From: Lentzea indica
GTDB taxonomy: Bacteria; Actinomycetota; Actinomycetes; Mycobacteriales; Pseudonocardiaceae
Length of the DNA stretch: 37,087 nt
Assembly (NCBI RefSeq): GCF_012184385.1
Contig: NZ_VSRL01000071.1
Coordinates: 1-37,087 of the forward strand
Direction: 5' to 3'
The notes under the pieces: generated by a model
Seen by the model: only the letters and a program-made list of their open reading frames with translations
Told to the model about the DNA's origin: nothing
The model's database searches: none
Shown: in pieces, positions 1 to 37,087 of the stretch
Layout: each line of letters begins with the position of its first letter
How positions within the stretch are numbered: position 1 is the first letter of the stretch
Position numbers and translations under genes: made by a program

Positions 1-300
1 GCCGGTCGAGGCGCCGAAGAAGGCGTCCATGATGTCGCCGAGGCCGAAGCCCGCGAACGGGTCACCGCCCGCGCGTCCGCCACCCGCCGAGTCGAGCGGG
101 TCGCCACCCAGGTCGACGACGCGGCGCTTCTCGGGGTTCGACAACACCTCGTAGGCGGCCGTCACCTCCTTGAAGCGGGCCTCCTCGTTGGGATTGACGT
201 CCGGGTGCAGCTGCCTGGCGAGCTTGCGATAGGCGCGCTTGATCTCATCCTGTGTCGCGTTCTGCGAGACACCGAGGATGCCGTAGTAATCCCTGGCCAC
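1..300 (-). CDS. dnaJ: DnaJ co-chaperone (DnaJ2 type), 5' part, truncated by window edge
   Basis: This is the N-terminal J-domain of an Hsp40 co-chaperone that stimulates the ATPase of DnaK and delivers unfolded clients to it. The translation begins [10 protein letters not shown], has the helix II segment [11 protein letters not shown], and carries the diagnostic HPD tripeptide in LHPDVNP. After the J-domain comes the start of the Gly-rich linker (GGDPFAGFG, then IMDAFFG), where the window ends. I chose the GTG at 300 because family members usually start at this point. An in-frame ATG at 321 would add seven residues and lies 22 nt after the hrcA stop; neither has a strong ribosome-binding site. 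The gene follows hrcA on the same strand, a common actinobacterial hrcA-dnaJ2 order, so co-transcription is likely. The zinc-finger and C-terminal domains lie outside the window. Confidence 0.93.
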
Positions 301-343
301 CTTGTTCGCTTTCGTGTTCATCTCAAGTGCAAGAAGTTTCTGG

Positions 344-1366
344 TCAACGACCTGTCAGGATCTCACCGACGTAGTTTGCGACCGCGCGCACGGCCGCCAT
401 GGTTCCGGGGTAGTCCATCCGCGTCGGTCCCACGACGCCGAGGCCCCCGAGCAGATTGTCACGGCTGCCGTAGCCGATGGACACCACCGAGGTGCTGCGC
501 ATCTCAGCGGCCTCGTTCTCCTCGCCGATGCGCACCAGCACGCGACCGGGGTCGCGCGAGGCGGCGAGCAGTTTGAGCACGATCACCTGTTCCTCGAGCG
601 CCTCCAGCACCTGCCGGAGCGAGCCGGGGAAGTCAGTGATGTTGCGGGTGAGGTTCGCGGTGCCGCCGAGCACCAGCCGTTCCTCCGGGTGCTCCACCAG
701 GGTCTCGATCAGCACCGTCGCGACCCGCAGCATCGGGTCGTGCAGGTCCGGCGGAACCTCCTCCGGCAGCTCGGCGACCTTGGCCGAGGCGTCGGCCAGG
801 CGCTGACCGGCCATCGCCTGGTTCAGCACGCCGCGCAGCTTCGCGACGGCTTCCTCGCTGATCACGTCGCCCAGCTCGACGATCCGCTGGTCGACACGAC
901 CGGTGTCGGTGATCAGCACGAGCATCAGCCGTGACGGCGTGATCGGCAGCACCTCCAGGTGCCGCACGGCCGCGCGGGACAGGGTCGGCACCTGGATCAC
1001 CGCGACCTGCCTGGTGAGCTGCGCGAGCAACCGCACGCTGCGGCGCATCACGTCGTCGAGGTCGAGCGCCCCGTCCAGGAAGCTGCGGATGGCCCGCTTC
1101 TCCGCCTGCGAGAGCGGCTTGATCTCGCTCAGCCTGTCGACGAAGAGCCGGTAGCCCTTGTCCGTCGGCACACGACCGGCACTGGTGTGCGGCTGGGCGA
1201 TGTAGCCCTCGTCCTCCAACGCGGCCATGTCGTTGCGCACGGTCGCGCTCGACACACCCAAGTTGTGCCGTTCGACCAGCGCTTTCGAGCCGACGGGCTC
1301 CTGGTTGGACACGTAGTCGGCAACGATGGCGCGCAGCACCTCGAACCGACGTTCATCGGCGTTCAC
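344..1366 (-). CDS. hrcA: Heat-inducible transcription repressor HrcA
   Basis: HrcA represses class I heat-shock genes by binding CIRCE operators, and its folding state is sensed through GroEL. The 340-aa product has the usual family length. It starts with a winged-helix domain (about residues 1-75, with [23 protein letters not shown] and [10 protein letters not shown]), continues with the [15 protein letters not shown] wing and linker, and ends with the GAF-like C-terminal domain. The GTG start at 1366 is preceded by a strong ribosome-binding site, GGAGGTGAG at 1372-1380 read on the minus strand. It lies just upstream of dnaJ. I looked for a CIRCE inverted repeat (TTAGCACTC-N9-GAGTGCTAA) between 1367 and 1540 and found none, so autoregulation through CIRCE is not supported here. 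Confidence 0.96.
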
Positions 1367-1475
1367 CGCTGCTCACCTCCGTGTCCACTACTCCCGAGTT
1401 TACCCAGCCGATTTCCGGCGCGGTGCCCGCTCTGAACGGCCGCGGATGTAAACACCGCAGAACTCGCCGGTTCCC

Positions 1476-1495
1476 TTGACTGACGACTCGGTCAA
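1476..1495. promoter_or_regulatory. Inverted repeat in divergent hrcA / secreted-protein intergenic region
   Basis: The sequence TTGAC-N10-GTCAA forms perfect 5-bp arms in the 174-nt gap between hrcA and the exported protein at 1541. The left arm could also serve as a -35 element (TTGACT) reading right, but no convincing -10 follows. The rest of 1367-1540 shows only the hrcA ribosome-binding site and the GAGGGG ribosome-binding site at 1530-1535 for the next gene. This is a weak call because short repeats occur by chance. Confidence 0.25.
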
Positions 1496-1540
1496 CCGTT
1501 GGGTGGAGACGCCGTCGCCCCGGTTCTGTGAGGGGTGCGC

Positions 1541-3295
1541 ATGCGCAAGTTCTGGTGTCTGCTCCTGGGAGTGATGCTGCTCGCGCCGCCTGGCGTCGCG
1601 GCGGCGCACGACTCGATCCGCAACTCGATCAGGGGCTGGACGATCCTCTCCGACAGCGACGCGGGCGCCGACGAGGTGATCGCCTCCGCCAGGAAGTACC
1701 GGGTCAACCACCTGCAGCTGTCCCACGAGGTGGTGCACGACCTGCAGGAGGTCCGCGACCCACGCAGACAGGCGCAGGTGAACCGGCTGACCGACCTGGC
1801 CCACTCGTCTGGCGTCAGAGAGGTCGCGGCCTGGGACCACGCCCTCTACAGCCTCACCTACTACCCCGCCGAGTTCCGCACCGGGCCGAACGGCACGATC
1901 GACCTCGACAACCCGGCGTTCTGGGACTGGTTCCGGGGCGACTACCGCGCGATGCTCGACCTGGTGCCGCGGGTGGACTCGATCATCCTCACGTTCATCG
2001 AGACCGGCGCCCGCGTCGAGAACCAGCACTCCACCCGTCTCAAGACCGCCGAGGAGAAGCTCGCGTACCTCGTCGACCAGATCGCATCAGTGATCGACGA
2101 ACGCGGAATGCTGCTCTACCTGCGCACGTTCGGCTACTACCCGGCCGAGATGGAACGCACGATCGGCGCGATCGACCGCGTGCAGAACAAGCGCGTCCGC
2201 GTGATGGCCAAAGCGCAGCCGCACGACTTCTTCCTGACGCACCCGATCGACGTCACGGTCCCGCGCATCAAGCGCCCCGTGCTCATCGAGTACGACACCA
2301 CCGGCGAGTACAACGGCCAAGGCAAGATCGCGAACGCGTTCGTCGCCGAGCACGCCGACCGCCTGCGCCACTACCGCAAGCTCCCCAACGTGATCGGCTA
2401 CGTCGCCCGCACCGACCGCTACGACGAGTCGCGGATCACGAACACGCCCACCGAGATCAACCTGTTCGCGCTGAAGCGGGCATCGGAAGGCGCCTCGAAC
2501 TCGCAGATCTACCTGGAGTTCGCCGCCCGCAAGTACGGGCTATTGGCAGCACCGCACGTCGCACGGGCACTGGCACGGTCACCGGAGATCATCACGTCGA
2601 CGCTGTACACGTTGGGCAGCAACAGCGCGAACCACTCGCGCCTGGACTACGACCCGTACTGCTCCAGCTACCACCGCAGCGTGTCCGGCAAGTGGATCGA
2701 CCCACCTGTCACACACGTCCGGCACGGCGTCAACAAGAGCTTCCACTACTGGATCGACGTCGCGAACCACCTGGCGCCGCCGCACTGCAAGACCGACGGC
2801 GTACTGCGGCGCGAGGCCGGGTACGTGCTCGACCGCGGCTGGGTCACACTCGGCAACCTGATGACGCAGGTGTACCTCGATCACCTCAACGTCGAGAAGA
2901 ACCACGGCGTAAAGCTCGCCGAAGCCTCGTTGCGCGACATCGAGCACGTCCGGAAGCTGCTGCGCCCCAACGACTACACGCAGCTGAAGGCCTACTTCGA
3001 ACGGACCGTGCTGACCGCCAGGCTGCACAGGGCTGTCGCCAAGGCGTACTTCGGCTACCGAATTTACGTCCAGCAGCCAGCCACATCCCTCGCACAGTCC
3101 ATTTGGGACGGTCTGGACGAGGCTCAGTCCGTTGCGGCACAGGTGAGGGCGTATCCGGCGCCACCGACCGGGGAGTGGAACTGGGTGATCGACGCCGCTC
3201 AGGCCGATCTCTACGGCAAGCGGATCTCCGAGGGATGGGACCGCTATTCCAACATCAAGGTGCCACGACCTGTTTTTGTCGGTGGCGGTCGCTAG
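1541..3295 (+). CDS. Large exported protein, possible glycoside-hydrolase-like TIM-barrel
   Basis: I do not recognise this 584-aa protein with certainty. It begins with a clear Sec signal peptide (MRKFW, a hydrophobic LLLGVMLLAPPGVAAA stretch, then AHDS), so the mature protein is secreted or cell-wall located. The body is rich in aromatic and acidic residues in alternating strand/helix patterns (DSIILTFIETG, LLYLRTFGYYPAE, PVLIEYDTTGEY, NVIGYVARTDRYDES). This resembles the TIM-barrel core of glycoside hydrolases such as alpha-glucuronidases; that is an inference from pattern only. An all-helical C-terminal part (from about residue 430) resembles the helical tails of such enzymes. I prefer ATG 1541 over the in-frame GTG 1535 because GAGGGG at 1530-1535 then sits 5 nt upstream. 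Its stop is followed 10 nt later by a small conserved gene, probably in the same transcript. Confidence 0.75.
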   Translation: MRKFWCLLLGVMLLAPPGVAAAHDSIRNSIRGWTILSDSDAGADEVIASARKYRVNHLQLSHEVVHDLQEVRDPRRQAQVNRLTDLAHSSGVREVAAWDHALYSLTYYPAEFRTGPNGTIDLDNPAFWDWFRGDYRAMLDLVPRVDSIILTFIETGARVENQHSTRLKTAEEKLAYLVDQIASVIDERGMLLYLRTFGYYPAEMERTIGAIDRVQNKRVRVMAKAQPHDFFLTHPIDVTVPRIKRPVLIEYDTTGEYNGQGKIANAFVAEHADRLRHYRKLPNVIGYVARTDRYDESRITNTPTEINLFALKRASEGASNSQIYLEFAARKYGLLAAPHVARALARSPEIITSTLYTLGSNSANHSRLDYDPYCSSYHRSVSGKWIDPPVTHVRHGVNKSFHYWIDVANHLAPPHCKTDGVLRREAGYVLDRGWVTLGNLMTQVYLDHLNVEKNHGVKLAEASLRDIEHVRKLLRPNDYTQLKAYFERTVLTARLHRAVAKAYFGYRIYVQQPATSLAQSIWDGLDEAQSVAAQVRAYPAPPTGEWNWVIDAAQADLYGKRISEGWDRYSNIKVPRPVFVGGGR

Positions 3296-3305
3296 GGTCC
3301 AAACC

Positions 3306-3533
3306 ATGGACGAGGACAGGCGCAGGCACCTGTCAGTGGTCAGGCACGGCGAGCCGCCGTCGGCACCGGGAAAGGCCTGTCTGGTGCTCGACGACGGCGA
3401 GTGGTGGCAGGGCACGGTGATCTGGGAGGCGGCCCGGCGGGAGGACGGGCTGTGGTGGGGCACCGTGACGTATCGCAAAGACGGGCAGGTCATCACCGAG
3501 GCGCGCAGTCAGCACGACCTGCGCGCCCGGTGA
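3306..3533 (+). CDS. Small conserved actinobacterial protein of unknown function
   Basis: The 75-aa product starts MDEDRRRHLSVVRHGEPP and continues with a compact, Trp-rich strand pattern (EWWQGTVIWEAARRED, LWWGTVTYRKDGQV) that looks like a small beta-barrel or SH3-like fold. The similarity is structural impression only. No catalytic motif is visible. I chose ATG 3306 over an upstream in-frame start because AGGGT at 3295-3299 lies 6-7 nt before it and the upstream residues overlap the preceding gene. Its TGA (3531-3533) abuts the reversed stop of hemW at 3534 with no spacer. I recall similar proteins beside hemW in related actinobacteria, which would support its being a real gene. Confidence 0.7.
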   Translation: MDEDRRRHLSVVRHGEPPSAPGKACLVLDDGEWWQGTVIWEAARREDGLWWGTVTYRKDGQVITEARSQHDLRAR

Positions 3534-4742
3534 CTACGGCAGCAGCCGCCTGACGACGGCGTCGGCGAGCAGGCGACCCCGGTCGGTCAGCACGCAGCGG
3601 TCGTCGAGCGGTTCGAGCAACCCGTCGGCGACCGCCGACAGAGCCTCTGAACGGCCGGCGGTGTCCAGCACCTCGATCGGCAGACCTTCGGCGAGGCGCA
3701 GCTCCAGCAGCACCCGCTCCACCCGCCGGTCCTCGTCCGACAACACCTCACGCCCGGCCGCGGGCGACTTGCCCTCGGCCAGCAGGGACGAGTAGCGAGC
3801 AGGGTGCTTCACGTTCCAGAAGCGCACGCCGCCGACGTGGCTGTGCGCGCCGGGCCCGAAGCCCCACCAGTCGGCGCCCTTCCAGTACAGGACGTTGTGC
3901 TGGCACTGCGCCTCAAGAGAGGTGGCCCAGTTCGAGACCTCGTACCAGGAGAAGCCCGCGCCGGAGAGCGCCGAGTCGACCATCTCGTAGGACGAGGCCA
4001 GCACGTCGTCGTCGGGCATCGGGAGGTCGCCGCGGCGGATGCGGCGGGCCAGGCCGGTGCCGTCCTCCACGATCAACGCGTAGGCGGAGACGTGGTCGAC
4101 GCCGGCATCCAGCACCGCGTCCAGGGACGCCTTCAGATCAGCGGGCTGCTCCCCCGGCGTGCCGTAGATCAGGTCGAGGTTCACGTGCTCGAAGCCGGCC
4201 GCGCGGGCCTCCCTGGCGGCGTCCACCGGACGGCCAGGCGTGTGCTTGCGGTCCAGGACCTGCAGCACGTGGCGAGCTGCCGACTGCATACCAAGGGAGA
4301 CGCGGGTGTATCCCGCATCACGTATACCGGCGAAGAACGACGGCGACGTCGACTCCGGGTTCGACTCCGTCGTCACCTCGGCGCCAGGAGCCAGGCCGAA
4401 CGACTGATATATCGCATCCAATACATCAGACAGGCCCGAGGCGCCCAGCAGCGACGGGGTACCACCGCCGACGAACACTGTCGACGCGGGCACCGGAGAT
4501 CCGAGAACGGAAGCGGCCAGGTCCAGCTCGCGGCGCAGACCCTCCAGCCACGACTCCGGCGACGCCGAGGTTCCCAGCTCGCCGGGCGTGTAGGTGTTGA
4601 AGTCGCAGTAGCCGCACCGGGTGGCGCAGAACGGCACGTGGACGTAGATGCCGAACGGGCGGGTACCGACGCCGGACAGGGCATCCTGAGGAAGCGAACC
4701 GTCGGCGGGCGCGGGCTCGCCTTCGGGCAAAGCGGAGGGCAT
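3534..4742 (-). CDS. hemW: HemW, radical SAM haem chaperone (coproporphyrinogen III oxidase-like)
   Basis: HemW-family proteins bind haem and a [4Fe-4S] cluster and are thought to deliver haem to apoproteins; they are often misannotated as oxygen-independent coproporphyrinogen oxidases. The 402-aa product has the radical SAM signature CATRCGYC (C39, C43, C46; CX3CX2C) right after GIYVHVPF. The following TVFVGGGTPSLL is the SAM-binding glycine motif, and NLDLIYGTPGEQ and SAYALIVEDGT are typical HemW segments. The C-terminal part (WWGFGPGAHSHVGG, RVERVLLELRLAEGL) is the HemN_C region. I chose ATG 4742 because MPSALPEGEPAPADG matches the usual actinobacterial N-terminus; a longer in-frame ORF up to 4793 exists. 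It converges stop-to-stop with the small gene at 3306. Confidence 0.95.
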   Translation of the reverse strand: MPSALPEGEPAPADGSLPQDALSGVGTRPFGIYVHVPFCATRCGYCDFNTYTPGELGTSASPESWLEGLRRELDLAASVLGSPVPASTVFVGGGTPSLLGASGLSDVLDAIYQSFGLAPGAEVTTESNPESTSPSFFAGIRDAGYTRVSLGMQSAARHVLQVLDRKHTPGRPVDAAREARAAGFEHVNLDLIYGTPGEQPADLKASLDAVLDAGVDHVSAYALIVEDGTGLARRIRRGDLPMPDDDVLASSYEMVDSALSGAGFSWYEVSNWATSLEAQCQHNVLYWKGADWWGFGPGAHSHVGGVRFWNVKHPARYSSLLAEGKSPAAGREVLSDEDRRVERVLLELRLAEGLPIEVLDTAGRSEALSAVADGLLEPLDDRCVLTDRGRLLADAVVRRLLP

Positions 4743-4796
4743 GACGCTCAGTGTCCACCACGGCGCCCGAACGGCGGTGCCCAGCCAGTGCACATC

Positions 4797-4811
4797 TCTG
4801 TCGGTGACAGA
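4797..4811. promoter_or_regulatory. Inverted repeat between hemW and the sulfur operon leader
   Basis: TCTGTC-GGT-GACAGA is a perfect 6-bp-arm inverted repeat, 55 nt upstream of hemW and about 100 nt upstream of the leader ORF at 4915. It could be an operator in this divergent promoter region. No regulator can be assigned from the sequence. Confidence 0.25.
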
Positions 4812-4879
4812 AGTATCACTCTGCGAAACCGGCCGAGAATGTCAACTTCCCCAGCAAAATCCCAGCATGCGGTTGGCGG

Positions 4880-4908
4880 TGGACCATGCTCTGGACGCCA
4901 GGCACACT
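4880..4908 (+). promoter_or_regulatory. Candidate promoter of the sulfur-assimilation leader
   Basis: TGGACC (4880-4885, 4 of 6 matches to TTGACA) and CACACT (4903-4908, 3 of 6 matches to TATAAT) are separated by 17 nt. The -10 ends 6 nt before the ATG of the leader peptide at 4915, the spacing expected if transcription starts on the ATG itself (a leaderless transcript). There is no well-placed ribosome-binding site before that ATG, which agrees with this reading. The individual elements are weak. Confidence 0.35.
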
Positions 4909-4914
4909 GAGGTC

Positions 4915-5001
4915 ATGCCTTCGACTGGAGTCCGCCTCGTGGCCCGCCGCCACGTCGACTTCCGTCGTGTTTCCAGCGCGATGTGCCGTTGCACGGCATG
5001 A
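4915..5001 (+). CDS. Cysteine-containing leader peptide of the sulfur-assimilation operon
   Basis: The 28-codon ORF encodes a peptide ending RRHVDFRRVSSAMCRCTA. The ARRHVDxxRVSSAxC pattern matches a class of short actinobacterial putative leader peptides that I recall upstream of sulfur and cysteine genes. Its two Cys codons (TGC at 4984 and 4990) lie near the end, where a ribosome short of Cys-tRNA would pause. The stop at 4999-5001 is 109 nt before sir. A small hairpin (TGCCGT-TGC-ACGGCA, 4984-4998) covers exactly the Cys codons. GAGGT lies only 1-2 nt before the ATG, too close to act well, so leaderless initiation is likely. The family and position suggest a cis-acting sensor rather than a functional peptide. 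Confidence 0.75.
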   Translation: MPSTGVRLVARRHVDFRRVSSAMCRCTA

Positions 5002-5104
5002 CCGCGCGCTGATTTGTTCCCGTCGGCGCCCGGCGCGCTGACGAGACCCCCACCACAAGCACCTCCGGGCTCGCACGCGCACCTGGCGCCTCGAACCCCG
5101 GAGG
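4974..5104 (+). promoter_or_regulatory. Putative cysteine-responsive translational attenuator over the sir ribosome-binding site
   Basis: Several complementary segments are arranged as an RNA switch. (1) CCTCCGGG at 5062-5069 pairs perfectly with CCCGGAGG at 5097-5104, which contains the sir ribosome-binding site, giving an 8-bp sequestering hairpin with a 27-nt loop. (2) GGCGCC at 5025-5030 pairs with GGCGCC at 5085-5090, extended by CGCG 5034-5037 with CGCG 5076-5079. This stem encloses the anti-RBS segment and cannot form together with stem 1 in a nested fold. (3) CAGCGCG at 4974-4980, inside the leader ORF just before the Cys codons, is complementary to CGCGCTG, which occurs twice downstream (5005-5011 and 5034-5040). 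A ribosome paused at the Cys codons would mask segment 3, favour stem 2 and free the ribosome-binding site. The pairings are seen; the mechanism is inferred, and GC-rich complementarity has a high chance background. Confidence 0.5.
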
Positions 5105-5110
5105 ATGGCG

Positions 5111-6790
5111 ATGGTCCCGCCGCAGACGTCACCGCGCGCCAAGCAGCGTCGCGGCGAGGGGCAGTGGGCGCTCGGTTACCGAGAGCCGCTGAACCCCAAC
5201 GAGCGGAGCAAGAAGGACGACAACCCGCTCAACGTCCGCGCCCGCATCGAGAACATCTACGCCCACGGCGGTTTCGACTCGATCGACCCGGCCGACCTGC
5301 GCGGACGGTTCCGCTGGTACGGCCTGTACACGCAGCGCAAGCCCGGCATCGACGGCGGCCGCACGGCCACGCTGGAGCCGGAAGAGCTGGACGACGAGTT
5401 CTTCATGATGCGCGTCCGCAGCGACGGCGGTGCGCTGTCTACGCAGCAGCTCAAGGTCCTTGGCGAGATCTCCCAGACGTACGCCCGCGACACCGCTGAC
5501 ATCACCGACCGGCAGAACATCCAGTACCACTGGATCCAGATCGAGGACGTTCCCAAGATCTGGCAGCAGCTCGAAGATGTCGGGCTCACCACGATGGAGG
5601 CGTGCGGTGACAGCCCGCGTGTCATCCTCGGTTCGCCCGTGGCGGGCATCTCCACCGACGAGGTCATCAACGGGCAGCCGGCGATCGACACGATCCTCGA
5701 GCGCTACATCGGCGACCCGCGGTTCTCCAACCTGCCGCGCAAGTTCAAGACCGCCATCTCCGGCCTGCAGGACGTCGCGCACGAGATCCACGACGTCGCG
5801 TTCGTCGGAGTCAACCACCCCGAGCACGGACCCGGCTTCGACCTGTGGGTCGGCGGCGGCCTGTCCACGAACCCCATGCTGGGCAAGCGACTCGGCGCGT
5901 GGGTGCCCCTCGACGAGGTGCCGGAAGTGTGGGAAGCCGTCATCAGCGTCTTCCGCGACTACGGCTACCGCAGGCTGCGGCACCGCGCGCGCATCAAGTT
6001 CCTCGTCGCCGACTGGGGCCCTGAGAAGTTCCGCCAGGTCATGGAGGACGAGTACCTCAAGCGCAAGATGATCGACGGCCCCGCGCCGGAAGTCCTTGCG
6101 CAGCAACTCGACCACATCGGTGTGCACGAACAGAAGGACGGCCTCTTCTACGTCGGCGCCGCACCGGTCGCTGGCCGGGTGTCCGGCACGATCCTCGTCG
6201 AGATCGCGAAGTTCGCCGAACGCGCCGGCTCCACCCGCGTCCGGTTCACTCCGCAGCAGAAGATCATCGTGCTCGACGTCCCCGAGTCCGAGGTCAAGAC
6301 GCTCAAGAGCGACCTCGCCAAGCTGGGCCTGCAGACCGATCCGTCGCCGTGGCGGCGCGGTGTGATGGCGTGCACCGGCATCGAGTTCTGCAAGCTCGCG
6401 ATCGTCGAGACCAAGGCCCGTGCCAACGACCTCGTCACGCAGCTCGAAGCCAACCTCAAGGACATCGTCGACGGCGTCACCGCGCCGATCACCGTGCACA
6501 TCAACGGCTGCCCCAACTCCTGCGCCCGCATCCAGACCGCGGACATCGGGCTCAAGGGCCAGATCGTCACGGACGACGAGGGCAACCAGGTCGAGGGCTT
6601 CCAGGTGCACCTCGGCGGCGGTCTCGGCCTCGACGCCGGTTTCGGCAGGAAGCTGCGCGGCCACAAGGTCACCGCGAACGAGCTCGCCGACTACGTCGAA
6701 CGGGTTGTGCGGAACTTCGTTGCCCAGCGCGAGGAAGACGAGCGCTTCGCGCAGTGGGTGGCGAGGGCCGAAGAGGGTGACTTGAAGTGA
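5111..6790 (+). CDS. sir: Ferredoxin-dependent assimilatory sulfite reductase (NirA/SirA type)
   Basis: This enzyme reduces sulfite to sulfide with six electrons, probably from ferredoxin, on a coupled sirohaem-[4Fe-4S] centre. The 559-aa product has two ferredoxin-like half domains and two nitrite/sulfite reductase domains. The cluster ligands are C421 and C427 (ACTGIEFC) and C467 and C471 (NGCPNSC). Tyr73 (GLYTQRKPG) and Cys165 (EACGDSPR) align in spacing with the Tyr-Cys pair described in Mycobacterium tuberculosis SirA, which favours sulfite over nitrite as substrate; so does the neighbourhood. I prefer ATG 5111 over ATG 5105 because GGAGG at 5100-5104 gives a 6-nt spacing only to 5111. 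The gene is first in the operon after the leader, and its stop overlaps the next start (GTGA). Confidence 0.95.
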   Translation: MVPPQTSPRAKQRRGEGQWALGYREPLNPNERSKKDDNPLNVRARIENIYAHGGFDSIDPADLRGRFRWYGLYTQRKPGIDGGRTATLEPEELDDEFFMMRVRSDGGALSTQQLKVLGEISQTYARDTADITDRQNIQYHWIQIEDVPKIWQQLEDVGLTTMEACGDSPRVILGSPVAGISTDEVINGQPAIDTILERYIGDPRFSNLPRKFKTAISGLQDVAHEIHDVAFVGVNHPEHGPGFDLWVGGGLSTNPMLGKRLGAWVPLDEVPEVWEAVISVFRDYGYRRLRHRARIKFLVADWGPEKFRQVMEDEYLKRKMIDGPAPEVLAQQLDHIGVHEQKDGLFYVGAAPVAGRVSGTILVEIAKFAERAGSTRVRFTPQQKIIVLDVPESEVKTLKSDLAKLGLQTDPSPWRRGVMACTGIEFCKLAIVETKARANDLVTQLEANLKDIVDGVTAPITVHINGCPNSCARIQTADIGLKGQIVTDDEGNQVEGFQVHLGGGLGLDAGFGRKLRGHKVTANELADYVERVVRNFVAQREEDERFAQWVARAEEGDLK

Positions 6791-6945
6791 CCGAACGCGC
6801 GACGCCGTTCTACTGCCCCTACTGCGGCGACGAGGACCTCCGGCCGCAGGAGGAACCCAGCTACGCGTGGCTGTGCGCCGGTTGCCGGCGCGTCTTCAAG
6901 GTCCAGTTCGTCGGGCTCAACCTGCCGCAGGAGGTGAAGAAGTGA
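6787..6945 (+). CDS. 52-aa double-CxxC protein between sir and cysH (CysX position)
   Basis: The ORF starts GTG at 6787, overlapping the sir stop by 4 nt, and its TGA (6943-6945) overlaps the cysH GTG, so it is translationally coupled on both sides. The 52-aa product has two CxxC knuckles, CPYC near residue 10 and CAGC near residue 32, separated by about 19 residues. This is a zinc-ribbon or rubredoxin-like arrangement able to bind one Zn or Fe ion. The first knuckle is followed by Gly (CPYCGDED). It ends with FKVQFVGLNLPQEVKK. In Corynebacterium glutamicum the equivalent position (cysI-cysX-cysH) holds a small ferredoxin-like protein, CysX. That suggests an electron-carrier or assembly role for Sir or CysH here; this is inference from position, since the sequence is not a classical ferredoxin. 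Confidence 0.85.
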   Translation: MTERATPFYCPYCGDEDLRPQEEPSYAWLCAGCRRVFKVQFVGLNLPQEVKK

Positions 6946-7637
6946 GCGATCTCAAGGAAGATCTCAAGATCGTCGCTGAGGCGGCCGAGCAGGAGCTCAG
7001 GGACGCCACCGCGATCGAGGCCCTGGAGTGGACCGCGCGGACGTTCGGCGACAACTACATCGTCGCGTCGAACATGCAGGACGCCGTGCTGATCGACCTC
7101 GCAGCCAAGGTGAAGCCGAACTTCGACGTGCTGTTCCTGGAGACGGGCTACCACTTCCCGGAGACCATCGGCGTGCGTGACGCCGTCGGTGTCGTCTACC
7201 CGGACGTGCGCATCGTGAACGCCGCGGCCGAGCAGTCCGTGGCGGACCAGGAGGCCGAGTTCGGCCTGCTGTACCAGACGGATCCGGCCAAGTGCTGCAA
7301 CCTGCGCAAGGTGGTTCCTCTGCGCAGGGAGCTCGCGAAGTACGACGCGTGGGTTACCGGTGTGCGCCGCGTGGACGCGCCCACCCGCGCGAACACGCCG
7401 ATCGTCCAGTGGGACGACCGCAACGGCCTGGTGAAGATCAACCCGATCGCGCCGTGGAGCGATGACGAGTTCAACGCCTACATCCGCGAGAAGGGCATCC
7501 TCGAGAACTTGCTGGTGCAGGAGGGATATCCCTCGATCGGCTGCCTACCGTGCACCGCGAAGCCGTTGCCGGGGCAGGACGCCCGCAGCGGCCGGTGGGC
7601 CGGCCAGTCGAAGACGGAATGTGGGTTGCACGGATGA
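6942..7637 (+). CDS. cysH: Adenylylsulfate (APS) reductase, thioredoxin-dependent
   Basis: CysH reduces adenosine 5'-phosphosulfate to sulfite and AMP using thioredoxin. The 231-aa product is in the family size range and carries the full set of cluster ligands of the APS-type enzyme: C118 and C119 (AKCCNLRK), C201 and C204 (SIGCLPC). These bind a [4Fe-4S] cluster absent from PAPS-specific enzymes. The catalytic Cys227 sits in the C-terminal ECGLH motif. The absence of a cysC (APS kinase) gene in this operon agrees with APS as substrate. The GTG at 6942 is chosen because GGAGG at 6930-6934 precedes it by 7 nt. Its TGA overlaps the cysD ATG (ATGA), implying coupled translation. Confidence 0.96.
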   Translation: MSDLKEDLKIVAEAAEQELRDATAIEALEWTARTFGDNYIVASNMQDAVLIDLAAKVKPNFDVLFLETGYHFPETIGVRDAVGVVYPDVRIVNAAAEQSVADQEAEFGLLYQTDPAKCCNLRKVVPLRRELAKYDAWVTGVRRVDAPTRANTPIVQWDDRNGLVKINPIAPWSDDEFNAYIREKGILENLLVQEGYPSIGCLPCTAKPLPGQDARSGRWAGQSKTECGLHG

Positions 7638-8539
7638 CCGTCACAAAGACACTGGACACCTTGGGGCGCCTCGAATCGGAGGCGATCCACATCTTCCGCG
7701 AGGTCGCGGGCGAGTTCGACCGGCCGGTGATCCTCTTCTCCGGTGGCAAGGACTCCACGCTCCTGCTGCACCTCGCGATCAAGGCGTTCTACCCGGCGCC
7801 GGTGCCGTTCCCGCTGCTGCACGTCGACACCGGGCACAACTTCGACGAGGTCATCGAGTTCCGCGATCGTGTTGTCGCACAACATGGTCTGCGTCTCGAG
7901 GTCGCGAAGGTCCAGGACTGGATCGACGACGGCCGCCTGGAGGAGCGCCCGGACGGCACGCGCAACCCGCTGCAGACCGTGCCGCTGCTCGACTCGATCA
8001 CCGCGCACAAGTTCGACGCGGTGTTCGGCGGCGGCCGCAGGGACGAGGAACGGGCCCGCGCCAAGGAGCGGATCTTCAGCCTGCGCACGGCTTTCGGCCA
8101 GTGGGACCCGAAGCGCCAGCGGCCAGAGCTGTGGAACCTCTACAACGGCAGGCACCGCGCCGGTGAGCACGTCCGCGTCTTCCCGCTGTCCAACTGGACC
8201 GAGCTCGACGTGTGGAACTACATCGAGCGCGAGGGCATCGAGCTGCCGGACATCTACTACTCGCACGAGCGCGAGGTGTTCCTGCGCGACGGCATGTGGC
8301 TCGCCGAAGGCCCGTGGGGCACCGCCCGTGAAGGCGAAACGTTGCTGCGCAAGACGGTCCGCTATCGCACGGTCGGTGACGGCTCCTGCACGGGCGCCGT
8401 CGAGTCCGACGCCGCCGACATCCACGCGGTGATCGCCGAGGTCGCCGCGTCACGACTGACCGAGCGCGGCGCCACGCGTGCCGACGACCGGCTGTCCGAG
8501 GCCGCCATGGAAGACCGCAAGCGGGAGGGTTACTTCTAA
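7634..8539 (+). CDS. cysD: Sulfate adenylyltransferase subunit 2 (ATP sulfurylase, small subunit)
   Basis: CysD catalyses formation of APS from sulfate and ATP, with energy supplied by GTP hydrolysis on CysN. The 301-aa product belongs to the PP-loop (PAPS reductase-like) ATP pyrophosphatase family: SGGKDS at residues 36-41 is the PP-loop, followed by HVDTGHNF. FGGGRRDEERARAKER and RVFPLSNWTELDVW are conserved CysD segments, and the C-terminus EDRKREGYF is the family end. It starts at ATG 7634, overlapping the cysH stop by 4 nt, and its TAA is directly followed by the cysN ATG. Confidence 0.97.
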   Translation: MTVTKTLDTLGRLESEAIHIFREVAGEFDRPVILFSGGKDSTLLLHLAIKAFYPAPVPFPLLHVDTGHNFDEVIEFRDRVVAQHGLRLEVAKVQDWIDDGRLEERPDGTRNPLQTVPLLDSITAHKFDAVFGGGRRDEERARAKERIFSLRTAFGQWDPKRQRPELWNLYNGRHRAGEHVRVFPLSNWTELDVWNYIEREGIELPDIYYSHEREVFLRDGMWLAEGPWGTAREGETLLRKTVRYRTVGDGSCTGAVESDAADIHAVIAEVAASRLTERGATRADDRLSEAAMEDRKREGYF

Positions 8540-9883
8540 ATGAGCGACCTGTTGAGGCTGGCCACGGCGGGAAGTGTGGACGACGGCAAGTCCACGCTCG
8601 TCGGCAGGCTGCTCTACGACACCAAGTCCGTGCTCGCGGACACGCTCGACGCCGTGCACCGCGCGAGCGCCGACCGCGGTCTCGCGACCCCGGACCTGTC
8701 GCTGCTGGTCGACGGCCTGCGGTCGGAGCGGGAGCAGGGCATCACGATCGACGTGGCGTACCGCTACTTCGCCACGCCCAAGCGATCGTTCGTGCTCGCG
8801 GACACCCCCGGCCACGTGCAGTACACCCGCAACACCGTCACCGGCGCCTCGACCGCGCAGCTCGCGGTACTGCTCGTCGACGCGCGCAAGGGCGTCATCG
8901 AGCAGACCCGGCGCCACGCCGCGGTTCTCGCACTGCTGGGCGTGCCTCGCCTGGTGCTGGCGGTCAACAAGATCGACCTCGTGGACTACGACGAGGTGAC
9001 GTTCTCTCGCATCGCCAAGGAGTTCACCGCTCACGCCACCGCGCTCGGCTACACCGAGGACGCGGTCGTCGAGATCCCGGTTTCCGCTCTGGCCGGCGAC
9101 AACGTCGTGGACAAGTCCGCGAACACGCCGTGGTACGACGGCCCGACCCTGCTGGAGCACCTGGAGAACGTGCCGGTCGAGCCGGACCCGCACGACGCGC
9201 CGTTCCGCTTCCCGGTGCAGTACGTGATCCGCCCGCGCACCGCAGAGCACCTGGACTACCGGGGTTACGCCGGTCTGGTCGCGGCGGGCACGATCAAGCC
9301 GGGTGACGAGATCGTCGTGCTGCCGTCGGGCCGCCGCTCGACCGTCACGAAGATCGACACGGCCGACGGCGAACTGACCGAGGCTGCGGCGGGCCAGTCG
9401 GTCACGTTGCTGCTGGCCGACGACATCGACATCTCGCGCGGCGACCTGATCTCGGTGGCGGGCAACGAGCCCAAGGTCACCGACGAACTGGACGCCACCC
9501 TGTGCTGGCTCGCGGAGAAGCCGCTGCGGCCCGGCGCCCGAGTTCTCGTCAAGCACGGCACGCGCACCGTGCAGGCGATGGTCACCGAACTGCGCGACCG
9601 CTTCGACGAGCAGAAGCTGTCCAGTGTGGACAGCCCCAGCTCGTTGGAGCTAAACGAGATCGGCCGAGTGGCTCTGCGTCTGGCGGAACCCGTTCCGCTG
9701 GACGACTACAGCTTCAGCCGGCGCACCGGGTCCTTCCTGGTGATCGACGCGAGCGATGGCTCGACGCTCGCCGCCGGCCTGGTCGGGGCTCCGCTGCCGC
9801 TGCTCGAGGACGGCTTGGAGAGCTGTACCGGGGGTAGCGCGGCTACCCCTGACGCTCACGCCCTCGTCTCCCCCGGTCCCTGA
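8540..9883 (+). CDS. cysN: Sulfate adenylyltransferase subunit 1 (GTPase subunit)
   Basis: CysN is the EF-Tu-like GTPase partner of CysD that drives APS synthesis. The 447-aa product shows G1 GSVDDGKST (residues 11-19), the effector region EREQGITIDVAYRYF, G3 DTPGH (88-92) and G4 NKID, then two beta-barrel domains. Length and end show a stand-alone CysN without the fused CysC kinase domain found in some bacteria. The ATG at 8540 begins right after the cysD TAA, with GGGAGGG at 8523-8529 as ribosome-binding site. The C-terminal residues after LVGAPLPLLEDGL are low in conservation. The ABC-transporter genes follow 14 nt later. Confidence 0.96.
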   Translation: MSDLLRLATAGSVDDGKSTLVGRLLYDTKSVLADTLDAVHRASADRGLATPDLSLLVDGLRSEREQGITIDVAYRYFATPKRSFVLADTPGHVQYTRNTVTGASTAQLAVLLVDARKGVIEQTRRHAAVLALLGVPRLVLAVNKIDLVDYDEVTFSRIAKEFTAHATALGYTEDAVVEIPVSALAGDNVVDKSANTPWYDGPTLLEHLENVPVEPDPHDAPFRFPVQYVIRPRTAEHLDYRGYAGLVAAGTIKPGDEIVVLPSGRRSTVTKIDTADGELTEAAAGQSVTLLLADDIDISRGDLISVAGNEPKVTDELDATLCWLAEKPLRPGARVLVKHGTRTVQAMVTELRDRFDEQKLSSVDSPSSLELNEIGRVALRLAEPVPLDDYSFSRRTGSFLVIDASDGSTLAAGLVGAPLPLLEDGLESCTGGSAATPDAHALVSPGP

Positions 9884-9897
9884 AAGGCCATGCCGAC

Positions 9898-10947
9898 GTG
9901 AACCTCAAGCCCGCAATCGCCATCGCGCTCATCGCGCTGACGGCACTGTCCGGTTGCAGCCGCCGCGGCACCGAAGACGCGCCCGCCGCCCAGTCGAAGG
10001 GTGCCGCGACCGAGGTTCGCCTCGGGTACTTCCCGAACGTCACCCACGCCGCCGCGCTGATCGGCGTCGAAAAGGGTTTGTTCGCCAAGGAACTCGGCAA
10101 CACCAAGCTGACCACGCAGACGTTCAACGCCGGTCCGGACGAGGTGAACGCGCTGCTGGGCGAGTCGCTCGACATCGCCTACATCGGTTCCGGCCCGGCG
10201 ATCAACGCCTACGCGAAGTCCAAGGGCGAGGCCGTGAAGCTCATCGCGGGCGCCACCTCGGGTGGCGCGCAGCTCGTGGTGAAGCCCGAGATCAACTCGA
10301 TCGAGGACCTCAAGGGCAAGGTCGTCGCCACTCCGCAGCTCGCGAACACGCAGGACGTGTCGCTGAAGAAGTACTTGGCGGAAAAGAACCTCACCGGTCA
10401 GGTCACCGTCCAGAACGTGGAGAACGCCGCCACGCTCGACCTGTTCAAGAAGGGCGACGTCCAGGCCGCCTGGGCGCCGCAGCCGTGGGCGGCGCGCCTC
10501 GTCGCCGAGGCCGGCGCGAAGGTGCTGCTGGACGAGAAGACGCTGTGGGAGGGCGGGCAGTTCCCGACCACGGTGGTCATCGTGCGGACGAAGTTCCTGC
10601 AGGAGCACCCGGAGACGGTCGAGGCCGTGCTCAAGGGTCACGTCGCGGCCACCGACCGGGCGAAGGCGAACAAGGACGACGCGAAGACGACCGTCAACGC
10701 GGCGCTGGAGAAGCTCACGTCCAAGAAGCTCGGCCAGAAGATCCTCGACGCCGCGTGGGACAACATCGAGCTGACCACCGACGCGCAGGCCAAGCAGTTC
10801 CCGCAGCTCGCGAAGGACGCGGTGACCGCAGGCGTGGCCAAGGAGGCCGCGAGTGTCGCCGGGTACGCCGACTTCACGTTGCTGAACAAGGTTCTTCAGG
10901 CACAGGGCAAGCCGCAGGTGCAAGCAGCCGGACTGGACCAGAAGTAA
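9898..10947 (+). CDS. ABC transporter substrate-binding lipoprotein, SsuA/TauA (sulfonate/nitrate/taurine) family
   Basis: This is an extracytoplasmic binding protein of the NMT1/SsuA-like fold. The 349-aa product starts with a lipoprotein signal whose lipobox LSGC puts the acylated Cys at residue 20. The mature part has the family opening VRLGYFPNVTHAAALIGVEKGLF, the ligand-pocket region YIGSGPAINAYAKS and the hinge segment DLKGKVVATPQLANTQD. The GTG at 9898 follows AAAGG at 9884-9888. It lies directly behind cysN and before an ATPase and a permease gene, forming an importer. Location suggests an inorganic or organic sulfur source such as sulfonate or sulfate; the sequence alone does not fix the substrate, so I give no symbol. 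Confidence 0.88.
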   Translation: MNLKPAIAIALIALTALSGCSRRGTEDAPAAQSKGAATEVRLGYFPNVTHAAALIGVEKGLFAKELGNTKLTTQTFNAGPDEVNALLGESLDIAYIGSGPAINAYAKSKGEAVKLIAGATSGGAQLVVKPEINSIEDLKGKVVATPQLANTQDVSLKKYLAEKNLTGQVTVQNVENAATLDLFKKGDVQAAWAPQPWAARLVAEAGAKVLLDEKTLWEGGQFPTTVVIVRTKFLQEHPETVEAVLKGHVAATDRAKANKDDAKTTVNAALEKLTSKKLGQKILDAAWDNIELTTDAQAKQFPQLAKDAVTAGVAKEAASVAGYADFTLLNKVLQAQGKPQVQAAGLDQK

Positions 10948-10967
10948 CTTCCGAGGGGAACACGGAC

Positions 10968-11750
10968 ATGACCGCCACGCTCGAGACCACTGTTCTGTCT
11001 ACTGTGGATACTGCCGTTGAACTGGCCGGCGTCCGCAAGGTGTTCGGCCACGGCAACTCGGCTGTGGTGGCGCTCGACGGCGTCGACCTGAAGGTCAAGC
11101 CGGGCGAGTTCGTGTGCCTTCTCGGCGCGTCGGGCTGCGGCAAGAGCACGCTGCTGAACATCGTCGCCGGCCTGGACGGCGCGACGTCGGGTGAGTTGCA
11201 GCTCAACACGTCGCGCCCGGCCGTGATGTTCCAGGAGCCCGCGCTCATGCCGTGGCTCACCGCTGCCCGCAACGTGGAACTGGCGCTGCGCTTCGCCGGC
11301 GTCGGCCGGTTGGCGCGCAAGCGTCGTGCGCTGGAGCTGCTGAAGCTGGTGCGGCTCGGCGACGTCGCGGACAAGCGTCCGCACGAGCTTTCCGGTGGCA
11401 TGCGTCAGCGCGTGGCTCTGGCTCGCGCACTGGCGTCCACCACCGTCTCTCCCGACGGCGCTCCCGCTCTGCTGCTGATGGACGAGCCGTTCGCGGCTCT
11501 GGACGCCATCACGCGTGACGTGCTGCAAAGCGAGCTGCTGCGCGTGTGGGAGACCACGAACACCGCGATCATCTTCGTGACGCACGACGTGCGCGAGGCC
11601 GTCCGCCTCGGCCAGCGCGTCGTGCTGCTGTCCTCGCGCCCCGGCCGCGTGGTGCGCGAGTGGGACGTCACGGACTCCAAGAACAACACTGACACGGTGG
11701 ACGAGATCAACACCCATCTGCGAGAGGTCATCAGTGGCCACGCCTCCTGA
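10968..11750 (+). CDS. ABC transporter ATP-binding protein, SsuB/TauB family
   Basis: This 260-aa protein is the cytoplasmic ATPase of the importer. It has Walker A GASGCGKST (residues 53-61), a Q-loop in VMFQEPALMPW, signature LSGGM (141-145), Walker B ALLLMDEP (167-174) and the switch His in IFVTHDVREA, all intact. The LMPWLTA segment after the Q-loop is typical of the sulfonate/nitrate/taurine class. ATG 10968 is supported by CCGAGGGGAAC about 8 nt upstream. The end of the gene overlaps the permease start by 17 nt, so the two are translated from the same message. Confidence 0.93.
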   Translation: MTATLETTVLSTVDTAVELAGVRKVFGHGNSAVVALDGVDLKVKPGEFVCLLGASGCGKSTLLNIVAGLDGATSGELQLNTSRPAVMFQEPALMPWLTAARNVELALRFAGVGRLARKRRALELLKLVRLGDVADKRPHELSGGMRQRVALARALASTTVSPDGAPALLLMDEPFAALDAITRDVLQSELLRVWETTNTAIIFVTHDVREAVRLGQRVVLLSSRPGRVVREWDVTDSKNNTDTVDEINTHLREVISGHAS

Positions 11751-12606
11751 CACGCTCGACAAGGTCGGCGCCGGCCTCGACGCGCTGGATGTGCCCGCTG
11801 AGGCGCACAAGCCGCCGATCTGGCGCCGTTTCCTCAAGACCGGCGTGCCACCGATCATCGCTTTCGCACTGCTCTTGGGCGTGTGGCAGGCGTTGTGGGC
11901 GTCGGCTCTGCTGCCGGAGTTCCAGCTGCCGGCACCGGTCGACGTGTGGAACGAGATCGTCCGCTCGGTGTCGACCGGCGAGGCGTTCAGCATCCTGTGG
12001 ACCTCGTTGCACCGCGCGGTGTTCGGGTTCATCGCGGCGGTGCTGATCGCGACGCCGCTGGGGTTGCTGATCGCCAAGGTGCGGGTGGTGCGCGCGGCGA
12101 TCGGGTCGTTGCTGACGGGCCTGCAGTCACTTCCCTCGGTGGCCTGGGTTCCGGCGGCGATCCTGTGGTTCGGCGTGACGCCGTCGACGATCTACTTCGT
12201 CGTGCTGATGGGATCGGTGCCGTCGATCGCCAACGGCCTGGTGGCCGGCATCGACCAGATCCCGCCGCTGCTGCCTCGCGTCGGACGTGCCCTGGGCGCG
12301 GGACGGCTGGCGTCGGCCCGGCACATCCTGCTGCCCGCCGCTCTGCCGGGGTATCTGGCGGGTCTGAAGCAGGGCTGGGCTTTCTCGTGGCGCTCGCTGA
12401 TGGCCGCCGAGATCATCGCGACCTCGCCCCAGTTGGGCACCGGTCTCGGGCAGTACCTGCACAACGGGTCGTCCTTGAACGACATCAACATGGTGATCGC
12501 GGCGATCTTCCTGATCCTGTTGGTGGGCATCGGAATCGAGCTGCTGCTGTTCCGGCCGTTGGAGCGCGCTGTGCTGCGGGCCCGTGGACTGACTGGAGCG
12601 CTGTGA
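11734..12606 (+). CDS. ABC transporter permease, SsuC/TauC family
   Basis: The 290-aa integral membrane protein has about six hydrophobic segments, starting with a long one after PPIWRRFLKTGVP (IIAFALLLGVWQALWA). It carries the BPD_transp_1 domain with the EAA-like loop RVGRALGAGRLASARHILLPAALPG, which contacts the ATPase. SVAWVPAAILWFGVTPSTIYFVV is characteristic of the sulfonate/nitrate/taurine permeases. It starts with GTG at 11734 inside the end of the ATPase gene and ends TGA at 12604-12606, overlapping the GTG of the chelatase gene by 4 nt. It completes the uptake system of the sulfur operon. Confidence 0.93.
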   Translation: MATPPDTLDKVGAGLDALDVPAEAHKPPIWRRFLKTGVPPIIAFALLLGVWQALWASALLPEFQLPAPVDVWNEIVRSVSTGEAFSILWTSLHRAVFGFIAAVLIATPLGLLIAKVRVVRAAIGSLLTGLQSLPSVAWVPAAILWFGVTPSTIYFVVLMGSVPSIANGLVAGIDQIPPLLPRVGRALGAGRLASARHILLPAALPGYLAGLKQGWAFSWRSLMAAEIIATSPQLGTGLGQYLHNGSSLNDINMVIAAIFLILLVGIGIELLLFRPLERAVLRARGLTGAL

Positions 12607-13300
12607 TTCCGCTCGTCGCTGTCGCGCACGGCAGTCGTGATCCCCGATCGGCCGCGTCGATCCACTCCTTGCTGGACGTCGTGCGGTCGTTGCGGCCGGA
12701 GCTGGACGTGCGCGGCTGCTTCCTGGATCTCTGCGCGCCTCGGTTGAGCGATGTGCTGCGCGGGCCCGCGGTGGTCGTTCCTTTGTTGCTGGGCAAGGCT
12801 TATCACGCACGTGTCGACGTTCCGGCCGCAGTCGCCGAGTCACGCGTGCCTGCGGTCGTGACGGACGTGCTGGGGCCGGACCCGCGGCTGGAGTCCGCGG
12901 CTTTGCGGCGGCTCTCCGAGGCCGGCGTCTCCTTCGGCGACAGGTCCCTGGGCGTGGTGCTCGCCGGTGCCGGCTCCTCGCACGGCCCGGCCAACGAAGC
13001 CGTGGCGCCGCGTCGCCCGGCGGTGGGCCTCGCGAGTCCGGGTGGGCCGGGGTCGAGGCGGCGTTCGCGTCGATCGCCTCGCCTGCCGTTCCGGAGGCGA
13101 TCGAGCGGTTGCGTTCTCGTGGGGCTTCGCGGATCGCTGTCGCGTCGTGGTTCCTCGCGCCGGGGTTGCTGCCGGACAAGGTCGCCTCGCTGGCTCCTGG
13201 TGCGCTGGTGGCGCGCCCGTTGGGTGACGACGTCGAGGTCGCGCAGCTGGTGCTGGACCGGTACGACGAGGCGTTGGCGCGGCAGTCGGTCGCCGCCTGA
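12603..13300 (+). pseudogene. Sirohydrochlorin ferrochelatase (CbiX/SirB/CysY-like), two frameshifts
   Basis: The product would insert Fe2+ into sirohydrochlorin to make sirohaem for Sir. The N-terminal frame from GTG 12603 gives LVAVAHGSRDPRSA (metal-binding His9) and PLLLGKAYHARVDVP (second His, residue 68), then GAGSSHGPANEA. At about 13005-13011 the frame moves by one base to give RVARRWA, and at about 13035-13040 it moves again to give GWAGVEAAFASIA and then ERLRSRGASRIAVASWF through to the natural end at 13300. Each shift equals one extra base (most simply an extra C at GCGCCGCG and an extra T at GAGTCCGGG). All the rest of the family sequence is present and in order. Either the gene is recently inactivated or the assembly has errors. 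It is translationally coupled to the permease and occupies the cysY position of corynebacterial cys operons. Confidence 0.85.
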
Positions 13301-13492
13301 CTCGGAGGTATGGCTGGGGTGTTGGGTGCAGTTGCGCGCCTGTCGATCTTGAGTTGGCGGTACTTGCAGTCGCTCCAACAGTTTCGGTGATCGCGGTGAA
13401 CGACGCGGTCGCGTGGTGCCGGTAGCGACTGGAAGCGACTCAACACACCGTCCATCGGCACCGTCGATCTGGGGCAGGTCCGGAAAGCGCGA

Positions 13493-13529
13493 AGCCCAGG
13501 CAGCAACCGTCCGGAAGCGCACCTGGGCT
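13493..13529. terminator. Hairpin, probable terminator of the sulfur operon
   Basis: AGCCCAGG (13493-13500) and CCTGGGCT (13522-13529) are perfect 8-bp arms around a 21-nt loop. The hairpin lies about 190 nt after the chelatase stop. There is no T-run, as is common in high-GC actinobacteria. The GAAGCCC...GCAACC...CTTCC string through it superficially resembles a SAM riboswitch core, but the expected sequence blocks are not complete. Confidence 0.4.
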
Positions 13530-13680
13530 CACTTCCTCCGTCTAGTGGCGGAGGCGATGCGAACACCATAGCGCATTTGGATCCAACTGATGCGGCCCTG
13601 ACACCCCTGCGGGCGCCGCCACAAGATCGAATGTGCAGAGCCGTTCGGGCGATGTGAACTGTGAACTGTTGACGTGAAAC

Positions 13681-13694
13681 CTACTCATGAGTAG
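13681..13694. promoter_or_regulatory. 14-bp palindrome upstream of secreted protein gene
   Basis: CTACTCATGAGTAG is a perfect palindrome lying 58 nt before the ATG at 13752. It follows a TTGACG hexamer (13669-13674) by 6 nt, so a regulator bound here would cover the spacer of a promoter. The corresponding -10 element is not clear. Confidence 0.4.
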
Positions 13695-13751
13695 TCAAGT
13701 GGTTACGCCGCGCGCTGGAAATGTCCCTCGTCCACTCATCGGGGAGAGGTC

Positions 13752-14363
13752 ATGAAGCTAGCCGGAATCGCATCGCTCGTACTGGTACCGATGCTGATGT
13801 TCGCCACCAACGCGTCAGCAGCTCCGCAGACGATCACTTACAAGCTCAGGGCGAGCGCCGCCGGGCAGTCGTCGGACTTCACGCTCGACCAGGGTGTCGA
13901 CGCCTCGGCTCCGGCGAGCGTCGCGCCCAACGGCACCCTCAAGGTCACCATCGACCCCGCGCCCAACAAGATCCCGGCCGAGGCCGGTGGCCGGCAGGTG
14001 CGTGAGATCAAGGGACTGGCGCTCAAGCTGCCGGTGCCCGGCAACTCGAAGTTCCAGTCCGCGTCGCTGTCCGGCGGCGCAGGGCTCGGTGGCACGCCGA
14101 CGATCGCCTTGCAGGGCAACGACGTCGTGCTGAGCGTGCCCGGTCCGATCAAGGGCGGCGCCGACTTCGAGCTGCCGACCGTCACGATCAACCTGCAGGC
14201 CGGTGGCACCGGCACGATCACCACGAAGCTGGGTGGCACCAGCTACGACGCTCCCGGCTTGACCTTCACCGCCGTCGTCACGGTCATCGGGTTCCCGATC
14301 GACGCCGCCGCGAAGGGCTACCCGGACCCCAGCCCCGTCCTGACGACCACGACCATCGGCTAG
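13752..14363 (+). CDS. Secreted protein of unknown function
   Basis: The 203-aa product has a Sec signal peptide (MKLAGIASLVLVPMLMFA, cleavage near NASA-AP). The mature part is beta-rich with many Val, Thr and Gly residues (TITYKLRAS, LKVTIDPAP, VVLSVPGPIK, VTINLQAGG, ITTKLGG), suggesting an immunoglobulin-like or beta-sandwich domain. No Cys and no catalytic motif are visible. The ATG at 13752 follows GGGGAGAGG at 13741-13749. I recall similar uncharacterised exported proteins in actinobacteria but cannot name a family. It stands alone: a bidirectional terminator separates it from the following MarR gene. Confidence 0.75.
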   Translation: MKLAGIASLVLVPMLMFATNASAAPQTITYKLRASAAGQSSDFTLDQGVDASAPASVAPNGTLKVTIDPAPNKIPAEAGGRQVREIKGLALKLPVPGNSKFQSASLSGGAGLGGTPTIALQGNDVVLSVPGPIKGGADFELPTVTINLQAGGTGTITTKLGGTSYDAPGLTFTAVVTVIGFPIDAAAKGYPDPSPVLTTTTIG

Positions 14364-14367
14364 AAGC

Positions 14368-14398
14368 CCTGATGCCCCCACCCCTGCCGGGCATCAGG
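14368..14398. terminator. Bidirectional terminator between convergent genes
   Basis: CCTGATGCCC (14368-14377) and GGGCATCAGG (14389-14398) form a perfect 10-bp stem with an 11-nt loop, just after the stop of the secreted protein and overlapping the last codons and stop of the MarR gene on the other strand. It can serve both convergent transcripts. Confidence 0.75.
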
Positions 14399-14828
14399 AG
14401 ATAGCCGCGACCAGTTTGGTCATGGTGTCGAGCGTCGTGCGCAGGTCTTCGAGCGAGACCTGCGCACTGACGCGGTTCGCCCACTCGTGCTGCGCCTCGC
14501 GCAACCGAGCAATCGCCGCATAACCCTCGTCGGTGGGCCGCACGAGCTTCGCGCGTTGATGAGCGGGGTTCGGCAGGTACTCGGCCAAACCCTTGTCCAC
14601 CAACAGGTCCGCGATCCGCTGCACGGACTGGCGAGCCAGTCCCATCTCCCGCGCGATGCCGGAGACGGACAACGGCTCGCGCAGCACCGCGCCCAGGACC
14701 TGCCACCACGCCGCGGTCAGGCCGACCGGCTTCGTCATCACCTCGGACGCCTCGAGAAACGCTCCGTACAAACGGAAAGTCCTCATCACGACGTCGGTCA
14801 GCACATCGCCCGACTCAGTCCTGGACAC
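14394..14828 (-). CDS. MarR-family transcriptional regulator
   Basis: The 144-aa product has the MarR layout: an N-terminal dimerisation helix (LTDVVMRTFRLYGAFLEASEVM), then the winged helix-turn-helix. LTAAWWQVLGAVL leads into PLSVSGIAREMGLARQSVQRIADLLVDKGL as the DNA-reading helices, and a wing with NPAHQRAKLVRPTDEG follows. The GTG at 14828 gives an N-terminus MSRTESGD and overlaps the end of the upstream DJ-1 gene by 14 nt, so the two form one operon. It is the natural candidate for binding the 34-bp operator at 15433-15466 and for autoregulating its operon. The ligand cannot be told from sequence. Confidence 0.9.
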   Translation of the reverse strand: MSRTESGDVLTDVVMRTFRLYGAFLEASEVMTKPVGLTAAWWQVLGAVLREPLSVSGIAREMGLARQSVQRIADLLVDKGLAEYLPNPAHQRAKLVRPTDEGYAAIARLREAQHEWANRVSAQVSLEDLRTTLDTMTKLVAAIS

Positions 14829-15432
14829 TCGCCACCAGCTTCCCGAACGCCTCCGCGGTGTCGTCGCGGTTGAACTCGTACCAGGCTTCCAGCGTCCGCG
14901 GCGAGTACGCCTCCAGCTCGGCCAGGACCTCACGCGCCCACTCCAACGCGCTCGCGCCGCCGGCCGTGATCACGCCCTGATCCCGCACGACCCGCTCGTC
15001 GCGGTACAGCGCCGCGCCGCCGTAGGCGCCAAGCCCTTCAAGGAAGTTCGACGTGTGCGCCACGTCGTCCAGCAGACCCTCGGCCGCCAGCGCGACCGTC
15101 GCGCCGCAGATCGCCGCGACCGGCTTGCCCGCCTCGCGGAACCGCCGCGCGAGCTTCCCGAACGCCGCCAGTTCCCCGCTCTCCCACCCGTCTCCGCCCG
15201 GCATCACGAGCATCGCCGCGTCGTCCAGCGAGACCTCGGAAAGAGCGATGTCCGGCAGCATCCGCACACCACCGAGAGTGCGGATCGGGTCGGTCGTGAG
15301 CCCGACCGTCTTGATCTCGTAGCGCCCAGGCTGAGCCTGGAACTGCTGCAGGCTCACCTGCGCGGCCACGTGGCCGTACTCCCAGTCCGCGAGCTTGTCG
15401 GCGAGGACCAGGTACACCGTCTGCGTTGTCAT
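14815..15432 (-). CDS. DJ-1/PfpI family protein (type 1 glutamine amidotransferase-like)
   Basis: The 205-aa product has the DJ-1/PfpI fold: an N-terminal strand TVYLVLADKLADWEYG with the conserved acidic position, LVMPGGDGWESGEL, and the nucleophile elbow AAICGATVAL with its Cys. Family members act as glyoxalases, deglycases, proteases or hydratases, so the reaction is open. Its ATG (15432) touches the edge of a perfect operator at 15433, leaving no room for a ribosome-binding site. The transcript may therefore be leaderless or nearly so. The MarR gene overlaps its 3' end; a crotonase gene starts on the other side of the operator. Together they look like a MarR-controlled unit responding to a small molecule. 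Confidence 0.9.
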   Translation of the reverse strand: MTTQTVYLVLADKLADWEYGHVAAQVSLQQFQAQPGRYEIKTVGLTTDPIRTLGGVRMLPDIALSEVSLDDAAMLVMPGGDGWESGELAAFGKLARRFREAGKPVAAICGATVALAAEGLLDDVAHTSNFLEGLGAYGGAALYRDERVVRDQGVITAGGASALEWAREVLAELEAYSPRTLEAWYEFNRDDTAEAFGKLVASVQD

Positions 15433-15466
15433 GACAGTATGCTGTCATATTCGACAGCATACTGTC
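15433..15466. promoter_or_regulatory. Perfect 34-bp operator between DJ-1 and crotonase genes
   Basis: GACAGTATGCTGTC (15433-15446) and GACAGCATACTGTC (15453-15466) are exact reverse complements, 14 bp each, around the 6-nt spacer ATATTC. Each arm is itself a GACAG-N4-CTGTC palindrome. It lies in the divergent promoter region, abutting the DJ-1 start codon and 28 nt before the crotonase ATG. The likely binder is the MarR protein encoded two genes away; this is inferred from position. Confidence 0.85.
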
Positions 15467-15494
15467 AACATCCCGACCAACTAAGGTCAGCCGC

Positions 15495-16268
15495 ATGGCA
15501 GACGAGCTGGTCCACTACGAGGTGCAGCGTGGCATCGCGACGATCACGCTGGACTCTCCCCACAACCGCAACGCCCTGTCCGCGCAGCTGCGCCGGGAGC
15601 TCCGTGAGCACCTGACCGCGGCCGCGAGCGACGACCAGGTGCGCGTGGTCGTGCTGACCCACACGGGCACCGTGTTCTGTTCCGGCATGGACCTCAAGGA
15701 GGCCGCCGGCGCGAGCGCGGGAGACCAGGGCGTCAACGAGTTCCCCGCCATCCTCGAGCAGCTCTGGACCAGCCCGAAGCCGGTCGTCGCCGCACTCAAG
15801 GGACCGGCCCGCGCGGGTGGCGTCGGCATCGTCGCTGCGTGCGACATCGCGATCGCCGCGAACGAGGCGACGTTCGCATTCAGCGAGGTCAGGATCGGCG
15901 TGGTGCCGGCGGTCATCTCGGTGACCGTGCTGCCCCGACTGCTCCCCCGCCAGGCGCACGAGCTGTTCCTCACCGGCGAGGCGTTCGACGCCCAGCGCGC
16001 TGTCGAGATCGGACTGCTCAACTCGGCCGTGCCCGTGGACGGCGTCGACGCCGAGGTCCGCCGCTACACGGACATGCTCGCGCTCGGCGCGCCCACCGCG
16101 TTGGCAGCCACGAAGGAGATGCTGCAGCAGGAGCGGTCCACGAACCTCGGCGAGGTCTTCGCGGACATGCTGAAGCTGTCGGCGCGGCACTTCGGCGGAC
16201 CGGAGGGCCAGGAGGGCATCGCGGCGTTCAAGGAGAAGCGCAAGCCCTCCTGGGTGCCTGCCGACTAG
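15495..16268 (+). CDS. Enoyl-CoA hydratase/isomerase (crotonase) family protein
   Basis: The 257-aa product is of usual crotonase size. It shows ITLDSPHNRNALSAQL near the N-terminus, the first oxyanion-hole segment VFCSGMDLKEAA, and the second AALKGPARAGGVGIVAACDIAIA. The later segment FSEVRIGVVPAVISV has Val-Pro-Ala where hydratases often carry a catalytic Glu. The reaction is therefore uncertain within the superfamily (hydratase, isomerase or other). The ATG at 15495 is preceded by AAGG at 15483-15486. It faces the DJ-1/MarR operon across the shared operator and is probably under the same control. Its TAG overlaps the reversed stop of the next gene (CTAG), so the two genes converge with no spacer. 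Confidence 0.9.
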   Translation: MADELVHYEVQRGIATITLDSPHNRNALSAQLRRELREHLTAAASDDQVRVVVLTHTGTVFCSGMDLKEAAGASAGDQGVNEFPAILEQLWTSPKPVVAALKGPARAGGVGIVAACDIAIAANEATFAFSEVRIGVVPAVISVTVLPRLLPRQAHELFLTGEAFDAQRAVEIGLLNSAVPVDGVDAEVRRYTDMLALGAPTALAATKEMLQQERSTNLGEVFADMLKLSARHFGGPEGQEGIAAFKEKRKPSWVPAD

Positions 16269-16681
16269 AACCAACCGGTGCACTCGATCATGCCCTGCGA
16301 CGATCCGCAGGCGCGCATGATCTTGCCGTCGTTCTTGAACGCCTCGGTGTACTTCGCGGTGCCCGAGTCGATCCGGGTGTACCCGAGGAACCCCTCGTGC
16401 TCGTTGGCCGAGGGGTCCTTGCGGTCCGTCCAGATCTCCTCGCCCGGCGTGCCGGAAGAGATGCGGCCCCACGCGCACTTGGACACGTTCGACGCGCGCA
16501 GCTCGATCACACGGCCGTTCTGCATCGTCACCGGGTTGTCGCCGTCGATCGTCTCGAACGGCGTGAAGGGCCCCTCCTGCGAGCAGTCCGGGTCACCGGC
16601 GAACGAAACGGCCGGACAGAGCACACCAACAACTGCAACGACGCCGAGCGCACAGCTCAAGCGACGGAATTGCGTTCCCAT
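16265..16681 (-). CDS. Secreted DUF2690-like protein
   Basis: The product of 138 aa starts MGTQFRRLSCALGVVAVVGV, a Sec signal peptide with likely cleavage after SFA-GD. The mature part has Cys residues fit for disulfides and the segments VIELRAS, CAWGRISSGTPGEEIW and YTRIDSGTAKYTEAF. The ELR...C-WARI-like pattern recalls DUF2690, a family of small exported actinobacterial proteins of unknown function; I judge this by eye. ATG 16681 is chosen because it begins the signal peptide; a longer in-frame ORF starts at 16723. No strong ribosome-binding site is visible. It converges with the crotonase gene, the stops overlapping by 3 nt. Confidence 0.75.
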   Translation of the reverse strand: MGTQFRRLSCALGVVAVVGVLCPAVSFAGDPDCSQEGPFTPFETIDGDNPVTMQNGRVIELRASNVSKCAWGRISSGTPGEEIWTDRKDPSANEHEGFLGYTRIDSGTAKYTEAFKNDGKIMRACGSSQGMIECTGWF

Positions 16682-16724
16682 GGAGCTGCACTGTCCACTC
16701 TGGACGGGAGAAGCGCAGCCCAAG

Positions 16725-16988
16725 TCACCGTTCCGTGCGAATCACACGCAGTTTCCGGTCACCTGATTCAGCGGTCCGTTTCACAGCGTCACGCAACACT
16801 TCCGAAACGCCGGCGTCCAGGTTCGCGGGCACGACCAGCACGTACTCACCCTCCGGCAGCCACGAGAGATCGGTCAGGCTGTCGTACAACGCATCCAGGT
16901 TCTGCCCGAACCAGCCGGGAAAGTCCAGCGCCTTGGCGATGGCCGCGATCGCCGCCTGCTTCTCGGAAACGAGAATGTGTCGTTTCAT
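16725..16988 (-). CDS. Barstar-family ribonuclease inhibitor
   Basis: The 87-aa product is of barstar length (about 90 aa). It carries the interface segment FPGWFGQNLDALYDSLTDL, where Asp32 and Asp36 correspond to barstar Asp35 and Asp39, which plug the ribonuclease active site. The N-terminus MKRHILVSEKQAAIAAIAKAL and the strand EYVLVVPANLD also fit the fold. Its ATG overlaps the stop of the ribonuclease gene (ATGA), so inhibitor and enzyme are made together. It would protect the cytoplasm from the ribonuclease before export. Confidence 0.9.
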   Translation of the reverse strand: MKRHILVSEKQAAIAAIAKALDFPGWFGQNLDALYDSLTDLSWLPEGEYVLVVPANLDAGVSEVLRDAVKRTAESGDRKLRVIRTER

Positions 16989-17434
16989 TTCGTCACGTCC
17001 ACGACGACGAACGTCGAATAGTGGTCGCCGGTGTAGAAGACTTCCTTTTCCGAGCCTGTCACGATGCGGCGCGCGCCGCGGTCGGGACTGCCCGGCGTCG
17101 GCACGGTGTACTCCTTGTAGTACCCGGACTTCTGCTGCGGCAGCCGCTTCTCCCTGTTCTCGAACGTCACGCCGTCGTTGCGCGGGTACGGGAACGGGCC
17201 GTTCGACTCGATCAGCTTCCAGGTCTTCGCGGCTTCGGCCGGGAGCTTCGACAGCGCCTCGACGTCCAGGCCGGAGTTCGCGCCGGGAACGGTCGCACCT
17301 TGCGCGGAGCTCGTGACGACCGGTTTGGTGACCTCGGGAGGCGCTCCGGACGTGTTGTCCTTGACGAACCACCCGATGACGACCAGAGCAACCAGCCCGA
17401 CCAGTGCGACGGTCAGGCGACGACCAGGGCTCAC
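16985..17434 (-). CDS. Guanyl-specific ribonuclease, RNase Sa/barnase family, membrane-anchored or secreted
   Basis: The 149-aa protein has an N-terminal hydrophobic stretch (LTVALVGLVALVVIGWFV, about residues 7-24), a Ser/Thr/Pro-rich spacer, and a C-terminal microbial ribonuclease domain. Domain marks are FPYPRNDGVTFENREKRLP, YYKEYTVPTPG with Glu108, RRIVTG with Arg123, and YTGDHYSTFVVV with His138. By alignment to RNase Sa these are the catalytic Glu, Arg and His. The enzyme should cleave RNA after guanosine outside the cytoplasm. The GTG at 17434 overlaps the stop of the preceding gene (GTGA) and the stop overlaps the barstar start. The role may be nutrient acquisition or interference competition. 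Confidence 0.9.
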   Translation of the reverse strand: MSPGRRLTVALVGLVALVVIGWFVKDNTSGAPPEVTKPVVTSSAQGATVPGANSGLDVEALSKLPAEAAKTWKLIESNGPFPYPRNDGVTFENREKRLPQQKSGYYKEYTVPTPGSPDRGARRIVTGSEKEVFYTGDHYSTFVVVDVTK

Positions 17435-17655
17435 GCGGCGACCTTCTCGGGCTCAGGCTCTGGCTCCGGCGTCGTGTCGGCACCGGATGCCGGGTTCTTC
17501 GCACCCCAGTCCGCGACACGGTCGATCAGCCGCGCCACACCCAGGCAGAGCGGCAACACGACGACCATCACGACGGGGAACTGCACGGCGACGGGCAGCT
17601 GAACGACCCACAGCTCGACCCCGTCCCACCACTGCACCAGCCAGTCCACGACCAC
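17431..17655 (-). CDS. Small single-span membrane protein heading the ribonuclease-barstar operon
   Basis: I do not recognise this protein of about 74 aa. It has a Trp-rich N-terminus (DWLVQWWDGVELWVVQLP), one long hydrophobic stretch (VQFPVVMVVVLPLCLGVARL) and a charged tail with PEPEPEPEK. GTG 17655 is chosen because GAGG lies 8 nt upstream; GTG 17649 is an alternative, and a longer ORF reaches 17721 across the intergenic region. Its stop overlaps the ribonuclease start by 4 nt, so it is the first gene of a tightly coupled three-gene unit. A role in export or anchoring of the ribonuclease is possible from position alone. Confidence 0.6.
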   Translation of the reverse strand: MVVDWLVQWWDGVELWVVQLPVAVQFPVVMVVVLPLCLGVARLIDRVADWGAKNPASGADTTPEPEPEPEKVAA

Positions 17656-17719
17656 GAGCCTAGCCTCGTGACCGGTGTCACGGCATTTGGCCGGGCGCAG
17701 GATAGGTATGTTGCGAACC

Positions 17720-18685
17720 ATGTTCGCCGTTTACGCAGCAGAACCCAGTCCTGAGAACCCGCTGGCCTCGCTTCGCGTCGGCGAGCGCCCCGAGCCCGAG
17801 GTGCCCGCCGGGTGGGTGCGCGTCGCGGTCAAGGCCGCCAGCCTCAACATGCACGACCTGTGGACGTTGCGCGGCGTCGGCATCAAGCCGGAGCAGTTCC
17901 CGATGATCCTGGGCTGCGACGGCGCCGGCACCCTCGACGACGGCACCGAGGTGGTGCTGCACTCCGTCATCGGCGACCCGAACTGGTCAGGCGAGGAGAC
18001 GCTCGACCCGAAGCGCACGCTGCTCACCGAGAAGCACCAGGGCACGTTCGCCGACTACGTCACGGTTCCTGCCCGCAACGCGCTGCCCAAGCCGGCCGGC
18101 CTGTCGTTCGCCGAGGCCGCCTGCATGGGCACGGCGTGGCTGACCGCGTACCGGATGCTGTTCGTGAAGTCCGGCCTGCGCCCCGGCCAGACGATGCTGG
18201 TGCAGGGCGCGTCGGGTGGTGTGTCGACGGCGCTGATCCAACTCGGCCGCGCCGCTGGTTTCCGCGTCTGGGTCACCGGGCGAAGCGAGGAGAAGCGCGC
18301 ATTGGCGACCTCCCTCGGTGCCCACGACGTGTTCGAATCGGGTGCGCGCCTGCCGGAACGGGTCGACGCGGTGTTCGAGACCGTCGGCAAGGCCACCTGG
18401 TCGCACTCGATGAAGTCCCTGAAGCCCGGCGGCATCGTGGTGATCTCCGGTGCGACGTCCGGCGACGCCACCGCTGCCGAGTTGCAGCGGCTGTTCTTCC
18501 TGCAGCTGCGCGTGGTCGGTTCGACCATGGGCACCCGCGAGGAGCTGGGCGACCTGCTCCGGTTCTGCTCGTTCAACGGGCTCAAGCCGCAGATCGGCGC
18601 CGAGCTGAAGTTCGAGGACGCCGAGCAGGGGCTGCGCTCGATGCTGGAAGGCGAAACGGCCGGCAAGATCGTGTTCACCCGGTAG
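17720..18685 (+). CDS. Medium-chain dehydrogenase/reductase (quinone-oxidoreductase-like)
   Basis: The product of about 321 aa belongs to the MDR superfamily of NAD(P)H-dependent oxidoreductases. It has the GroES-like N-terminal domain (ASLNMHDLWTLRG, ILGCDGAG) and a Rossmann domain with the nucleotide-binding motif QGASGGVSTALIQLGRAAGF. HSMKSLKPGGIVVISGATSG and a C-terminal ETAGKIVFTR complete the family pattern. It lacks the full Cys set of structural-zinc alcohol dehydrogenases, so a quinone or enone reductase is more likely. ATG 17720 gives the usual MFAVYAAE start; an in-frame ATG at 17708 is possible. There is no good ribosome-binding site for 17720. It stands alone between the ribonuclease operon (divergent) and the permease gene. 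Confidence 0.85.
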   Translation: MFAVYAAEPSPENPLASLRVGERPEPEVPAGWVRVAVKAASLNMHDLWTLRGVGIKPEQFPMILGCDGAGTLDDGTEVVLHSVIGDPNWSGEETLDPKRTLLTEKHQGTFADYVTVPARNALPKPAGLSFAEAACMGTAWLTAYRMLFVKSGLRPGQTMLVQGASGGVSTALIQLGRAAGFRVWVTGRSEEKRALATSLGAHDVFESGARLPERVDAVFETVGKATWSHSMKSLKPGGIVVISGATSGDATAAELQRLFFLQLRVVGSTMGTREELGDLLRFCSFNGLKPQIGAELKFEDAEQGLRSMLEGETAGKIVFTR

Positions 18686-18811
18686 CAGTCCAGCCGTAAA
18701 CAGCACGATGCGCCAAAATTCGGCCCCCTGATTGGTGGGTTCGGACAAACCGCGTGACAGTTGACACGCATAGGTTCGCCCGGACCCACCTTCCATCGAG
18801 GGAGCTGAAGC

Positions 18812-20239
18812 ATGAGCACGGCGCAGCAGGGCGTCTTCCGGCGCAAGCCCATCGACCAGATCACGGAGGACAAGGGCGACGGGCTCACCAGAACGCTGGG
18901 CCTGTGGCAGCTGACCGCGATCGGCATCGGCGGCATCATCGGCGCGGGCATCTTCTCGCTCGCGGGTGCCGTCGCGAACAAGACGGCGGGCCCGGCCGTG
19001 CTGATCTCGTTCCTCGTGGCCGGTGTCGCGAGCGCGGCGGCGGCGTTCTCGTACGCGGAGTTCGCCGGCCTGATCCCCAAGGCGGGCAGCGCTTACACCT
19101 ACGGCTACGCGGTGCTCGGTGAGATCGTCGGCTGGTTCATCGGCTGGGACCTGCTGCTCGAGTACACCGCGATCGTGGCGGTGGTCGCGATCGGCATCTC
19201 CGGCTACTTCACCGAACTGCTGTCGTTGCTGAACATCCATCTGCCCCAATGGATGCTGGGTGCGCCGGGCACAGAAGGCCCTGGCGTCGCAGAGGGTTCG
19301 TACAAGGTGAACCTGTTCGCCGTCCTGCTGTGCCTGCTGATCGCGTACGTGCTGAACATGGGCATGAAGAACGCGGCACGGTTCGAGACCACGCTGGTGT
19401 ACCTGAAGATCGCCGTGGTGCTGCTGGTGATCGGCGTCGGTGTCTTCCACATCAACACCGACAACTACAACCCGTTCTTCCCGTTCGGCCTGGGCGGAGC
19501 TTTCGCCGGCGCGGCAACGGTCTTCTTCGCGGTGTTCGGCTACGACGCGATGAGCACGGCTGCCGAGGAGTCGAAGGACTCGCAGCGGCACATGCCCAAG
19601 GCGATCATGTACTCGCTGGCGATCTCGATGGTGCTGTACGTGCTGGCGTGCCTGGTTCTCACGGGCATGGTCAACTACAAGGACGTCGACGCGGAGAGCG
19701 CGTTCGCCACGGCGTTCGCGGACATCGGTTTCCACTGGCTGGGCATCATCATCAGCGTCGGCGCGATCCTCGGCATCACCACGGTGCTCTTCACGTTCCT
19801 GCTGGGCGCGGCCCGCGTCGGTTACTCGATGAGCCGCGACGGCCTGCTGCCGCCGTGGTTCGCGAAGACGCACCCGGTGAAGCACGTGCCGTCGCGCATC
19901 ACCTGGGTGCTGGGCATCGCCTCGGCGGTCATCGCCGGGTTCCTGCCGATCGCCGAGGCCGCCGAGCTCACCAACATCGGCATCCTGCTGGCGTTCGTCG
20001 TGGTCTGCATCGCCGTGATCGTGTTGCGCTACAAGCAGCCCGACCTCCCGCGCACGTTCAGGACGCCGGGCATGCCGGTGGTGCCGATCATCGGCGTGGT
20101 CTTCTCGATCTGGCTGATCACGTTCCTCACGCCGGAGACCTGGGCGCGGTTCGCGATCTGGTTCCTGATCGGCCTGGCCATCTACTTCGCCTACTCGAAG
20201 CGCAACTCCGTCATGGAGAAGCAGCGGTCCAGGCAGTGA
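18812..20239 (+). CDS. APC-family amino acid permease
   Basis: The 475-aa integral membrane protein has about 12 hydrophobic segments. It opens with the APC signature LTAIGIGGIIGAGIFSLAG and has the conserved SYAEFAGLIPKAGSAYTYGYAVLGE region of cationic-amino-acid-transporter-type permeases, followed by FFAVFGYDAMSTAAEE. It should import amino acids by proton symport; the exact substrate is not evident. The ATG at 18812 follows GAGGGAGCTGAAGC. The 126-nt gap before it (18686-18811) holds no other gene. Its last 29 nt overlap the 3' end of the convergent DUF885 gene. Confidence 0.92.
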   Translation: MSTAQQGVFRRKPIDQITEDKGDGLTRTLGLWQLTAIGIGGIIGAGIFSLAGAVANKTAGPAVLISFLVAGVASAAAAFSYAEFAGLIPKAGSAYTYGYAVLGEIVGWFIGWDLLLEYTAIVAVVAIGISGYFTELLSLLNIHLPQWMLGAPGTEGPGVAEGSYKVNLFAVLLCLLIAYVLNMGMKNAARFETTLVYLKIAVVLLVIGVGVFHINTDNYNPFFPFGLGGAFAGAATVFFAVFGYDAMSTAAEESKDSQRHMPKAIMYSLAISMVLYVLACLVLTGMVNYKDVDAESAFATAFADIGFHWLGIIISVGAILGITTVLFTFLLGAARVGYSMSRDGLLPPWFAKTHPVKHVPSRITWVLGIASAVIAGFLPIAEAAELTNIGILLAFVVVCIAVIVLRYKQPDLPRTFRTPGMPVVPIIGVVFSIWLITFLTPETWARFAIWFLIGLAIYFAYSKRNSVMEKQRSRQ

Positions 20240-21740
20240 CGATCTGATCGAGGACGGGGAGCGGCACCGCGCCGCTCCCCACCACCAGGTCGTGGAACGC
20301 ACGCACGTCGAACCGCTCCCCCAGCTTCGCTCGCTCGGCACGCACCCGCTGGATCTCCATGCGCCCCACCATGTACGCCAGGGCCTGGCCGGGCACCTCG
20401 ATGTACCTGTCGATCTCGGCGTTGATCTCGGGCTCCGGCATGACGGTGTTCTCGCGCAGGTAGTCGACGGCCTGCTGCCGGGTCCACCCGAACGCGTGCA
20501 TGCCCGTGTCGACGACCAGCCGGCCGGCGCGCATCGCGTCGAGTCCCAGCATCCCGAGGCGTTGCTCGTCCGACGAGTACAGGCCCATCTCGTCGGCCAG
20601 CCGCTCGGTGTAGAGGCCCCAGCCCTCCAGGTAAGCCTCGATGAACGCGAACCGGCGCATGTTGTGCATGTCGGTCTCGGCCGTGATCGACAGCTGGTAG
20701 TGGTGGCCGGGGACCGCCTCGTGGAAGGCCGTCACTTCGGACAGCGTCCGGCTGCGTTCGGTGGCGCCCAACGGGTTCAGCCAGTAGGTGCCGGGGCGGC
20801 TGCCGTCCAGTGGGGCGGGCATGTAGAACGCGATGCCCGCGGTCTCCCGTTCCGCCTCGTCGACGGCGCGCACCTGGCAGCCGACCTTCGGCATGCGGCC
20901 GAACCACTTCGGCGCCTCCGCCTCGGCACGCGCGATCGCCTCCACCGCGCTCTCGATCATCTGGTCTTCGTTGTCCCACAACAGTTCGGTGCGCAGCCGG
21001 TGGAAGATCTCCTGCACGTCCGAAGTGCCCCACAGCCGCGAGCCGATCTCCGCGTACTCCTCGCGCAACGCGGCGATCAGGTCGAGCCCCAGCCGATGCA
21101 GCTCGTCGGGGGTGCGCGCGGTGGTGGTGTAGTTGCGGACCAGGTTCGCGTAGTTCCGCTCGCCTTCCGGCAGCCAGCAGATGCCCGGCTTGTCGTCGCC
21201 GCGGGCGTCCTCGATCGACGTCAGCACGTCGCGGAACCCGGCGATGGCCGTCCGGATCTCGCCGGAGTGGCCGCCTTCCCACTCCTGCACCGGCGAGGCC
21301 AGGAAGCTCTCCAAGCGCTTCGTGCCGGCCTGGAGGTGCCGCCGGAGCGGCCTGCGGTCGGACTCTCGCACCCGCTCGCCCGCCTGCCCGATGTAGCGCG
21401 CGAACTTGTCGACGCGCTGGGACACGTCCAGCTGCGACGCGATCATGAGCAGGCCGTTCACCGGTGCGCTCAGCCCCTTCGCGACGGTGTGCTCGATCAG
21501 CCGGGCGTCGATGCGGTCGACGATCGACCGGCCCTGGTGCTTGATGACGGCGAGGGTGACGGGATCTTCGTCGCTCGTGTCGGCCCGGCTCAGGATGTCG
21601 GCGATCCGCGCCCGCAGTGCCTGTTCGCCCTCGACGCTCAGGTCCTCGAGCTTGTCGTCCCAGCCCTGCAGGCCGTACATGGTCGGCATGAACGGCTTCC
21701 AGTCCATGGCTGCCTGGAACATCTCGTCAGCGAGCGACAT
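20211..21740 (-). CDS. DUF885 family protein, HExxxGHH metallopeptidase-like (copy 1)
   Basis: The 509-aa product belongs to DUF885 (PF05960), a family of mostly uncharacterised proteins with a zincin-like HEAVPGHHYQ motif near residue 340. It is followed by EAYLEGWGLYTERLADEMGLY, whose Glu can complete a metal site. No signal peptide is visible, so it is probably cytoplasmic. It is the last of three tandem paralogues. Its ATG (21740) shares a base with the stop of copy 2 (TGATG), so translation is coupled by re-initiation. The 3' end overlaps the permease gene by 29 nt on the other strand. Peptidase activity is inferred from the motif only. Confidence 0.9.
   Translation of the reverse strand: MSLADEMFQAAMDWKPFMPTMYGLQGWDDKLEDLSVEGEQALRARIADILSRADTSDEDPVTLAVIKHQGRSIVDRIDARLIEHTVAKGLSAPVNGLLMIASQLDVSQRVDKFARYIGQAGERVRESDRRPLRRHLQAGTKRLESFLASPVQEWEGGHSGEIRTAIAGFRDVLTSIEDARGDDKPGICWLPEGERNYANLVRNYTTTARTPDELHRLGLDLIAALREEYAEIGSRLWGTSDVQEIFHRLRTELLWDNEDQMIESAVEAIARAEAEAPKWFGRMPKVGCQVRAVDEAERETAGIAFYMPAPLDGSRPGTYWLNPLGATERSRTLSEVTAFHEAVPGHHYQLSITAETDMHNMRRFAFIEAYLEGWGLYTERLADEMGLYSSDEQRLGMLGLDAMRAGRLVVDTGMHAFGWTRQQAVDYLRENTVMPEPEINAEIDRYIEVPGQALAYMVGRMEIQRVRAERAKLGERFDVRAFHDLVVGSGAVPLPVLDQIVTAWTAASP
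20256..20280. terminator. Terminator hairpin lying inside DUF885 copy 1 coding sequence
   Basis: GGGGAGCGGC (20256-20265) and GCCGCTCCCC (20271-20280) form a perfect 10-bp stem with a 5-nt loop, 17 nt after the stop of the APC permease. It serves the permease transcript, yet on the other strand the same bases encode the VGSGAVPLP segment of DUF885 copy 1. Confidence 0.7.
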
Positions 21741-23260
21741 CAGACCCTTTCCGACCAAGCGGTGACAAGACTGCCCAATGTGGACAACGGCACCACGCCG
21801 TTCTCCAGCACCAGGTCGTGGAACGCCCTGATGTCGAACTTGGAGCCCATCGCGGACCTGGCCTCGGCTCGCAGGCGCAGGATCTCCAGGCGCCCCACCA
21901 TGTACGCGAGCGCCTGCCCCGGCGTCTCGATGTACCTGTCGATCTCGGAGTGGATCTCCGTATCGGTCATCACGGTGTTGTCGCGCAGGTAGTCGACGGC
22001 CTTCTGCCGCGACCAGCCGAACGCGTGCAGGCCGGTGTCGACCACGAGCCGTCCGGCGCGCATCGCGTCGAGCCCGAGCATGCCCAGACGTGCCTCGTCC
22101 GACGAGTACAGGCCCATCTCGTCGGCGAGCCGTTCGGTGTAGAGGCCCCAGCCTTCGAGGTAGGCGTCGATGAACGCGAACTTGCGCACGTTCGACAGGT
22201 CGGTCTCGGCGGCGATCGTCAGCTGGAAGTGGTGGCCGGGCACCGCCTCGTGGAACGCCGTCACCTCGGACAGCGTGCGGCTGCGTTCGGTGGCGCCCAA
22301 CGGGTTCAGCCAGTAGACCCCGGGACGCGAGCCGTCGAGCGCGGCGTCCATGTAGTACGCGAGCGGCGCGACCTCGCGGTCGATCTCCGGCACGAACCGC
22401 ACCTCGCAGCGCGCTCGCGGCAGCCGGCCGAACCAGTCCGGCGCGACCTGTTCGGCACGCGCGACGGCCTCCACGGCACTGGTGAGCATGTCGTCCTCGT
22501 TGGCCCACAACAGATCCGTGCGAAGCCGCTGGAAGATCTCCCGCACCTCCCGTGTGCCCCAGACGCGCGAGCCGATCTCCGCGTACTCCTCGCGCAGCCG
22601 CTCGATCAGGTCGAGGCCCAGCTCGTGCAGTTCGGCGGGCGTGTAGGAGGCGGTCGTGTAGTCGCGGACCAGCTTCGCGTAGTTCGCCTCGCCCTCTGGC
22701 AGCCAGCAGAGACCGGCCTGCTCGTCGTCACGTCCTGGCAGCTCCAGCAGGACCTCGCGGAACCGGGCGAACGCCGGACGCAGGTCCGCGTCGCCCTCCC
22801 ACTCCTGTTTGGGCGAGGCGAGAAAGCGCTCGACGTGGGCCGCGCCGCTCTCCGCGTGCCTGCGCAACGGCCTGCGGTCGGTGTCGAGCAGACGTTCCCC
22901 AGCCTGCCGCAGAAAACGCGGCACCAGGTGCCGCCGCTGTGAGAAGTCGACCTGGGTGGCCACTGAGAGCAGGCTCGCGACCGGTGCGCTCAAGCCGGCG
23001 GCCACGGTGTGCTCGACGAGCCTGGCGTCGATCTTGGTGATGATCGACTCGGCCTGATGCCTGATCACGTCACGCGCGACCGGGCCCTCGTCGCTGGAGT
23101 CGACGCGGGCGAGAATGCCGGTCAGCCTGGCGCGCAACGCCTGGTGGCCGTCGACGCTGAGGTCGTCGAGCCGGTCGTCCCAGCCCGGCACGCCGACGAC
23201 CGTGGCGAACGTCGGGTTCCAGTCCATCATCGCCTGGAACGTCTCCTCCGACAGCGACAT
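21740..23260 (-). CDS. DUF885 family protein, HExxxGHH metallopeptidase-like (copy 2)
   Basis: The 506-aa middle paralogue has the same layout as its neighbours: N-terminal MSLSEETFQAMMDWNP, WDDRLDDLSVDG, the motif HEAVPGHHFQLT near residue 337, EAYLEGWGLYTE-like helix and a C-terminal FDIRAFHDLVLENG. It differs from copies 1 and 3 at many positions (for example RFLRQAGERLLDTDRR and WFGRLPRARCEVRFVPEIDRE), so it is the most diverged of the three by eye. ATG 23260 shares a base with the stop of copy 3 (TGATG). Function is unknown; a cytoplasmic peptidase-like role is inferred from the HExxxGHH motif. Confidence 0.9.
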   Translation of the reverse strand: MSLSEETFQAMMDWNPTFATVVGVPGWDDRLDDLSVDGHQALRARLTGILARVDSSDEGPVARDVIRHQAESIITKIDARLVEHTVAAGLSAPVASLLSVATQVDFSQRRHLVPRFLRQAGERLLDTDRRPLRRHAESGAAHVERFLASPKQEWEGDADLRPAFARFREVLLELPGRDDEQAGLCWLPEGEANYAKLVRDYTTASYTPAELHELGLDLIERLREEYAEIGSRVWGTREVREIFQRLRTDLLWANEDDMLTSAVEAVARAEQVAPDWFGRLPRARCEVRFVPEIDREVAPLAYYMDAALDGSRPGVYWLNPLGATERSRTLSEVTAFHEAVPGHHFQLTIAAETDLSNVRKFAFIDAYLEGWGLYTERLADEMGLYSSDEARLGMLGLDAMRAGRLVVDTGLHAFGWSRQKAVDYLRDNTVMTDTEIHSEIDRYIETPGQALAYMVGRLEILRLRAEARSAMGSKFDIRAFHDLVLENGVVPLSTLGSLVTAWSERV

Positions 23261-24792
23261 CAGGCCCTCCCCGACCACGCGGTGACAAGATCTCCCAGAG
23301 TGGACAGGGGCACAGGGCCGCTTCCCACCACGAGGTCGTGGAACTCCTTGACGTCGAAGCGATCGCCCATCCTGGACTCGGCCTCGGCACGCAGGCGCTG
23401 GATCTCGATGCGCCCGACCATGTACGCGAGAGCCTGGCCCGGCAGCTCGATGTACCTGTCGATCTCGGCCTGGATCTCCGGCTCCGGCATCACCGTGTTC
23501 TCCCGCAGGTAGTCGACGGCCTTCTGCCGCGACCAGCCGAACGCGTGCAGGCCGGTGTCGACCACGAGCCGGGCCGCGCGCATCGCGTCCGCCGACAGCA
23601 TGCCGAAGCGCTGCTCGTCCGACGAGTACAGGCCCATCTCGTCGGCCAGGCGCTCGGCGTAGAGACCCCAGCCTTCGAGATACGCCTCGATCGACGCGTA
23701 CTTGCGGATGTTCGGCAGCTCCGTCTCGGCGGCGAGAGTCGTCTGGTGGTGATGGCCTGGCACGGCCTCGTGGAACGCCGTCGTCTCGGACTGCGTGCGG
23801 CTGCGTTCGGTGGCGCCCAACGGGTTCAGCCAGTAGACACCGGGACGGCTGCCGTCCAGCGGAGCCTGCATGTAGTACGCGATCGGCGCGGTCCCGCGTT
23901 CCGCCACGTCGACGAGCTTGACCTCGCAGCCGACCTTCGGCATGCGGCCGAACCACTTCGGCGCTTCCTCCTCCGCCCGCGCGATGGCCTCCACGGCGCT
24001 GGCGACCATCTCGTCTTCGTTGTCCCACAACAGTTCCGTGCGCAACCGGTGAAAGATCTGCGGCACGTCGCTCGTGCCCCACAACCGCGAACCGATCTCC
24101 GCGTACTCCTCACGGAGTTTGGCGATCAGGTCGAGGCCCAGCCGATGCAGCTCGTCGGGGGTGTAGGAGGTGGTCGTGTAGTCGCGGACGAGTTTGAGGT
24201 AGTTCTGCTCGCCGTCGGGCAGCCAGCACAGGCCCGCGGTGTCGTCGTCGCGGACGCCGTCGAGGTTCAGCAGGGTCTCGCGGTACGCGGCGATCGCGGC
24301 CCGGATGTCACTGGAGGACTCGCCTTCCCACTCCTGGGACGGGGACTTCAGGAAGCTTTCGAGCCGTGCCGCGGTGCTCTGGACGTGCCGGCGCAACGGC
24401 CTGCGGTCGGAGTCGCGCACCCGTCCGGCCACCTGGCCGAGGAACCGCGGCACCAGCGCGACCCGCTGGGACATGTCCACCTGCGGCGCCGTCATCAGCA
24501 GGTTGTTGACCGGTGCGGCCAGCCCTTCGGCCACGGTGTGCTCGACCAGCCGCGCGTCGATCCGGTTGGTGATCGCCTCGGCCTGGTGCCTGATCACCGC
24601 GAGGGTGACCGGGTCCTCGTCGCTCGTCTCGGCGCGGCTCAGGATGTCGGAGAGGCGCCGCCGGATCGCCTGCTCGCCGTCGATGCTGAGGTCTTCCAGC
24701 CGATCGTCCCAGCCTGGCACGCCGACCAGCGACGCGAACAGCGGCTCGTGGTCCATGGCCGTCTGGAACATCTCATCTGCGAGCGAGGTCAC
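23260..24792 (-). CDS. DUF885 family protein, HExxxGHH metallopeptidase-like (copy 3)
   Basis: The 510-aa first paralogue of the tandem set begins at GTG 24792 (MTSLADEMFQTAMDHEP) with a strong AAGGAG ribosome-binding site just upstream. An in-frame extension to 24945 is rejected because it would run through the preceding gene. The motif HEAVPGHHHQTT lies near residue 339, followed by EAYLEGWGLYAERLADEMGLY. It has long stretches in common with copy 1, so copies 1 and 3 look more closely related to each other. It starts 10 nt after the stop of the nitronate-monooxygenase-like gene, giving a four-gene operon. Confidence 0.9.
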   Translation of the reverse strand: MTSLADEMFQTAMDHEPLFASLVGVPGWDDRLEDLSIDGEQAIRRRLSDILSRAETSDEDPVTLAVIRHQAEAITNRIDARLVEHTVAEGLAAPVNNLLMTAPQVDMSQRVALVPRFLGQVAGRVRDSDRRPLRRHVQSTAARLESFLKSPSQEWEGESSSDIRAAIAAYRETLLNLDGVRDDDTAGLCWLPDGEQNYLKLVRDYTTTSYTPDELHRLGLDLIAKLREEYAEIGSRLWGTSDVPQIFHRLRTELLWDNEDEMVASAVEAIARAEEEAPKWFGRMPKVGCEVKLVDVAERGTAPIAYYMQAPLDGSRPGVYWLNPLGATERSRTQSETTAFHEAVPGHHHQTTLAAETELPNIRKYASIEAYLEGWGLYAERLADEMGLYSSDEQRFGMLSADAMRAARLVVDTGLHAFGWSRQKAVDYLRENTVMPEPEIQAEIDRYIELPGQALAYMVGRIEIQRLRAEAESRMGDRFDVKEFHDLVVGSGPVPLSTLGDLVTAWSGRA

Positions 24793-24802
24793 GCTCTCCT
24801 TC

Positions 24803-25848
24803 TTAGCTGCGCTTGAAGCGCTCCGCCAAGGAATTGACCACATCCGTGAGCTCGCTGTTGATCCTTTGCACGATCTCGGCCGCCGGTTCCGCCGTCGCCA
24901 GCGGATAGGTGGTGCCCGCCCACAGCGACATGACCTCCGGCTCACCGGTCGCGCGCACCGGCTTCGTGAGGTGGTGCACGTTCGGGTACGCGGCCGGCGC
25001 GTACGGGCTGTGCTCGATCAGGAACCGGTTCACCAGCCCACGGGCAGGCCGTCCGCTGAACGCTCGCGTGAGCGCCGTGCGGCGGGCTCCTTCGGCGAGG
25101 GCTTCCCGGTGTGCCGCAGCGGTTCCGGCCTCCGGGCAGCCGAGGAACGCCGTGCCGAGCTGCGCCGCGACCGCACCCGCGGCCAGCACGGCGGCGACGT
25201 CGGCGCCGTTGATGAGACCGCCGGTCGCGATCACCGGCAGGTCGACGGTGCTCTTCACGAGCCTCAGCGCGGCCAGCGTGCCGTACAGCTCACCGCCGCC
25301 GGGCGAGATGCCGTCGTCGGTGAACGTGCCGCGGTGCGCTCCGGCGTCCGCGCCCTGCACGCACAGGACGTCCGCGCCGATCTGCTTGGCCTGCCGTGCC
25401 TCGCTCGGCGTGGTGACCGTGACGACGATCGTGGTGCCGGTCGCCTGAGCCGCTGCACGTCGTCCGCGTCGGGCAGGCCGAAGGTGAACGACACCACCGG
25501 AACCCGCAGCGCCAGCACCAGTTCGAGCTTCGCCGCGTAGTTGTCGTCGTCCCAGCGCGGGTCGCCGGGCACCACGCCGATCTTCTCCGCGCAGGCCGTC
25601 ACCCGCTTCACGTAGGACGAGATGTCCGCCGTCGGCCGCGTGCCGGGCACGAACAGGTTGACCCCGAACGGCTTGCTGGTGAGCTCGCCGGTGCGCTTGA
25701 TCTTCTCCGCGAGCTGCTCGACGGTGATGTAGCCGGCCGCGAGGAACCCGAACCCACCTGCGTCGCTCACCGCGGCGACCAGCTCGGGGGTGGAGGCGCC
25801 ACCTGCCATGGGCGCGGCGATCACAGGCACGGCCAGCGTGTGGAACAT
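24803..25848 (-). pseudogene. Nitronate monooxygenase-like (2-nitropropane dioxygenase family), one frameshift
   Basis: The protein family is an FMN-dependent TIM barrel that oxidises nitronates or related substrates. From ATG 25848 the reading frame gives VIAAPMAGGASTPELVAAVSDAGGFGFL and continues to FTFGLPDADDVQRL, where it breaks at about 25446-25450. The next frame resumes exactly in register of the family with ATGTTIVVTVTTPSEARQA, LCVQGADAGAHRGTF, VIATGGLINGADVAAVLAAGA and AQLGTAFLGCPEAGT, ending TAA at 24803-24805. A single missing base (CTCAGG for CTCCAGG on the coding strand) explains the break. Either it is a recent inactivation or an assembly error. It heads the operon of three DUF885 genes. 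Confidence 0.88.
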
Positions 25849-25918
25849 GAGGACAACCTAGTTGGACCAGGCGCTGGATGCCCGGTGAAGTCCGTGTGTC
25901 CTTGATGACGCGAAAGAC

Positions 25919-25972
25919 ACGTCCGCTACTCCGAACGGACGTGGGCGCCACGTCCACAGTGGACGTGGCGCC
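25919..25972. terminator. Double hairpin between chitinase and nitronate-monooxygenase genes
   Basis: ACGTCCG (25919-25925) pairs with CGGACGT (25936-25942) around a 10-nt loop. Immediately next, GGCGCCACGTCCAC (25944-25957) and GTGGACGTGGCGCC (25959-25972) are perfect 14-bp arms about a single A. The two hairpins share the CGTCC/GGACG core and could pair with each other. They follow the chitinase stop and precede the NMO operon on the same strand, so terminating chitinase transcription is the simplest role. The rest of 25849-25986 shows nothing more. Confidence 0.65.
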
Positions 25973-25986
25973 GACGCGCCCATCAT

Positions 25987-27441
25987 CTAGGGCAGGGAGT
26001 CCAGATGAGGGGCAACGGTGTTCGCGAACTGCCAGTTGTTCGAGGCGTCCCAGTTGATCGACCACGTCATGGCGCCGCGGATGGACGGCCAGGTCGTGCT
26101 CGGCTTGAACGTTCCGCAGCTGGTGCCGCGAGCGAGGCAGCTGAGCGCGTTGTTGACGTTGGACGGAGGCTGGTAGCCGCCACCGGCACCCGAGGGTGAC
26201 GCCGGCAGACCGAGACCGACCTGGTCGGCCCGCAACCCGCTCTGCAACTGGATGCACGCGAGCGCGGTCAGGAAGTTGACCGTGCCCTGGGCGTAGACCT
26301 GCTGGTCGCAGCCGAGCATCGTGCCGGAGTTGTAGTACTGCATGTTGACGACCGTCAGGATGTCCTTGGTGGCCAACGCCAGCTTGAAGTACTCGGCGCT
26401 GGTGTTCTGCATGTCGATCGTCTGCGGTGCCATCGTGATCACGGTGCCGCCACCGACGTGGATGCTGCGCAGCGCCTGACCCATGTACGTGGCGTTGACG
26501 CCGTTCTCGAGGTCGATGTCGACGCCGTTGAATCCGTAGTTGGCGATCAGCGACTTCACGCTGTTGGCGAAGTTGGTGGCCGCCGTGGAGTTGCCGACGC
26601 TGATCGTGCCGCGCTCACCGCCGACGGAGATGATCACCTTCTGGCCGCGGTTCTGCAGGGTCCTGATGTCGGCCTTGAACTGCGCGTCGGTGTAGCCGCC
26701 GAGCTGGCTGCTCAGCCCCGAGTCGAGGGTGAACGCGACCTGCCCCGGCGTGGCCGTCGCGTCGGCGAACGCCACCGCAACGATGTCGTAGGTGGTGGGG
26801 ACGTCCGACAGCCTGAGAGCGCGCGCACCGTTGTAGAAGTTCTGCCAGTAGCCCGTCAGAACGTGCTTCGGCAGACCGGTGTTCGGCGGGTTGCTGGTGG
26901 TGGTCGTGGTGGTGGTGGTGGTCGTCGTGCTTGTGCTTGTGCTCGTCGGCGGCGTGCCGGGGCCGTCGAGGTTGACGTCGTCGGCGTAGTAGGCGGGCTG
27001 GCCGTACCAGCCGTGCAGGTAGATCGTGACGCTGGTGGCGCTGCCACTGGTGAAGTCGACGGTGAGCTGCTGGAAACCGCTCGTGCCCGGCGTCCAGGTC
27101 TGCTTCTCCACGCCGCCGGTGACACCGAGGTAGACGTAGCTGCCCTGCACCCACGCGGACAGCTTGTAGGCCGTGTTCGGTTGCACCGTCACGGTTTGCT
27201 GACAACGCGCGTTGCTCTGCCCGGCTGGCGCACCCTGCAGCGCGTAGTTGCCGGTGCGCTTGGTGCTCGTGGTGGCGCTCGTGCCCTCGGAGCAGGTCCA
27301 GCCGCTCAGGTTGCCGGCCTCGAAGCCGCTGTTGGCCGCGAGGTTCGCGGCGACGGCGCTGCCGTTGATCACCAACACGAGACCGGCACAGGCGAACAGC
27401 GCGGACAGCAGCGCTATGGCTGCTCGTCTGGTCTTGGACAT
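25987..27441 (-). CDS. Secreted GH18 chitinase with N-terminal carbohydrate-binding module
   Basis: The enzyme hydrolyses chitin outside the cell. The 484-aa product has a Sec signal peptide (about residues 1-31), a beta-sandwich carbohydrate-binding module starting NSGFEAGNLSGWTCSEG and ending near YYADDVNLDG, and a Thr/Ser linker with a long T-run. A GH18 catalytic domain follows from about residue 190. The catalytic motif DxxDxDxE is present as GFNGVDIDLEN near residue 308, with the acid Glu intact; VIISVGGERG, VVNMQYYNS and GAMTWSINWD are further GH18 segments. ATG 27441 has GGAGGTGG 5 nt upstream. A dre-like operator lies at 27490-27505, which suggests control by the N-acetylglucosamine regulator DasR. 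Confidence 0.95.
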   Translation of the reverse strand: MSKTRRAAIALLSALFACAGLVLVINGSAVAANLAANSGFEAGNLSGWTCSEGTSATTSTKRTGNYALQGAPAGQSNARCQQTVTVQPNTAYKLSAWVQGSYVYLGVTGGVEKQTWTPGTSGFQQLTVDFTSGSATSVTIYLHGWYGQPAYYADDVNLDGPGTPPTSTSTSTTTTTTTTTTTSNPPNTGLPKHVLTGYWQNFYNGARALRLSDVPTTYDIVAVAFADATATPGQVAFTLDSGLSSQLGGYTDAQFKADIRTLQNRGQKVIISVGGERGTISVGNSTAATNFANSVKSLIANYGFNGVDIDLENGVNATYMGQALRSIHVGGGTVITMAPQTIDMQNTSAEYFKLALATKDILTVVNMQYYNSGTMLGCDQQVYAQGTVNFLTALACIQLQSGLRADQVGLGLPASPSGAGGGYQPPSNVNNALSCLARGTSCGTFKPSTTWPSIRGAMTWSINWDASNNWQFANTVAPHLDSLP

Positions 27442-27489
27442 GGTCCACCTCCACACCTCATGCGGCGGCCATGTTGTGAGTGGACTAAA

Positions 27490-27505
27490 AATGGACTAGA
27501 CCACT
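27490..27505. promoter_or_regulatory. DasR-responsive element (dre)-like operator of the chitinase gene
   Basis: AATGGACTAGACCACT matches 14 of 16 positions of the palindromic dre consensus known from Streptomyces (ASTGGTCTAGACCAST). A second half-site TGGACTA lies at 27481-27487, giving an 11-bp-spaced direct repeat as is typical of chitinase promoters. The site is 49 nt upstream of the chitinase ATG, and also 35 nt upstream of the HD-domain gene on the other strand. Confidence 0.7.
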
Positions 27506-27539
27506 GTGCCAGGTCAAGCCTTGCTTTAGCTTGATGCGC

Positions 27540-27971
27540 ATGTTCACCCTGTCCGACGCCATCGCGCTCGCCACCGCCGCCCATGACGGCCAGGTCGACA
27601 AGTCAGGCCGGCCGTACATCGGACATCCGTTGAGAGTGATGGCTTCGGTGACGGGCGAACACGCCCAGATGGCCGCCGTACTGCACGACGTCATCGAGGA
27701 CACGCCGGTGACCGCTTCGGACTTGCTCGCACAAGGATGCCCCGCCGTTGTCGTCGACGCGGTCGTGGCTCTGTCGCACCTGCCGGGCGAGCCCCAGGAG
27801 GACTACCTGCGCCGGGTCTCCGCGGATCCTCTGGCACTGACGGTGAAGCGCGCGGACATCGCCGACAACCTCTCACCGGCCCGCCTGGCCCGCCTGGACG
27901 CAGAGACGCAGGAGCGCCTGAAGATCAAATACGCACGGGCGCTGGGGTTGCTCGACGAGTACGTGAGCTAA
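27540..27971 (+). CDS. HD-domain phosphohydrolase, SpoT/RelA-hydrolase-like
   Basis: The 143-aa product is a compact HD-family hydrolase resembling the (p)ppGpp hydrolase domain alone. Metal and active-site marks are YIGHPLRVMA (first His), AAVLHDVIEDT (the HD pair and ED) and later VKRADIADNLSP with the distal Asp and Asn. There is no synthetase or regulatory domain. Possible substrates are (p)ppGpp or a related nucleotide; this is inference. Start choice is uncertain: ATG 27540, ATG 27534 and TTG 27531 are in frame and none has a clear ribosome-binding site. TAGCTT at 27526-27531 may be a -10 for a leaderless transcript. It is divergent from the chitinase gene. Confidence 0.85.
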   Translation: MFTLSDAIALATAAHDGQVDKSGRPYIGHPLRVMASVTGEHAQMAAVLHDVIEDTPVTASDLLAQGCPAVVVDAVVALSHLPGEPQEDYLRRVSADPLALTVKRADIADNLSPARLARLDAETQERLKIKYARALGLLDEYVS

Positions 27972-28009
27972 CTCGCTTCTTCATCGGTACAGGTCGCCTG
28001 AACAGGGTG

Positions 28010-28015
28010 TATTAT
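28010..28015 (+). promoter_or_regulatory. Candidate -10 element for small gene at 28045
   Basis: TATTAT is a 5-of-6 match to the -10 consensus, about 30 nt upstream of the ATG and followed by a GAAGGA ribosome-binding site. The -35 region (near 27986) is weak. It is notable as an AT-rich patch in otherwise GC-rich sequence. Confidence 0.4.
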
Positions 28016-28044
28016 CGAATCGTAACCATGATTGGAAGGAAACG

Positions 28045-28272
28045 ATGATCCGCCACGACCTGTCCGTGAAGTCCCTGCGCTCGAGCATGGCCTCCCGCCG
28101 TGACGCTCGCCTGAAGCGCCGGAGCCTGGAGCGGCAGTTGGCCAGCTACACCACCGAGAGCGACCGACTCGAACTGGACGCCATCCTGTCGCGCCACAGC
28201 GCCGACGAGACGAGCGAGCTCCGTTCGATCATCAACCGCCAGGCGATGGACCGCCTCCTGCGTTCCGCCTGA
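28045..28272 (+). CDS. Small conserved actinobacterial protein, all-helical
   Basis: The 75-aa product is basic at the N-terminus (IRHDLSVKSLRSSMASRRDARLKRRSLERQ) and helical throughout, with SDRLELDAILSRHSADETSELRSIIN following. I do not recognise a named family, though similar small proteins are common in actinobacteria. ATG 28045 is supported by GGAAGGAAACG directly upstream. A strong terminator follows at 28285. Charged helices could bind nucleic acid or a protein partner, but nothing specific is visible. Confidence 0.75.
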   Translation: MIRHDLSVKSLRSSMASRRDARLKRRSLERQLASYTTESDRLELDAILSRHSADETSELRSIINRQAMDRLLRSA

Positions 28273-28284
28273 CGAACACCTGTG

Positions 28285-28316
28285 GGCCACCCCCGGCAAC
28301 GTTGCCGCGGGTGGCC
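28285..28316 (+). terminator. Rho-independent-like terminator
   Basis: GGCCACCC (28285-28292) and GGGTGGCC (28309-28316) enclose CGGCAAC/GTTGCCG, an uninterrupted inner palindrome, with one C-C mismatch. The stem is long and GC-rich and is followed by TTCGCGTTT. It lies 13 nt after the small gene's stop. Confidence 0.8.
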
Positions 28317-28361
28317 TTCGCGTTTCCAGGGCTTGGCAGCGGAAGAAAACAAGTCTAACGT

Positions 28362-28367
28362 TATATT
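28362..28367 (+). promoter_or_regulatory. -10 element of a leaderless toxin transcript
   Basis: TATATT (5 of 6 to TATAAT) ends exactly 6 nt before the GTG start of the toxin gene at 28374. No ribosome-binding site separates them, so transcription probably starts on the initiation codon. A TTGGCA at 28333-28338 is a possible -35 but at 23 nt is too far for a standard spacer. Confidence 0.5.
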
Positions 28368-28373
28368 CACTGT

Positions 28374-28736
28374 GTGTGGGACATAGAACTGCATCCAGAG
28401 GTCGACGACTGGTTGCTTGACCTGGCCCGGACGGACCCGATGTCCGCAGACCTGGTCGAGAGCGCCATCGACCTTCTGGCGGAGCGAGGCCCTCAACTGG
28501 GGCGACCGCTCGTGGATCGCGTCAAGGGATCGCGATACCACAACATGAAAGAGCTCAGACCGGGCTCAGCGGGAGCGAGTGAGGTGCGGATCTTGTTCGT
28601 GTTCGATCCGGCACGATGCGCCGTCCTGCTGGTCGCGGGCGACAAGGCGGGCAGTTGGAACCACTGGTACAACACGAACATCCCGCTGGCTGAACAGCGA
28701 TACGACGAGCATCTCGCGAACGTGGAGAAGAGGTGA
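28374..28736 (+). CDS. higB: HigB-like toxin (RelE/ParE superfamily, phage Gp49-like)
   Basis: The 120-aa product has the RelE/ParE-like fold of ribosome-dependent mRNA endonucleases: IELHPEVDDWLLDLA at the N-terminus, then GRPLVDRVKGSRYHNMKELRPGSA, the strand EVRILFVFDPARCAVLLVAGDKAG, and a C-terminal helix. The order (toxin before antitoxin) and the Gp49-like pattern fit the HigBA type. It begins with GTG 28374 immediately behind a -10 box and without a ribosome-binding site. The antitoxin gene follows after 3 nt. In such systems the antitoxin represses the operon; a repressor site has not been identified here. Confidence 0.85.
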   Translation: MWDIELHPEVDDWLLDLARTDPMSADLVESAIDLLAERGPQLGRPLVDRVKGSRYHNMKELRPGSAGASEVRILFVFDPARCAVLLVAGDKAGSWNHWYNTNIPLAEQRYDEHLANVEKR

Positions 28737-28739
28737 CGC

Positions 28740-29084
28740 ATGGGCCGCTCGTGGAAAGACGTGAAGGCGGACAAGGAAGCCATCGACCGCGCTGCTGGAC
28801 GCGAGGTCGAGGCTTCCCGAGCCACGGCGCGCAGCCGGACACAGGCTTACGTGCTGGGATTCCGGCTTGCCGAGCTTCGCAAAAAGGTCGGACTGACCCA
28901 GGTCGACGTGGCTGAGCGCATGAAGGTCAGCCAGGCGCGGATCAGCCAGCTCGAACAGGGCGAAGTGGACCAGCTCGAAGTGGACACCGTGCGGAGGTAC
29001 ATCACCGCACTCGGCGGCACGCTCAAGATCGTGGCGGACATCGACGGCGTGGACGTGAACCTCGCGACCAGCCAGGTCGCATGA
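28740..29084 (+). CDS. higA: HigA-like antitoxin, XRE-family helix-turn-helix protein
   Basis: The 114-aa product has an N-terminal charged helix region and an XRE HTH domain: LGFRLAELRKKVGLTQVDVAERMKVSQARISQLEQGEVDQLEVDTVRRYITALGG. This is the standard five-helix Cro/C1 pattern. The C-terminal LKIVADIDGVDVNL strand is usual for HigA-type antitoxins. The ATG at 28740 follows GAAGAGG with good spacing and is 3 nt after the toxin stop. It would neutralise the toxin and repress the operon promoter at 28362. Confidence 0.9.
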   Translation: MGRSWKDVKADKEAIDRAAGREVEASRATARSRTQAYVLGFRLAELRKKVGLTQVDVAERMKVSQARISQLEQGEVDQLEVDTVRRYITALGGTLKIVADIDGVDVNLATSQVA

Positions 29085-29094
29085 AGCACAGCGC

Positions 29095-29706
29095 CTAGAA
29101 CAGGCGCTTGACCGTCAGAACGTTGTCCTTGCGCGTCTCTTCCTGACCGTCCGGCCCCACGAGAGGCCGCTCGACCACCTCGTCCGTGACAACGATCCAG
29201 TTGTCCGTGAGCTTGAGATGGTCGAGCACGTCCTTCGTCGTCGGGAAGTAGTAGTCCTGATGCTCGGACCACGACGGCGCTCCCGCGTGCCCCCCGATGA
29301 TCAGGTACCCGCCCGGCGCCACCGCCTCCGAGGCCTTGCGAAGGATGCTGTTGCGCTCCCCGTCCTCCTCGACCGGCGAGTGCAGGAACTGAGCGCTGAC
29401 GAGGTCGTACTGCCCTTCGGGGAACGTCTCCTTGAGATCATGCTGCTCCACCGAGATCTCCACGCCGGCTTCGAACGCGTGCTTCAAAGCCCGGTCCAGC
29501 GCGACCTGCGACACGTCGACGCCGAGGACTCGCCAGCCTCTCTTCGCCAGCCAGACCGCGTCGCCGCCTTCGGCGCACCCGATGTCCAACGCACTGCCGG
29601 GCGTGAGGCGTTCGGCCTCCCGCACCAGCAGCGGATTCGGCCTCCCGGACCAGACCTGGTCCCGCTCCGAGTAGAAGGTCTCCCAGAACTCCTGCGCAGT
29701 CGTCAT
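29095..29706 (-). CDS. SAM-dependent methyltransferase, class I
   Basis: The 203-aa product is a Rossmann-fold methyltransferase. Motif I is ALDIGCAEGGDAVWLAKRGWRVLGVDVS, with the acidic motif II end at VDVS; post-I QHDLKETFPEGQYDLVSAQFLHSP follows. No extra domain indicates the substrate. The family resembles small thiopurine/TehB-like methyltransferases by layout, but I cannot assign a substrate. ATG 29706 is chosen (MTTAQEFWETFY); an upstream GTG at 29715 is possible. It lies 10 nt from the higA stop in convergent orientation and downstream of the HxlR gene on the same strand. Confidence 0.9.
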   Translation of the reverse strand: MTTAQEFWETFYSERDQVWSGRPNPLLVREAERLTPGSALDIGCAEGGDAVWLAKRGWRVLGVDVSQVALDRALKHAFEAGVEISVEQHDLKETFPEGQYDLVSAQFLHSPVEEDGERNSILRKASEAVAPGGYLIIGGHAGAPSWSEHQDYYFPTTKDVLDHLKLTDNWIVVTDEVVERPLVGPDGQEETRKDNVLTVKRLF

Positions 29707-29744
29707 ACCGACCACGGTGCGCCAGACCGTGCCGAACCGGCAAC

Positions 29745-30206
29745 CTATGTTGCTGAACCAGCAACGCCAGGACCCGGCAGCAGGTCGACGTCACCCGCAC
29801 GCATCGGCTCACCGCAGTGGTCACAACGCAGCTCGACGTCAGCGATCTTCCCGCAGGCGTGGTGCCGGTAGAGCACCGGAGGCCCCGCCTCCCCGGCGAG
29901 CCACCTGTCACCCCAGCCCTTCATGACCATCAGCAGGTCGACGAGCTCCAAGCCCTTCCGCGTCAGCACGTACTCGTACCGCGGCCGCTGGTCGTACGGA
30001 TGGCGCTCCAGGACACCCTGCTCGACGAGGTGGTTCAGCCGCTCCGTCAGCACCTTGCGCGAGATCCCGAGATCGGCCTGGAGCTGCTCGAACCGGCTCA
30101 TCCCGACCCACACGTCCCGCAGGATCAACGGCGACCAGGGCTCCCCGATCACGTCGAGCGTGCGCGCGATCGAGCACGCCATCCCACTGAAGCTCGTACG
30201 TTGCAT
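29745..30206 (-). CDS. HxlR-family transcriptional regulator with C-terminal CxxC region
   Basis: The 153-aa product has the HxlR winged helix: CSIARTLDVIGEPWSPLILRDVWVGMSRFEQLQADLGISRKVLTERLNHLVEQGVLERHPYD. The Cys near the N-terminus (MACSIAR) is the redox or aldehyde-sensing position in several HxlR proteins. The C-terminal extension carries HACGKIADVELRCDHCGEPM, possible zinc or sensing Cys. It is divergent from a reductase gene and two similar inverted repeats lie between them. The methyltransferase gene lies downstream on the same strand after 38 nt. Confidence 0.92.
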   Translation of the reverse strand: MQRTSFSGMACSIARTLDVIGEPWSPLILRDVWVGMSRFEQLQADLGISRKVLTERLNHLVEQGVLERHPYDQRPRYEYVLTRKGLELVDLLMVMKGWGDRWLAGEAGPPVLYRHHACGKIADVELRCDHCGEPMRAGDVDLLPGPGVAGSAT

Positions 30207-30228
30207 GCCGTCACTCTAGCAATTCGGG

Positions 30229-30274
30229 GTTCCCTTAGGGAACTCACCACTGCTACAGTCTCTTAAAGGAACTC
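30229..30274. promoter_or_regulatory. Two operator-like repeats between HxlR gene and reductase gene
   Basis: GTTCCC-TTA-GGGAAC (30229-30243) is a perfect inverted repeat. A related copy, GTCTCTTAAAGGAACTC (30258-30274), matches 12 of 17 positions of the extended first site and has a centre 29 bp away. The second copy ends near the AAGGAGGT ribosome-binding site of the reductase gene. The HxlR protein is the natural candidate to bind them. Confidence 0.7.
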
Positions 30275-30286
30275 AAGGAGGTACGG

Positions 30287-30877
30287 ATGAGCAAGGTCAT
30301 CAGCGCCCACTCCGTCTCGGTCGACGGGTACATCACCGGACGTGATCCGCGCCCCGGGCAGGGAATCGGCGACGGCGGAATGCTCTTCGACTGGTACTCC
30401 GACGGCGACACGCCCAGTCAGGTGTTCGACGGCTTCAAGCTGAGCGAGGCCAGCGCACCGGTCTTCGACGGTCTCGCCGCACGGGTGGGCGCGATGGTGG
30501 CCGGCCGCAACACCTACGAGGACTCCGAGCGGTTCGGCGGCGGCAGCCCGCACCCGAACGCCAAGCTCGTCCTCCTCAGCCATCGACCAGCAGAGGTCAG
30601 CGAACAGCAGACGCTCGTCACCACCGGCATCGAGGACGCCATCGCCAAAGCGCTCGAACTCGCCGACGGCAAGGACGTCGGCCTCATGGGCGGCGGGGTT
30701 CTGACCGCGGCGCTCGAAAAAGGACTCGTCGACGAGATCGTGCTGCACCAGGTGCCGATCCTGCTCGGCGGCGGCCGCCCGTTCTTCCAGGAACTGCCGA
30801 AGCACGTGCGCCTCAACCTCGTCGAGGTCGTCCCCGCTCCTGGCGTCACGCACCTGCGTTACGAGGTGCAGCGATGA
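30287..30877 (+). CDS. RibD C-terminal / dihydrofolate reductase-like protein
   Basis: The 196-aa product has the RibD_C/DHFR-like fold used by NADPH-dependent reductases. It begins KVISAHSVSVDGYITGRD, has AMVAGRNTYEDSERFGGG, the nucleotide-binding segment DVGLMGGGVLTAALEKGLVDEIVLHQVPILLGGGRPFF, and ends with HLRYEVQR. Family members in actinobacteria are small reductases of unknown substrate. ATG 30287 has a strong AAGGAGGT ribosome-binding site. Its TGA overlaps the ATG of the next gene. Under HxlR control, a role in detoxifying reactive compounds is plausible. Confidence 0.9.
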   Translation: MSKVISAHSVSVDGYITGRDPRPGQGIGDGGMLFDWYSDGDTPSQVFDGFKLSEASAPVFDGLAARVGAMVAGRNTYEDSERFGGGSPHPNAKLVLLSHRPAEVSEQQTLVTTGIEDAIAKALELADGKDVGLMGGGVLTAALEKGLVDEIVLHQVPILLGGGRPFFQELPKHVRLNLVEVVPAPGVTHLRYEVQR

Positions 30878-31236
30878 GGCCCGACGTGCGTGAGGTGCTC
30901 GACGGCACCCCCATCGCCCATCTCGCCAGCGTCCTGCCCGACGGTGCGCCCCACTCCGTGCCGGTCTGGATCGGCACCCACGGCGACCACGTCGTGATCC
31001 TCACCGGGCCGAACTCCCGGAAGGCTCGCAACCTGCGCCGTGACCCGCGCATCGCGCTTTCCCTGACGCCGCCGGACAATCCGTTTCAGCCGATCATCAT
31101 CCGCGGGCGCGTCGTCGAGTGGCTCCAGGGCGAGCCGGCGTGGGAGATCGTCGACCGGATCGCGCGGAAGTACATCGGCGGGCCCTACTCGCGCGACGAA
31201 GAACGAGTCGTCGCGCTCATAGAGCCAGGCGCATAG
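30874..31236 (+). CDS. PPOX-class (probably F420-dependent) flavin/deazaflavin oxidoreductase
   Basis: The 120-aa product is a small split-barrel protein. It begins RPDVREVLDGTPIAHLASVLPDGAPHSVPVWI, the standard opening of the PPOX F420 family, and continues with GPNSRKARNLRRDPRIALSL and IIIRGRVVEW. Many actinobacterial members use cofactor F420, so F420 is favoured over FMN. The ATG at 30874 overlaps the stop of the preceding reductase gene (ATGA), so the two are coupled. Its TAG at 31234-31236 abuts the stop of the next gene (31237) on the opposite strand. Confidence 0.88.
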   Translation: MRPDVREVLDGTPIAHLASVLPDGAPHSVPVWIGTHGDHVVILTGPNSRKARNLRRDPRIALSLTPPDNPFQPIIIRGRVVEWLQGEPAWEIVDRIARKYIGGPYSRDEERVVALIEPGA

Positions 31237-32889
31237 TCACGCCCGGCCGTTCGGCACGTTCTTGTGCGGCCCGAAGTAACCCACGTAGACCTTGCCGTGC
31301 TCGCGCGCCGGCAGGAAGTAGATGCGTGGTGCACGCGAACCGCCGCCTTCAGCGATCTTGATGTGCGCCTGCATCTCCACCCTGCCGGAGGAGTCGACTT
31401 CGCTGTCGACGGGAAAGATCCTCTTTGCCGCCAGCTTCGGATTGTTCATCACGGTCTCGCTCTCCGACATGGCGAGCTTCTTCGGCGTGGCGGGCCACAC
31501 GTGCGGATGGCGCGATTTGACGCACCACGACCAGAAGTCAGCCGCGTTGTCGGAGGTGCGCAGCGTTTCACCGTATGCGTACAGGGCCAGAAACGCCCGC
31601 CACGAGGTCTGCCCCCATGCTCTCGCCTCCACCGCCGCATCGAGATCGTCAAGATCGACGCACGCGTCGTCCGGGAAGCTCAGGAACTCGGACAGCAAGT
31701 CCTGCGCCAGCAGAGCCGCGGTACTGGGCGAGTCGATCTCGGCAGGGTCGACGGCATCGATGCCCTCGACGTCAGGGGTCGTTGCGGACGAACCGCTCCG
31801 CAGCAGTGCGTTCTCCTTCCACGCGATGCTGAGCTGCTGACGCAGCCGAGTGTTCTCCTCTTCAAGCGCCTGCTGGTCTTCCACCAGGTTTTCGTACCTC
31901 TGATCAAGATCTGCCCTATGGCGCTCGAGATCATCTGCCACCGCGATCGCCATGGTCAGCATCTCGTGGTCCTCGCCGGACATTCCCGATTCCAGCAGGG
32001 CCGCGGCTGTCTCATAGCTTTGCGCGGCCCGCCGCACTCCGGCCCGTGGCGACACAGCACGGAAGATCTGGGCTCCGGCACTCTCGTTCCTCAGGTATCG
32101 GGCAGCCACGGTGTACCTGTGCCGCCACCCGTCGCTCAGCGCGGGGTCTGCGCCGGGGAGGTAGACCCGGAAGGCACCGTCGCGAACGCCGTAGTCCTCA
32201 CCGAGGATCGCGCCGAAGTGAGTCGTGGCTTCATCGTCGAGCCGGCAGACCTGCGCCAGGCCCGCGTTGATCTCGACTGCACGCTTCACCGATCGTGCAT
32301 AGGCCCCTGCGGCCGCAAAGCCGGGAGGCGCCCAGTTCAACACGTAGTCGGCGGGTAGCGGAGCGAAGACCACCACTGGTATGTCCCTGTCCATGGCGGT
32401 GACGATCTCGGCGAGTTGTTCCGCGCCCGACTCCCCCTCGTAGGTGATCGGCGCCGCTGAGAGCGGTACAAGACGACGTCTGGCCGTATGGCTGGCCGCG
32501 AGCAGGTCGCGGACGAATCGGGGTGCCGCGATCTTCACCCGGTCGAGCTCGTCGTGGGAAACGAGGTCGAGGTCGACCCAGGTCCAGCTGCCGCCTGGTC
32601 CCACTTCCTCAGTTACCGCCTGGCCGGACCAATGACGGACGGTCGTCGTCCACCTGACGCCGTTCTCGAGCGACTCCACCAGGGAGAACCAGAAGATGGA
32701 ATCGATCGGGCCACCGGGATCCCCTGCCGTCTCGACCCTCACCCGAATCGTGCCGTCCTCGGTGACACCGTCGGCAAGTCCCAGCCGGCCGCTGGATTTG
32801 TAACCGACCCACCGCTCCAGCAAGCTCATCAGGCGGGCTTCCACGCCGTCGTCGCTGTCGCTCCACATGCCCCGATAGACGATCGCCAT
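31237..32889 (-). CDS. Large multidomain coiled-coil protein of unknown function
   Basis: I do not recognise this 550-aa protein. The N-terminal part (residues 1-150) starts MAIVYRGMWSDSDDGVE and has beta-rich segments (TIRVRVETAGD, WTTTVRHWSG, WTWVDLDLVS). The middle has an alpha/beta part (DIPVVVFAPLP) followed by a coiled coil at about 325-375 (DQRYENLVEDQQALEEENTR). The C-terminal 90 residues (EMQAHIKIAEGGGSRAPRIY, KVYVGYFGPHK) resemble an end module I recall from other large actinobacterial proteins; its function is not known to me. ATG 32889 is preceded by GAGGTGGGG. No membrane segments or signal are seen. A role in defence or stress is a guess not supported by motif. Confidence 0.7.
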   Translation of the reverse strand: MAIVYRGMWSDSDDGVEARLMSLLERWVGYKSSGRLGLADGVTEDGTIRVRVETAGDPGGPIDSIFWFSLVESLENGVRWTTTVRHWSGQAVTEEVGPGGSWTWVDLDLVSHDELDRVKIAAPRFVRDLLAASHTARRRLVPLSAAPITYEGESGAEQLAEIVTAMDRDIPVVVFAPLPADYVLNWAPPGFAAAGAYARSVKRAVEINAGLAQVCRLDDEATTHFGAILGEDYGVRDGAFRVYLPGADPALSDGWRHRYTVAARYLRNESAGAQIFRAVSPRAGVRRAAQSYETAAALLESGMSGEDHEMLTMAIAVADDLERHRADLDQRYENLVEDQQALEEENTRLRQQLSIAWKENALLRSGSSATTPDVEGIDAVDPAEIDSPSTAALLAQDLLSEFLSFPDDACVDLDDLDAAVEARAWGQTSWRAFLALYAYGETLRTSDNAADFWSWCVKSRHPHVWPATPKKLAMSESETVMNNPKLAAKRIFPVDSEVDSSGRVEMQAHIKIAEGGGSRAPRIYFLPAREHGKVYVGYFGPHKNVPNGRA

Positions 32890-32994
32890 CGTCCCCACCT
32901 CGGCTCCGGTTCGCGGTCAAACCTCTGCGGATGGGTAATCGTGGTTGCGGTCCGTCACGCATCGCGCGTTACCGAAACGTTCAGAAGACGCCAA

Positions 32995-33031
32995 ACGGCC
33001 GCGCCCTGCCAAGTCGGCAGAACGCGGCCGT
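32995..33031 (-). terminator. Terminator downstream of lepA
   Basis: ACGGCCGCG (32995-33003) and CGCGGCCGT (33023-33031) form a perfect 9-bp stem, with an inner CTGCC/GGCAG pair. It lies 14 nt after the lepA stop on the minus strand. The remaining part of 32890-33044 carries only the ribosome-binding site and upstream region of the gene at 32889. Confidence 0.8.
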
Positions 33032-33044
33032 GAGACTGCAGAAC

Positions 33045-34880
<1,836 letters not shown>

Positions 34881-34963
34881 GGTGATCCTCAGCAGGAAAT
34901 CGGACGGGTGTCCCCTTATGGTCCCATAGAGGCCCGTGTGCTCCACACCACTAGGGTGCGTCC

Positions 34964-35392
34964 GTGCTGATGAACGGTGAGGACCCCCGCCCGGTGAAGG
35001 GCGCGGTCCGCGAGATTTTCGACGCCGCCGACGCCGCCAAGCTCGAGTACGAGCCCTCGATGGACGGCGACGCGGACCCCGGCGAGGTCGTCTGGGCCTG
35101 GGTCCCCTTCGAGGAGGACGCGTCACGCGGCAAGGACCGCCCGCTGCTGGTCGTGGGCCGTGCCAAGGGTGAACTGATCGCGCTGATGCTCTCGTCGAAG
35201 GAGCCGCGCGACGACTACCTCGAACTGGGCGCGGGCGCGTGGGACCGCGACGGCCGGCCGTCGTACCTGCGGCTCGACCGCGTGTTCGCGCTCGACTCGG
35301 ACGACGACATCCGGCGCGAGGGTGCCGTGCTCGGGCCGGCCGCCTTCGGTCAGGTCGTGGACGTCCTACGCCAACGTCACGGCTGGCGCTGA
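34964..35392 (+). CDS. PemK/MazF-like protein (growth-inhibitor fold)
   Basis: The 142-aa product has a core of the PemK/MazF-type beta-barrel: [40 protein letters not shown], followed by [26 protein letters not shown]. The GxVVWxxxP and RPLLVV segments match the family. It lacks an adjacent antitoxin gene, and I recall this protein beside lepA in related genomes as a stable chromosomal gene, so it may not act as a toxin. GTG 34964 is used; ATG 34970 is an alternative. The 83-nt gap to lepA is a divergent promoter. Its last 16 nt overlap the DUF397 gene on the other strand. Confidence 0.75.
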
Positions 35393-35553
35393 ACGAACGC
35401 ACGCCACGCGGGTGCGCTGAAGGTCAACGTGCCCGCGTCGGCGTTCTTGGAGTCACGAACGAGCACGTCCTGGGCAAACGCCACTTCGACGCAGTCGCCG
35501 TCCTCGGTCCCGTCGCTGTAGCTGCTCTTACGCCAAGCGCGCTCCTGGGCCAT
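35377..35553 (-). CDS. DUF397 domain protein
   Basis: The 58-aa product has the DUF397 pattern: [21 protein letters not shown], then [28 protein letters not shown]397 proteins are encoded beside XRE/DUF5753 regulators (the WhiJ-like pairs) in actinobacteria and modulate development or secondary metabolism. ATG 35553 follows AAAGGA. It overlaps the 3' end of the DUF5753 regulator by 26 nt, consistent with coupling. The gene is intact, but its partner is broken by an intron. Confidence 0.9.
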
Positions 35554-35869
35554 CGAAGTCCTTTCGCGGTCGGCCGACGTACTCCGCCAGCTTGCTCCGC
35601 GATTGTCCCTCATCCAAAGCGACCTCAGCCAAACGGTCGAAGAGCAGCCGAGTCCTCGCGATAGCGCCCGGATCCTGCACGAACACCTTCGCGAGGTTGC
35701 TCTCGGTGAAGGCGACCGGCATCGACTTCTCGTACTCCCACAGCGTGCAGTTCGAGGCGATCACGGGAGCGTCGGCAGGCACGATCCGAATCATGTGAGC
35801 CTTCAACAGCAGCCGGGCGTACTGGTCCTCCATGACTCGGTCGTCCCCGACTTGTAGCTGCAGCGCATG
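35528..35869 (-). pseudogene. C-terminal part of an XRE/DUF5753 regulator, interrupted by a group II intron
   Basis: Read from the intron boundary at 35869, the frame gives HALQLQVGDDRVMEDQYARL, then PADAPVIASNCTLWEYEK, VAFTESNLAKVFVQDPGAIA, and ends with KLAEYVGRPRKDF and TAA at 35528-35530. This is the C-terminal ligand-like domain of DUF5753, and its frame is intact. The N-terminal XRE HTH part should lie beyond the intron, outside the window. If the intron splices, the protein could still be made. The gene is partnered with the DUF397 gene. Confidence 0.85.
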
Positions 35870-35871
35870 GT

Positions 35872-35966
35872 GAGGTCGACTCGGAGCGCCCTGTCAGCAT
35901 TGCTGCTGATGGGTTTCTCCGAGCCGCCTCCCGAACCCGGCGTGCCCATTACTGAGCACCGGGCTC
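35872..35966 (-). ncRNA. Group II intron domains V and VI
   Basis: Domain V is the 34-nt hairpin 35933-35966. On the minus strand it begins GAGCCCGGTGCTCA, has a GTAA tetraloop (GNRA class) and ends GGGTTC. The pairing gives a 7-bp lower stem, a 2-nt bulge on the 3' side and a 6-bp upper stem, the canonical layout. Domain VI (35872-35930) pairs GAGG and CGGCTCGGAG with CTCCGAGTCG and CCTC, leaving one bulged A at 35876, the branch-point nucleotide, 7 nt from the predicted 3' splice site. Confidence 0.88.
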
Positions 35967-35999
35967 TCCATGATTCCCGTGTGGACGTTGCCGATTTCC

Positions 36000-37087
36000 T
36001 TACCCGATAGCAGCCCAGGGCGTCGGGATCCGTGTTCCTCGATACCGGTAGCGAGTGGTGTGCACCCGTCCCGGTTCGAAGAGTCGGCCCTGCGCCGTGA
36101 TCGGCCACCAACCACCGCCGCAGTAGCGGCGACGGAGTTCCTTCCAGGTGATCCGCCGGTGTTTGCGCCTGATCCACCCGATGACCTGCCACCAGGTGAG
36201 GTGGCTCAGCCAGTGAAAGGTCGAACCGGACACGCCGGGCTGGAAGTAGGCGCACCAGCCCCGCAGCGCCGGGTTGACCCGGCTGAGCAGGACCGGTAGC
36301 TGCCGGTTGATGTCCTGACGGCACAACCTCTTCACCTTGACCACGACGGCCATGAGGGCCTTCTTGGACGGATAGGTGTAGACGTAGCACCGATCGCCGC
36401 CTTTCTGCCGATGCCGCTGGATGCGCCACCCCAGAAAGTCGAAGCCCTCGTCGATATGGGTGATCGTCGTCTTGAACGCCGACAGGCGTAACCCCATCGG
36501 CGCCAGCACCGCCGCCACCACGTCACGCAACACTTCGGCGTGCTCGCGGCTGCCCGACACCAGCACCAGGAAATCGTCCGCATACCGCACCAGGCGGTAG
36601 TTGGCCTGTCCCCGGCGTCGGCGTCTGACGCGCTCCCACCCCGGCGTGGCCGGACCGCCCGCGGCCTGAGCGACATAGTCATCCAGAACCGACAACGCGA
36701 TATTGGCCAGCAGGGGCGAGAGAATGCCCCCTTGCGGAGTACCAGCGTGGCTGTCGCGCACCACGCCGTCCTGGCCCAGGATCCCCGCCTTGAGAAAGGC
36801 CTTCACCAATGCCAAGACACGCTTGTCTCCGACCCGAACCCGCACCCGGTCCATCAGCGCGGTGTGATCGATCATGTCGAAGCACGCCTCGATATCACCC
36901 TCGACCACCCACTCATACGAGCGCGCGGCCAAATACCGAGTCTCAGCGATCGCGTCCTGCGCGCGACGATTCGGCCGGAACCCATACGAGCACGGCTGAA
37001 AATCCGCCTCCCACACGGGTTCCAGCACCAGCTTCAACGACGCCTGCACCACCCGATCCGCCACGGTCGGGATGCCCAACCGGCGCA
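36000..37087 (-). CDS. ltrA: Group II intron-encoded reverse transcriptase/maturase, 5' truncated by window edge
   Basis: This protein reverse-transcribes and helps splice its intron. The visible 362 residues start in RRLGIPTVADRVVQ and include SYGFRPNRRAQDAI, EGDIEACFDMIDH, HAGTPQGGILSPLLANI, and the catalytic VRYADDFLVLV. FDFLGWRIQRH is RT block 7, and the maturase X domain follows (HLTWWQVIGWIRRKHRR, ELRRRYCGGGWWPI). It ends RYRGTRIPTPWAAIG with no HNH endonuclease domain, so it belongs to a class that retrohomes without second-strand cleavage by its own enzyme, or uses another route. The stop TAA is at 36000-36002. No frameshift or stop is present in the visible part. Confidence 0.95.
   Translation of the reverse strand, partial: RRLGIPTVADRVVQASLKLVLEPVWEADFQPCSYGFRPNRRAQDAIAETRYLAARSYEWVVEGDIEACFDMIDHTALMDRVRVRVGDKRVLALVKAFLKAGILGQDGVVRDSHAGTPQGGILSPLLANIALSVLDDYVAQAAGGPATPGWERVRRRRRGQANYRLVRYADDFLVLVSGSREHAEVLRDVVAAVLAPMGLRLSAFKTTITHIDEGFDFLGWRIQRHRQKGGDRCYVYTYPSKKALMAVVVKVKRLCRQDINRQLPVLLSRVNPALRGWCAYFQPGVSGSTFHWLSHLTWWQVIGWIRRKHRRITWKELRRRYCGGGWWPITAQGRLFEPGRVHTTRYRYRGTRIPTPWAAIG

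Follow-up and report, generated by a model that had tools for sequence, protein, structure and literature searches.

A single-cysteine member of a known leader peptide family before putatively competing RNA hairpins upstream of sir in Lentzea indica

Upstream of a putative sulfite reductase gene (sir) in Lentzea indica, a short open reading frame with cysteine codons near its end is followed by complementary segments that could hide the ribosome-binding site, which raises the question of whether and how cysteine supply controls the genes behind it. The window analysed here is a stretch of 37,087 nucleotides from a genome of 9.97 Mb, and all the features described below lie on its forward strand unless otherwise noted. 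As judged from sequence comparisons, the Lentzea sir leader belongs to a known leader family, within which it has a single conserved Cys codon, and it lies before a set of predicted competing RNA hairpins. The explanation favoured here, with a chance slightly better than even (about 0.55), is that a leaderless cysteine leader of the NF042934/Ms4527A kind would control sir-cysH-cysD-cysN by attenuation, most likely at the initiation of sir translation.

To begin with the controlled genes, sir (5111-6790) belongs to the nitrite/sulfite reductase family (Pfam NIR_SIR, 5e-60), and its name as a sulfite reductase rests on family and operon, as its NCBIfam matches were all under their cut-offs. Its start is more likely the ATG at 5111 than position 5105, since the latter abuts the Shine-Dalgarno (SD) sequence GGAGG (5100-5104) and the former was kept in 24/24 Lentzea genomes versus 23/24. 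Downstream, cysH (6942-7637) and cysN (8540-9883) were matched over NCBIfam cut-offs, and cysD (7634-8539) was named from its position, sequence and open frame. This operon function fits a control by cysteine and was counted in favour of attenuation. A small ORF between sir and cysH (6787-6945) presents two CxxC pairs and appears zinc-ribbon-like by eye. The five best named relatives of sir were all from Lentzea (93-95% identity), followed by Saccharothrix (85-87%).

The leader peptide, its start and its cysteine codons

The leader ORF comprises 28 codons, from the ATG at 4915 to the TGA at 4999-5001, and encodes MPSTGVRLVARRHVDFRRVSSAMCRCTA. It matched the whole 19-position NCBIfam model NF042934 (putative leader peptide, cis_reg_atten), which covers the peptide only, with 31.2 bits (cut-off of 27), while its score of 28.4 bits did not reach the 45-bit cut-off of NF042936 (leader_Ms4527A). 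At least one NF042934 match over the cut-off was found in each of the 24 Lentzea genomes and in none of the 14 control genomes (E 0.01); at E 10, weak matches appeared in 10 of these 14, none of them over the cut-off. Furthermore, the motif LV.R[RH][HY][VIL]D..RV[ASNC]S..C was present upstream of sir in 119 of 123 regions of the family, from 35 genera, these regions (24 from Lentzea and 99 from other genera) being picked among the matches listed for closeness and spread. Visual inspection of 20 further regions, of which 19 belong to other families of the order, showed related peptides in every one of them, and a related leader preceded sir at 71 of the 80 named actinobacterial loci compared, where 3 of the 9 misses had less than 140 nt upstream. 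On this comparative ground the leader ORF is taken to be a genuine conserved peptide gene. A first-pass annotation of this DNA had described a cysteine leader peptide before sir, and both the peptide and its conservation in relatives were borne out; moreover, the elements that it described were all found in place, including the TGC codons at 4984-4986 and 4990-4992, CAGCGCG at 4974-4980, and CGCGCTG at 5005-5011 and 5034-5040.

The reading frame of the leader is open further upstream, up to an ATG at 4741, and 4915 was taken as the start because of the conserved promoter spacing. A promoter-like element (4880-4908), consisting of TGGACC (4880-4885), 17 nt and CACACT (4903-4908), ends 6 nt before this start. 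Among the 116 of the 123 regions where the leader motif used for this particular count matched, 106 had a CACNCT-like box ending 6 nt (64) or 7 nt (42) upstream of the leader start, three had it at other spacings and seven had no box, a count that is somewhat circular because the start codon was chosen among in-frame candidates using the box, although the narrow spacing was not forced. The -35-like box was only assessed visually, in a single sequence per genus, and a standard sigma-70 scan for a leader promoter found nothing. Given this narrow spacing of the box, the sir leader mRNA is probably leaderless.

With regard to the sensing codons, a run of adjacent Cys codons is absent from the Lentzea leader, which has one conserved Cys codon (TGC, 4984-4986), present in 24/24 Lentzea genomes and representing the putative stall site. 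A second one (TGC, 4990-4992) was kept in only 4 of the 24 (those with CRC), so that the two Cys codons earlier described near the ORF end do exist in the window, but sensing by both of them was rejected or at least weakened. In codons 2-24, the 24 Lentzea sequences showed 0, 1 and 6 variable sites at the first, second and third codon positions, respectively, versus 2, 2 and 2 in the four codons past the Cys codon; likewise, in a set of 38 sequences the figures were 5, 3 and 11 before the Cys codon and 3, 3 and 3 after it. This third-position bias before the codon and the even spread after it suggest that selection on the peptide extends as far as the Cys codon and then ceases.

Such a constraint bears on the idea of a nascent-peptide sensor, in which the conserved body, lying in the exit tunnel, would let a single Cys codon stall the ribosome, the RNA being secondary. 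In its favour, the coding constraint covers codons 2-24 and stops once the Cys codon is reached, and leaders with as few terminal Cys residues as one (Lentzea, Streptomyces) and as many as five or six (loci L229 and L238) have the body LVxRRHxDxxRVxSxxC in common; related bodies also appear before other genes in the same genome. However, the constraint could reflect other needs, and the pN/pS of 0.28 stems from sequences selected by the motif. This sensor, which would be compatible with the favoured attenuation of sir, is considered distinctly unlikely as the main explanation.

RNA elements between the leader and sir

The region that follows the leader has a layout common to Lentzea and related genera: the post-stop box comes first and a central hairpin (P2) next, then a C-rich linker and finally the SD-hiding stem, which encloses an inner hairpin. 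Before these, a small hairpin (P1, 4984-4998), TGCCG/CGGCA, lies over the Cys codons and adjoins the stop codon; it appeared in the predicted folds of the window leader and of some related leaders, with a weak coevolution of pairing 1:2 (z of -1.2). The post-stop box CCGCGCGCTGA (5002-5012, strand 2) is complementary to 5023-5033, within P2 (5021-5043, strands 3:4), the 3′ arm of which is the second CGCGCTG copy (5034-5040). In the SD-hiding stem, the anti-SD arm CCTCCGGG (5062-5069) forms 8 pairs with the SD arm CCCGGAGG (5097-5104), and in the latter none of the 8 sites varied among the 24 Lentzea sequences, while a single one did in the 38-sequence set. Finally, folds of growing transcripts predicted an anti-sequestor helix between 5025-5049 and 5067-5090, the 3′ side of which overlaps the anti-SD arm.

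The linker at 5046-5066 is C-rich and G-poor (13 C and 1 G of 21) and may be a possible loading region for Rho. Together with P2, which is a strong GC hairpin, it speaks for an attenuation of transcription, whereby plentiful cysteine would allow Rho, or a hairpin without a U-tract, to stop the RNA between the leader and sir, and a stalled ribosome would prevent it. Rho was also proposed for mycobacterial cys leaders, a prediction called weak in the part of the source available (Seliverstov et al. 2005, PMC1262725). Nevertheless, terminator-like sites (a GC stem followed by a U-tract) were absent from 4700-5300, by which an intrinsic terminator was rejected, such a mechanism would make the SD-hiding stem superfluous, and the M. 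smegmatis cys leaders are reported, in the portions available of PMC13236596 and PMC9031893, as translation attenuation. Attenuation of transcription is rather unlikely here. The window presented no Rfam riboswitch or T-box at gathering score; its single match was a group II catalytic intron on the minus strand (35870-35968; 48 bits, gathering 40).

The pairings were examined in 22 genera selected visually because they display the architecture, with 86 of the 123 regions segmented. Five of these sequences (L128, L125, L105, L139 and L141), in which automatic segmentation put the SD or P2 in the wrong place, were set aside, so that 81 sequences remained, representing 19 genera. For 17 segment pairs, the energy of pairing within a sequence (matched) was then compared with that between segments taken from different genera (crossed). 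The strongest signal was that of P2 (3:4, z of -5.3), followed by the P2 3′ arm with the spacer (4:5, -2.6), the post-stop box with the P2 5′ arm (2:3, -2.5) and the spacer with the SD (5:6, -2.35). Against dinucleotide shuffles, using at most two sequences per genus in the 19 genera, the genus-level mean z values were -1.8 for P2, -1.2 for the SD stem, -1.4 for 2:3 and -1.4 for 4:5, being negative in 18, 17, 18 and 18 of the 19 genera, respectively, with a mean p below 0.05 in only 9, 4, 5 and 6 of them. Lentzea passed this test for all four pairings, and its SD-hiding pairing reached a mean z of -3.6 and a mean p of 0.007 against dinucleotide shuffles of the spacer (two sequences). The 8-bp stem that had been proposed to bury the ribosome-binding site (5062-5069/5097-5104) was thus present and better than shuffles in Lentzea.

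P2, overlooked in the first-pass annotation, is the best-supported part of the RNA. Among the 62 sequences with a five-base loop (36 distinct sequences from 15 genera), taken from all 86 with the five dropped elsewhere left in, pair 7 was C-G in 8 genera and U-A in 5, and pair 9 was C-G in 7 genera and A-U in 5, with 22% and 39% of the sequences unpaired at these positions, respectively, and standard pairs accounted for 80% of the outer pairs 6-9 versus 10-29% when slid, all of which are figures that lean towards P2 because it was located by lowest energy. In an alignment of 38 close relatives (37 distinct), which had too little variation for a real covariation test and in which other genera had their SD stem and post-stop box shifted by a few columns, no two-sided changes were found in P2 or the SD stem. 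Exchanges of paired bases thus appeared across genera, at P2 pairs 7 and 9, but not among close relatives.

Within the same 38 sequences, the 4:5 helix alone had a covariation score reached by only 10 of 500 shuffles. The alternative stem first described as excluding the SD stem (GGCGCC at 5025-5030/5085-5090 and CGCG at 5034-5037/5076-5079) was correctly placed, is mutually exclusive with the SD stem and falls within the 21-bp anti-sequestor helix, but as a separate element it did not stand, since its palindromes showed no covariation beyond shuffles in these relatives, short GC palindromes being cheap in such DNA.

Beyond these genera, considering loci with a recognisable SD, the SD pairing was on average no better than shuffles in Streptomyces plus Yinghuangia (-0.2, 10/10 loci), Mycobacterium (+1.2, 8/10), Pseudonocardia (+0.3, 7/7), Amycolatopsis (0.0, 3/7) and Rhodococcoides plus Nocardia (+0.8, 3/3), with Saccharopolyspora at -1.1 (6/6). 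The peptide is therefore more widespread than the Lentzea-type RNA architecture. In four Amycolatopsis loci (L188, L191, L193 and L194), the leader stop appeared only about 60 nt before the start of the sir match, a gap too short for the layout of P2 and SD stem, which makes them a compact form of the leader.

A possible switch during transcription

In the classical trp-type attenuator, a leader codon for the end product is combined with alternating 1:2, 3:4 and 2:3 pairings. Both traits are shared by the Lentzea leader, which, in contrast, lacks a U-tract terminator and whose last hairpin would hide the SD instead. If Cys-tRNA were scarce, the first ribosome would stall with 4984-4986 in the A site, covering 4974-4980 and the first hairpin, which would favour the pairing of the post-stop box with the 5′ arm of P2. 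This pairing would free strand 4 for the anti-sequestor helix and, once that helix is present, sir could be initiated before the SD stem forms. If cysteine were plentiful, the ribosome would end at 4999 or leave, and the SD stem would form. We infer that stalling favours the SD-open state. Such an SD-hiding RNA switch of a single-Cys leader is plausible and partly supported by sequence comparison and predicted folds.

At equilibrium, the predicted accessibility of the SD in Lentzea was 0.02 alike for the ribosome-free, terminating and stalled states, and in the other 18 genera the change from terminating to stalled was not larger than 0.05. For growing transcripts ending at 5092 or 5098, when the SD arm is still incomplete, the best fold was the 21-bp helix 5025-5049/5067-5090, a helix that growing transcripts showed at all three ribosome positions tried, while once the transcript reached 5105 the SD stem formed, together with P2 if the leader was masked. 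With a ribosome-free leader and ends from 5105 to 5130, the best fold combined 8/8 pairs of the SD stem, 10/10 pairs of 2:3 and 7/7 pairs of 4974-4980/5034-5040. Moreover, 2:3 appeared together with the SD stem in the best folds of both the ribosome-free and the stalled window leader, so the 2:3 pairing is not enough by itself to open the SD. Since the stable fold in Lentzea hides the SD and an SD-open state exists en route during transcript growth, regulation, if any, must be kinetic (co-transcriptional).

These folds also speak for a static damper, that is, a leader that regulates while the alternative helices are chance products of a GC-rich sequence and the SD stem merely damps, as SD accessibility at equilibrium was independent of ribosome position and 2:3 coexisted with the SD stem. 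In the same direction, the originally proposed alternative stem lacked covariation in close relatives, a pair that was not predicted (1:4) reached a z of -2.7 in the matched versus crossed test, and the SD stem was not found in other groups. On the other hand, all four predicted pairings had negative genus-mean z values in 17 or 18 of the 19 genera and P2 alone reached -5.3 between matched and crossed segments. The static damper is held to be a rather unlikely explanation.

A further part of the switch first proposed was the capture of 5034-5040 by 4974-4980 under plentiful cysteine. The segment TCCAGCGCG (4972-4980), which contains 4974-4980, corresponds to Ser-Ser-Ala codons, and the Ser codons of the SSA-x-C part were TCC in 26/28 genera and AGC in 33/35, compared with an operon background of 23/67 TCC and 18/67 AGC among Ser codons, the genera not being independent of each other; elsewhere in this peptide, certain Arg and Val codons are free to vary and others show a bias as well. 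Such unusually fixed Ser codons support a role of 4974-4980 at the nucleotide level. In 9 of 19 genera it pairs best with the 3′ arm of P2, which is not decisive; pairing with strand 4 gave a matched versus crossed z of +1.2, and pairing with the post-stop box (5005-5011) one of -1.7. At least 4 of the expected pairs with 5034-5040 were reached in 13 of 24 Lentzea sequences but in only 5 of 57 from other genera, so that this pairing may act in Lentzea, where it would be a viable alternative helix exchange, and is no family feature. What stands of the capture is its complete pairing in the ribosome-free fold and the fixed Ser codons, while as a conserved feature it was rejected or at least weakened for showing no coevolution, mostly invariant pairs (5 of 7 never vary) and rarity outside Lentzea.

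Known cysteine leaders and the wider regulon

Polycysteine leaderless short ORFs of M. smegmatis were reportedly described by Canestrari et al. in 2020. The Lentzea leader resembles these ORFs, as portrayed in the parts of the literature available, in having Cys codons near the end of a probably leaderless ORF and a presumed control of downstream translation, and differs from their contiguous Cys codons in its one conserved codon. According to the available portions of a 2026 paper (PMC13236596) and a 2022 review (PMC9031893), the M. smegmatis cys leaders are regulatory and act on translation, and a 2022 study (PMC9094748), likewise available in part, presents them as regulatory; the three of them cite Canestrari et al. 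2020 for these leaders. Earlier, cysteine leader peptides without obvious terminators had been predicted before cys operons in mycobacteria and others (Seliverstov et al. 2005, PMC1262725), and cysteine-rich uORFs were found by Shell et al. 2015 (PMC4633059), both as given in the accessible parts of these papers. In a reannotation of S. lividans (PMC8079986), the sections available describe eight leader peptides, none of them before sir; towards its end, the one before metNIQ (Table 4), which is named methionine-dependent, carries three Cys codons, and it could be a cysteine leader. Among the publications listed in literature searches, none dealt with this leader in Lentzea or its family.

Among the mycobacterial sir leaders compared, two matched NF042936 leader_Ms4527A with 52.9 and 48.8 bits (cut-off of 45), and all ten ended in Cys-rich stretches (RVCTCCCLP, for instance), in contrast to the Cys-poor end of the Streptomyces sir leaders compared (SSAICPAG and the like). 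The Lentzea leader shares with the Ms4527A family the body LVxRRHVDFxRV.. and the place directly before sir, but it has one conserved Cys codon and a score below the 45-bit cut-off where that family has a Cys run such as CTCCC. Furthermore, the SD-hiding pairing of mycobacteria was on average no better than shuffles (8 of 10 loci testable), unlike that of Lentzea. As two mycobacterial sir leaders match the Ms4527A family, the locus represents no new layout, but a related locus of the known cysteine-attenuator class. The suggestion that control at translation initiation would set it apart from polycysteine uORFs was consequently abandoned, given that two mycobacterial sir leaders are of the same kind at the same locus and that translation attenuation is reported there in the accessible text of PMC13236596 and PMC9031893.

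The same Lentzea genome harbours a second leader over the NF042934 cut-off, MTMLLTKRRAVDLCRVRSSLCRTTS (C601:12443-12499, L031), which resembles NF042933 leader_Ms5788A (39.6 bits, cut-off of 45) and precedes genes for a DUF4395 protein and a rhodanese-like sulfurtransferase. In addition, three sub-threshold candidates with Cys near the end were observed: one before an ABC permease (C176:6868-6924, L033), the best match of which was a cystine permease model, below its cut-off; another before an SsuE-like FMN reductase (C56:12893-12943, L034), an assignment just below the cut-off; and a third before an SDF symporter (C212:2087-2128, L036). Judging from these sequences, a cysteine regulon served by further leaders is possible in this genome.

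A bolder and tentative proposal, to which only a low probability is assigned, is that the body LVxRRHxDxxRVxSxxC in the exit tunnel lets one Cys codon replace the mycobacterial run, so that a stall would lead to 2:3, then 4:5 and an open sir SD, and that the number of Cys codons has been traded against peptide-assisted stalling in Actinobacteria. If the attenuation of sir by the leader is true, the mycobacterial class of cysteine-responsive leaders would also take in Pseudonocardiaceae and Streptomyces, where one codon would do the sensing, which poses the question of how one codon carries the signal and whether the conserved peptide body belongs to the sensor. The Lentzea leader would also offer a short, non-pathogen model where reporter mutants could tell apart the contributions of coding constraint, leaderless initiation and SD-hiding RNA.
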